64,000 nucleotides of DNA from Allacma fusca (taxonomy: Eukaryota > Arthropoda > Collembola > Symphypleona > Sminthuridae): NCBI GenBank assembly GCA_947179485.1, contig OX359245.1:20819067-20883066 (forward strand), written 5' to 3'. Each line of letters begins with the position of its first letter. Within the stretch, counting starts at the first letter, position 1. The notes under the pieces were generated by a model. The model made no database searches. It saw only the letters and a program-made list of their open reading frames with translations, and was not told the origin of the DNA. Positions 1 through 64,000 of the stretch are shown here, piece after piece. Position numbers and translations under genes: made by a program.

Positions 1-642
1 CCCTTTATGGAGCGAACAGCTTTCTAAAACATTTGGCTATTCTATTATCAGGCCCATTAAAACATTGGAAAATGCAACTACTCCGGAGCTGTCTATCGAA
101 CTCTTTGGGTGTCCCGGTATCATGTGAGACAACCTGGACGAAGTTGGCAACGCTTTTTGACCTCCAGGAACTTGTAGGCAAATTTTCCTGCTATTATTTC
201 ATGCTTTAAAAATAGGATGCAAGAAGGGTTGTTAAGTTATCTACTTAGTCAACTTTTGATTTTGCAGGAACAACTTCAATCCCCCATGGCAGAGAATATC
301 TTTGAAGAATTCACCCTCCCGAAGAATTTCCTAGCATCGCCCACGATCATTGAAGCAACTCCATTCTCAGAGGTTCCCAAAGATATAGATACAATTGTTG
401 CTGAAATACATTCTCCGATTATCACCCCTCCAAGGAAAAATAAACGCAAAGGCTACCCGAAAAAAACGGTAGTGGAATTTTCTCCAACCATCAGCTCAGA
501 TGACTGTGATCCAGTTTCTATTGTGATCAATGTGGCTCCAGTGAAAACCCAACTTCGGAAGAAACTTTCTGTACCAATAACTCCACTCCAGAGATCAGCT
601 AAGATTGTTACTCGTAGGACCAAAATATTGCCAAATGATTAG
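1..642 (+). CDS. 3' end of an unrecognised gene (two last exons, partial)
   Basis: I see an open frame entering from the left edge (codons start at base 3) that runs to 173 and is followed by a GT donor at 174. A strong acceptor (pyrimidine tract, tttgcag) precedes 268, and the exon 268-642 continues in the same phase to a TAG stop. The joined tail is about 181 residues, with a hydrophobic N-terminal stretch and a C-terminal part rich in Pro, Ser, Thr and Lys with basic patches (such as PPRKNKRKGYPKK near 433-471) that could act as a nuclear signal. I recognise no domain. It is convergent with the Ly6-like gene on the other strand. An in-frame ATG at 217 lies in the intron and is unlikely to be the real start. 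Function unknown. Confidence 0.5.
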
Positions 643-968
643 AAATCTTGCAGTTGTATCAATTGATACTCTTGCAGTTGTTAAGAATAATGAATAATAA
701 TAAGGTACTTATTTATTACTCGTTTCTCGACATAAATTCTTGATAATACTGAGTAGATAAAAATGGTGTAATGAATTTCAGATTCATTGTGCCAAACATG
801 CACTGAAACTTAAATACGCTTTGTATGTTGATGAATTAAGTGCTTTATAATGGAAATTATGCATTTACGAATAGCTTGAACGGAAATCGTTTAGAGATAA
901 TTGCACAATTAAATGATATATAATCGAATCAATGGAAAACTATGTCAATATGTTGCCATAGCGGATAT
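643..968. other. Intergenic, AT-rich convergent 3' region
   Basis: No gene is seen. The stretch lies between the 3' ends of two convergent genes and holds AT-rich, poly(A)-signal-like runs near 690-715. Confidence 0.4.
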
Positions 969-2556
969 TTACAGTGTAAAAAAAGCCGAGGTTTGCGTTG
1001 CGCTCAAGATCACAAGCAACCAGGTGAGGATAAGGGGAAGGACCATTGTTGGTGGATGGTGGGGACAGCCCTGATTGCAACCATCCGTTCTACAGTAACA
1101 TAGGGTTGACTTCAGCACTACCATACTTGATGCCATTTCCTCTAATTGAATATTACCCGGACCGCTCTCCACACATTTCCTATCCAACTGCAAGTCTTTA
1201 GTTTCATTACGTTTCACAACTCCTAGCTTCGTTCCGAGCATCAAGTCGCCTAATTGGGAATTTTCCATCTTGACCTTGAACTCCTTCTTGTGTTTAAGGC
1301 AGTAGAGACCATCTACACGCATACATTGTAGAATCCACATAAATGTTTTTTAAATAATTATACTTTTCCTTGTTTTACAAGGTATTTTTATTTATGTACT
1401 ATTTTTCATAAATTTGCCCTTGCTAATAAGCTTCCTAATTTTGAACGGAAAGCAACAGTTTTTACACTTTTAGGTGTGCACAATAAATTTGAATACAGAA
1501 TCAGAATACTGTCAGAGTGATTCTAAAAGGAGCATTTTGCTCTTGCACTGACATTGTACATAGCAAAATTTGTAAATAATGTTGCCTCTTTAGAAAATTA
1601 ATTTAATAAAGAAGCCGGAGAGTAAATTGTTTATGCGTAATTACCTTATGATCAGGATGGGGCTTATAATAACAATAGTAATAGACTTCTAATATTGCTA
1701 GCACTAGATATGTATAGGTACTAGGTAGTGTTTCTGAACGGTACCAAAACATGGACTCGGCCCGACTCGTTTTCCCGAACCGAAAAAAATCTCAATTCTG
1801 TTCCCGAAACCGGAACCGATATTTTCGAGTCCGGGACATTTTTGACTTCCCGGAACCGATCCGGAAAATAAAAGCAGTTCCCGAACCGGTTCCGGTTCCT
1901 TTCCGAACCGACAGAAAATGTATATGATTCATTTTTATGGAAGTCAAAATTGTGTCACCTTTTCAAATAATAGTTGACAAATGCTGGCCAAATGCAGGTT
2001 TCGCGTTTTCATCCAAAACAGCAGCTTTAACAAACCCTTCCCGAAAACTTTCGGTTTTGATTTTTGTACCCGAAACCGGGCCGAAATTTGACGGTTCATA
2101 AACCGATGACCCGAAACCGTACCGGAACCGAAACCGAACCGGAACCTCGGGAATTCCCGATACCGAACAGAAACACTAGTACTAAGTAATTATAAAGATG
2201 AATGATGAGCCCATGAGCCCCTCAACAACGGCCATTTTGGCAAACCTGCTTCTTTGCTTTCATATTAAGTAGTAATTAATAACATGTGTAAATAATTATT
2301 GAAATGTTTCTATGCAAAAAGGCATTTAATAAGCAAGTTTTCTTTTTGTAGCAAAAAATATAACCTAACTTAAAATATCTCAGTGAGTTTCATATTACTT
2401 ACTTCAAAAACAATATTAGAATTTATTATACGATGGTAGCTATGTTTTGAGACTCACCTGTGAAGTCCTCTAAATAACTCTGATTAAGACTCTGCTCCAA
2501 ACATGGCTGCTGTTTTGACTCTGTCTTGAAATCCAGACAAACATAGCATTTGAGGG
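969..2556 (-). CDS. Ly6/uPAR-type three-finger protein, GPI-anchor tail (first exon not found)
   Basis: Two exons join in phase: 2556-2458 and 1312-969. The first begins with the Ly6 hallmark LKCYVC and the second carries cysteines leading to CYCRTDGCN, the family's closing C-x-C-x(4)-CN pattern. The protein then ends in a hydrophobic stretch of about 20 residues (LPLILTWLLVILSA), as expected for a GPI-anchor signal. I count nine cysteines in these exons; Ly6 domains usually have eight or ten. The acceptor before the first exon is in phase 1, so at least one upstream exon with the signal peptide is missing; I could not place it. Invertebrate Ly6 proteins act at the cell surface or in the secretory route. 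The intron 1313-2457 contains a hAT-like insertion. Domain call fairly sure; exact role unknown. Confidence 0.72.
1726..2178. mobile_element. hAT-like non-autonomous element with CCGAACCGG-word interior
   Basis: Terminal inverted repeats tagtgtttctgaacgg (left) and ccgaacagaaacacta (right) bound a 453 bp insert. It is flanked by an 8-bp duplication, gtactagg at 1718-1725 and gtactaag at 2179-2186 (one mismatch). Eight-bp duplications and TAG/CAG termini are typical of the hAT superfamily. The interior has no ORF and consists almost wholly of degenerate gaaccgg/ccggttc words in both orientations. It sits in the Ly6-like gene's intron. Confidence 0.8.
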
Positions 2557-2676
2557 CTGGAAGCATAAGATATTTCTATTACTTTTAATTCCAGTCCCAT
2601 CTGAAGTACTGCGTATATATTATTTTACATACTAAAAAGTAATTAGTCAATTATATTTTCCAATATAAGCTCCAGT

Positions 2677-2772
2677 ATATCGTTGGCTACATTTTAAAAA
2701 GTACCATCTTTTTTGACACGCATTTCTTGTTAAGGTCTCTGAAAATGGTACTTTTACAAATTTAGCTAAGTA
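2677..2772. mobile_element. Short MITE, relative of the copy at 54437-54538
   Basis: The left end cgttggctacattttaaaaa and the right end (gtacttttacaaatttagc) form a loose inverted repeat. The same left end, including the preceding cagtatat, recurs at 54430, so two copies of one family lie in the window. The right terminus here is more decayed and the target duplication is unclear. Confidence 0.45.
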
Positions 2773-3863
2773 TAACAAATATTACAACTGAAGTATGTTT
2801 TTTATTCGAAAAGGGAACGCCCATTATTTAATTTTTTAGCTTGATGTAATTAATTCTTTAGTTTCCAAATGGTATACTTAATTAACTATCTGGACGTGGC
2901 AAAAAATTTATTTCACATTTTTAGTATCATTTTGTTTTAGTTGGTTCCTGGGATTTAAGCTTTTTTGCTTGAAAAATTTAACGATTTTCGCAGTTTCCTT
3001 TGTAATACATTTTACTATTATAAACCACTTTTTTATTAGCTATTTTCTGAGTTCAATGGCTTGGAAGTTACAAAATCTCCTTCCATTCGTTTCGGATGTT
3101 GCAACAAGTTTTAGGGAAAATCCGAGAATCATAAATGATATATATGGGGGAAATATCATATGGTGAAATATTGCACTGAAAAATATAAAATGCAGAGCCG
3201 TGTTTGGGTATGAAAATTGGTTATATAAACTTCGTGAGAAAAGTTCGAATCGACCTACCATTGGAAAGGGAGAATAAACTGCCCACACTCAAGAAGAAAA
3301 TGAGTAGGGATTCCATGTTGAATGCAATGGAGCTTAATGCACTTACAGAATAAAAATGTCAATGTTACAGAATGTATAACGAAATAACACGGTTCTGCCT
3401 CCGGAATCCAGAGTGTCCCTGGAAGGAGGTTGGATGTGAACTGAAGAAAAATCGCTTTTTCGGAACATCTGTCGGAAATGTTATGGTTATGGGCCAGTGA
3501 CATTGGATATTATAGGGGGTAAACAAATAGATGAAACTTTGCGTGCTTGCTGGGCTTTAGGCGAAGGAGTTGGTACTGGCTGCTGAGCGAAGTAATCCTT
3601 TTATGATCGTGATGAATTATGATAAATATACATGGAACAAATCCTTATTCACACTTTCGTACTCTTTTCGTATGCTATAATTATATAAACCATAGATTTT
3701 CTATAAATATAAGGTTCAGTGAGAAATGCAAGTAAAACGAGAAAAAAGCAATGAAAAAATATCGATTACAATCTATTATGTATGCAAGGTCCGTATAGAG
3801 GAGACAAAGTGGTTGGATGCTGGCAGAATGCAAATATCAACTAAATGTGAAGGGTAAACATTT
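2773..3863. other. Gene-poor stretch
   Basis: Short ORFs on both strands lack any recognisable domain. On the + strand 3372-3500 reads a 42-codon frame with a C-x5-C-x6-C pattern behind a possible acceptor, too little to call a gene. The missing first exon of the Ly6-like gene could lie here. Confidence 0.3.
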
Positions 3864-3869
3864 TTTATT
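3864..3869 (-). terminator. Poly(A) signal of the ING gene
   Basis: AATAAA on the minus strand about 85 bases past the stop codon of the PHD-encoding exon. Confidence 0.5.
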
Positions 3870-3953
3870 CGTGAAAGAGCAGAGTGCATATTATGCTAAT
3901 CTGTACATTCCATTGATCTTTTCCAGGGGTTTTGCACTGCAAACAAATTCCCG

Positions 3954-6020
3954 CTAATCCTCTTTCTCCCGGTTGTACTGCTCCAACTCCTGAATTATCA
4001 CTTCCCGGGGCTTCATTACATTAGGGCGGTCACCCCTACAGCGGGGACAGTACCACTTTCCTCGTGGCTTTGAGCTGAGCTGTACACACTTGAAGTGGAA
4101 CCACTCCATTGGACAGAGATCATTGTCGCAACCGATCATGTCTCCGTAGGACATCTGAATAATTACAAAAAGAGATTAAATTGTACTTACATATCTGAAT
4201 TTAAGAGTTCAGTTAGCAAAAACATTACAACCAATAGTTCTAGTTTTGCAAAAGTTTATTATTTTTTAAAGCTGATTGTTTTTTTCTCATGGGACTCAGA
4301 GGCTCAATCAGTAGAAAATTGGCATAACTAAAGCCCAGTCAGGTTTTGTTCAAGCTGTGATTACTTTATAGTGCTAATTATACATGTATACTTCATACGT
4401 TCCAATCAGTGGGGACGTAGTTGCCCCTGGAACAAAATTTGGGGTTACATCATTTTGCTTATAATAAAAACATATGTAGATCATTTGACACTGTATCCAA
4501 AAAGCATTCAAACCTTATTGTCTCTTCACCGACGATATGCTTTCAGAACGTATGTACTCGTTCTGACTGAGAGACAACCGTGCTACAAAACTACATCCAT
4601 TGTGCCTACACAGAAAGGTCCCGGTGAACATATAGAAAGGTCACTTGCCTCGTTACAAATACAGTACTTCGGTTCATCAAGTTCCTCATTGTGGTCCTGA
4701 CTTGGCATTGCTTCATCCTGAACTTTTCTTCTCTTCCAGCCACGTTTCTTCACCGTGTGCTGCACTTCCTTCAAAGGACTGAAATTGCATGCATCGACAA
4801 CCGCATCTTTTCTTGCATCGGGACTGTTGTATATCCTTGCATCGATTTCCTTCGCTTTCCTTGTGCCAGCTTCCTTAAACTTTCCAGCATCTATTTCCTT
4901 GTTTCCAGCATCCGTTTTCTCAAACTTTCCAGCATCAGTTTCATCTGTAGGCATTACCTCAATTCTTCCAACTTTGTCAATATCTGCACATTTAAGCTTC
5001 CAATCATCGATTACTTTCAACATTTTTGAACTGTGATTTTTCCATCCGTCCATGTCGTTCACCTTCCCGACATCGAATCTACTCCTTGCTTCAACATTGT
5101 TAGACATCCCAGCATCGTCATTACTTCTTTTGTTGGCCTGGGAACCTTTCGTTGAATGGCTACCATCGCCAAAATCCTCAGAAGACCTCGACACATAAGA
5201 AGAATTAGACATGGCCTCTGTGGAACTACTAGGAAGAGTTAAATTCCGCCGAGTTTTACGATTCGTACAAGGTTCTAAACAGGTCTCAGCTTTGCGCTTT
5301 CTACCTTTCGACCTACGACCAACCTTCCTCTCAGCAGCAGAATGCGCTTCCGCAGGAGGTTCCGGTTGTGAAGCTGTACATTGAAAAAATGATAATTATA
5401 CCCAGCAAACAACATGAGAACGGAAATTGAACATTCACTTAATTTATATTACCTAATTTGACTCGACGTTTCACAGATAATTTGCTAGACTTGCTCCGAT
5501 CTAAAATGACTTGGACCTTCTCCCCTAGATATTTTTCTACTTGCCTAGCTTTCCTCTGCTTATCCCGAGCTCTATCCGACGCTACGGTTAATACTTGTTT
5601 CAGCTTATCAATTGCCAGTCCGTCCACACGGCTTGCGTTCGTCAATTCCTCAAGGACTTGCAGGCAGTCTGTGGATATAGTAATGTATACTTACGTGGAC
5701 AAAATTATTCAAACGTAAGTAAATGGAGGAGTGTAATTTCGACTTCTGGTTTATACAGCCTTCGAAAGTACATAATACATCCAAACGTATTCAATTTCTA
5801 CGTTCTATGTAATTTAAAAAATTGCTTTCGGCATCATTCATGTAAGTGCGCATTTCCCTAAATGTGAGCACTACAAGACTACAAGCTACTGCAATAAAAT
5901 GAAAGCCCATGAAGTATTATTGACATCATTTTTATTTTTCCTACTTACGTTCATACTCGGTGTCCACTTCTTTCATGGCATCCATTGCTTTGACAATATG
6001 ACTTGGCATATTAGCTTTCC
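3954..6020 (-). CDS. ING-family chromatin reader with C-terminal PHD finger
   Basis: Four exons join in phase: 6020-5949, 5668-5453, 5373-4649 and 4154-3954. The first two encode the helical ING N-terminal domain ([16 protein letters not shown]..., then CLQVLEEL...). The third is a long basic, low-complexity linker with repeated DAGKF-like units. The third/fourth junction gives [17 protein letters not shown] and then EWFHF and [15 protein letters not shown] residues, a complete C4HC3 PHD finger of the type that binds H3K4me3. The PHD is split by a GC-AG intron (donor GAG|GCAAGT at 4648). ING proteins recruit histone acetyltransferase or deacetylase complexes in the nucleus. The very N-terminus is unsure: 6020 starts in phase 1, so an upstream exon is implied, although the ATG at 6009 could serve. 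Human ING proteins are about 240-420 residues; this is about 405. Confidence 0.85.
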
Positions 6021-6933
6021 CTGCAATAGCGGTTCCTCCGACTTTACTTACAAAGCAACAAATAATGAATTTAATAAAAAAGACCACAATATTCTCTACA
6101 TAATTATTAAATAGTACTTGCAACGTGTGTTAGTATGCGTGGTCCCGGAGCGAGGGGTACTGGTGTAATATTATATTTTACACACGATTATTACTCAACC
6201 ATTACTTAAAAGAAATAGCGAAACGAAATATTTTGATTCGGCTCTATAAGCCAACTATAAGTGTCAAAATATCCGGAGATCGGGAGATCGCTTGTATCCG
6301 GAGGTCGCCAAGTAACCAACCCACCACAGATTACGTACACACCACCATATGGGAAGGTGGGAAGTAACACAAATGATATCACCAGCGTAGTAGGTAGGCT
6401 AAACCGGGATATAGTGACAGTAAGTGACATAGTGGGTGGGTAAATTTTTCATTACATGATGTCATCGTTGTATGTTGTTAAATACATCTATCCTCACTAC
6501 AACAAATTATTAACAAACATTTTCAGGAAATAAAATAATGCCCTAATGTATTAACTACAATGAAAACAAAAATAATTCCATAAGATGTTTTCCTCGTTCA
6601 TGATGAACTCTGAGCCGATCAATCGTGACTGTGGTCTAATTATGAGATGAAATCCCGAAATCCTATTCCTTTCGCGAAAAAAAAGATGGACGCTAAAGTG
6701 GAATGCATTGTTTATTTTTACGCTTGTAATTATCAATCGACGTGGATTCAAAATTACCGACTACTCCGACATTTCCAACAAACAATGCGCATACATGATA
6801 TCACAATCCAAGGAGGGTGGGTGGCTGGACTAAAAAATGATTCCCAATGATGAAGGGGTAGGGGAGTAGCAAAATGCCTGCAACTGTGATGATGTCATTT
6901 GTGTCACTCCCCTATCCTCTCATTTTCCATTTA
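6021..6933. other. Gene-poor region with decayed repeat ends
   Basis: No gene is seen. Near 6350-6460 and 6840-6930 are degenerate pieces with the motif ca(c)aaatgatgtcat next to gggag/ctccc runs. The same motif forms the ends of the composite at 35178-42185, so these may be remnants of that family. Confidence 0.3.
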
Positions 6934-6971
6934 CAATACTGCTTGGGGGCCGTACAAATATAACGTTATCA
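6934..6971 (+). repeat. Left terminal inverted repeat of the two-gene element
   Basis: Pairs with 11744-11780; the inner 19 bases tacaaatataacgttatca match exactly. Confidence 0.8.
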
Positions 6972-7397
6972 CAGATTGGACGATTTTGAAAGCATGTGTG
7001 ACTATTGTTAACAGAGTTAGCTTTTGTGGAGATGACCACCTACTGTTAACGTTATCCTTGTATCGTCAGGACCGCCATGACTTAAAATTTGAACATTTCA
7101 ACGTTCACCCTTCATTTCATACGAATGAAACAGTTTCTGCACCATTTTGAGTTCAATGCTCAAAGAACTTTTTAGGAATTAAGTTTAGATTCCAGTGAAG
7201 CTTACATTTTATAATAATTAAAGAAAGTCTGTTCCCGTCAGTAGTCAAGGAGTGGAAAGGTAAAACTATCAAATTTTTAAATAAGTAGTTTCTTATGAAT
7301 AAATTATAATTATTAATTTGAATTCATAAACTGTGACAAGTAAAATTGCATTTTGGTTTAAACCATCAATAATTTCATTCTAGATTTTGTTAAGACC

Positions 7398-8683
7398 ATG
7401 GGGGATGAGAACACCTGGACTGCTAAGGTAATATTTGTGCACGGAAAGATTTAAATGTTAAGGGAGACAGTTGTTTACTTTAATTTTTGCTTGTTAATGA
7501 CCAGAAAAATTCCTAACAATTTTTGGTAATAAAATAATTAGTGAAGGGATAAAGTTAAAGCTTGCTAGAACTAATATTTACAATCCAACTAAGTTTCATG
7601 AATTCATTCTGGAGTTTACGTTGCAACACATTGCTTGTAATTAAAGCTATGTATCACCATAAACTCATACATTGTATTTCATTTTAGGAAGAAACCATTG
7701 ATTGGTTCGCCAGTACATCACCGGCTGCAAGGATGATATTCCTGAAATCGCTGATTTTCATACTTCCGGAGGATGAGCTAAAGACAGTGAGTAACTACAT
7801 TTCAAAAGCAAAAGTTGAAGCAAAGCGGAAGAAATATGAAGGGTCCAAAAAATTAATCCGGCCAAAGTTGAAAGTTGTTTCAGCAGCACAATCAGTTCCT
7901 ACAGGGTCAGAACCAAAAGGGTCAGTACCAACGCGAAAGGTATTGACTGGACCACAATCAGTTGGATCCGTTCCTCTTGGGTCAGTACCTCATGGGTCAG
8001 TACCATTACCACTCATTCAGACGGACTTAATACTGCCAACTCAAGAAGACACAGGATGGTGGAAGAAGTTCAAACCATCACAAGTTTTGGCATTTGATTG
8101 CGAACACATTCATTTAAAAGAACTTGAAGGGGAGAAGCGAATCAAGTGTGCTGAAATTAGTATTGTAAACAATAAGCTGCAGGAAATATATTATTCCAAG
8201 ATTCAGTGGCCTGCTGGAAGCTTTATAACAAGCAAGAGACAAAAGCTAATAAATGGGTACGATTCACATTCTTTAATTAATGGAGAACCCTGGGAAATTG
8301 TTAGGAATAAAGTGAAGGAGATTTTTAAAGGAAATTTGATAATCACATGCGGCGGCACTACTGATTACGGGGGGTTGGGATTAGATCAATACGACTGCTC
8401 CGAATTTGATCGCTTCGATTTACATCAGCATTTTAAAAAGCCGGCAGTCAATCAATTTGGAATTTCTGATGATTTGAATCTCCAACCCATCGGACTTCGA
8501 TCTCTGTATCACTACTATTTTCATCAAGATATACAGTCAGGAATTCACAATTGTCAACAGGATGCTAAAGCTACAATGCAGTTGTTCATGGAAGTGTATG
8601 TGAAAAAAGAAAAAATCACCAATCTCAGTTCAAAAGTAAACACCAATGGACTAACTTATGCAAACATTCCAACGATTCGATAA
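7398..8683 (+). CDS. DEDDh 3'-5' exonuclease (REX4/ISG20-like) carried by the element
   Basis: Exon 7398-7427 (ATG, 10 codons) splices by GT-AG to 7688-8683 in phase 0, giving 341 residues. Residues 1-75 are basic; about 80-130 are a Pro/Ser linker with repeated GSVP units. The exonuclease fold follows: Exo I AFDCEH (D-x-E, about residue 147), Exo II with FDRFDLHQHF (about 255-265) and Exo III GIHNCQQDA (His and Asp, about 295-302). These are the DEDDh residues of RNase T/REX4/ISG20 enzymes, which remove 3' nucleotides from RNA or single-stranded DNA using two metal ions. It ends 79 bases from the end of the transposase gene, tail to tail. In the element it could trim transposon ends or act on RNA; that is inference. 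The first in-frame ATG of exon 2 (7733) is not needed as a start. Confidence 0.8.
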
Positions 8684-10436
8684 TGGTTTTAATTAATTAA
8701 AAGTTGAATCATAAATATAAACTTGTTTCAGCATTTTATTAATCTTTATAGCATAGTATGTATTACAACTCAACAAAATCAGAAACAAACCATTCGTTCA
8801 TATCTGTTATAATCCATATATTATCATTCGTTGTTTGTTCATCGCAGTTTGGGCCAGTACCTAATGGGTCAGTGCCAGGGTCGTCACTATTAAGACTTGA
8901 CGTTGTAATTTCTGGTGTATATAATGCATCAGTACCGTTTTGAGATCCATCTTGGTCAGTATCATTCACAACAAACGCAGTATGAGAAATTTCTTGAGAT
9001 CTGTTTGTTGATTTCTTAGCCTTATGGATTTTTCGATGCTGCTGAACACTTGTTTTAGAAGGAAAATAAATCTTACAAGCTGGACATATGCGCTCTTGAA
9101 CCTTCCCCTGTAAAGAAGGGCAGTCGAAATCATAGGGAAGGTCTGTATTTTTTTCGAGATTCCATAATACTATTCTTGAAGTCAAGCCTAAGTATTCTCC
9201 CAATCCTGGAACATCTGGTGAAACGACAGTTAGACCTTCATGATCTCTGTTGTATCGCAAGGGGGGTGGAAGAAATCCACCAGGTAAAACTTTCTTGATA
9301 TTGGTTTTTGGAGGTTTACAGCAAAGTTCGTTTCCACACTTCAATATCTGAAGTAGATACTGGGATTGACGAACATGTTCTGCTTTCCATTGCTCCGTTT
9401 CCGAGCCATAAAAACGAACTACATCCGTATTAGGGGGAATGTATTCAGAAAATACATCGAATCCATCGATACTTGTCTGATTCCAAACTGATGACAATAC
9501 TTCTCCTGCTTTTTGAAAGTTTTTAAGCTCTAACTCACAATCAGTGGTTCTTCCTTGTGAATCCAAATGAGTGCCATAAAACTCTTGGGGTAGAATGATT
9601 CCACTTAAATCATGCGATAATGGAGCCATACGTCTCTCGACAGGATTAAAAGCTGAATGATGAGGAGCGTTAGCTGCAATAAATATTGCATCCAAATCGT
9701 ACATTTTGAAATGCGAAATCGCTGCCAAAAGGGTTTTTGGAAATCTTGGGTTCTCATCAGGACCTCCGTCAACCATTACAATAAAAATTGGTTTGGCTTG
9801 ATTTTCTGGTACTGACCTTTCGGTACTGACCCCGTTCATTGTGAATTGTGAGAAGTTCTCCAGTTCCATCAATCTTCGGAAATCGTGGCAATGAGATGCA
9901 GCTGTACTGCTGTCATGCTTTCCACTACGAATGGCGATGTATGTGGGTCCCGAATATCCAAGTTTTCCGGAACAGTTAAAAGATAGTGCTGCATAAACAG
10001 AAGGAATTAGCTTATGTTTCGTTGCAACCACCCAATCATGATCTGGTAGTCTGATCCTATACTTCAAGTTCATCAAAATTGGTGCTTGTTTGTTAGCTGC
10101 AGGCAAACCAAGAGGAACTCTGGCTTTGTCATCTTGACTAAGGGCAAACACATTCACCGGCCCGAATAGTTCGGCAAGTTGCCTTAAATTTTTCATTGTC
10201 TCAGCAGCAAAATGTGAGTCTTGATGGTCTTTTCTTGCATTATTTTCAGCTCGAACTATTTTCACTGGAACAGTTGTTACGTGGCGCTTTCCCTCAATAC
10301 TGTTCCACTTTCTTGGAATCAATCTCAAATATAGACCTGATCTGCTGAGTGAAAAACCTATCAAACAAAACTCTGGTATACTAATTATGAAATTACAATG
10401 CAAATAAAGGGTCAGTGCTTTTATGAGCCAGTACCA
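7904..10436. repeat. Dispersed 11-mer gggtcagtacc in both orientations inside the element
   Basis: Exact or near copies on the + strand occur at 7904, 7919, 7979, 7994, 8851, 8866, 10409 and 10426; in the opposite orientation at 9808 and 9822. In the exonuclease gene they encode GSVP. In the transposase gene and its intron they lie in either orientation, so a protein repeat alone does not explain them. Confidence 0.65.
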
Positions 10437-11334
10437 AATTATCTGACCTTTCAGAAGAAGCTGTTGATGTAGATCATCAATTGTGCGACAGCATCGTAGC
10501 GATTCATCCCTTCGTTTTGGATCAGCACTTGTTGAAATATTAACAATATCGACAATCGTTTGCAGTAATAAAGGTTGACCCTCTTCTAGTCTTGGTCGTC
10601 CAGAATATTGTTCCCTCATTAGTGGTGATAACTCAGGATGCTGTTCAATTAACTTCGCCTTTTGCATTCTTTCCTTATGCCTAAGTTTTGTCATTGCCGA
10701 CGCACAACTTTTCAACCTATTTAGACGTTGCCGTTTCACTTTAAGATCCTTTTCTAACGTTTTCTTGCCTCCCTGTGTTATTTCTTTAGGCAGTCCGCAT
10801 TTTTTAAGTCCGTCTAGTTGTTTCTGGATGTCTTTGATTTGAGAACGCAGAAGAGCTTGAGCTGGTGATTTTCTTGTCTTCTCAGGAGCATAGTACATAT
10901 CGGTGCGGGTTGGAACCTCATCAGTAGATTTAGATGTTTCTCCGGAATTGTTTACGACCACAATAGTAGGCTCTAAAGGAACAATATTGCATGGTTTTTG
11001 TATCTGTCGTTGGGCTGCTTTCAGAAAAGCCGAGGCAATGGTTTGTTGACTTTTTCGCTTTAACTGCAGCTCATTGATTTTTTCCTTTACATCGGACAAG
11101 TTGTCTTTTCTTTCTCTCCAAAAGTTTTGTACAATTGTTTCAATGTCACCTTCTGTAAGTTTGTAATGTTAAAGTTATTTTAATACAACTTAAAATCAAG
11201 CTTTTGTACTGTAATGGACGTGTGTTCTTTAAAATTGTATTCTTACTTTTTTTATTCGGATAAGCTTCTTTCCATGTTTTTCGTAACTCGTTCCATAGTG
11301 AATGCTTTTCAGTTCGAGCAGACATTTTTGACAT
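8763..11334 (-). CDS. DDE transposase-like protein with C2H2 zinc finger
   Basis: I read three exons, 11334-11247, 11152-10448 and 10357-8763, phases consistent, 795 residues, no frame breaks. The 90-nt intron 10447-10358 has no stop, so the frame also reads through it; removing it yields KGFSLSRSGLYLRLIPR, which fits the family as I remember it. Order: a short Trp-rich N-terminal segment (KHSLWNELRKTWKEAYP), a Lys/Gln-rich coiled-coil-like region (about 45-170), then an RNase H-like core with ALSQDDKARVP (about 336), IVMVDGGPDENP (about 458) and FNPVERRM (about 503) as a probable D-D-E triad. A C2H2 finger CPACKIYFPSKTSVQQHRKIH lies near 690-710. It probably recognises and cuts the element's TIRs in the nucleus. 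A minus-strand AATAAA at about 8733-8738 follows the stop. Superfamily not assigned. Confidence 0.78.
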
Positions 11335-11743
11335 TGACCCATGTAGGTACTAGTCCTTTGTAATGTTAATTGCACCAATGTTGCTACAATTTAAATTGAG
11401 CTTTAGAATTAGTCACATTGGACAGCCGTCTCGGGCTATTGAATGTCATTACATATATACTTGTACTGTAGAAATGGTAGCTTTATGTAGTGAATGCATT
11501 TATTTATTAAACAATGATTTCTCCCGGCAATTTTCTGTAGTTCGTAGCTCAGTACCGCGATGGCGTACTACTACCAGTTTTATACTTGGTAGTACTAGGT
11601 ACTAAGCATTATATAGATATTATCGGGAAAGGTACTTTCATGAATATTTATACCGACATTTGTGTTAACGTTATCATGTGGATTTCTGACCTATGTGTGT
11701 AGTTACAATGGTTAGACTTTCCCAGTTTGACGACCCACCTCAT

Positions 11744-11780
11744 TGATAACGTTATATTTGTATGGCCCCTTGGCGTATTG
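11744..11780 (-). repeat. Right terminal inverted repeat of the two-gene element
   Basis: Reverse complement of the left terminus at 6934-6971 with a few differences. Confidence 0.8.
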
Positions 11781-11782
11781 GG

Positions 11783-12170
11783 AATTTTTAAAGTCTATAG
11801 CTGGTAGGGGAAAAAAGACAGAGTGTCCTGAAAATACAGTTACACGCTGGAGTTTGATGCGGGGAATCCAAATCTGAACTTAATTTTGAGTCAGGCGATC
11901 GGTTTTGGAAATTAAACTATGGACATGGTCAGAAATTGAAATTTTGAGAGTTTTCAAAGTCTATAGATGGCCAGGGAAAAGCGACAGAGTGACCTGAAAA
12001 TACATTTACACGCTTGAGTGTGATGAGGGGAATCCGAATCTGAAATTACTTTTGAGTCAGGCGAGCGAGTTTGGAAATGAAACTATGGACATGGTCAGAA
12101 TTTGAGATTTTCACATGTGTATGGTTGGTCATTGAAAAGCGACCTGACAATACATTTGCCTTTACTTTGT
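11783..12170 (+). repeat. Degenerate ~160 bp tandem repeat (about 2.5 copies)
   Basis: Successive units begin tttaaagtctatagctgg, tttcaaagtctatagatgg and a worn third copy. Each continues gcgacagagtgacctgaaaa, gggaatccgaatctgaaa and gaaactatggacatggtcag. The middle of the unit resembles the 165 bp satellite at 22110-27450 (ggggaatctgattctgaa ... tttagaaataaaaac). Confidence 0.7.
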
Positions 12171-12479
12171 CTTTAAGCCACACAGTTCCTTTATGAGGGC
12201 TATCTTTATCGTGACCAAATCATTTGTAACATCTGAGAAATTTTTAAAAAATTTGGTATCGTGCTAATGCAATTCAAACCCTTCTATGTTTACATTCAAA
12301 TTACGACCTGTGTATAAATAAAACTTGAAAAAGTTTATTCCAAATCATAATGAAAGGTCAGGTTGGTACAACCATTACTCACTTCAGAAGGACTTCAGAA
12401 TTACGATACAATAAGAATGAGCGTAAGTGTACGAATAACGGCGATATGAGAACACTGTGTTATGCTTATCACTCATGGG
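12171..12479. other. No gene seen
   Basis: AT-rich sequence; one short ORF on each strand over 12350-12640 lacks any domain and overlaps low-complexity sequence. Confidence 0.3.
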
Positions 12480-13545
12480 CACCTTGCCTGAAAATAAGCC
12501 TTGTATATAAGCAACTAGGAAGGAAGGAAAGCAAAACGGATAGGTTTTTAGGAAAGGAACTAGGAAGGTTGTAGAATTTATGTCAAAACTAGGAAATAAA
12601 GTAGGAAGGCTGAGAATATGTACAATGATAGGCAAGTTCAAAGGTGGGCTCCTTGCCTAGATCTAGGATAGGATATAGGCAAAATCTGGGGAAATATAGG
12701 CGCGGTTCTGGGATGGGCAAGGATAAGCGTATCAGAGGTGTCCATCCTTCAAAGGATTTCCTTCAAAGAAGGTTTCTTTGAACGTATTAAGCGTTAGCTT
12801 TGGCAATTATGAAGGGAACGGAAGGAAGGCTGGAAAGGAAACGAAGGCTGAACGAAGGTCTCTGCTCTTTGCACAAATAATGGAACGTGAAGGAACATGT
12901 TAATTTTACAGCCTTCGAACGCCGTTGGAACTGGCGATCCCATCTACTATATTTTAGGCAAAATCCTTCCATAACTTAAGTTCATGTACGTATACGTACA
13001 CCGTTGCTCGACTGAAAAACATTTTTCTGGCGGACATTATCTCGAGAAATATTTATCTCACAATGCCAGCGTGATCCCTGGAGCATATAAGCATTCTATT
13101 CCCTCCCCTGTACATTAATTACATACTGATACTCTGCAATAATTGCAATTAGTTGTAAACTATTTATTAGTTTTTCAGCGGTTAGCAGTTTGAAATTTAA
13201 AGCTCTGATTTTGTGACTTGTGTTAAAAGATTTGCGATAAATAAATGAACATGGACGGAAGGTAACGCATGAAGGGCATTTAAATATTTTTGAAGGCTGA
13301 AGGAAGGATTATAGCATGATTTGAATGAAGGAAGGGTGAAGGAAGGGTAAATATTCAGAAGGCTTCATTTTACTGAACGATGAAGGAACGGGTAATTGGA
13401 AACGGTTCCCCTTCTGAAGGATGAACGAAGGTGATTTCAAATGGACACCTCTGAAGCGTATGGGCAAAACTCGGCAAAAGGTTTGAATACAGGCAAGAAC
13501 CGAAACTTATATAGGCAATGAGGCAATGTAGGCTAGGGCTAGACC
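12480..13545. repeat. Low-complexity aggcaa / ggaagg region enclosing a hAT-like element
   Basis: Words such as ggcaa, aggaagg and ataggc are reiterated on both sides of the insertion at 12733-13453. Similar words occur at 58690-59160. A possible outer element (caaaggtgggct at 12635 to gcccgtttg-like end near 13555) has no convincing target duplication. Confidence 0.45.
12733..13453. mobile_element. hAT-like non-autonomous element, gaaggaagg-word interior
   Basis: Termini cagaggtgtccat and atggacacctctg are perfect 13-bp inverted repeats of classical CAGAGG hAT form. The 8-bp duplication aagcgtat is perfect (12725-12732 and 13454-13461). The 721 bp interior has gaagg/ccttc words near both ends (ggaaggaaggctggaaagg, tgaaggaagggtgaaggaag) and unique AT-rich sequence in the middle. 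No coding region. Confidence 0.9.
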
Positions 13546-13656
13546 CGTTTGCAGTTTGCAAGGAGAGTAATAGGAGGGATATGGGTAGGTATCAAAATAA
13601 ACTCAAGCCGTTAACGGAATCATTGAGTCATAGAAGAGTCGTTTAGAAATCCGAAC

Positions 13657-13900
13657 CAGAGGTGTGGAAAATACATGAAATTTATTATTAAAATACAAAA
13701 TTCAAATACATTTCCAGAAACATTAAAATAAAAATACAGATACTAGTATGTAGTAACTTAGTTAAGATACAAAATACAATACAAATATCCGTAGGAATTT
13801 AGGCAAGATGCAAAATAAAATACTTTGCTACCAACAAAAACGAAAATTCGAAATGAAAGTATCGCATTTGAAATATAAAATACATATTGAAAATACTCTC
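13657..13900. mobile_element. Truncated end of a cagaggtgtg-TIR hAT-like family, aaatac-word interior
   Basis: cagaggtgtggaaaatac at 13657 matches the left ends at 32888 and, with one change, 33001 and 47535. It is followed by aaaatacaaa/ttcaaatac words. I found no matching right end. Confidence 0.5.
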
Positions 13901-14118
13901 AAATTTATCTCAAAGTAAATGTCTCAGATGTAACTGAATCTCAAGTTTATTCTCTCAAACACAATATCTTGGACAATTTAACCAAATAATTGGATATCTG
14001 GAAATTATTCAGGAAACGTAAGGTCACAGGCACGTGAATAGAGCTTATTGTTAGACCTGTGCATCTGTGTAGATTGTAGATCAAAGTAAATAAAATTACC
14101 CCAGATATAGAATATCCC

Positions 14119-14430
14119 TAATAGCACCGGCCAGCATAAAACGCGCATTTATTACGCAAAAGAGCCAAAAGAGTGCATGATCATATATGTAGGCGCATCA
14201 ATGAGGCTCCATTTGCGCAAAATTAAAAGCGCATAATTTGGTGCGGACTTGCGCTGCAGTTCATACGCCAAATTCACCTATAAAACACACGCGCATAGTC
14301 ACAGTGCATAAAATGCGCTGCATCGAAGCATCAAATATTGCTCGGCCATATTCAAACTTGCGTGTCATGCGCAATGCGTTGCAACCGAGCAAAGGCATGG
14401 TCCTCGACTGTAACAAACTGTAGCCTGAGT
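14119..14430. repeat. Low-complexity gcgcat-word element, relative of 31470-31657
   Basis: taatagcac at 14119 opens a stretch full of gcgcat, gcgcaa and tgcgc words. The reverse complement of this terminus (gtgctatta) closes the similar stretch at 31657, and both are joined to cccta/aggg outside. The other end of each copy was not found. Confidence 0.5.
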
Positions 14431-14523
14431 AGTACGGACAATTGTAACGGTAAAGAAATATCTCCATTGGATTTGTGGAAGTTTTATAAATACTTCAACA
14501 AATAAAAAAGTGTTATTGGAAAT

Positions 14524-14800
14524 TCAATTACTTAATAACAATTGAAGCAACTGAACGCCCACTATACACACTGAACTAATGAGTAAACCAGTAGTAAAAT
14601 TATTTTGGGTAGTTGAATTCCCTAAGGAAAATCGAGTGGAAGTTGTTCCAAGCAGTTGGGTTAGTCCATGTGAAACTAAGGTGTCCGTCAAGTTAGCCGG
14701 AGTTACAATACATGCCATTGAAATACATACATTTGAGCCGGAGTTACCATAATCAACAGTCTTTGAGGGAATGAGACTTACGACTTGATATGAAGAGTGA
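14524..14800 (-). CDS. Candidate terminal exon with hydrophobic, GPI-like tail
   Basis: A frame open from about 14800 to a stop at 14524 encodes a short ectodomain-like segment with two cysteines (NVCISMAC), potential N-glycosylation sites (NLT, NST, NFT) and a C-terminal hydrophobic run (TGLLISSVCIVGVQLLQLLL). That looks like the end of a GPI-anchored or single-pass surface protein. I cannot find the rest of the gene and recognise no family. It could be chance. Confidence 0.25.
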
Positions 14801-14854
14801 TAACGGCAAATAAATTAACTAGGCGTTTCTCATTATGACCTAAAAATGGTACAC

Positions 14855-14940
14855 ACTGTCCGGTGTAACCTTAGTATTACTTTCAGTATTCTCATTACAG
14901 CTAACGACACAACAATGTTTTGAACTCAATCTTCAATGCT
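14855..14940 (-). pseudogene. Possible THAP-type C2CH fragment
   Basis: On the minus strand the sequence reads HCCVVSCNENT...VYHF, compatible with the start of a THAP zinc finger (C-x2-4-C, then a later FH-F pattern). A stop follows immediately and nothing downstream supports it. Weak. Confidence 0.2.
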
Positions 14941-15149
14941 AGTAGTAAGCCCTGCACATGTACTCGAATAATGGATCAAACTAATATTAGGTAAAAAATA
15001 TAAAAAAATATAAATAATAAGTCTGTAAATTAATCGCAATCATGATTCACGACTTACATGATAGTTATAGGTACTAGAAGCTCAAAAACGTATAATAAGT
15101 TATTCTGTACTAAATAGTTGTGAACACGCTTAGTTATTAGATGTAGGGT

Positions 15150-15330
15150 TTGTCGATTTTTAAATGCCATGGCGTAAATGGCAAATTAGGCAGGCATATA
15201 TTTGGCAGGCATTTAGGTCATTTATTCACATGGGGATAAAATGATTTTTTATGACATTTTGGCAGAATTGGCATATAATATGTTTTGCCTTGGAAAAACT
15301 GGCATAAATTAGCGATGCTCATGGAACGCT
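15150..15330. repeat. Low-complexity ggcat/ggcag stretch
   Basis: Words aaatggca, ggcaggcat and ttggcat are reiterated. No ends with inverted repeats were resolved. Confidence 0.4.
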
Positions 15331-15906
15331 TTTTTCCCGCCATTATTGGTGCTTGTTCCGACCGTGGCTAATTTTAAAATATTTAAAACTTGCAAAGTAC
15401 CGGTTTCTCAATTCATGAAGTACAATAGCAAGTCAAAACGCATCTCATTGCATACTGAGCTTTGTGTGAACATACACTGTATTATTTTAATTTCCTGTGG
15501 CTTATAGCTATGTGATCTTATTTACATTTATATAGCAACCAAAACGAGGAGACGACTGGAAAAGAAAATCTGGTTGCACCATACCGAAATTTAGGGTTTA
15601 AATTTTGGAACGTGTTATGTAAAATGTCATTTTTCAAAACGTTCAAAGAAAACATACAGTTCAATGCATGATGCAGACATCCACTTGCAAGCAAGCTTCA
15701 GTGGATATTAAAAGACAATTCGTAAAGATTCTGTGAATTCAAAATTCCGGGGGTCTCTAAAACTAATACTTGTATTAAACAAAAAATACTGCAATGTATA
15801 AGTCCAAATCCCAAGTTCATCCTCTTGTGGGCCCTATTATAACTAACCGTATGCATGAGAGATAAAAAGAAACATTTAATAGTTCAGCCGTACACAAAAG
15901 ATGTTA
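15331..15906. other. No gene seen
   Basis: AT-rich sequence downstream of the large minus-strand gene; no domain, no clear repeat and no TIR that would bound that gene. Confidence 0.3.
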
Positions 15907-15912
15907 TGTTTA
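15907..15912 (-). terminator. Poly(A) signal of the large minus-strand gene
   Basis: AATAAA on the minus strand lies 6 bases after the TGA stop at 15919-15921. Confidence 0.55.
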
Positions 15913-15918
15913 TTCATA

Positions 15919-18900
15919 TCATTTTTTCCCACTGTAAGTGCCCCTAACTCTGTGAAAATTGCGATTAAGGGCTTGCTTCTGACGCCGATCTTTCTCCTTC
16001 TGCTTTCCCACGGATGATTTACGCTTTTGTTGAACACCCAACTTCCTTCTCTCCTTCCTAGTCAAGGCAGGTTCTGTCGGTTCTTCCTAGAATATTTGAA
16101 TAAAATAATTTTCAATAAAGTTATTTTGCTAAACGAAGATCACACAATCAATAAATCACAACATACAAGTACAATTGGTTTTGTAATTAGCTATAAAAAT
16201 CATAGTACTTAATTCGGCCGAAAGGTTTATTGAGAAGTGCTACAACCTGTGTAAGTCGATGTGGTTCATCCAAGGTTTCCATCTCTCCAGGATCTGTAGC
16301 ATTATCAACTGCAACACGACGGTTCCCTTCTTCCGGATCAATCTGCCATGGTCTCAATGGCGTAGCTGGAGCACTGCTGAAGTCCCAATCAGCAGCGTTA
16401 TTCCCCCACAGTACGTCATTATGGATTTCTCCATCGTAAATCGGCTAAAAAATTGAAAATTTACATAGTTATATTATTTAAGCAATATTGAGATTGTATT
16501 ACCTTTCTGATAATGTTTTACAGCTAACACATTGTTGAAAATTGTTGCAAAACGTGCTTACAACTTTATATCCATCCAAAAAATGCGAACATTGGATCGC
16601 TCCTACGTGGATAGTTTTGCACAGGGTGCAAGCAGTTTTGGTATCCATACTAGAAATAAAAATTGCAACGATCAGAAACACAAAATCAGTATATTTCAGA
16701 CGTGTAACTTTATAAAGTGCAATGTATCAGCCATATCAACAAAATGTGTACTAAATTATTAAAATCGCGCATTTTAAATTATAAGCATGACAGCAACAAC
16801 CCAATGTAGAGCTAGCAAACAACTGGAAATATAAAAACAATAATACTTGGTTGGTGTTTCAAATACGTAGCGAAGACTTGCGAATTAACAGTTATAAAAT
16901 GATGCACCGAAGCAAATGATATTAATAGCAGCTTTATTACCACAACCTGCACTACCATGTACAGAAATATAGGTTGCCATTCTAAACACGATCCAAATAT
17001 ATTACAACCTTGATTGCAGATATTTTCCCACAGAAAATGTAATATAAAGCAGTTATTACTATAGCCACAAAACCGTTGTAAACATATGGATTAGAAAATA
17101 GCAATAACTAAGTCAGAAAAAGTAAATGCTAATACTACCACAAGAACTACAAAGTATAAATATCAGAACTTACAGCAAAAAAAGCTGAGATACCAAGCCA
17201 AAATAATATATTACAAGGTCTACATTTGCAAAACACGGACAATATTTCATATTAGATATTTTAAATCAGATTCAATTCCAAACTCCACCTTAAACATTCA
17301 GTACTTAAACTACTCCAATTTATATAAAACAAACAACATATTCAAAACAAGCCCAACGTTGTTTAGGACATTCAGCAAGCAGCAAGTTTTTAACTAACAG
17401 GATTTACTGTGTACCAGCAGGTACTTACACCAACGTAGTCATTATACAGCCCGGGTGCATACTTCATCTGTCCTTCCATGCCGTCATATTTAACAGGTTG
17501 TTCATTATGCAAAATTTGAAGGACGAAATGTCCTCCTATGTTTAACGTATAACCTACAAGAGAATATACAGTATCAAATAATTTTATTCTGAGTGGAATA
17601 TCGCCAATCCTCTTTCCCAGTCCATTCTCGGATACCATAGTTCCGCTTGTAAATTCAAAAAATAATATTGGGGACGGGATTTCAGGTTGTCTATAGCTAA
17701 CACTCTTGTTGTTGCGACAACCCCGACAGATAGAACCTAGAAAAGTTGTTGTCTCATTTAATCGGTGTACGATTAATTCAACAGTGGGACCACACAAGGC
17801 TGTTATAGGGAAACTGCAAATCCAATACAATTTATTAGTATTATCAAAACAAGTAATCATTATAAATGGTTGTTTAATACCTCCTGAAATTCTCATAATC
17901 ACATGTACTGCAAGAAGTCACTTGCACATATTCTTCAAACACTCCATGAAGAGCAGCAAGTCCATATTCCTCCTCACCATTCCACATGTTATTCACAGCA
18001 GGTTTGAGTTGTAAATGCCGATCAGTCAGAGATAACCACTTCTGTTTCGCTAGATTTTGATATCCTTCTCTGAAACACTGAATTGCATCAACAATAAATT
18101 TCCTACCTGTGGAACCATTGACCAGGTAATTACGAAACTGAGGGTTAGTCTCGTATAGGTACACAGTCATCGTCATAACGTTATCGAAAGAGCACGTGTT
18201 TACAAAGAGAAAATCGCCATCATCTTGAGCTTTTGAACCCCAACTATAAAACCAACAGTAAGTGTTTTAGGAACCATAAAATATGTGCCGAAATAAGCAA
18301 TATTCACTAACGGAATGAATGGCAGCGTCTCGAAAATCGATGCAGCCAATTTCACTTTGGGTACACGTTTGCCTTTCTTCTGCCACGTTTCTGTGAGAAG
18401 ACATGAGCTTTCCTGCATTGGAAGGACTGCAACATTTACAGGATTTTCACATGTCTTGTAAGTGGATACAGTCGGTGTGATGTTCTTCCTATTTCGTCCA
18501 ACTCTACGCTGTTTATTAACACCTTCCAGTTTTCCTAAGTAACGGATGTAATCAGCCAAAAACCGTGTACACCGTCCTGTACACAAATATGTTTAGAATG
18601 TATTCATGTATTGCTAAACACATAGATATCCAGGCAAATATTTTTAAACCAATTAAATATATACACTAAAAATGACTGATACCTTCTACAACATTTTTAG
18701 CTTGATGAACGTATCTTGCTAATGTCAGTTTACCATCCTTACACTGTTCATGCTGTTTCACAACTTTATTCCAGTTTTCGACAGGTTCTTGGGTGTCGTT
18801 ACGGCGATGGTCTCCGCGCAATTCAAACAGTATGTGTGTAAGCATTGGAGTATAAGGCAACATGTGTGTGCACAGATACGTGACAAAATCCTCGTTGTGA

Positions 18901-21900
18901 AAACGATTTGGTGATTCAGTAGACGTGACTTGGTTTTGTGATAGCTCACCTTCAACAACAACGCGTAAATCGTTATAAAATCTTCCAAACGATGTTCCAC
19001 GACAAACGGTTTTATCTGACAGACGATTACCCAGATAATTTTGATGAACAATCTCGTGTTCTGCAAAACAACATAACTTAGAAATTTTCCTCTACAGGTA
19101 ACAAAAAACGTTAGGTTTATAACTCTTACCAAGTTGCAGCAGTTTTGGTGGAGCCGATTGAAGTGTGGATAACACTGTTGAAACAAGTGTGCTTGCTGTC
19201 GGTGACAAACATAACACAAATATCTTCCGAACGTAATAGTTGGCAGTGTGAATATCGTACGAATACTGAAACCGATTGAAAAGCTTCTTTATGATTTTAA
19301 CTCGGTCGTCCTCCTTCTCCACGTAAACCTCTTCTAATTTTGCAACGATGGCTTGTATTACATGCATGCGGCAAACGTGATGATTGATTTTAGAGGGCTT
19401 TTGGAGCTTGAAAAGTTCCTCCCAGCAAAGGTTCAGATATGAGGACGTACTATGCCCATTCCAGAAAGTGTGGATGACTGCTGATATGGTTGCTAAACAA
19501 AAATCCGTTTCAATACGTGTCATCCATCCAGATGGGCCACTTTTGAAGTAAGTATCGACTCTGGAAGTAACAAGTGAGAGGTTAATAACAAAGTTGTACA
19601 ATAGAATAAAATAGACGTTACACTCTTACGTGGTACGAAACGCTGCCAAACCCTGGCCTATTGAGTCAGTATTCTGGGAGTTGCTCAAGAATTCACAAAC
19701 TGCCAGCGAATTCGAATTATTTGCTGGGTTAGCAATTACCACTGCGTACAACAAGATTTGACTACCCCCCAAGTTCTCATTAAGGTGCCGAACGACACCT
19801 CCTGTCGCATCTACGTGTATTACAGTATGTTGTTTGCGTTGCTTGAATGTCTTTAAAACTTCCATTTGCTTTGCGGACATCATAACAACGTGCAAAGGTT
19901 TTACACTATACCCGATGACAAACTTTGCTAAATGTGCATCGGTGTAAAGCCGCCGATGTAGATCGACAGTAGGCAAACAGTCAGAGTCGTGTTCCTTCAG
20001 CATCTGAAAGCAAATGTAAATTTCACAAAACTTATTCGAAATAATGGAATAAATGTATTAATTACCTCATGTCTGACTTGTCGTAGTACTTGGCCACGTG
20101 GTACCCCAGTATAATTACCGCAACTTTGAGGCAAATGGTCAGCTGTGTTTGCTATATCTGTAGCAACCGCATCTGCCTGCCTAAATCGCAAGGATTCCTT
20201 AACAGCTGCTCGATTTTCAGCTTGCAGTTTATTACTGCAAACTCTAAGCGGATGGTGGTGCATTGTGCCATGACATCTACAAAAAGTTGACGTTGAGGTA
20301 ATACAACTACAATTATATATACAATATTATAACGAAATACACGTATGTACTTACACTACTTGAAAGACAACTTTAGATTTGTCGAAATTAAAATTCCCCG
20401 TGATCCTAATTCTATCCCAGCAGTCAGGCTTATGTGTGCAATAGGCATCTAAAACATACAAGTTGCCTCGTTTACCGGTTGAAACCTCCTGACGTTTGCA
20501 GTTTGGAACACAGCAAGGATTCACTTTGTTGAACTTCTTTCTTAATATGATGTCCAACCAGCCTTGACGCATATTAAAAACAGTTTTGCCATTCCGATTT
20601 CGACTTTCAACGTATTGGTCCCAAATTATCCTCTTTATGGTAAAATGAAAACTCTTTGGAATAAGTAGAGTTCTACTGTTAGCCTCAACTTTCACTGAGT
20701 CGCCTTCATCTAAATTAGTCAAGATGTTCAAGTCAGAACATACTCCCTTCAAATGAGACGCGATGTAGTACCTGTATATTTGGTTCCAAAGTCATCCAAA
20801 TCTGCATCCTTTTCTTCAGCTCTCTTGAAACAATCTAACTCCACAGCTTGATCTCCAACTTCATGTCTGTCTCCGCACATGGCAATCGATGTCTGTGCTG
20901 CAGGCGATTCCAGGTCTTTGTGATCGGTAATGAGCGAGTCGTCGCTGGCGGTCATTTGTGATTGGGTAACCGCAAAGTCAACCTTCCTACTGATATCTGC
21001 ACAAAAATTGTAATTGATTGAAACTGGTTAACTACAACTGTTGTTGCAGTTACATGGACCTTGAATGAACCTGAATATAACCTTTAAGTGGTTTCCGGCT
21101 AAGGTTAAATTTCCCTGCAGAAGCCAATACACTTGCACTTCCTTCCCAAATTTCGGTTGGCTGTGTACAATCTGCGAGTGTCTTAGGGACATTTCCAGCT
21201 GCAGTGTTGATGTCTACATGAACAGCATTCTCTGTACATACACCGTTGTCCTCGTCGTCAAGGGTAGCAAGTAAGTGATCATCTCCTTGTTGGTCCATTA
21301 TAATGTCACTGATGTTAGTGATACCTACACAACCATGAAAACAGTACACAAAAAAGGTTTTGACTTACTTTCTCGATCTCAATGTAAGTTGTAATCCCTG
21401 TCGATACTTACTATCAACAGTTTCCAAAAACAGTGACGGATAGCGGATCCAAGAGTTGGCATTGCATGTAGGGCATTTGAAGTTGTCGTCCTTCGCAGCC
21501 TTCCTTCTATCAACCCGAATGCACAAGCAGTGGTACCATTGCTTACATGACCCACATTCAACCATGTCCCCTGACGTTGATCCAAGACAAATGCAGTGAA
21601 CTGATCTGCTGGTCGTAGGAGTAGAACACGCGGGAGGTGGATCCAAACGCACCAAAGGAGTGCCATGCGTAGCCAAAAACGCAGCCTATGAAGACAAATG
21701 CGCATTAAAACTCGATACACCGACATTAAGGCATTCAAAAGAACGAAGGCACTGACTTTTAAAGCGGATTGCTCCCTACGAAACCAACTACGCAAAAACT
21801 TCCTATCTCTCTCCAGCTGCTTCGGATAAAATTCAGCAACAATTTGGCCCCACAAATCGGATTTTCTGTTGTAACCTGCTTTCTCCCAACGGTCGACACT

Positions 21901-22032
21901 ATCACAAATCCTGTGCATAACTGATGCAATTTGACTAGTCGTATACCCGCTCCACCTAGCTCCTTTACGACAAATACCTCCACGTCTCTTCAGACCTAAA
22001 CTAACGTTGCCCACTAGGTCGCTGTGGTCCAT
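15919..22032 (-). CDS. PHD finger / DDE transposase-like / C19-like peptidase fusion gene (15 or more exons)
   Basis: Exons (high to low): 22032-21757, 21685-21412, 21324-21082, 20996-20772, 20709-20355, 20276-20066, 20003-19630, 19560-19130, 19060-18683, 18576-18312, 18243-17881, 17813-17429, 16649-16562, 16444-16247, 16086-15919. Every junction is in phase except 17429/16649, where an exon may be missing. About 1,410 residues. Exon 1 resembles a SANT/MADF-like DNA-binding segment; exon 2 has a PHD finger (CICLGSTSGDMVECGSC...WYHCLC...CPTC). Exon 5 has more Cys/His pairs. Exons 7-9 give VIHVDATGGVV, RIETDFCLATISAV and EPVENWNKVV, a likely D-D-E core. Exon 11 has VNTCSFDNV and exon 12 has CRGCR and NIGGHFVLQI, the Cys and His boxes of a USP-like (C19) peptidase. 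The C-terminus is basic. No frame break. No TIRs found; the 5' end lies against the satellite. Either a large transposon gene or a domesticated one. Confidence 0.7.
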
Positions 22033-22109
22033 CTGGAATGATCACAGTATTATTCAAAGATATTCATAACTCGATGAAAGATAAACAACTTAAATAGAAA
22101 ATCAAAGAA

Positions 22110-25100
22110 TTCTTAAAAAAATCAATATCCTCATTTACCCCCGTATTCCAGAAATTCAAAGATTTTTTAAAAATTCAATATTGGTCAAATCCGGCCTAAA
22201 GATATGAAGGCGAAAGGAATCGACCATGGGCAATCCGATTCGAAAGTCAGATTGGAGTTCGGCCAACTGGTTTAGAAATAAAAACGGGGGTGTCCTCATT
22301 TACCCCCGTATTCCAGAAATTCAAAGATTTTTTAAAAATTTAATGTTCGCCAAATCCGGCCAAACTTTATGAAGGCGGAAGGAATCGACCATGGGGAATC
22401 TGATTCTGAAGTCAGAATTGAGTTCTGCCAAATAGTTTAGAAATAAAAACGGGGGTGTCCTCATTAACCCCCTTATTCCAGAAACTCAAAGATTTTTTAA
22501 AAATTCAGATTTGGCCAAATTCAAACCAAATTGATGAAGGCGAAAGGAATCGACCATGGGGAATCTGATTCTGAAGTCAGAATTGAGTTCGGCCAAATAG
22601 TTTAGAAATAAAAACGGGGGTGTGCTCATTTACCCCCGTATTCCAGAAATTCAAAGATTTTTTACAAATTCAATGTTCGCCAAATCCGGCCAAAATTTAT
22701 GAAGGCGAAAGGAATCGACCATGGGAAATCTGATTCTGAAGTCAGAATTGAGTTCGGCCAAATAGTTTAGAAATAAAAACGGGGGTGTGCTCATTTACCC
22801 CCGTATTCCAGAAATTCAAAGATTTTTTACAAATTCAATGTTCGCCAAATCCGGCCAAAATTTATGAAGGCAAAAGGAATCGACCATGGGGAATCTGATT
22901 CTGAAGTCAGAATTGAGTTCGGCCAAATAGTTTAGAAATAAAAACGGGGGTGTCCTCATTTACCCCCTTATTCCAGAAATTCAAAGAGTTTTTTAAAAAT
23001 TCAGATTTGGCCAAATTCAAACCAAATTGATGAAGGCGAAAGGAATCGACCATGGGGAATCTGATTCTGAAGTCAGAATTGAGTTCGGCCAAATAGTTTA
23101 GAAATAAAAACGGGGGTGGGCTCATTTACCCCCGTATTCCAGAAATTCAAAGATTTTTTACAAATTCAATGTTCGCCAAATCCGGCCAAACTTTATGAAG
23201 GCGGAAGGAATCGACCATGGGGAATCTGATTCTGAAGTCAGAATTGAGTTCGGCCAAATAGTTTAGAAATAAAAACGGGGGTGTCCTCATTTACCCCCTT
23301 ATTCCAGAAATTCAAAGAGTTTTTTAAAAATTCAGATTTGGCCAAATTCAAACCAAATTGATGAAGGCGAAAGGAATCGACCATGGGGAATCTGATTCTG
23401 AAGTCAGAATTGAGTTCGGCCAAATAGTTTAGAAATAAAAACGGGGGTGTCCTCATTTACCCCCGTATTCCAGAAATTCAAACATTTTTTACAAATTTAA
23501 TATTCGCCAAATCCGGCCAACATTTATGAAGGCGAAAGGAATCGACCATGGGGAATCTGATTCTGAAGTCAGAATTGAGTTCGGCCAAATAGTTTAGAAA
23601 TAAAAACGGGGGTGTCCTCATTTACCCCCTTATTCCAGAAATTCAAAGAGTTTTTTAAAAATTCAGATTTGGCCAAATTCAAACCAAATTGATGAAGGCG
23701 AAAGGAATCGACCATGGGGAATCTGATTCTGAAGTCAGAATTGAGTTCGGCCAAATAGTTTAGAAATAAAAACGGGGGTGTCCTCATTTACCCCCGTATT
23801 CCAGAAATTCAAACATTTTTTACAAATTTAATATTCGCCAAATCCGGCCAACATTTATGAAGGCGAAAGGAATCGACCATGGGGAATCTGATTCTGAAGT
23901 CAGAATTGAGTTCGGCCAAATAGTTTAGAAATAAAAACGGGGGTGTCCTCATTTACCCCCTTATTCCAGAAATTCAAAGATTTTTTACAAATTCAATATT
24001 CGCCAAATCCGACCAAAATTTACGAAGGCGAAAGGAATCGACCATGGGGAATCTGATTCTGAAGTCAGAATTGAGTTCGGCCAAATAGTTTAGAAATAAA
24101 AACGGGGGTGTCCTCATTTACCCCCATATTCCAGAAATTCAAAGATTTTTTAAAAATTTAATGTTCGCCAAATCCGGCCAAACTTTATGAAGGCGGAAGG
24201 AATCGACCATGGGGAATCTGATTCTGAAGTCAGAATTGAGTTCTGCCAAATAGTTTAGAAATAAAAACGGGGGTGTCCTCATTTACCCCCTTATTCCAGA
24301 AATTCAAAGAGTTTTTTAAAAATTCAGATTTGGCCAAATTCAAACCAAATTGATGAAGGCGAAAGGAATCGACCATGGGGAATCTGATTCTGAAGTCAGA
24401 ATTGAGTTCGGCCAAATAGTTTATAAATAAAAACGGGGGTGTGCTCATTTACCCCCGTATTCCAGAAATTCAAAGATTTTTTACAAATTCAATGTTCGCC
24501 AAATCCGGCCAAAATTTATGAAGGCAAAAGGAATCGACCATGGGGAATCTGATTCTGAAGTCAGAATTGAGTTCGGCCAAATAGTTTAGAAATAAAAACG
24601 GGGGTGTCCTCATTTACCCCCTTATTCCAGAAATTCAAAGAGTTTTTTAAAAATTCAGATTTGGCCAAATTCAAACCAAATTGATGAAGGCGAAAGGAAT
24701 CGACCATGGGGAATCTGATTCTGAAGTCAGAATTGAGTTCGGCCAAATAGTTTAGAAATAAAAACGGGGGTGTCCTCATTTACCCCCGTATTCCAGAAAT
24801 TCAAACATTTTTTACAAATTTAATATTCGCCAAATCCGGCCAACATTTATGAAGGCGAAAGGAATCGACCATGGGGAATCTGATTCTGAAGTCAGAATTG
24901 AGTTCGGCCAAATAGTTTAGAAATAAAAACGGGGGTGTCCTCATTTACCCCCTTATTCCAGAAATTCAAAGAGTTTTTTAAAAATTCAGATTTGGCCAAA
25001 TTCAAACCAAATTGATGAAGGCGAAAGGAATCGACCATGGGGAATCTGATTCTGAAGTCAGAATTGAGTTCGGCCAAATAGTTTAGAAATAAAAACGGGG

Positions 25101-27450
25101 GTGTCCTCATTTACCCCCGTATTCCAGAAATTCAAACATTTTTTACAAATTTAATATTCGCCAAATCCGGCCAACATTTATGAAGGCGAAAGGAATCGAC
25201 CATGGGGAATCTGATTCTGAAGTCAGAATTGAGTTCGGCCAAATAGTTTAGAAATAAAAACGGGGGTGTCCTCATTTACCCCCTTATTCCAGAAATTCAA
25301 AGATTTTTTACAAATTCAATATTCGCCAAATCCGACCAAAATTTACGAAGGCGAAAGGAATCGACCATGGGGAATCTGATTCTGAAGTCAGAATTGAGTT
25401 CGGCCAAATAGTTTAGAAATAAAAACGGGGGTGTCCTCATTTACCCCCATATTCCAGAAATTCAAAGATTTTTTAAAAATTTAATGTTCGCCAAATCCGG
25501 CCAAACTTTATGAAGGCGGAAGGAATCGACCATGGGGAATCTGATTCTGAAGTCAGAATTGAGTTCTGCCAAATAGTTTAGAAATAAAAACGGGGGTGTC
25601 CTCATTTACCCCCTTATTCCAGAAATTCAAAGAGTTTTTTAAAAATTCAGATTTGGCCAAATTCAAACCAAATTGATGAAGGCGAAAGGAATCGACCATG
25701 GGGAATCTGATTCTGAAGTCAGAATTGAGTTCGGCCAAATAGTTTAGAAATAAAAACGGGGGTGTGCTCATTTACCCCCGTATTCCAGAAATTCAAAGAT
25801 TTTTTACAAATTCAATGTTCGCCAAATCCGGCCAAAATTTATGAAGGCAAAAGGAATCGACCATGGGGAATCTGATTCTGAAGTCAGAATTGAGTTCGGC
25901 CAAATAGTTTAGAAATAAAAACGGGGGTGTCCTCATTTACCCCCTTATTCCAGAAATTCAAAGAGTTTTTTAAAAATTCAGATTTGGCCAAATTCAAACC
26001 AAATTGATGAAGGCGAAAGGAATCGACCATGGGGAATCTGATTCTGAAGTCAGAATTGAGTTCGGCCAAATAGTTTAGAAATAAAAACGGGGGTGTCCTC
26101 ATTTACCCCCGTATTCCAGAAATTCAAACATTTTTTACAAATTTAATATTCGCCAAATCCGGCCAACATTTATGAAGGCGAAAGGAATCGACCATGGGGA
26201 ATCTGATTCTGAAGTCAGAATTGAGTTCGGCCAAATAGTTTAGAAATAAAAACGGGGGTGTCCTCATTTACCCCCTTATTCCAGAAATTCAAAGAGTTTT
26301 TTAAAAATTCAGATTTGGCCAAATTCAAACCAAATTGATGAAGGCGAAAGGAATCGACCATGGGGAATCTGATTCTGAAGTCAGAATTGAGTTCGGCCAA
26401 ATAGTTTAGAAATAAAAACGGGGGTGTCCTCATTTACCCCCGTATTCCAGAAATTCAAACATTTTTTACAAATTTAATATTCGCCAAATCCGGCCAACAT
26501 TTATGAAGGCGAAAGGAATCGACCATGGGGAATCTGATTCTGAAGTCAGAATTGAGTTCGGCCAAATAGTTTAGAAATAAAAACGGGGGTGTCCTCATTT
26601 ACCCCCTTATTCCAGAAATTCAAAGATTTTTTACAAATTCAATATTCGCCAAATCCGGCCAAAATTTACGAAGGCGAAAGGAATCGACCATGGGGAATCT
26701 GATTCTGAAGTCAGAATTGAGTTCGGCCAAATAGTTTAGAAATAAAAACGGGGGTGTCCTCATTTACCCCCATATTCCAGAAATTCAAAGATTTTTTAAA
26801 AATTTAATGTTCGCCAAATCCGGCCAAACTTTATGAAGGCGGAAGGAATCGACCATGGGGAATCTGATTCTGAAGTCAGAATTGAGTTCTGCCAAATAGT
26901 TTAGAAATAAAAACGGGGGTGTCCTCATTTACCCCCTTATTCCAGAAACTCAAAGATTTTTTAAAAATTCAGATTTGGCCAAATTCAAACCAAATTGATG
27001 AAGGCGAAAGGAATCGACCATGGGGAATCTGATTCTGAAGTCAGAATTGAGTTCGGCCAAATAGTTTAGAAATAAAAACGGGGGTGTGCTCATTTACCCC
27101 CGTATTCCAGAAATTCAAAGATTTTTTACAAATTCAATGTTCGCCAAATCCGGCCAAAATTTATGAAGGCGAAAGGAATCGACCATGGGAAATCTGATTC
27201 TGAAGTCAGAATTGAGTTCGGCCAAATAGTTTAGAAATAAAAACGGGGGTGTGCTCATTTACCCCCGTATTCCAGAAATTCAAAGATTTTTTACAAATTC
27301 AATGTTCGCCAAATCCGGCCAAAATTTATGAAGGCGAAAGAAATCGACCATGGGGAATTTGATTCTGAAATCGGAATGGAAATCGGTCAACCGGTTTAGA
27401 AATTAAACCGGGGATGTCCTTATTTACCCTCGTATTCCTGAATTGCAAAT
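22110..27450 (+). repeat. Satellite: ~165 bp monomers in a 1323 bp higher-order repeat
   Basis: About 32 head-to-tail monomers. Two main types are visible. A-type monomers contain ttcgccaaatccggcc; B-type contain tttggccaaattcaaacc. From 22907 on, the order B A B A B A A A repeats with a period of 1323 bp (matching positions 22907, 24230, 25553), almost unchanged between copies; the outer monomers at both edges are more divergent. Each monomer has acgggggt ... acccccgt or a near version, an 8-bp hairpin stem. Open frames of 72 codons recur only because the repeats are alike and are not genes. Confidence 0.95.
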
Positions 27451-27584
27451 ATTTTTTAAACATTCTAATTTGTGAGAATTGAAACTAATTTTTTTAAGAA
27501 TGAAGGTCGCGACGCTGAAATGAGAATTTGTTGAATACAAAATATTTAATTACTTTTCCGTATGCGTTATGTAGAATGGTTTGC

Positions 27585-27750
27585 CCATGACAAGTAGTTA
27601 TGCCCTTGACTAAATATCAGTTTACGAGGCCTGCATATGAAACTATAGTTGAAAATGTCGATGCGCCCATGACATGCGGTTACGCCCTTGGCTACAAAAC
27701 TATTTGACGTGACCTGCTTATGAACGTGGTTGAGAAAAGGTCTAAAGCCG
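27585..27750 (+). repeat. Two-copy degenerate ~82 bp repeat
   Basis: cccatgacaagtagttatgccc and cccatgacatgcggttacgccc each start a related unit continuing cttg(a/g)cta, then cctgc(a/t)tatgaa and gttgaaaa/gttgagaaaa. Confidence 0.5.
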
Positions 27751-28090
27751 CTCCTAACATCTTTTTCAAGACGTGGAGACACATCATCATTAAAATTAGT
27801 GTGAACATTAAACTAAACTTACATCGACGAATTTCCTCAGGTTTAATTGAGCAACAAAGGTAGTTCAAGTTGCGAGCAGTAATAATAATTACGTAATACA
27901 AAAAAGTCAAGAGAACGAAGCAACGAATCGAAACGGCTAAAGGATAAAGTTATTCAAATATTCGAGGCGTTTACCAAGTTACTCTGTACGCATGCTTGAA
28001 GTATTGGTATAAACTCATTGGTATGTATTTCAATGATGTATATGATTAACTCAGGCTGGAATTTAACTCGGGCTAACTTGACTGACGGGA
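27751..28090. other. No gene seen
   Basis: AT-rich upstream flank of the DUF4806-type gene. It probably holds that gene's missing 5' exon or the left end of the element, but I could not define either. Confidence 0.3.
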
Positions 28091-29685
28091 AACTAAGTGT
28101 GTTTTTCCATTAAAAATAACAGTTGACCAAATCCGGTCTTTGCTACCTCCGAATAAAAGATGGACGACATACGTTGCGAAAGTTCTTCGAAAATGTGGTA
28201 TTTGTTATTTTGTAATTCATACTTTTTATTTATTTCTGGTAGACAATATTTAATTGGAAATAAATTATGTATGAAATATTTTTCAGCAACGTATGATGGA
28301 GCCAGCCGATGCGCTGATGTATTAACAAAGGAGGACGATCTCAATACAGATTGGACAGAAAGTGAAGGAACCAAACCAACACCACGAACCAGTGTAAAAG
28401 AAAGCCAGCTTGGATTTCGGTTAGTTTCCGTTGATCCCTGTACATCTTCGGAAGAGGAATTTCTGGAACCTATTGGAGCAAATCAAGGTCAGCAGCCAAT
28501 GTCCCAGATTGCGTGTGGGTCCAAGTTTGTGGAACTTGAAGGAAGCCAAAGCTCAGGAAAATTGACTAATCGGAACACATTAACTTCGAAGTCAACTTTG
28601 TTACCTGAAAACTTCAATCTTTTAGCAGGTATAAATAATTATATTCACATATGTATATATTCTATCATTTTGTATTATTTTTGTTCCTCGCACGAAAATA
28701 GTTTGTTGACACAATTTCGAATAGATTTATTTGTTGCATGTAATGCCTATATAGATACCGTTCCTGCAGTTAATCAGTCTGATGAGCTAGAAATAATTAG
28801 GTCGGAAAATCGAAGTGAGTGAATTTATCCTATAATATTAAAAGCGCAATCAAAACTAGTTAATAATATGTATTAAAATAATAACAACAACGATTGCGTT
28901 TTTTCTTGTGCTCTATTTTTCTCAGAATTTTACAAGCTGGTTCTCACAAAATTAACCAGTATTGAGGAAGATATTGCTTCCATTAAGAAGCTTCAATTGT
29001 CAAGCCAGCAGGAGATTGACAATTTCGATGATATTCCATCGCTTCCACTCCAAAGCCAAGATGATTTCAACTCCCTTGAAACTTGGCTTCAATGTTCTGA
29101 TAATCGTACAAAATTGGTAAGAATATTATGTATGCCATTCTTATAGTTCATCACTATGTAATTATCAAATATTTCGTCAGCTTAAAATCAATAGACATGT
29201 TGCACAAATATTGAAGTCGAGTTTTCATTTGTAACAATATTTTTAGAAAAATTATCTATACACTATCGGTGGCAAGTCTGGCGAAGCAGCGATTCGAGAG
29301 ATTTTAAAGAAGGTTCTAAGTCCAACGTTTACTCGTTTCATTAATTGGAGTGGGCAAAATGAAAAAGGAGACTTTGAGGGGAAATTCTTGCGCCAAGTTA
29401 TAACAGGTTTATTCCTATAATCACTATTATTTCTAAAAACGTTATAAAATACATACTTATTTTTAACAATACATTTAATTTTGACAACTAATACAATTAT
29501 GTTTTTCAAAACCAATGCAATTATTTATTTTTTACAACCAATATAATTAACAATTCATAGATGCAGCCAGGAAACGATTCACAGATCTTACAGACGACTC
29601 TGCCAAATCGGTTTACATTAACTGGTTTCGAAATTCCCAGTCCTTGACATTGGCAAAAGCAAGTAAACGAAATGCTTCCAAGTGA
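28091..29685 (+). CDS. DUF4806-type protein (5' end missing), linked to a transposase
   Basis: Six exons fit in phase: about 28091-28197, 28287-28628, 28770-28814, 28926-29116, 29247-29406 and 29561-29685 (TGA). The first reads SLLPPNKRWTTYVAKVLRKC, like the W/CPP-K... N-terminal motif of arthropod DUF4806 proteins. The middle is acidic and Ser/Thr-rich with a short coiled-coil (about 28930-29020). The last two carry the DUF4806-like part: INWSGQNEKGDFEGKFLRQVIT then DAARKRF...YINWFRNSQ. No start codon lies in the first exon. The last 14 bases overlap the ATG of the next ORF. Such proteins often sit next to transposases in insects; their biochemical role is unknown to me. Confidence 0.65.
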
Positions 29686-31361
29686 AAGAACGAAAAAAAG
29701 AAAAGTCTCTGCCGCAGTTGCCAAATTACTACAAGATATTCAAGATAATAATGGCTCAAGTTCCATCGAAACCAACTCAGAATTATTGCAACAATCCTTC
29801 TCAGAAAATTTTAATTCTGTTGAAAATATAGTACCGTCAGATAGTTCTTTCGATTTTAACTTCACAAGTGAGGATGAGGCAAGTGAAAGTAATGTCGATA
29901 TTTTACCTCTCCATTCATTACTAGAGAAAGATATCGCACAATGGTCAATTGACTATAATATTTCTCATCTAGCTGTTAATGGCTTGCTTAAGAACAAATG
30001 TAGATAAGAATATTCACCTGGATGCCAGGACAATATTACATACACCCAGAATGACTGCAGTAACTTATAGATTTGGAGGGCATTATCATTATTTTGGCTT
30101 AAAGGTTGGAATTTTAAAATTACTTGAACAAAATCATAATTTTAATGATAGTGTGTTGTGTGTTTCTGTAGGTATAGATGGTATTCCTCTCAGCCGCAGT
30201 AGCAATTTACAATTTTGGCCTATTTTAGGTATGGTACCGGAGCTTACAGACTATCCGTTTATAATAGCGATTTATTCAGGATACTCGAAACCTAATGACT
30301 CAAATGCATTTTTGAAGGACTTTGTAGATGAATGTAAAAAACTAGAAAATGAAGGTGTAGTGTATAAACTCAAATCGTATACATTCAAATTAAAATGTAT
30401 CATTGCCGATGCGCCTGCTCGTGCTTTTGTAAAAAATACAAAAACACATACAGGTTATAGCAGTTGTGAGAGATGCACAGTGAAGGGGGAGTGGGATGGT
30501 CGGGTAATTTTTTTGGACCAAAATTGCGAAGTAAGAAATAATGAAGGTTTCAAAAAAATGTCACATGAAAGTCACAATGTGGGACCTAGTATCCTTTCTG
30601 AATTAAATTTTGATTTGGTACAGCAGATACCCTTAGATTATATGCATCTAATTCTTTTAGACGTAATGAAAAAACTTTTAAAAGTTTGGACCGGCCATGA
30701 AAAAACTTTTAAAAATCACAAATTGTCACGGGGTCAAATAAATTTAATTTCTGAGCACCTTGAATTTGTAAAAGTGTATATTCCGAGTGATTTTTGTAGA
30801 AAAACAAGAGGTTTAAAAGAACTTGACCACTTCAAAGCAACTGAGTATAGATTATTTTTGCTTTACACAGGTATGGTCGTGTTAAAACCTCATTTATCGA
30901 AAGAAAAATTTGAACATTTTTTATTATTGCATTGTGCAGTTTTTATAATGTTATCGCCGAAGCCTTCAGATACTACGATTAACTCCTTTGCAAAAAAATT
31001 TTTATGTGATTTTGTAGAACAGTGTCCAAAACTTTACAGTCCACAATTAATGACGTATAATTTTCATTCACTTATACATGTAGCTGAAGATTACTTCAAC
31101 TTTGGAAGCTTAGATAATATAAGCGCGTTCCCGTTCGAAAACTATTTGCAGGTATTAAAAAATATTTTAAGGAAAAAAAATAAATGTGTACAACAGATTA
31201 TCAAAAGAGTGGGTGAGATAGATGCACACGCTAAAAAGTCAAAAGGTGTTAAGCCCAAAAATGGATTCCTGAGTAAGCAAAAATACTGGTACAAAGGAGT
31301 CATTGTCAGCTCTTTGTGGGGTGACAAGTTTATTTGTATTCCTTATTGTAAAACTATTTAA
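29672..31361 (+). pseudogene. tnp2/CACTA-like transposase, one frameshift
   Basis: Two overlapping frames, 29672-30007 and 29979-31361, read as one protein if a single extra base near 29990-30000 is ignored. The N-terminal 100 residues are Ser/Glu-rich with a basic start (SERTKKRKVS). The main body shows SVGIDGIPLSRSSNLQFWPIL, IYSGYSKP, IADAPARAF, CERC, QQIPLDYMHLILLDVMKKLL, a Cys/Lys-rich middle and a conserved HSLIHVAEDYFNFGSLDNISAF block, all landmarks of a transposase family widespread in arthropods and cnidarians (tnp2-like). It starts inside the end of the DUF4806-type gene in another frame. The break could be a real mutation or an assembly error, since the rest is open for 460 codons. 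An AATAAA lies at 31378. Confidence 0.7.
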
Positions 31362-31377
31362 ATGTGTTTTGGGATTC

Positions 31378-31383
31378 AATAAA
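31378..31383 (+). terminator. Poly(A) signal of the tnp2-like ORF
   Basis: AATAAA 17 bases after the TAA stop. Confidence 0.6.
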
Positions 31384-31469
31384 GTATTTAACTAACAACC
31401 CATATACGCAATTACGTGTTTACTGATTTTCCTCACCTGTGAGAATGAACTGCACAAAACTAGCAAATT

Positions 31470-31657
31470 AAGATGCTGTATAATGGCGCAGTACAGCCAG
31501 CAGATCAATGGCGCCAAATATACGCCAAAACAGTGGGCATTTTTTGCGCAACAACTTTCTCCATTTCCGGCTCTGGAAAGATGACCAAACCAGTACGCAT
31601 TTTAGAGCCACGCACTCTGCAGCATTTATGCGCATTTCATACGGACTTGTGCTATTA
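31470..31657. repeat. gcgcat-word element (right end), relative of 14119-14430
   Basis: Contains ggcgcc, tgcgcaa and gcgcattt words and ends gtgctatta, the reverse complement of the terminus at 14119. No left terminus was resolved. Confidence 0.5.
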
Positions 31658-32052
31658 GGGATGTTTCCTTACAGATAAAACGAATAACCTTATAACTCCT
31701 GGGTAATTTAGCATCGATTTTATATTGGCGTTACTAATTTTTTTTAGCCCCCACATACATTAAATCAAATTTATTTATCCAATAAGTAAGTACTGCAAAC
31801 AAACCAAAACAGTGAAACAATTGGTTTCAAAATGTTTCAAGTTAGTGATTTTAGCTTTAAAATTAGTGGTCGGAACAATTCAATTCAATTCAAAATTTAC
31901 AATTCAATCCAGTTCGAATACTGAACTGGATTAAAATTTGTTTTTCAATTCGGTTCAGTAAAAAACAATTCAATTCAGTTCATTCTATGAACTGAACTGA
32001 ATTGTAAGCCATTTGGTTCGCCGGGCATATTTAAATACTGCAAAGGGGGATA

Positions 32053-32417
32053 GGGTGGCGCGTCAGCTAAGGCCATCTCTCCTTACCCTTTTTATAGTAT
32101 TATGTTGAGCTCATTTAAAAAATGTAAAATTTTGAAAAAAATAAAATTTTGATAATTTTTGAAAAAATTTAGCTAGTAGTGCTGACTGGTAAGTGCAAAA
32201 ACGTTCCATTGAAATCGGTGGAACAGTTTGTCGCTTTATATTTTTTTTACGTAAGAACACGCATTACGATTTCGCCCAATAAAGAACTCCTCCAAGAGAG
32301 TGGCCTAAAGAATGTTCACAAAAAGTTTGAACAAAATTGGTGTGGAGGAAAACATCGGGACAAACAGTTCCAAGCATCCACGGAAAACACTATCTTATAA
32401 GGGGGCTGACGCCACCC
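32053..32417. mobile_element. Small TA-flanked element (Tc1/mariner-like ends)
   Basis: Ends gggtggcgcgtcagc and gctgacgccaccc are inverted repeats with one 2-bp indel, flanked by TA on both sides. A 73-codon frame (32179-32400) has no recognised motif and ends inside the right terminus. Confidence 0.65.
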
Positions 32418-32457
32418 TAAAAATATTAACACATTTTAATGCTGTTTATATTGACGC

Positions 32458-32502
32458 CAAGGCTACTTTATTAGGTATTTGCTAGGTATTAAAGTAGCCT
32501 TG
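32458..32502. mobile_element. 45-bp micro-insertion with perfect 8-bp duplication
   Basis: caaggctacttta ... taaagtagccttg are perfect inverted repeats with only 19 bases between them. The insertion is flanked by attgacgc on both sides (32450-32457, 32503-32510). Confidence 0.8.
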
Positions 32503-33429
32503 ATTGACGCAAAGATTGTGCTAATCTTATCCTTACAATATCTGTTTTGATTCAGCCTGAAATTGTTTTGAATTGGAATTCAAAGAAAACAATTCAATTC
32601 GATTCAACACGTGAATTGAAATATTCGGTTCAGTAAACGATCGAATTGAATTGAAAAATCCCTGAATTGAACTGAACTGAATTGAATTGAATTGTAAAAT
32701 TGCAATTTAAACTGAATTGGTCCGACCACTATTTAAAATATGTATTTGAACATGTGCTACGGGCAACTTTGGCAGTTGCCAGAGCTATGTATTTTGAAAT
32801 TGTATTTTGTATTTGAAATACAGGATGGACAACGTTACAAGATAAATAAATTGTTACGATGGGGATGGGGGATTATATGATGATGAGCAGAGGTGTGGAA
32901 TATTTATAAATACTGTATTTGAAATACATTTAGTACTTTGTATTTAGTATTTTTCTAGCCGTAAATTGTTTAAGGTGTTTTGTATTTCGTATTTTGTCAG
33001 CAGAGATGTGTCAAATACCTTATTTTTGTTTCAAAAATACTAAATACTTTTAATTTTTTTCGTAACACAAAATACTATAAAACTAAATAAGATACCAGCA
33101 ACTAGTTTTCTAAAATACTTAAGTAAAATACATATCAAAGACCGCTCGAAAGATACTTAAGTAGAAAATACTATCTTAAATACTTTAGCATCAGGAAATA
33201 CATCGAATAATTTTTGTTTTGGAAATCGAGTACAGAACTTCAAAAATACAAGCTTTTTGAGCATTTCATCCGACAACCTAGCTCTACGTGCACTAAAAAT
33301 TAGTCCTTCCGGTAGTCCGTCTTAATGAATTAAATTATATTTAATTAATTTAGTTTAATTTAATTTAACTAATTCAATACGATCCCAAGATAAATATTGT
33401 TCGCTTACCAAGGGCTTTAAAAAATTTTG

Positions 33430-33630
33430 ACGTTGATGACAAAGCTCCTTTTATCATCCCACTAATTTTATTAGCCCTCGCCGTTTTGGTTCCGACTCGG
33501 AGATTCTTTTCACAAATAATGCCCTGGCGACCACACTTCCATTGTCTAGCTCAATTACCCGAAAATAATTACCGTCCAGAATTGAGGGTAAAGGTCGCAC
33601 CGATGATGACATTTTGAAATGCCTTATGCT
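33430..33630 (+). pseudogene. Possible hAT dimerisation-domain (C-terminal) relic
   Basis: Frames read LILLALAVLVP, RRFFSQ and, shifted, DDDILKCLML. This resembles the order LAL.VL.VP...ER.FS......L of the hAT C-terminal dimerisation domain, but with frameshifts and missing residues. Suggestive only. Confidence 0.3.
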
Positions 33631-33980
33631 TTCTGAACTACCAATTTCTTATAATTTATAATTTAAAGCATGCTAACGAGAAAGACTCTGACTTTGCAGT
33701 GGATAGTCTGAATTTATCCCGCTTAATATTTCCTGTACGTACGACGTATGTAACGTTGTTCCTATACTTAATGCTAACGGTAGGAAATAGTTTAACAATA
33801 AGCACGATGGCAATTTCAAAGTGTTAAGTACCTAAGTATTTTGATAGTATCTTATTTTAAATACTTATACTTACTATTAATGGCTAAAAATAAAATACTA
33901 AATACTTACCAGCATCGTATTTCGTAAATACCAAGATACAAAATACCCGGTCGACCCCAGTAGGTTTGAAATACAAGATA

Positions 33981-34120
33981 CGTATTTTGTATTTTAGATA
34001 CGTATTTTGTATTTTAGATACGTATTTTGTATTTTAGATACGTATTTTGTATTTTAGATACGTATTTTGTATTTTAGATACGTATTTTGTATTTTAGATA
34101 CGTATTTTGTATTTTAGAAA
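33981..34120 (+). repeat. Seven copies of a 20-bp unit
   Basis: cgtattttgtattttagata is repeated six times exactly, then once with the last bases changed (agaaa). Confidence 0.95.
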
Positions 34121-34502
34121 GTATTTTGTATTTAAGTATTTCAAGTACTACACATCTCTGTTTGTCAGTACCAACATGTCTACAGTAGTTTGTATTTCGT
34201 ATTTTGAAGATTACGAACGTGGTAGTATTTTGCATGTATTTATCTTATAAAATTTACCCACCCCATATTTCAAATACAAAATATAGTTTTAAAATACATG
34301 ACTCTGGCAATTGCTAAGGTCGTCTCTATTAATTCACTCTTCTCGTTAATTCAATGTAACTGATACCTATAAAGTTAGGTAAATTCGTGACTTGAATATA
34401 TGTAAATACTTTACCCAGGAGTTACAAGATTATATGTTTAAAGGAAACATATTCTGTACCTAGGCCTAGGGCCATGTTAATTTACTTTGATACACACAAA
34501 TG

Positions 34503-35130
34503 CAAAGGTGTCCAAAAGGTTCAGCCTACCTAAAACACTACATATTTTTTGCAGCTTTGCCTTCCCTACATATTTACCTACATTATTTATCAAACATAAA
34601 TTGCCTACCTATTTGCCTACATATATACTCCTGTAATGTTTCTGCCTATATTTGAGTCTATAAAGGCCTATATTTTAGCCTATAAAGGCCTATATTTTAT
34701 CCTATAAAGGCCTATTTTTAGCCTATAAACACCTATTTTTAGCCTATAAAGGCCTATTTTTTAGCCTATAAATACCTATTTTTAGCCTATAAAGGCTTAT
34801 TTACGTGCAATCGTAACACATAAACAAAATCGAACTACTAAAATGTCAAGTATTTGAAGAATATTTTTGAGGTTTATTTTAAGGTTAAATCAAATAATTG
34901 CTTGACAAATTTGTCAATAGATTATTAAATATGCCTATTTTTACCTTCGCAAACTGCCTACCTTGTTCCTAAATAAAAAGTGAACTCTTGCAGCTCCTAC
35001 ATATAATATAGGATTAATTTTAGCGGTAATTACTGCACCCTATTTTACTACCTATAATTACTTGGATTTTGCATCCTGCCTATTTTTATCCTATATATAG
35101 GCCTATAAATAGGATAGGTGGACACCTTTG
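34503..35130. mobile_element. hAT-like element with cctattttta / taaaggcctat interior
   Basis: Perfect 12-bp inverted ends caaaggtgtcca / tggacacctttg and a perfect 8-bp duplication cacaaatg (34495-34502, 35131-35138). The interior reiterates gcctataaaggcctattttt. Its ends differ by one base from those of the element at 12733-13453. Confidence 0.92.
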
Positions 35131-35384
35131 CACAAATGCACAACTCTAAAGTTTAATAACATGCAGTTACCCCAAGTTAGGGAGCGGACACAAATGATGT
35201 CATCTGTTGAGGCAGTCAGTCAGTTACTCAATTGCATGAATGACAGACTGAGTCAGTCTTGTTTTGTTACGGCAAACTGACGTCATTCATTTTAGGGCCT
35301 CTTTGACGTCCTCACATTATTCTTACTCTCAGACACGTGTGTAGGTTCATTTAAAAAAATAGTTACAGCTTTAATACTTAATAC

Positions 35385-38300
35385 CACTGCTGCCCGCCAG
35401 GCTACCTAGTCAAGTCTAGTCAAGTCTTTAAGGTTTAGAGCCACAACTAGTCAAGTCTAGTCAAGTCAGCTGTATGTTTAAGTAGCAATAGTCAAGTCTA
35501 GTCCTAGTCTTGATTCTGTAGCTGGTTCCCTAGTCAAGTCTAGTCAATTCACCTAGTCACATTATATTTTTTATAAACATTCCTTCGTTTTAAATAGCAA
35601 CATTTATTTTCAAAAACTTGAGTTTCGTTGAGTTCAAAATTTTCAGATTTTAGCCAGTACCTCTAGCAAAAAACAAGGTAATTTTATTTACTTCAAACGG
35701 CGTACAAATGAGAAAAAAACACGTGTAGTTTACAACATCACTACAGTAATAATGTTCAGCCAGATTTGGGGGCAGTTGGATTCACGGGCTGGCCCACCTT
35801 GGCCCAGCCATAGTAACAAATTTAGGGCCAGGGAAAATCTGTTTTTCTTTTCTTTAATTTTTCTGAAACTAGTGCTGACAATAAGGAATCACGTTTTGAT
35901 TCCACCGGAATCAAACTTGGTATTAACTCACGAAAAACTGGTTCTGACAGTGAGCAACTCCGTAAGCTACACGGAGTGCTCTATACGAGTTTTAATCAGG
36001 AATTTATATGGTGTTAATACCAGCTGACATGTTTTAAATTAGTAAACAGATTAAAACGTTGGAGGTGAATTATAATTTCGGGTATTGAAAACCTAAACCG
36101 TCGTTTCGGCGTTCAGGTTGGGTTATTTCAACTGGAAAGGAGTGCAAATGTCACTGCGATGGTCCCTTTAAGGTCTTGCAGCACCCACTGTATTCGGGGT
36201 TCAACAAGTACATGGTACAATATAAGGAGATTTGTGCTGTGTGAACCAGCCTAATCATACTAGGTTTATATTCAAGGGCCTCTACCAGGAAGGACAGTAT
36301 TTCAAAATTTTTTAACTTTAGTTGCAATTTGGTAAGTACTAATAGAAGAAAATATTACTACTTTTAAATATAGAAATTAACGCAGGAAATATATTCTAGC
36401 TTTCACTATCAAGATTCAGTTATGATATGATCAATTGCAATGTTAAGCAACAAATTGTAACTAAAGACTAGATCTTCCCTCAACCTTTCTACGTATCCAG
36501 TAAACAATTTCATGTTTTGATCCTTCGAAACGAAACCATATACTTGGTTCGTAACTTTAATTTTCATTTACATGAGGGAGCATCAAGTATGTCAATTGTG
36601 AATTGACTAGGTTTTGCATGAAGTCATGATAGTCAAGTCTAGTCAAGTCATATGTTTTCGCAAGTTGTCCTAGTCTATTCTAGTGTAGTCTCATAATAGT
36701 AACACCATGCCTAGTCAAGTCAAGTCTATTCTTTTACGTCCATTTTGCCTCCTAGTCTAGTCAAGTCTAGACTTTCCTAGTCAAGTCTGACTAGACTAGG
36801 GCAGCAGTGGCACTGCTGCCCGCCAGGCTACCTAGTCAAGTCTAGTCAAGTCTTTAAAGTTTAGAGCCACAACTAGTCAAGTCTAGTCAAGTCAGCTGTA
36901 TGTTTAAGTAGCAATAGTCAAGTCTAGTCCTAGTCTTGATTCTGTAGCTGGTTCCCTAGTCAAGTCTAGTCAATTCACCTAGTCACATTATATTTTTTAT
37001 AAACATTCCTTCGTTTTAAATAGCAACATTTATTTTCAAAAACTTGAGTTTCGTTGAGTTCAAAATTTTCAGATTTTAGCCAGTACCTCTAGCAAAAAAC
37101 AAGGTAATTTTATTTACTTCAAACGGCGTACAAATGAGAAAAAAACACGTGTAGTTTACAACATCACTACAGTAATAATGTTCAGCCAGATTTTAGTTGA
37201 ATCGAAAATTGGCAGTAGGGTTGGATTCACGGGCTGGCCCACCTTGGCCCAGCCATAGTAACAAATTTAGGGCCAGGGAAAATCTGTTTTTCTTTTCTTT
37301 AATTTTTCTGAAACTAGTGCTGACAATAAGGAATCACGTTTTGATTCCACCGGAATCAAACTTGGTATTAACTCACGAAAAACTGGTTCTGACAGTGAGC
37401 AACTCCGTAAGCTACACGGAGTGCTCTATACGAGTTTTAATCAGGAATTTATATGGTGTTAATACCAGCTGACATGTTTTAAATTAGTAAACAGATTAAA
37501 ACGTTGGAGGTGAATTATAATTTCGGGTATTGAAAACCTAAACCGTCGTTTCGGCGTTCAGGTTGGGTTATTTCAACTGGAAAGGAGTGCAAATGTCACT
37601 GCGATGGTCCCTTTAAGGTCTTGCAGCACCCACTGTATTCGGGGTTCAACAAGTACATGGTACAATATAAGGAGATTTGTGCTGTGTGAACCAGCCTAAT
37701 CATACTAGGTTTATATTCAAGGGCCTCTACCAGGAAGGACAGTATTTCAAAATTTTTTAACTTTAGTTGCAATTTGGTAAGTACTAATAGAAGAAAATAT
37801 TACTACTTTTAAATATAGAAATTAACGCAGGAAATATATTCTAGCTTTCACTATCAAGATTCAGTTATGATATGATCAATTGCAATGTTAAGCAACAAAT
37901 TGTAACTAAAGACTAGATCTTCCCTCAACCTTTCTACGTATCCAGTAAACAATTTCATGTTTTGATCCTTCGAAACGAAACCATATACTTGGTTCGTAAC
38001 TTTAATTTTCATTTACATGAGGGAGCATCAAGTATGTCAATTGTGAATTGACTAGGTTTTGCATGAAGTCATGATAGTCAAGTCTAGTCAAGTCATATGT
38101 TTTCGCAAGTTGTCCTAGTCTATTCTAGTGTAGTCTCATAATAGTAACACCATGCCTAGTCAAGTCAAGTCTATTCTTTTACGTCCATTTTGCCTCCTAG
38201 TCTAGTCAAGTCTAGACTTTCCTAGTCAAGTCTGACTAGACTAGGGCAGCAGTGGCACTGCTGCCCGCCAGGCTACCTAGTCAAGTCTAGTCAAGTCTTT

Positions 38301-41145
38301 AAAGTTTAGAGCCACAACTAGTCAAGTCTAGTCAAGTCAGCTGTATGTTTAAGTAGCAATAGTCAAGTCTAGTCCTAGTCTTGATTCTGTAGCTGGTTCC
38401 CTAGTCAAGTCTAGTCAATTCACCTAGTCACATTATATTTTTTATAAACATTCCTTCGTTTTAAATAGCAACATTTATTTTCAAAAACTTGAGTTTCGTT
38501 GAGTTCAAAATTTTCAGATTTTAGCCAGTACCTCTAGCAAAAAACAAGGTAATTTTATTTACTTCAAACGGCGTACAAATGAGAAAAAAACACGTGTAGT
38601 TTACAACATCACTACAGTAATAATGTTCAGCCAGATTTTAGTTGAATCGAAAATTGGCAGTAGGGTTGGATTCACGGGCTGGCCCACCTTGGCCCAGCCA
38701 TAGTAACAAATTTAGGGCCAGGGAAAATCTGTTTTTCTTTTCTTTAATTTTTCTGAAACTAGTGCTGACAATAAGGAATCACGTTTTGATTCCACCGGAA
38801 TCAAACTTGGTATTAACTCACGAAAAACTGGTTCTGACAGTGAGCAACTCCGTAAGCTACACGGAGTGCTCTATACGAGTTTTAATCAGGAATTTATATG
38901 GTGTTAATACCAGCTGACATGTTTTAAATTAGTAAACAGATTAAAACGTTGGAGGTGAATTATAATTTCGGGTATTGAAAACCTAAACCGTCGTTTCGGC
39001 GTTCAGGTTGGGTTATTTCAACTGGAAAGGAGTGCAAATGTCACTGCGATGGTCCCTTTAAGGTCTTGCAGCACCCACTGTATTCGGGGTTCAACAAGTA
39101 CATGGTACAATATAAGGAGATTTGTGCTGTGTGAACCAGCCTAATCATACTAGGTTTATATTCAAGGGCCTCTACCAGGAAGGACAGTATTTCAAAATTT
39201 TTTAACTTTAGTTGCAATTTGGTAAGTACTAATAGAAGAAAATATTACTACTTTTAAATATAGAAATTAACGCAGGAAATATATTCTAGCTTTCACTATC
39301 AAGATTCAGTTATGATATGATCAATTGCAATGTTAAGCAACAAATTGTAACTAAAGACTAGATCTTCCCTCAACCTTTCTACGTATCCAGTAAACAATTT
39401 CATGTTTTGATCCTTCGAAACGAAACCATATACTTGGTTCGTAACTTTAATTTTCATTTACATGAGGGAGCATCAAGTATGTCAATTGTGAATTGACTAG
39501 GTTTTGCATGAAGTCATGATAGTCAAGTCTAGTCAAGTCATATGTTTTCGCAAGTTGTCCTAGTCTATTCTAGTGTAGTCTCATAATAGTAACACCATGC
39601 CTAGTCAAGTCAAGTCTATTCTTTTACGTCCATTTTGCCTCCTAGTCTAGTCAAGTCTAGACTTTCCTAGTCAAGTCTGACTAGACTAGGGCAGCAGTGG
39701 CACTGCTGCCCGCCAGGCTACCTAGTCAAGTCTAGTCAAGTCTTTAAAGTTTAGAGCCACAACTAGTCAAGTCTAGTCAAGTCAGCTGTATGTTTAAGTA
39801 GCAATAGTCAAGTCTAGTCCTAGTCTTGATTCTGTAGCTGGTTCCCTAGTCAAGTCTAGTCAATTCACCTAGTCACATTATATTTTTTATAAACATTCCT
39901 TCGTTTTAAATAGCAACATTTATTTTCAAAAACTTGAGTTTCGTTGAGTTCAAAATTTTCAGATTTTAGCCAGTACCTCTAGCAAAAAACAAGGTAATTT
40001 TATTTACTTCAAACGGCGTACAAATGAGAAAAAAACACGTGTAGTTTACAACATCACTACAGTAATAATGTTCAGCCAGATTTTAGTTGAATCGAAAATT
40101 GGCAGTAGGGTTGGATTCACGGGCTGGCCCACCTTGGCCCAGCCATAGTAACAAATTTAGGGCCAGGGAAAATCTGTTTTTCTTTTCTTTAATTTTTCTG
40201 AAACTAGTGCTGACAATAAGGAATCACGTTTTGATTCCACCGGAATCAAACTTGGTATTAACTCACGAAAAACTGGTTCTGACAGTGAGCAACTCCGTAA
40301 GCTACACGGAGTGCTCTATACGAGTTTTAATCAGGAATTTATATGGTGTTAATACCAGCTGACATGTTTTAAATTAGTAAACAGATTAAAACGTTGGAGG
40401 TGAATTATAATTTCGGGTATTGAAAACCTAAACCGTCGTTTCGGCGTTCAGGTTGGGTTATTTCAACTGGAAAGGAGTGCAAATGTCACTGCGATGGTCC
40501 CTTTAAGGTCTTGCAGCACCCACTGTATTCGGGGTTCAACAAGTACATGGTACAATATAAGGAGATTTGTGCTGTGTGAACCAGCCTAATCATACTAGGT
40601 TTATATTCAAGGGCCTCTACCAGGAAGGACAGTATTTCAAAATTTTTTAACTTTAGTTGCAATTTGGTAAGTACTAATAGAAGAAAATATTACTACTTTT
40701 AAATATAGAAATTAACGCAGGAAATATATTCTAGCTTTCACTATCAAGATTCAGTTATGATATGATCAATTGCAATGTTAAGCAACAAATTGTAACTAAA
40801 GACTAGATCTTCCCTCAACCTTTCTACGTATCCAGTAAACAATTTCATGTTTTGATCCTTCGAAACGAAACCATATACTTGGTTCGTAACTTTAATTTTC
40901 ATTTACATGAGGGAGCATCAAGTATGTCAATTGTGAATTGACTAGGTTTTGCATGAAGTCATGATAGTCAAGTCTAGTCAAGTCATATGTTTTCGCAAGT
41001 TGTCCTAGTCTATTCTAGTGTAGTCTCATAATAGTAACACCATGCCTAGTCAAGTCAAGTCTATTCTTTTACGTCCATTTTGCCTCCTAGTCTAGTCAAG
41101 TCTAGACTTTCCTAGTCAAGTCTGACTAGACTAGGGCAGCAGTGG
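35385..41145 (+). repeat. Four head-to-tail copies of a 1445 bp TIR-ended unit
   Basis: Units start at 35385, 36811, 38256 and 39701; lengths 1426, 1445, 1445 and 1445. Each starts cactgctgccc and ends gggcagcagtgg, so every junction forms a near-perfect palindrome. Both ends are filled with agtcaagtct words. Copies 2-4 look identical by eye; copy 1 differs by a small replacement near 35768 (ggggcag in place of a longer segment with tagttgaatcgaaaattgg). The centre holds inverted segments (for example tgattccaccggaatca). A 91-codon frame recurs in each copy, with no recognised domain; I do not treat it as a gene. No outer 8-bp duplication. Confidence 0.9.
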
Positions 41146-41266
41146 TGCACACAATCGCAAACGATTAAATTTTTTGAATGTTGGCTCCCGTAGAATTTCA
41201 ACTTCGTCTTACCTACCATTACGTAAGTACATACAAATGATGTCATTTACAGTCATTCATTATTGG

Positions 41267-42098
41267 TAGAGCTACTTTTGGGATCGGGAGACACCCGGGA
41301 ATTGGGTTCGGGAACGGGTTCGAGTTCGGGTGTCTAATTAATGTTCACAAATACTTTGGGACCAGGTTCAAGAACATGCTCAGCAGACCCGGGATTTCGG
41401 GAACGGGTTTGGGAACGGGTTCAGGCTTGGTGAAGGTATTTGTGTTCCCGTCGGGAACCGGGAACATCTTCGTTCCCACACCCGTTACACGCTTCACGTT
41501 CCCGGGAACTACGTATCCATCTAGCGGAGAAAAAATACAAAGCATGCAACGCTTACCTCCTTAAAGTGTTGAGATAATAATTTTACGTAAGCAACTTGAG
41601 CCGTTTCGAATATTGTCAGTTGGGATCGCATAGTAGCGATTTCCGCCTACTCTAACTTGCAAGATGAAAGTCATTGCAAAACTCATAGTGGGAATCGTTT
41701 AAGCAGTCTTCCTGCATCTTTTTCGGCAACGCAAATCAGACTTAATTTGATGATCATTTTTTATAGCGCCTAAATCTATTGTTGTATGGTACGCATGCAT
41801 AAGTATTGCTAAATCAATAAAAACGTGAAGAAAAAAATGATTTACACTAACTGAACTGGTCTCGGGAACGAGTCCGGGTTCAAGGGATTCGGGATAGGGA
41901 TTGGGAGCAAATTTTATCTGATTTCAGGTTCGGGATCGGGTTTGAGATCAACGATTCAAGCATATTTAACATCTGGGTTTTTGTGCACCCATACCCATTA
42001 TTTCGGGAACGGGTTTGGGTACGAGTCCGAAAATATTGATTACCCAATTTTCGGGATCGGGAACGGGATCAAACTTTTCGTTCCCACAAGTAGCTCTA
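41267..42098. mobile_element. hAT-like element with gggaacgggttcggg interior
   Basis: Ends tagagctactt...ggga and tccc..aagtagctcta, with perfect duplication attattgg (41259-41266, 42099-42106). The left and right thirds are made of cgggaacgggttcggg words; the centre is unique AT-rich sequence. Confidence 0.92.
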
Positions 42099-42216
42099 AT
42101 TATTGGATATGACAGTGAATCACTGCTTAGTCAGTGAGTCATAAAAAGCATATATTTTGCATGATATCATTTGTGTCCGCTCCCTTAGCTGATTCATTTT
42201 TAAATATCGTATTCTT

Positions 42217-42615
42217 TGGCCGAATCCTTTATACTAATCTGAAAGTGATTGTCTTGATGATGATGATGATGATGATAGTGCCAGTCGTCTATTATGTACA
42301 TGACATGTTGAAGCATATAGCGGTTCATTTTTTTCTTTTATCCTTGCAAAAAATTGCTTTTTATTTTTATACGCTTTTTTCGCTTAAAAAGAAATGTTAA
42401 AAAGAATAGCTCATTTTTTCATTCGTGCAAATGAATATACAAATAAAAAAAGCGTATAAATATAAAAATCAATTTTTTGCATGAATAAAAGAAAAAATTA
42501 ACCGCTATATGATTTAAAAATACATGTCATTGTACAATCACTTTCAGATTAGTATAAAGGATTCATATTTTTGCACGAATGAAAAAATGAGCTATTCTTT
42601 TTTAACATTTCTTTT
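42217..42615. repeat. Fold-back (long inverted repeat)
   Basis: atcctttatactaatctgaa (from about 42223) pairs with ttcagattagtataaaggat (ending about 42563). The following segments (aagcgtataaatataaaa; gaaatgttaaaaagaatagc) are also inverted. A (gat)n run lies in one arm only. Confidence 0.7.
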
Positions 42616-43020
42616 TTGTGGACAGGTTTAAGTTATAGTAACTGTGTTACTAAAACTTAATCCTGTTCACAAAGTAAACAAATAATTCCCTTTTAGATTA
42701 TTTTCCACTTGCTTATTATACACACTTTGTGTACACCTTTGAATATTTAGTACAGTTTGGCTAATGATCAGTCATAATCTTTTAACTACCACGATTAAAT
42801 TAAAAGCGTTACTTTAGTAAGTCAAAAAACATTATTTTATTTTACACAGCCGAAAAAATCGCAAAACTATTGGCCACTTATGCAACGTCATGTTTGTTAA
42901 AAAATCTCAGCTTGGCAATATTTTTATTTCATCATTCTTGAAGTGGAGGTGAGATTGGACGGTTGGTACCTACAAATTCTTTATATTTTCTGCTACTTTG
43001 GAAAACGGTGCTGGTTAACT
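42616..43020. other. Upstream region of the small cysteine-rich gene
   Basis: AT-rich, no further gene. A presumed promoter would lie here but I see no clear TATA-initiator arrangement. Confidence 0.3.
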
Positions 43021-43861
43021 ATGGGTCCGTATAAACAAGTATTTTCCAAGCAACCTGCATGTGGTAGTGGCGGTGGGGACGATGACGGACCTGGTGGGAA
43101 TCCTCCGTCTGGTGGAAAAGAAAGATTTTACCTCCCCAAGGTGTTACAAAATCGTGACAGATACTGCTCTGTATGTGGACAGACCGTCAAAGAAAATTGG
43201 AGTAAGTAATAGGGTGATGAGTATAATGATTTTTCCTCCATATTTCTGTCTGTAATAATTTCATGACAATTAACATTAAAAAAGTATTAGTTTATTTACT
43301 TTGACGCAAATTTCCGAATTTTTTATAGAATTTTGTCGAAATATGAAGTGCCAAGCTTCAACAGTTCCCCAATACCCTGATGTGCCAGAAGGATGGTCTA
43401 GGTGCCAAAGGTGTTCACTGTCGTATCTTCACCGTACTCACTAAAATACGGAGTTAATTTTGTTGATTGAGTTTTAAATATTTTGAGCCAATAAGTTTTG
43501 GACAAATAAAATAAAATACGTGGTAATATGTATGCTGTACTTTTTTATAGCTGGCCAACATTTTTGCTCAGTTTGTAGACTGCGAACTCAGGCAGGAATG
43601 ATATGGCAGACTCACGCGACAATGCTGAATCGTAAGATTCGGGAATTGGAAGAGCAATTTCGTAGGGGCCAATGGCAACCTGACGGGATGTCAGCTGACA
43701 CGCTATCTATTGGTCAATCTGCCGGTACTTCTGGTTTGGGGACGACTGCCTCAAAAATAAATTCATCAGAGCAGATCTTCATTGATGATGAGGAAGGGGA
43801 TAGATTAGTTGAGAGAATGTTACTCGATGAAGATGAGGACAATGATGAGGAACAAGAGTAA
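43021..43861 (+). CDS. Small cysteine-rich (zinc-ribbon-like) acidic-tail protein
   Basis: Three exons, 43021-43201, 43329-43433 and 43551-43861, phases 1 and 1, give 198 residues from ATG to TAA. After a Gly/Asp-rich N-terminus come three Cys clusters: YCSVCGQTV, FCRNMKCQ...RCQRCS and HFCSVCRLRTQ. They could bind two zinc ions. A short helical part follows (ATMLNRKIRELEEQF) and a strongly acidic C-terminus (DDEEGD...EDEDNDEEQE). I recognise no named family. The second donor (CACC|GTACTC) is weak; without it exon 2 ends at a TAA at 43442. The gene shows no sign of transposon origin and may be a host regulatory protein. The start at 43021 precedes the first Cys cluster; an upstream ATG at 42943 is also in frame. 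Confidence 0.55.
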
Positions 43862-44469
43862 GTGGCAAAAGGAAAAGTTAATAAGGAAGGGTGAAACTAT
43901 ATAAATTTATCATCATTATTATTATCATAAAATGTTCAATGTTTAAATGTAGTGTCTTTTGAACGTTAGACATTTAGATTCATTAATTCACAATCATAAA
44001 CGTAATAATGTGACGGGAGGAAGCACCTATAATACTGTGGAAGCTGACAATAGGCGTTGCTGTACGTGATGACACAAAACATTTGTCCTATCCTAAGTTA
44101 TATAAATGATTAAAATTAGTTGGCAATTTTTTAAAATATTTATAAATTCAAAAAAAACTAAAATGATAAAAAGAGTCAAAATAATAAAACCAGGAATACA
44201 TGATATTTAAACATAAGCAGTACTCTTGGCTCAATTAAGATTACTTACACTTTTATTTGCCCAGTCAAAGTTTCGATATATTGAAACGGTGAATCTTCAT
44301 GAGATTTTTCCAGAACATGTCAAAAAATAATCATTAATTACGCGTACTCAAATGTAATAAATTGTACACCAGTGTCACATGACCTATATATGTTACTGTG
44401 ATTCGCAATTAATTGGTATTTTTGAATTTTCTGCATCTTTTGGAGGTGTGTGGTTGTCATTTACTGATC
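43862..44469. other. No gene seen
   Basis: AT-rich 3' flank of the cysteine-rich gene. Confidence 0.3.
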
Positions 44470-45343
44470 TTGCAGCACTTTAAAATTTAGGTATTGCTTG
44501 GAGCACTTAAAAATTTTGAGAAAAAATTAGTTATTGGCAGGGCTAGGAGCACTTATAAATTTTGAGAAAAAATGGTTGTTGGCAGTGTGAGGAGCACTTG
44601 CGAGATTTTATTTTAAAAAACTATTGTTCGCAGTGTGAGGAGCACTTGCGAGATTTTATTTAAAAAATCTATTGCTGGCTAGTGTGAGGAGCACTTGCGA
44701 GATTTTATTTAAAAAATCTATTGTTGGCAGTGCCCGGAGCACTTGCAGGATTTTATTTAAAAAATCTATTGTTGGCAGTGCCGGAGCACTTGCAGGATTT
44801 TTATTTAAAAAATCTATTGTTGGCAGCACCCGGAGCACTTGCAGGATTTTATTTAAAAATATATTGTTGGCAGTGCCCGGAGCACTTGCAGGATTTTATT
44901 TAAAAAATCTATTGTTGGCAGCGCCCGGACCACTTGCAGGATTTTATTTAAAAATCTAGTGTTGGCAGTGCCCGGAGCACTTGCATGATTTTATTTAAAA
45001 AATCTATTGTTGGCAGTGCCCGGAGCACTTGCATGAATTTTAATTTAAAAAATCTATTGTTGCAGTGCCCGGAGCACTTGCAGGATTTTATTTAAAAAAA
45101 TCTATTGTTGGCAGTGCCAGCAGCACTTAAATTTATTGTTGGAGTGCCAGAAGCACTTGCAGGAATTGTTGTAAGAATCAATTGTTGGCAGTGCCAGCAG
45201 CACTATCAGGATATTGTTTAAAAAAGCTATTATTTCAGTGCCAGTATCACTTAATTTATTGTTGCAGTGCCAGGAGCACTTAAATTTATTGTTGCAGTGG
45301 CCAAGGAGGCACTTTTGCTGGTAGTGATTATTACTTTCAGTTC
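44470..45343 (+). repeat. 48-bp minisatellite, degenerate at the edges
   Basis: Units such as ggagcacttgcaggatttta followed by tttaaaaaatctattgttgg and cagtgccc repeat about 15 times; outer units are shorter and diverged. It runs straight into the assembly gap. Frames across it are artefacts of the repeat. Confidence 0.9.
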
Positions 45344-45543
45344 NNNNNNNNNNNNNNNNNNNNNNNNNNNNNNNNNNNNNNNNNNNNNNNNNNNNNNNNN
45401 NNNNNNNNNNNNNNNNNNNNNNNNNNNNNNNNNNNNNNNNNNNNNNNNNNNNNNNNNNNNNNNNNNNNNNNNNNNNNNNNNNNNNNNNNNNNNNNNNNNN
45501 NNNNNNNNNNNNNNNNNNNNNNNNNNNNNNNNNNNNNNNNNNN
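45344..45543. other. Assembly gap, 200 N
   Basis: Exactly 200 N, probably a placeholder of unknown true size within or beside the minisatellite. Confidence 0.98.
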
Positions 45544-48019
45544 TAAGTAGACAAGTGGTAAGGAATATTTCAACAATCGTTATTATGAAAATATTCGTAT
45601 TAGTTTTAAGATTGACACTTTACTCAAAAGAAATGATTTGAGTACTAAATAAGGTGTCATAAACAATTATTTCAAGATCAGAACCATAGAGGCTTTCGGA
45701 CTGTTCCATACTGATTAACTTCATTGTTGAAAATCATTTTATTGTGCAGATGGTTATTTCTTGTATTGTACTCACTATATTGTTAATCACAGCGCAAAAA
45801 GTATTGAAATTATTCGGCGGTAACCATGGAAAACTGTAGGTACATACTTCACGTGAACAATGGCATTTATTTCACACTCGTAGGTTTAGCCATTCCGAAG
45901 TTATTCGACCCTTCAAATATTGAGGTCATGGTATTAGTGCTTACCGCGGCGGAATTAGCCGCCTGTGAGATACTGAAAACCTTCAAGCTCAATGAAAATA
46001 CTGCGTGGCAAATTAAAGTTATTAGTATTAGTAAAAACATAGGGATGTAACGTGAATCGAAGTGTAAAATACTGAACTCATCCAAGAAGTTATACCAACC
46101 TCGTACCGTTAAATTGTGCCATCCAAAGGTTCAACCTCCAAGGACATAACCGCCAATGAAAAACGAGTTGTCAGGTGAATGTGTCTCGGTGATAAGCAAG
46201 AATATCAATTGGTTTATTAAGAATGTCCGTCATAAGCCCATTGAAAATAAAACAACCTTGAGAGACTGAAAGGCATTACGGGGGTTAATTGCCGCGAGTT
46301 GTATGCAACTTTTGGCGGGTAAATAGTCGGAAGGTATAGTTATCATGGGTGAGGCACTTCTTGGGCTCCATAACTATAATGCAGTGGACGATTTGCTACG
46401 ATCAGCAAAGGGGTATAAATACTTGAAGTGTGGGTGCCGGTCAAAGTTAACGTTTTTACAACATTCATGGTTGTCGTCAGAATTATCGGTCACCATTGCC
46501 ACTGAGCAGACTGCCCTCACATGTCAACATAATTCCCGAGCATTTTATTTCTCACGGGGTGAAGCCCTGTTTGGAGAAAGAAATACCGCGACACTAACCG
46601 GGAGACCAATACAGCGGGTGTATACCCACTACGACGCCGCATCATCAAATAACTCTAACAAATCTTCATGTGCGCTGAAGACTTCAGGGAAGAGTTTGGA
46701 ATAACATTGATTCAGAACCAAGAAATTAATGTGAAGTTGCGTGTCACAAGTTTTGTGCTTATTTCAGGGTTCCGATGCTTGAAATGGAATCTTTGCAAGA
46801 GAACCCAAACAACATTTGAAAGGTATGGATAGCGAGAGGAGTGGGCCACTTCCCTTGGCACAACGGGTAAATCGATATTGGAAAAATCGTTGTCGGGTAG
46901 TAAACAAGCGTGGTAGTCAAAATGAAAATATTACAAGGTTACATAAAAAGGGTTGTCTTAATTTGCAAATACAAAGTGTGTAAAATACAGGGAATAATAC
47001 TATTATATTCAATATAATTTTTCAAGGAATTTAGAAAAGAAGGTTTGGGTAATTGGTTGTACGTCATTAAGTGTAGTACTTTCTTCAGATTTGTTCCTTT
47101 GACAATATTTGAAGGAGGCTGCTTGAAACATTTGATTTCTTATTAGGTACTGCGTTCAGTCGATTATGCAATTGGAAAGCATTACGGGATAACAGTGAAT
47201 CAAATCGAATTATTAGAGCCAGTGCATAGGAATATCGGTTCGTTCGTACTAATTATTATTGAATAGTATTTGCTGGGTAATTCAGAAATTTGCGGTTTAT
47301 CATGGATTTAAAGAATCTGGTCAATGTATGTGTACATGATTGGTTTAACAAGTTTCATACTGTACATACAGATTTGTACCAGTCCACATATTCTAATTGT
47401 ATTCTCGCACAAACTGTTTCCCTTAATTTAGAATACTCCGTTGTAATTTGTTTTACTTTGTTTTGGGAATGATTTATGTAAAATCGCTCGTGTACTTGAA
47501 ATGTTTTATCCGTTTAGCTAATGTGATAGGTAACCAGAGATGTGTAAAATACCTCACTTTTGTATAAAAATACCAAATACTTCGTATATACAAAAGTAAG
47601 TACTTACAATGTACCCTACCTCCTTAAAGTAGATTGTATGTTCTAATATTTCTACTACTATTTTACTTTGTTTAATAACAATTAGTAACCAAAGTAAAAT
47701 ACATATCAAAACCTGCTTCAAAATAACTTAAGAACATACTTTTTACTATAAATATAGAAAACACTACGGACGTCGAAAGTCAGGAAACCAAGTACGAAAC
47801 GAAGTCTAACATGTTGCTGGTATACCAAGGTATTGTTTGAAAGCATGGCTGGGTCGAAAAACGAGGATTCGAGCGTTTAAAATAAGTTACTTGGTGCGTG
47901 GAAAGATTAGAATGTTTTTTTGTTTATGTGTAAGGTGTACTTGAGTATAAACCAACGAATATACAGGTTATGCTGTTAAACTTAAAATTGTGGGTTAAAT
48001 AGTTCGATTTGTCATCTGT
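45544..48019. other. Unassigned region with medium ORFs and old repeat ends
   Basis: Frames at 45826-46050 and 46345-46704 (+) have no domain I recognise; the latter has a few cysteines (CGCRSK) and no splice partner. A cagagatgtgt hAT-type end lies at 47535, followed by aaatac words, without a partner. The rest may be decayed retroelement sequence belonging to the Gypsy-type relic further right. Confidence 0.3.
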
Positions 48020-48255
48020 ACTCATTCAGAACGGTTCGGGAAAAAATCGGTTCGGGATATAACGATATCGGGTCTTTCGGTTTCGTGATAGTATCGAGAA
48101 CATGACAAAAAAACATTTCCTCGTTTCGGGATAATAATTATCCGAACCGAAAGCTAAGGTATCGAAACGGTACCGATTCCTGATTTGCAAGATTTCATTC
48201 GGTTCGTAACGGTACGGTGGTCGGGACGGCATTTTTGTCTCGATAAGAAACACTA
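48020..48255. mobile_element. Partial element of the 1726-2178 family
   Basis: Interior of cggttcggg / ccgaaccg words and a right end agaaacacta identical to that at 2169-2178. The left terminus is lost or strongly diverged. Confidence 0.5.
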
Positions 48256-48409
48256 GGCATGTGTCTAGGTCACATATACACGACCCCGAAGAGGTACCAT
48301 CTAGTTGAAACTTTGAATCATTTACTCTACTGCAATTACTGACACGAGATCCTGTGGACATAATTTGAATAGTCAAGGCATCCAATGTTACTAACCACCA
48401 GCAATTTAT

Positions 48410-51276
48410 CAAATAGATCGCGATCAGGTCCTCACAGCGTACAACCTATCAGACAACAAGGAAGACGACGAAGTCCGTGGAGAATTTATGAAAAACGCCA
48501 GAAGAGAAATAGTTTTGTTGTTATTTTACTTTCGCAATAAACAAACCGAAATGCACAGTTCAAGCGAACGCCAGGAGAACATATCACGTCCTATTCAACC
48601 GAAAAGGTCGAGCCATTATAATGTTAGAGAGATTAGAAGCAATTTTTATGGAACGAATTCAGTGACAAGTTACAATAATATATGGTACAACAAAAAACGG
48701 ATATTGAATTTGGAAGATCACTATTTAAAATAGCGCGAAAGGTCACTATAAGATCAAGTTTGTATAACTAAGGAAAGAGTCATCGTAACAGCGTGCCACC
48801 AATTCATTATTTAAAATCCAACAAATCTGATATTTTTTTGACTCCACTAAGATGCGTGCGAGCTTAACAAGAAGAACCACACGCTCATACCTTCCATCTA
48901 TCCACATGTCCATAGACTATGTATGGAAAAAACAGTATTCCAATGTGTAGATTTCAAGATTCCAAAAATAAAGCAATTCCAAATACGTTACTGAAAAAAG
49001 GAATTACCCAGGAACAGCTAAAGCGTTTCCATATAAACCCTTGAATTACCGGAGACAGCAACAGCACAATACCAATCGTAACTCAATAGATACCCGGAAT
49101 GTATTGGAATTAGCAAAGTCAATCTAAAAAAAAGCATGTATCGATCCAGTTAGAATATATAAGGGAATTAAGTCAAAAGGATAATGTAAACATTTTCCAT
49201 TATAACCTATAAAAGTTGATGGATGTCAATATTATCAAGGAAGTAAAGTGTTCATGCAGCAGTCCGCTGTTTCACATCGGAAAGAAGAAAGGAACCTTCA
49301 GATCAGTAGTAGAATATCACCCATTAAAACGCCAATAAAACAGCTATTTTTGATTTATTGGACATGGATCTACTCAAACATGAGGTCGATCAGGTAAAAC
49401 ATCATGCATCAATCAGGACGGATTAAAACATTCCTAAAGGCTTCCAATGGAAGCGAAAATTGCACCATCACCATTTCGGCGAGCTGCAGAACAAATGCAC
49501 CAGTCTCTCAAATTCAGAGGACCCATGGTATATTTGGACGACGTTATATATTACGGCGTTATACGGACAAATTAGCTTGATAAGTAAAATTACTTCAATG
49601 GTAACAACAAACTGACATTTAAACCTTCAAAGGACAAATTTGGAAACAGATAATCTTACTAAGATTCAAAGTATCAAGAGAAGGTGCACCCAGATTCAGG
49701 CAAGGTGGCAGTTATCAAACATTTAAAGGTCACAAAATCAGAGACAATCACGGATATTGTACGGAATTTGTAGTTTCTACCAAAGAAAATCAAAGATGTT
49801 GCAAACATTTCAATATCACACTCCTGGATAACCATAAAAGGCAAAGCCGGTACCAGCACACAGACATTTTAATCCAGGACTTGTAGTACTCATGTTTCGT
49901 ACTGAAACAAGAGGATATGAAGCACAAGATAAGTAGACAAAAGGAGCACTAATCCCATTAGATTGGAATAACTCCGTGAAGCAACTAGCAGCTGTAATAT
50001 TCGTCGTACGAAAATTCTGACAATACTTGTTTCTTCAAAGATCTCACACCAGAACTGATCAGTTAGCTCAACGCTACCTTTTCTTAAGCCCAAGTCATCG
50101 GAGTAGGAAATTAGTTTTCAAATTATTGACTACGTCATCACATACAGAAATGGAGACAAAATTACATGCAGATTTTCTTTCAAGAACACCTTTCCGTATA
50201 TTGAACAGGACTCACAAGATGGAGACAATGTAACTGAGTACGAATCAGATTCTAGCGATAGGAAAATCGTAATGAGAAGGACAGCATTGCCAGCTAGTAT
50301 GTAATTCTTTGGCCAGTTAAAATGAGAATTATTGAAGTTGGATTCACAACACCCCCATACTCAAGCAAACGAATTGAGAAATCAAGGACGGGCAATACAA
50401 GCCCAAATCTTGAAATCTTTTTACGTTAACCTATACCCCATGATATTGGACGCACGGCAGAGTTGACTTGCACGACTTCATGTAAAAGCTAATCAAGCCA
50501 AAATTACTTCAGGCTCCCTCATGTAGCTGAAAATCAAAGCTAGTAAGCGATTTTGAAATTCAGTCGTCAGTACGTTTAATATGCTTAAGTATATGGTTTC
50601 GTTTCGAAGGACCAAAGCATGACACTGTTTTCAAAGACCGTCAGGGGAAAGTGCAAGAAAAATAGCGTTTTCGATTAGTTTTTCGAAATTTTGAAAAATG
50701 AAAACGTTGGAGGTGATTACACATCTATATAATCAGGAAAATGTACAACCCTAATATAAAGCCTAAATTGGACTTTTAAAAATTGTCAAATTTCGAAAAA
50801 TGACGATTGAAGTGATTCGTACATATACATGGTCAGGAGTTTGTGCTGGGCAATTTGTTTCCAACTAAACTTAATTGTATAGAAGCCTTTGTGCCCACAA
50901 GGTCAAAACCGAAATCACTCCAGGATTCAGTTAGTTGAAAAGTTTCCCATAATTTTTGGAACTTTGGAAAACCGAGGAATTGGTTTGATCATGCACGGTA
51001 TCAGGAGAACGTGCAAATCAAATTTGAAGCGTTGTTTTTGCAAATTTGCAACATTTAAGTGGTTGGCACATCTACGTGGTCAGAAGGTTGTCCTACTGAA
51101 ATTGACTTTCAGCTAAGTTGAGTTGGATGGAAGATTTCATTCCACTATATCGCTTTGCTAAGGACAAAACAGCGGGGAGAGTTGAAGGTATTTTATTTAG
51201 TCATGTAATATTAAAATTCGGAATATTTAAGAATCTGATTAGCGACGCCGGATCAGACTTTACTGTAGAGATTAAA
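48410..51276 (+). pseudogene. Decayed LTR-retrotransposon (Ty3/Gypsy-type) gag-pol
   Basis: Pieces of pol lie in the expected order on the + strand with many stops and frameshifts. A reverse transcriptase fragment has the catalytic YLDD box (about 49531-49542) after an AP-PF-R-like stretch. An RNase H fragment runs over about 49975-50200 (LAAVIFVVRKF ... RTDQLAQRYLF). An integrase core fragment covers about 51127-51276 (RFAKDKTA ... LISDAGSDF, including one catalytic Asp). A possible gag remnant is 48410-48733. No LTRs were recognised. It is not functional. A repeat block (50500-51110) separates RNase H from integrase. Confidence 0.65.
50500..51110 (+). repeat. Degenerate ~160-190 bp repeats, partly homologous to the 1445 bp unit
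   Basis: Three or four worn units share caggctccctcatgtag / tcaggagtttgtgct / tcaggagaacgtgc and gaaaatt-tgg motifs. The first (50515-50640) matches the reverse complement of part of the 1445 bp unit: ctccctcatgta, then aagtatatggtttcgtttcg and aaggaccaaagcatga. Confidence 0.55.
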
Positions 51277-51489
51277 TGAAAAAGCAACCTTTATAGAAGC
51301 TGAAGATAATGTACACATCGTTCATTTGGAGGAGGTTACCAAATCTTTGGAGCGCGGTTTAAGTTCGATCTTCAAAGCACATTGGTGCTTAGTTAATTTT
51401 TGTTTTCATATAAAAAACCACTAGGTTCTAGTTTATAGAATTTAAAAAACTGAATTTGACGAGGTAAATAAACGCCAATCAGTTGGAAA

Positions 51490-51600
51490 TGCCAACATGT
51501 ATTGTTCCTCGTTGCACCAATACCGAAAACATTCCCCTTGGAAAATTTTTCGCCTTCCAGTCAATGAAAAGGACTTGAATTGATGGATTACGATTTTTTA
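51490..51600 (+). pseudogene. THAP-type zinc-finger relic
   Basis: ATG-initiated MPTCIVPRCTNTENIPLGKF, then after a frame change FRLPVNEKDLN-stop-WI. The order C-x4-C, F-x-(F/L)P and W fits the start of a THAP domain as found in P-element-like transposases. Broken and with no continuation. Confidence 0.5.
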
Positions 51601-51929
51601 TTTTTAATACAATCATACACATCAATGAATCTCAGGCCATATTGCTATTAGATTCTGTACAAGATATATTTTAATGCCAATTTACCTCTATAATGTAACA
51701 CGGTAATTCTGATTTATTTCTCGTGGATCCTCTTCCAGGTTCAACATGCTCGTACTTTGATTGCCCATGTAAGTAATTACTTTTTTTGGTCTATTCCTCT
51801 AGCCAAATATTGTGATCTATTTTCAAGAAATTTTGCAATTTACGGCGTCGAAAAACAATCATTGTTTAGTTTTATTTTCGCAGTCCTATAAGTTTCAATG
51901 ATAATCGAAAATGAGCTAAGCACCAGTAT
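51601..51929. other. No gene seen
   Basis: AT-rich, between the THAP relic and the Helitron relic. Confidence 0.3.
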
Positions 51930-51935
51930 CGGAAT

Positions 51936-52800
51936 TCACGGATATTTGTGCACACCCCTCCGTGTCATGCGCAGAGCAATCGGAACATTTCTATATCTGC
52001 ATACAGATATTGTCTTGCATTCGTATCTTGTGCGTTCAACTTGAAATAAGCGGACAGATTTGAATCTTTGGCATCCACTATTGCTTTTCATCACCATCGC
52101 GATAATATAGTGTTTGTTCATTTGGTTCATGAACACGTAGTCGGTAAATTGTTTGGGATTTATCCTGCATCCAGAACCCGAAAGTTCTCCGCATAGCTTC
52201 TGGAGAACTGACATATCGAGCATTTATATGCTGAACTATTTCATCTACATTGATTGTAGCTTTAGTTTCATTTAAAAGTAATTGATCGCAATTATGACCC
52301 TTGTAAACATACTTGTAGATGTATTTTACAGCTTTAACAGATGAATAATCAGACGTTAATATGACAGTTCTACTTCAGGAATAAAAACGGGTTATACGGC
52401 ACCACATGCTGGTTAGTAAATTCGTGTATGCCATTTAAATGCGTAGTTACTGGAATCGTTTCGTAGCATGGAATTTTAGCTGAAACGATTTCATCTACCC
52501 AATTAGGGTCGATAAGATCTAAATCGCCACCTATCCATAGAATGAGGTAGACCTAGTTTTTGAAATTCGGCTACATATACAAATCCTCCACATTTACCGA
52601 AAACTGCGCGTTTAGTAATGGCTTCAATCAGCTCCTTTAATTTTAAATTGAAAAATCGGGCCACAATATCGCACGCATGCTGACCTGGCAATAGGTGTGT
52701 CGTTATTTCTTGCCATTTCATGTTGCAAGCCATCGTAGTCACCGTACGGCCAACTCCTTTGCTAGTTGCTGCTATTCTTAGGTTTGCCACATATTCTTGA
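51936..52800 (-). pseudogene. Decayed Helitron Rep (Helitron_like_N) fragment
   Basis: On the minus strand 52790-52503 reads KWQEITTHLLPGQ..., ARFFNLKLKELIEAI, VFGKCGGFVYVAEFQKLGLPHS, the run-up to the Rep HUH region, but the histidine pair is lost after LPHS. Downstream (52400-51940) frames pick up NPFLFL, KAVKYIYKYVYKG-like, DEIVQHINARYVSSPEAMRRTFGF-like and ARQYLYADI-like pieces, all in the order of Helitron Rep proteins, with several shifts and stops. No helicase part was seen. Confidence 0.65.
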
Positions 52801-54429
52801 ACAGAAGTATATTATCAGCTTTTAACTTTGTTTGATTGTATCGCAAATAATTGAACATATTTGCTTCTATTCTGCAGCAGCAATCCACCATCAATTGGTG
52901 AGTTAGTTTTCAACTCAAAGTAAATAGTTAACTTTCAGGTTTTTTCGTAGTTGTAGATGAAAGCTGAAGTACATCATTTCAGTAATTTTTGTTCTCCCAA
53001 CTCTGGTTTTTAAGGTATATACTATTCCAACCTTGCCCCAAACAATAGTAGTAAGTCAGGCGAGAGCGAGGTGGTAACGCAATTCATTTCAAATGGAAAT
53101 TGATGGTGGCCGTCAATTTGCAATGTTCGCCTCACAACTCACTGCTCTCGGTTCATCCGCCCGTCGCATGTGAATTGGGTGTAGTGCATTAAATAGTTAT
53201 ATATTATAATAAAATTCATATTGTACAACGGAAGAACAGGAAGATACTCGAGTTGACAAAAATCCAGTAATTCAAAAATATAATAAAATTAAAATATAAA
53301 ATAATGCAAAACATCTGGCAGGTACTCGAAACGGGTAATACAATACCCGATATTCAAAAATATTCAAAAATTCGTGATTATCGTTGCAGCAATATGATAG
53401 TGATTGTTATTGCCGTCAGAATATTTTCGTGCTAATGACATGCGGGCTTTGCACCCGGGTTTTATAATATCCGGCACAGGTAAAACGGGTAAATTACAAA
53501 ATCCAGGCAGATAAAAATCATCACTATCAATAAATTAAAAGCGTAAAAGACAAATGGATTTACATTTTGTTTGATCTTCAGTTCTGAACAGAAATTATCA
53601 GTTCAGTTCCATTCACTACTTTTTCGATTCCATTCAAGATGAAATTGAACCACTTGATTCAGTTCATAACTTTGAATTAAAGTTCAAACAATTCATTCTG
53701 CCCCAAACATTTCATTTAAAAATCTATCGTTTACAACCTCCAGATCGTTTAAGTAGCGACTTATACCCTTAATTTAGCTTCCTTTTGTTTTGCGTTTGGA
53801 AAACACTGCCACGATTATCAATAAAGGCGAAGCCAGTGGCAAGAAATGGTAACAACCGGTTTTTACTGGACATTGGACTTACTTGGACTAACTAACTAAA
53901 CGATATGACCAACAAGGTAAGAACCGGATTTTAACCAATGATGACCACAAAATTTCTTGGCACTTGCAACCCTGCAAACAGGAGTAATCGTGTTGTAACA
54001 ATGCTAACCTAAGCCGAGTACCCTGTTACCCGAATGGACCCAAAATAGTAATTATTTTAGCACCAACATGGTGGTGAACACATTTGCGTCGTCGAGCTAG
54101 TCTTCTCGTTTTTCATATAAAATTCCTGGTTATGTATCTATTCTTCCGGTATATGCTATGTTTGAATCGTTGAATAGATATTTCGCATTATGCCATTATG
54201 TGAAAGCAATCTCATGCTCCTTTGAGACATGTTACCCACGACAAAGGAGCTTCCTTTATATCGCCACTTTTCTTACATCTAGCCTTAAAATAACTTTTCG
54301 TAACGTATCCATTTTTTTCTTTTGGTGCTTTTCTATTCAAAATCAAAGCAGTAATCAACCAGAAATTGACACCACATTTTGGCATACGTAAATCTAGTTA
54401 ATAAAAAATCTTTAATGTAAGGGTAAAAA
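52801..54429. other. Gene-poor; patches of low complexity
   Basis: 53320-53530 has acgggtaa/tacccg words and 53580-53720 has ttcagttc/gaattaaagttc words, like the interiors of the elements at 41267 and 31864. No termini were found. No gene. Confidence 0.35.
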
Positions 54430-54436
54430 CAGTATA

Positions 54437-54538
54437 TCGTTGGCTAAATTCTAAAAAGTACCATTCTCAATGGACATCCCATTTAAAAAGTACGTGTTAC
54501 CAAAATGAAAATGGTACCTTTTAAAATTTAGCCGACGA
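54437..54538. mobile_element. 102-bp MITE
   Basis: Inverted ends tcgttggctaaattctaaaa and ttttaaaatttagccgacga with gtaccatt/aatggtac further in. Related to 2677-2772. Confidence 0.65.
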
Positions 54539-56080
54539 GCAAACAATGTAATGATAAAAACGTCATTCAATGTCCGCTTAAAGCTTTGATGTTTCTCGTC
54601 TGAACATTCTCTCCATGTTATGTGCATTTTGTCACATCAATAAACCCTACCGTTACTCATGTAAAACAATACATCACAACGGCCTATTCTAGAGAAGGTA
54701 ATAAATAAAGCCTTCAGGGTACTACAGGCTAGTACATAAGAAGGTATTGACTCACATACTTTTAAAGTAGGTTCACGTTCACACGAACAACCAATTGCGT
54801 ATGTATTCCCATCAACTTCAACGCCTGACGCACACTGCACAGGGAGGGGGTTATATTACGAAAGCAATGGAAATAGGAATGTACTGAAAATGCATGTTTC
54901 TATATGAAATGCCATTCAAAAAGGAGATCCATTTACATGGATATATTCTCTTCAGGAATTATATTTAATATTTACAGGCTTATTTAGGGAATATCTTTGT
55001 AGTTACTCGCACCTCATACCCAAAAAAGAAGTTTAATTCAAGCAATCTTAACGTCTGAATTTCATTCAGCATCACAAATCACGCTCCGTAAGTACGCACG
55101 CATTCAAATAATTGTTCTTGGAATGATTACATTTGAAATAAACCACACACACAACCATCCACAGATCCAGATGAGAAACATTTCATCGCAAGAATAAAAG
55201 CAAACATCACAGCAACACTATAACAAGTACACTGGTGGTATGTATTCCACATTCCTAATCTCATATAGAAGTTAATTGCAAGATTTAACCTCAATACACA
55301 GGAGGTTACAACAGTTCACGTATGTTTTTATTTCCCCTTAAATCGCGTGCCATTAATCTACATTTAATGCACTTACTATGAAACTACGGTATGTCCATCC
55401 AAAGACTTCGCCTCGTAGTCTTTTATTCAAGTTGTATTTTTGACAGGATTGTATTCCAATACTATGCGTTTATATCCAATTTTCACACTCAAAACTAAGG
55501 GATTCGCAGACGGAATTTAGTGCAAATACTGTCCATTTCATAAGGTCCAGGGGATAGTTCTTAAAATCTCAGTGACCAATTAATGCGTCTGTTTAAAAAA
55601 TTCCCTTACAGGCTATTTCCTTAAAAAATTACTTTCTATAATGGCATACATTCTGTTTCATTCCTTTAATCATAAATTTGTGTTAACCCTTAAGAATTAC
55701 ACTTTTGGACGTGGCTAATATATCATGAGCAAAAATGTATCTTCCGTTAAATCCTACTATCATTGTTTTGATCTATATTTACAGGCATATATTTATGATT
55801 ATAAAAGTTGGTTTAAAGAATTTCATTAAGATTTTAAAAAATTTAATAAAAATTTTAGCTGATGCAAGTCAAGGACAATATTTTGTATGTTTCCGGCCAT
55901 CACTGGGGTATTTGATTCTTGTGCACCGGTTTTGTATTAATGTTTACGAAGTCGCAGCTTCGGTTCAAGCCTCGGTAACTACACAACTTTTGAAAAGTAT
56001 CCCTTATTAGTTTGTCTTGCTCAGGCACGATTTGCATTAATTTGGTTAGACTTTTAAAGGGTGTTTTATACCATCTCACG
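54539..56080. other. No supported gene
   Basis: A minus-strand frame over 54840-54637 begins with cysteines (GVEVDGNTYAIGCSCE) and might be a small exon; nothing else supports it. The rest is AT-rich. Confidence 0.3.
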
Positions 56081-56102
56081 GTGTGTTGGTAGCTAATTTC
56101 CA

Positions 56103-57690
56103 TCATGCCATCACACCATCACTCCATCACACCATCAGACCATCACTCCATCACACCATCACACCATCACTCCATCACACCATCACACCATCACTCCATC
56201 ACTCCATCACTCCATCACTCCATCACTCCATCACTCCATCACTCCATCACTCCATCACACCATCACAAAATCACACCATCACTCCATCACACCATCACAA
56301 AATCACACCATCACTCCATCACACCATCACAAAATCACACCATCACAAAATCACACCATCACAAAATCACACCATCACAAAATCACACCATCACAAAATC
56401 ACACCATCACAAAATCACACCATCACAAAATCACACCATCACAAAATCACACCATCACAAAATCACACCATCACAAAATCACACCATCACAAAATCACAC
56501 CATCACAAAATCACACCATCAAAAAACCACACCATCACTCCATTACACCATCACTCCATCAAAAAATTACAAAATCACACCATCACTCCATCACACCATC
56601 ATACCATCACAAAATCACACCATCACAAAATTACACCATCACAAAATCACACCATCACAAAATCACACCATCACAAAATCACACCATCACAAAATCACAC
56701 CATCACAAAATCACACCATCACAAAATCACACCATCACAAAATCACACCATCACAAAATCACACCATCACAAAATCACACCATCACAAAATCACACCATC
56801 ACAAAATCACACCATCACAAAATCACACCATCACAAAATCACACCATCACAAAATCACACCATCACAAAATCACACCATCACAAAATCACACCATCACAA
56901 AATCACACCATCACTCCATCACACCATCACACCATCACTCCATCACACCATCACACCATCACTCCATCACTCCATCACTCCATCACTCCATCACTCCATC
57001 ACACCATCACAAAATCACACCATCACTCCATCACACCATCACAAAATCACACCATCACTCCATCACACCATCACAAAATCACACCATCACAAAATCACAC
57101 CATCACAAAATCACACCATCACAAAATCACACCATCACAAAATCACACCATCACAAAATCACACCATCACAAAATCACACCATCACAAAATCACACCATC
57201 ACAAAATCACACCATCACAAAATCACACCATCACAAAATCACACCATCACAAAATCACACCATCACAAAATCACACCATCACAAAATCACACCATCAAAA
57301 AACCACACCATCACTCCATTACACCATCACTCCATCAAAAAATTACAAAATCACACCATCACTCCATCACACCATCATACCATCACAAAATCACACCATC
57401 ACAAAATTACACCATCACAAAATCACACCATCACAAAATCACACCATCACAAAATCACACCATCACAAAATCACACCATCACAAAATCACACCATCACAA
57501 AATCACACCATCACAAAATCACACCATCACAAAATCACACCATCACAAAATCACACCATCACAAAATCACACCATCACAAAATCACACCATCACAAAATC
57601 ACACCATCACTCCATCACACCATCACTCCATCACTCCATCACACCATCACACCATCACAAAATCACACCATCACTCCATCACTATATAGT
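56103..57690 (+). repeat. Long catcac-type array with a 776 bp higher-order duplication
   Basis: Basic units atcacaccatcacaaa and catcactc alternate for 1.6 kb. The irregular block with aaaaaaccacaccatc occurs at 56521 and again at 57297, so a 776 bp segment has been duplicated. Two frames stay open for more than 540 codons because no stop can arise from the unit; this is not a gene. Confidence 0.95.
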
Positions 57691-59160
57691 GCGGATACCT
57701 CGCTTAAACAATTGTTCAAGTTCAAGTCAAGTTCTAGTCAAGTTGTTCAGTTCTTAGCTATATCCGTGCGGGGAATCATTTATGATATATACACAATTGG
57801 AAAGAGTATAACTTTAAGTTATTCAGAAAGCTAATACTAAGTTTACGGTTGTATGTTTGTTGTCGAACTAATAAACATTTTTCTATAGGACATACCTTAA
57901 ATCACATAGTTACCTCTTTTGATTTTAGTTATTAGCTACATGCCTTCGTAAAACCTTACATGAGTTATACCTCATTCGAAAGGTCATAGCTCAAGCTATT
58001 CAGAAAGATAATAATAAGTCTACGATAGTTTCCATTCTCTCAATAATCAACATTGTTTCTCAGATGTATACCGTAAAGAACATTAATGTACTCTATGCTC
58101 CTAAGTTATTATGTGCAGGTTTGCCACATCCTTGCAGTTGTTCTATTATACATTCCTTAGTTTACCATTCTAAAAATGAGATGGTTTTATGATACCTCAT
58201 TTGAATCCTGGATTTAGCAACTTTAACATCTTATCTCTCGAGTCCTATCTCTTCCATCCTCTGTCCTGTTATAATCAGATTTTACCTACCTTGAGCCTCA
58301 AATGTCCTCTTGAACTAATCATAATTCATAAGGTCTACATAGCAGAAGTCACTCGCTTACTACATGGTTAGTATTTAGCCTAACGACCTGACTTGACCTC
58401 ACCACCAGGACTTCTCTGATTGGTTCTCCGTTACTCAGTTCAGCAACAGCCAGCTTTCCTTACTCAGTTGTAGGTAGAACTATGGAGTCCAACAGTTTCA
58501 ATCTGTCATCGTTGCCATGAGTCAGTTCTTGAATTAGCAAGAGTTTGAAGAGTAGGTCAAAACTTAGCCGTCCCAATCTACAGAATTGGACGACTCAAAC
58601 TAAAGGGCGATTTTAGTTACATTAGAATCTCCAAGGATTTTAATTCTTCTTTCTTTTTGCGTAAATTTTAATATCTGGCAAATATAACACCAATTATATA
58701 GGCAAGGAAAAGGAAGGGTGTCAAGAGTTGCCGATCATGTCAGAACAAGATGTTGAAGGGTACCTATTGGTGATTTTACAAGGCAATGAGTAAGAGAAAA
58801 TTCATTTATCAATGCATTTGCTGACTAAACGTACGATTGGACCGCATTAACGTTTGATTGGAATCTGGTTTTTAGGTTGTTGGTAAATACAGAATAAGGA
58901 TAATAGTAGTATTTAGTGCTACTGTTGATAAATAAACAACTTACGTAGCACAAATCCACTGAACTTTAAAACTAGGGAAGGCGTTACCTGAACTATCGGA
59001 GAAAAATAAGGAAGGAAAACGTAGGCGATCTATCAGCCTAGTTTTGGGCTATAGGGAATGGGCATCCCTATTGCCCAGAAGGTAGGGTCGTTTTTCCAAT
59101 ATTTATAGGCAAGGCTGAAGGGTAGGCTATCCACTTGCCCACCACTGCATGTTAGTAAAT
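57691..59160. other. Gene-poor, low-complexity ggcaagg region at the right
   Basis: 57760-58050 contains a worn two-copy repeat (acacaattggaaagagtata / ctcattcgaaaggtcatagc, each followed by a ttattcagaaag-like and a taataagt-like block). 58690-59150 has ggcaagg/aaggaaggg words and ends ttgcccaccactg, resembling a hAT terminus (cagtggtgggcaa inverted). No partner end was found. Confidence 0.4.
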
Positions 59161-59705
59161 ATATATAAATAAAATACAATTTGGATATGTACCATATTTT
59201 GTGAATATTAGAAAAAAGTATTTACATATTTTAGGAAAAGTTCCTATTTTTATAAATCATCGTTTGTCGTCGCTTATTGTTAACTCTCGTTTTCAAAATA
59301 TCTGGTACTCGTATTTTTTCCAAAAATTTACGAAAAAAAGATCTTCAAACCAACGAGATACTCACCCCTATTGGAAACACTGCAGAGTGCTTTCTATAAA
59401 ATAACAAACACGAAACCGTATTTGAATTGAGCGCACAATCAGTATCGATTAAACAGAACGGCAGTAACGTTATACAAGTAACCTTTTCAACTCTGTATAT
59501 TTGCAATAAAGACCTCATCCTTGAAAAACAACAGGCAACTGCGTTAAAATGCAATTCCAACACATTTGTTTTACGGTCACTATTTTAATTACAACCCTCA
59601 TTTTGGCAGAAACAGAATGTAGTGGGGTAAAGTTGATAAAACGTTATTTTCCTTCTATGGGTTAGTGTAACAGAAGTAATTTCGTATACAGAATTAATTT
59701 TTCCC

Positions 59706-60137
59706 ATGCTCTTTTATTGTATGCAGACCCAGACTGATTTCGTGCATCGTAAACAAAATAATGTAGCCAGCAGCGACCCGATTGATGTGTTCGAAGCTTT
59801 CCGCTTTTACTTTAGTGGATATGATGTGGACAATTTACCAAGTAATTTCAAAGTTATTAGGAAATTGAAATATGTATTTACTTTCGTGTTAGCAATATGT
59901 CACGCCAAGTATCCCTTTCTCGTTTTAGTCCTCGTCGTAGAAGTCGGACGCTGGGATGTACTTAGCGTCTCTAAAGTTCACGACAAACTTGAGAGCCAAT
60001 TGCAACGTTTTGAAGATACACTTTACGGCCGTTTGGAACGAATTAGTAACTCCAGTGTAGTGGACATTGACGGGGAAGAAACTAAAATAGACGAATTTGT
60101 ACTGATCATGGATATGGATGAGTTCAACCTCAAATGA
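59706..60137 (+). CDS. Candidate small gene or exon, unknown
   Basis: A 143-codon frame follows a good acceptor (tattgtatgcag at about 59727) and ends in a strongly acidic segment. A hydrophobic stretch (VFTFVLAICHAKYPFLVLVLVVEV) may be an unspliced piece rather than a membrane segment. No known domain; it could be a terminal exon starting at 59728. Confidence 0.25.
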   Translation: MLFYCMQTQTDFVHRKQNNVASSDPIDVFEAFRFYFSGYDVDNLPSNFKVIRKLKYVFTFVLAICHAKYPFLVLVLVVEVGRWDVLSVSKVHDKLESQLQRFEDTLYGRLERISNSSVVDIDGEETKIDEFVLIMDMDEFNLK

Positions 60138-60880
60138 TGTCCATTAGTGCAAGTGCGGGCCACATTTCTGGTTCAGATTATTAAATTAATTGAGAATTAT
60201 TTTTACACAACAGGAATTTGTAGAATAACCGGAGATTCATTTCCTGTTTTCCTTCATTTATATGTATCTATATATAGGTTCTAGACTTATGCTGAAACTT
60301 TGGAAGGGCTTTAAGAAATATGACCATACCGTGGCCTACGGTTTTTACATTAACGGTAGTATTATAAATATTTCTAGACTACCTTTAATAGGTCATTTAA
60401 CTTAACATTTGAAATCTTGTCATTTGCAGTGAATGCAACTTCTGATTACTTTTTGAGCCTTTCTAAATCCTTGTCGAGTAAAGCTCTGGGGCGCTCTGAA
60501 ACATTTGGGAATAATAAACAGTCTTATATCCCGGCGTTGTACAGAAAAATACCCAAACGTAATTTGGCTCCCTGGTAGGAATGGGACAGTAAGTGTTTCG
60601 ACATGAGCTTCTACCTAAATGTATTTTAATTACATGAAAATTTTGTTTATTTAAAACAAAATTCATATCTACACAATGTTATTACGTATCGTCACAGAAA
60701 AGAGAAAATGACACTGTACAAAGAATCCGCATGTAGATCAATTTACGTCTTCAGGGTCACTCGGGGTTGATTTCGTTTACAATGTAATCAGTACAACTAT
60801 AAAGGTACTTCTTAATTAACATGCAGCTCTTACGCGAAAACGTGTAAAGTTTAAAACTTAGTCGTGGATTTCCCGTGATA
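60138..60880. other. No gene seen
   Basis: AT-rich sequence upstream of the LINE relic. Confidence 0.3.
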
Positions 60881-60888
60881 TACGTTCT

Positions 60889-61860
60889 ATGATCCAATAT
60901 AGGGATAAACTAAAGAAGCTGGCGTGCACAAATAGGTCGTCGTCTCTATGGGCTGAGTATAAATGGTATATAGCTAAAGTGAAACATGACATTTATGAAG
61001 CTAAAAGACTGTACTTTACAAATCAACTACATGCCAATAACACAAGTGATGGAGTAAGGAAAGTTGTGGACAAGATATTGGGGAAAAGCAAACATATTGG
61101 TACAACTATTGATGAACTTCATGTTAATGGTAGCGTTATAACTAACCTTAATATTGTTTGTGATAGTCTTGCACTCATTTACAGTTCCGTGTAACTATAC
61201 AGACGAAGATATACTAGCCTTCAAGGAATCAATAACCAGTGGCACGGACTGCGCTTCTGTATCTGCTATAGAAATCTGGACGGCAGTTTGTCAACTGAAA
61301 TGCAAATCTAGTACATACGAATACATCAACCACAAGCTCTTCTGCACAGCCTCACTTGTGACTCCTATTATGTTGCTGTTTAACTAAATGATGATAAACG
61401 GCACTATACCCTCACATTTTAAGACAGGCATCATCACTCCAATATACAAGGCGAAAGGAAGCAAGACATGTCCTGATTCGTCCCGACACTGCTTGCCCTT
61501 TTTGGACAAGCTCTTTGAGAAGATTATATATGCACGACTTCTATATGAATGTAAAGCTATTTATAAAAAGGTAACCAAAAGTATGAGGAATGGGGATCAT
61601 TACCCATGTACGTAGATAGCTTAATCTTAACATGCAGTGTATGCTTATAAATGCATTTGTTCTGTCACATGTTGACTTTTGTTTGCTTATATGGAGTAAT
61701 GTCTGTAAGTCAAATTTAGACCTCATACAAGCTAAAATTGACAGATTTCTACTAACATTGTACTCAAAGAGGAACCGTTGCAAATTGAAACGTACTACCC
61801 TTGCCATGTTGTATGAAACCTTTAGTGTTATAAGTTCACATTTTCCTTAATACACTATGA
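60889..61860 (+). pseudogene. Decayed non-LTR retrotransposon (LINE) reverse transcriptase
   Basis: Frames in order: YRDKLKKLA...YFTNQLHAN (linker before the RT), then INGTIPSHFKTGIITPIYKAKGS and a CLPFLDKLFEKII-like block (first RT motifs). The catalytic palm is missing. Further on, SHVDFCLLIWSNVCKSNLDLIQ resembles the region after the RT in CR1/Jockey-type elements. At least three breaks and a large internal deletion. Not functional. Confidence 0.65.
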
Positions 61861-62900
61861 ACACTGCATAAGGTATATAAATGGTCTTGTGTTGGTTAAG
61901 ACAAATCACTCAAAAATGCGGTCTGGAAATAGTGCAACACTTTATCCTCCTTTGACTAAACTTTGTATTGTGCAAAAATGTTATTTATTCACTTATAAAA
62001 ATTTGAAATAATTTACCAAGTGACCTGAGGCTCCGCGATTGCTTACCAAATGTGTTCCAGAAAATGTTAACTATAAGCACATTCTTATGAAACGGGACTC
62101 CGACAACGTAGCGTATTAACTTAGTCAGTAAGTTGTCGGTGCTTCCCGCACAACTGTTTTCATGGGATGCATACAGGGATACTGCTACTGGAAATTCGTT
62201 GGGCGTTTTATCGAAAATCCGAACGCGTGTCCTGCAGAAATGCGCTATGACCCTCTTGCCATATGCCTTTTCCTATATGAACATTCCCAACTGGTTGCAA
62301 TATTGACCCTTCGAACATATTCAGTTAAGCATTCAAATATTTATATTCAAAACCATTAGAGTAAACTTACATAAATACCCACACAATAAGCTCCAAAAAT
62401 AAATAGGGAAAGCTGGGTTCGGTACAGTATCCATCTAAAAAATAGAAAGAATTTAAATTCATTTATATTGCTTTAAACCTAAATTAATAATGATATGACA
62501 GCTTGAAACCTGAAATACAATTATACAGCATACGTAAGTAGACATTTTAAAACGTGAATAAAGGGATGTAACTATTGCTGACTAAAATATATGTTAGTAA
62601 TTAAATACTCAGGAGAATTCAACTACTGGTTACAATTATCTTCATTTCATTCAAAAAAAATTAATTTCAGAACTTTTATTTAAAATTAAGCAGGAAAGAA
62701 CCGTCCCACTCCACTTTAGAAACCTGCAATAATGAATTGCAATTCAAAACCTGAATTAATACAAAAGTAAAGTAAACTACTAATACTATTTAAATTATTT
62801 TGAAGTAAAAGAACTATTTAAAAGCGTGCCCATAAATTTATTGTAGCCTTCGTCTTCAAAAAAGGTTGATTGTGAAATTCCATCCAACGTGTTCTGGTTT
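61861..62900. other. No gene seen
   Basis: AT-rich; one 65-codon frame without a domain. Confidence 0.3.
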
Positions 62901-62919
62901 TATACGTAAAATGAAGAGC

Positions 62920-63990
62920 AAAAAATTAATTGAAAGTGTCAATAAAACTAGGAATTATTGGTAGCATAACAAGACCTATTTGCTGAGAATTATTCTCCAG
63001 TAAATCAAGGCAATATTCGAGGAGGTATTCGACAATGAGCGAACATTCAGAATGTATGTGCATAAAGTTTTTGCCTAATGGGATTTACGCGTCAACAAAA
63101 ATGCTTTTAGATCACGGCTTCCGTTAGGGCTGGGATAGGGAACGGGACAAAGTTTTATTACCATGTTATTTCTGGGCAGAATCCAGGTGAGCTTTTCAGT
63201 CCCGAAGATTTCGGGACGGGGCGGAACAATAAATCGAGACAGGAAAAACTACAGTACAGTATACAATTGCTGTAAAAATTATTATGTTTGGGAATAGTTC
63301 CAATTAAAAGTTCTTATTCTGTACGTGAATTCATTTCAAAGTAAACTTTCGCTCTTAGTGGAGGTGCTTTTATTTAACTAGTGAAATGTGGAGCATTCCT
63401 TTTGAGATTCGGATTGTGAATCGGGATGGTACGTCCCGAAGATTTCGGGATGGGATGGAATTGTCTGCTAGACAAAAAGGTCTATGCTACTTAGATTCAT
63501 GTATTTTAATTGTTTGATGATTGTGCTTGTTAAGTTTTTTTATTATTTTAAAATTTTGGTCGTTCAAAATAAAATCACTGCATAGTGTTCCTACAAATAT
63601 TCAGCTGAATTGTTCCTATTGTTTCCCGAACATTCCTCCAGAAGAACAAAATATGTACTTCACCTATTTTAGATTTACATCAATGACAGGAATATACAAT
63701 TATTCAACGACGTTTCAGTTTGCTGTCGTGCATACTAATTTGACCTTTATGATAAATTGATATTAATGCTACTAAGATTTCTCTCAAATGCACATTGCAG
63801 GAACTTGCTCGGATTTAATGCGTAAGAATTAATTGGAAGAGTAAATAAAACTATTATTATAGGTAGCAATATATGGTCTAGTCGTTGAGAATTATTTTCT
63901 GGCAATTCAAGGAAACTTTAACTTGACCGCTAGTGAGCATTCTTGACCCAAGAATGCATATATAAAGCATATATTGTGAGTTGCCGCGGT
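62920..63990 (+). repeat. Worn ~900 bp direct duplication
   Basis: The block at 62930-63060 (tcaataaaactaggaattat ... gctgagaattattctccag ... gagcgaacattc) recurs, diverged, at 63836-63960 (gtaaataaaactattattat ... gttgagaattattttctgg ... gtgagcattc). Between them are gggatggga/tttcggga words (63120-63460). Confidence 0.45.
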
Positions 63991-64000
63991 TATAATTATT

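What the first reader, a model, noticed from the sequence alone, without database searches (positions are those of the whole stretch)
6934..11780. A 4.85 kb transposon pairing a DEDDh exonuclease with a DDE transposase-like protein
Seen: ~38-bp terminal inverted repeats, two intact convergent spliced genes, nothing else inside. One protein has all DEDDh exonuclease landmarks (DCEH, HNCQQDA); the other has a probable D-D-E core and a C2H2 finger. Known: DEDDh enzymes trim 3' ends; DDE enzymes cut and join DNA. Inference: an accessory exonuclease could process transposon ends, host repair intermediates or silencing RNAs. I know no described eukaryotic cut-and-paste superfamily with this gene pair.
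Basis: partly seen in the sequence, partly recalled or inferred. Interest (0 to 1): 0.88.

Follow-up and report, generated by a model that had tools for sequence, protein, structure and literature searches.

The report
Jumping gene paired with an exonuclease
A springtail-like genome carries a recently active cut-and-paste transposon that pairs its cutting enzyme with a second enzyme, an RNA-type exonuclease; related transposons in that genome often keep the same pair, so the second enzyme probably does something useful for the transposon.

Summary
The element is 4,824 bp (6946-11769), with 26-bp TIRs (one mismatch) and two convergent spliced genes whose stop codons lie about 80 bp apart. The host genome holds four full-length copies (three others, 98.8-99.5% identical to the window copy) and nine 329-348-bp end-only derivatives. 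All 13 have a 3-bp target duplication: TTA/TAA in 11, CTA and TTG in one each.

The transposase is a DDE enzyme related to the bacterial ISAzo13 family. Its published eukaryotic counterpart is Zator, which also makes 3-bp duplications. The partner is an ISG20-type DEDDh exonuclease.

The pairing is no accident. Of 33 exonuclease loci in the genome, 21 lie within 10 kb of a transposase locus (0.08 expected), all 21 convergent (four are copies of this element), and the two genes diverged together. Sister families without the exonuclease also occur, so it is accessory.

DEDDh plus DDE has a printed precedent: KolobokD, a different transposase superfamily with a TREX/ERI1-like enzyme. This is therefore a new variant of a known kind. 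What the exonuclease acts on is untested; I lean to RNA.

The parts
6946..11769 (.). whole transposon, 4,824 bp
   Evidence: Common ends of four full-length copies and nine short derivatives, each with a 3-bp direct repeat outside
6946..6971 (+). left 26-bp terminal inverted repeat
   Evidence: pair I1, 96% complementary to the right end; ends fixed by 13 copies
11744..11769 (-). right 26-bp terminal inverted repeat
   Evidence: pair I1
6943..6945 (.). left copy of the 3-bp target site duplication (TTG here)
   Evidence: TTG on both sides; 13 of 13 copies have a 3-bp repeat
11770..11772 (.). right copy of the 3-bp target site duplication (TTG)
7398..8683 (+). ISG20-type DEDDh exonuclease gene, exons 7398-7427 and 7688-8683, 341 aa; catalytic D137/E139/D226/H287/D292 in the numbering of window:7688-8680
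   Evidence: ORF; Pfam RNase_T E 0.011, below its cutoff; profile of 12 relatives matches ISG20 (1wlj) E 1.1e-19; splice sites read by eye, supported by P0121
8763..11334 (-). ISAzo13/Zator-like DDE transposase gene, exons 11334-11247, 11152-10448, 10357-8763, 795 aa; D346/D467/E511 in ORF numbering; C-terminal C2H2-like finger
7044..7062 (-). left subterminal copy of the TIR core motif, inverted, 3 mismatches, about 100 bp in
   Evidence: 3 matches in the window, two of them the TIRs, against 0.09 expected
11658..11674 (+). right subterminal copy of the motif (..TAACGTTAT), about 95 bp in
   Evidence: pair I7

Best explanation
This is an autonomous cut-and-paste DNA transposon of the ISAzo13/Zator kind. 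Its DDE transposase should bind the TIR and the subterminal TAACGTTAT repeats, cut the element out and join it at TWA-like trinucleotides with a 3-bp stagger. It also carries an accessory ISG20-type 3'-5' exonuclease gene in convergent orientation, a partner that has travelled with this transposase through much of the group's history in this genome. SHOWN: the ends, the 3-bp duplications, several copies, both gene families, conserved catalytic residues, and linkage with co-divergence of the two genes. INFERRED: cut-and-paste chemistry, and a benefit of the exonuclease to the element. MOST LIKELY ROLE (inference, about 45%): it acts on RNA, trimming or degrading small or antisense RNAs that would silence the element (the convergent genes could make overlapping 3' ends), because its nearest solved relatives are ISG20, ISG20L2 and the small-RNA-degrading SDN1. 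Because exonuclease-free sister families also multiplied, it is not needed for the transposition reaction as such. The 0.5 below is for the whole statement; the identity of the element and its two genes alone I would put near 0.9.
Against: No activity, expression or excision data. The substrate is not testable here, and a DNA polymerase III polC-type chain also matches the exonuclease profile (2p1j, E 1.7e-6). The exonuclease structure model failed (pLDDT 37). dN/dS between near-identical copies rests on 5 to 26 changes per comparison and does not show selection; for one pair (L029/L030) the exonuclease ratio is 2.3 on 10 changes. One full-length copy (L009) has lost catalytic D226. 24 of 45 transposase loci have no exonuclease match at E 0.001 or less. 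The ISAzo13 match is remote: the window protein scores 21.1 bits against a curated cutoff of 200.
Confidence: 0.5

Rival explanations
1. Same transposon, but the exonuclease acts on DNA: it trims 3' ends of excision or integration intermediates, or of the gap left behind, and so biases repair, as its authors propose for KolobokD.
For: KolobokD precedent (passages of PMC9587614). The partner is tied to a DNA-cutting enzyme. DEDDh enzymes of other groups act on DNA; a polC-type chain matches at E 1.7e-6.
Against: The best relatives are ISG20 and ISG20L2 (E 1.1e-19 and 2.9e-18), described as RNA exonucleases in abstracts listed. The copies have clean outer ends with 3-bp duplications in 13 of 13; exonuclease-free sisters L031 and L032 have them too. 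Clean ends of inserted copies say little about donor-site repair.
Confidence: 0.33
2. The exonuclease is a passenger: a host ISG20-like gene captured once and carried along without use to the element.
For: Several lineages lack it: 24 of 45 transposase loci have no match at E 0.001 or less. One of the four full-length copies has a frameshifted exonuclease and one lacks a catalytic residue. Some exonuclease loci stand alone (L034, L045, L046).
Against: Catalytic residues persist in relatives only about 28-58% identical, and pairs diverge together; a useless gene should decay. The three standing-alone loci examined fall among paired ones in the tree.
Confidence: 0.12
3. The transposase belongs to PIF/Harbinger, and the second gene stands in for its Myb-like helper protein.
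For: TWA 3-bp target duplications and G-rich termini; two-gene architecture. Harbinger's Myb helper, TWA preference and G-rich ends are recalled; its 3-bp duplication is in a passage of PMC12730594.
Against: The ISAzo13 profile is the only transposase family matched by more than one of 26 members in NCBIfam. Comparison with one IS5 transposase gives probability 0.9 over 45 columns.
Confidence: 0.05

Closest known systems
KolobokD DNA transposons (PMC9587614)
   Same: A DDE transposase and a DEDDh exonuclease in one eukaryotic transposon
   Different: Kolobok transposase with C/DxxH motif and TTAA 4-bp duplications; exonuclease similar to exuperantia, TREX and ERI1. Here an ISAzo13-like transposase, 3-bp duplications and an ISG20-type exonuclease, which suggests a separate acquisition
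Zator superfamily and the bacterial ISAzo13 family
   Same: ISAzo13-related DDE transposase, 3-bp target duplications, TIRs
   Different: The ISAzo13 transposase examined is a single short protein (P0122, 407 aa). Searches made here found no exonuclease described in Zator.
ISG20 / ISG20L2 / SDN1 exonucleases
   Same: DEDDh catalytic core, profile match E 1.1e-19 to 2.4e-5
   Different: Those are host genes; this one lies between transposon TIRs and has an extra N-terminal segment and a GSVP-type repeat linker
KolobokE / KolobokH / KolobokP
   Same: Transposons carrying an accessory nucleic-acid enzyme beside the transposase
   Different: Lambda-exonuclease-like nuclease, RecQ helicase or His-Me nuclease instead of a DEDDh exonuclease; other transposase superfamily

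Membership tests
Zator / ISAzo13-like DNA transposons | DDE transposase related to ISAzo13 | tested here: met
   NF033519 matches 19 of 26 relatives, best E 4.2e-9, window E 1.3e-4 (21.1 bits; curated cutoff for bacterial members 200); PF07592 2 of 26; hhalign E 2.8e-8 with the triad aligned. Remote relationship, not an ISAzo13 member by that cutoff
Zator / ISAzo13-like DNA transposons | 3-bp target site duplication (passage of PMC10045372) | tested here: met
   13 of 13 copies; relatives L031 TAA, L032 TTA, L033 TTA (read)
Zator / ISAzo13-like DNA transposons | groups with reference Zator transposases in a tree | not testable with these tools
   No Repbase or named Zator sequence in any collection used
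KolobokD | DEDDh exonuclease beside the transposase | tested here: met
KolobokD | TTAA-specific 4-bp target duplication | tested here: not met
   3-bp duplications TTA, TAA, CTA, TTG in 13 copies
KolobokD | C/DxxH motif between second D and E of the transposase | tested here: not met
   No such motif between D467 and E511 in the window protein or in the majority consensus of 26 relatives (read by eye)
PIF/Harbinger | IS5-related transposase | tested here: inconclusive
   hhalign to one IS5 transposase probability 0.9; no such family among those shown for 26 members (which show 25 families each of 31 and 69)
PIF/Harbinger | 3-bp TWA target duplication | tested here: met
   11 of 13 copies TTA or TAA; the length is shared with Zator, so not decisive
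ISG20-type DEDDh exonuclease | profile similarity to ISG20/ISG20L2 | tested here: met
   E 1.1e-19 and 2.9e-18; single-sequence search 3.3e-5 and 0.004
ISG20-type DEDDh exonuclease | five catalytic residues D, E, D, H, D | tested here: met
   Present in the window gene; D137 19, E139 18, D226 19, H287 20, D292 21 of 21 rows (gaps and broken rows counted as misses; four rows are near-identical copies)
ISG20-type DEDDh exonuclease | 3'-5' exonuclease activity and substrate | not testable with these tools
   Needs protein

The most novel reading that the evidence does not exclude
A lineage of Zator-like transposons in springtails took up an ISG20-family exoribonuclease and uses it as a counter-silencing weapon that removes the small or antisense RNAs made against the element, independently of the DEDDh gene in KolobokD. 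The convergent gene order, kept in 21 of 21 linked pairs, may itself be part of the device.
Probability: 0.3. Interest if true: 0.82.

Novelty: new variant of a known kind. Interest (0 to 1): 0.6.

Why it matters
It shows a DEDDh exonuclease joined to a second, unrelated DDE transposase lineage by what looks like a separate acquisition, so exonuclease partnership may be a recurrent solution in eukaryotic transposons. The genome holds both exonuclease-bearing and exonuclease-free families of the same transposase, plus one copy with both genes open. That makes the question of what accessory nucleases do for transposons directly testable. It also ties a large transposase family that Pfam barely recognises (527 proteins at E 0.01 or less among 8,000 scored; PF07592 in 2 of 26) to ISAzo13/Zator.

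Tried and rejected
Target duplication of 5 bp (CTTGG), read by eye at the window copy: rejected once 13 copies showed 3 bp. KolobokD membership: rejected on target duplication and motif. Host exonuclease gene beside unrelated TIRs: rejected. Transposase relatives in viral contigs and exonuclease relatives in bacterial/archaeal genome contigs: none confirmed. Exonuclease relatives in 5.8 billion proteins: one Allacma fusca protein only, by single sequence and by a two-sequence profile; both searches are insensitive to 30-40% relatives. Allacma's two proteins come with different contig lengths (15,969 and 19,015), so apparently different contigs, and their DNA could not be fetched; the pairing there is not shown. 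Exonuclease structure: model too poor to use. Foldseek alone gave nothing at E 0.001 or less. The right-end DNA search of the genome and the ISAzo13 family searches in the genome did not complete. An empty-site search was not run. In some searches only 26 of the 83 aligned transposases were scanned; only 120 of the 527 were listed. Of eight ISAzo13-hit plasmid loci fetched, six entered the ISAzo13 alignment (L049 and L055 left out; three of the six are cut at an end). L064 and L065 and other loci fetched as short pieces entered the transposase tree only. All seven other long window frames scanned had no Pfam match at E 0.01.
Full report
WHAT IS THERE. The window lies in a 392.7-Mb assembly of 91 contigs. 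It is an animal genome probably close to the springtail Allacma fusca, judging by the best relatives of both proteins; the species itself was not identified. The element runs from 6946 to 11769. A search of the genome with its left end gave 25 matches, 13 of them at 95% identity or more, the window included. Of the 24 other places, 20 were fetched and compared. Three carry the whole element at 98.8-99.5% identity (L009, L010, L011). Nine are 329-348 bp long, made of about 139 bp of the left end and up to about 213 bp of the right end (L012-L020). The remaining eight fetched (L021-L028) are distant matches (72-82%) and were not used to define the ends. Outside the ends, all 13 copies show a 3-bp direct repeat: TTA in seven, TAA in four, CTA in one, and TTG in the window copy.

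THE TWO GENES. The plus-strand gene (7398-8683, two exons) encodes a DEDDh exonuclease; the minus-strand gene (11334-8763, three exons) encodes a DDE transposase with a C-terminal finger. The splice sites are read by eye and agree with the Allacma proteins. The stop codons are about 80 bp apart. Among the four full-length copies only the window copy has both frames open: L009 has a 5-nt deletion in the transposase; L010 has an insertion in the exonuclease and three deletions in the transposase; L011 has two deletions in the transposase; L010 and L011 also each show a stop in the transposase (the 8579 insertion that one search prints for all three belongs to L010 alone, as the frames show). L009 also lacks the catalytic aspartate D226.

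WHAT THE EXONUCLEASE IS. A single-sequence PDB search gives ISG20 at E 3.3e-5. A profile of 12 relatives gives ISG20 1.1e-19, ISG20L2 2.9e-18, a polC-type chain 1.7e-6 and SDN1 2.4e-5. In the protein collection only one relative appears, in Allacma fusca, 51% identical over the whole length.

DO THE TWO GENES BELONG TOGETHER. In the genome the transposase gives 85 matched stretches (56 of 296 candidates scored), which collapse to 45 loci. The exonuclease gives 54 stretches at E 1 or less; the 38 at E 0.001 or less collapse to 33 loci, and the other 16 were dropped. Of the 33, 21 lie within 10 kb of a transposase locus where 0.08 are expected, and all 21 are convergent. Four of the 21 are the copies of this element, and a few others are near-identical to each other; one search resolves about 14 exonuclease-bearing lineages. 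Of the 12 unpaired loci, one (L047) has transposase remains beside it that the genome search had not listed, three fetched ones (L034, L045, L046) show none in the 6-7 kb fetched, and eight were not fetched. For 13 paired loci (18 less five near-identical to a kept one), transposase and exonuclease distances correlate at r 0.53, and none of 5,000 permutations reaches it. The separate trees show most of the same groups, including the window family with Allacma; L044 and L038 sit differently in the two, and some nodes are weakly supported. Catalytic residues are kept in most rows.

THE EXCEPTIONS. 24 of 45 transposase loci have no exonuclease match at E 0.001 or less. Two fetched representatives are complete elements with TIRs and 3-bp duplications: L031 (3,958 bp between the repeat ends as found, no exonuclease; four other loci have identical match values and four more similar ones) and L032 (4,613 bp). 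L033 is a different, exonuclease-bearing element of about 5,188 bp with a TTA duplication. In the transposase tree the exonuclease-free groups lie among exonuclease-bearing ones, with weak support for some placements, which fits an old gain with later losses. So the exonuclease is old in this lineage but dispensable.

HOW IT PROBABLY WORKS. Established knowledge of DDE transposases gives the cut-and-paste step. The TIR and the mirrored subterminal TAACGTTAT motif about 95-110 bp from each end are the likely transposase sites (inference). The exonuclease is best seen as an accessory factor. I put 45% on an RNA target (silencing RNAs or the overlap of the convergent transcripts), 33% on DNA intermediates, 12% on no function, and the rest on other roles. 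None of this was tested.

NOVELTY. Searches made for print precedents. In what these listed and in the passages read, only KolobokD (passages of PMC9587614) joins DEDDh and DDE in one transposon. I found no printed Zator-like element with an exonuclease in these searches, which cover open-licence papers only. Hence new variant of a known kind.

Noticed in passing
7891-8005, 8838-8892, 9803-9844, 10413-10440: A 15-bp repeat (GGGTCAGTACC + 4) occurs in both genes, on either strand, and in degenerate form in a transposase intron; 8 of the window's 9 matches with at most one mismatch lie in the element (0.31 expected for the whole window). Allacma's exonuclease has it expanded as PQGSV-type repeats, and a related locus L043 has it in the transposase gene.
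   Followed up: partly
11778-12111: A 166-bp satellite-like dimer begins 8 bp outside the right end of the element; no copy of it was found in the left flank or elsewhere in the window.
   Followed up: no
22128-27471: A 5.3-kb array of about 165-bp satellite units with higher-order periods of 331 and 496 bp.
   Followed up: no
35406-39819: Similar 41-bp CTAGTCAAGT arrays recur at 35406, 36832, 38277 and 39722, spaced 1,426-1,445 bp, which suggests a tandem array of about 1.44-kb units.
   Followed up: no
56099-57683: A 1.6-kb array of an 8/16-bp unit (TCCATCAC) is open in three plus-strand frames for 530-594 codons; likely a simple repeat, not a gene.
   Followed up: no
L034:4903-5499, L045:1748-2335, L046:4916-5479: Exonuclease reading frames of the same family without a detectable transposase beside them; they could be decayed elements or genes taken over by the host.
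   Followed up: partly
L032:5029-5763 (minus strand): An exonuclease-free element between perfect 28-bp inverted repeats holds two further open frames upstream of its transposase, one with cysteine-rich, RING-like spacing (by eye); possible captured gene.
   Followed up: no
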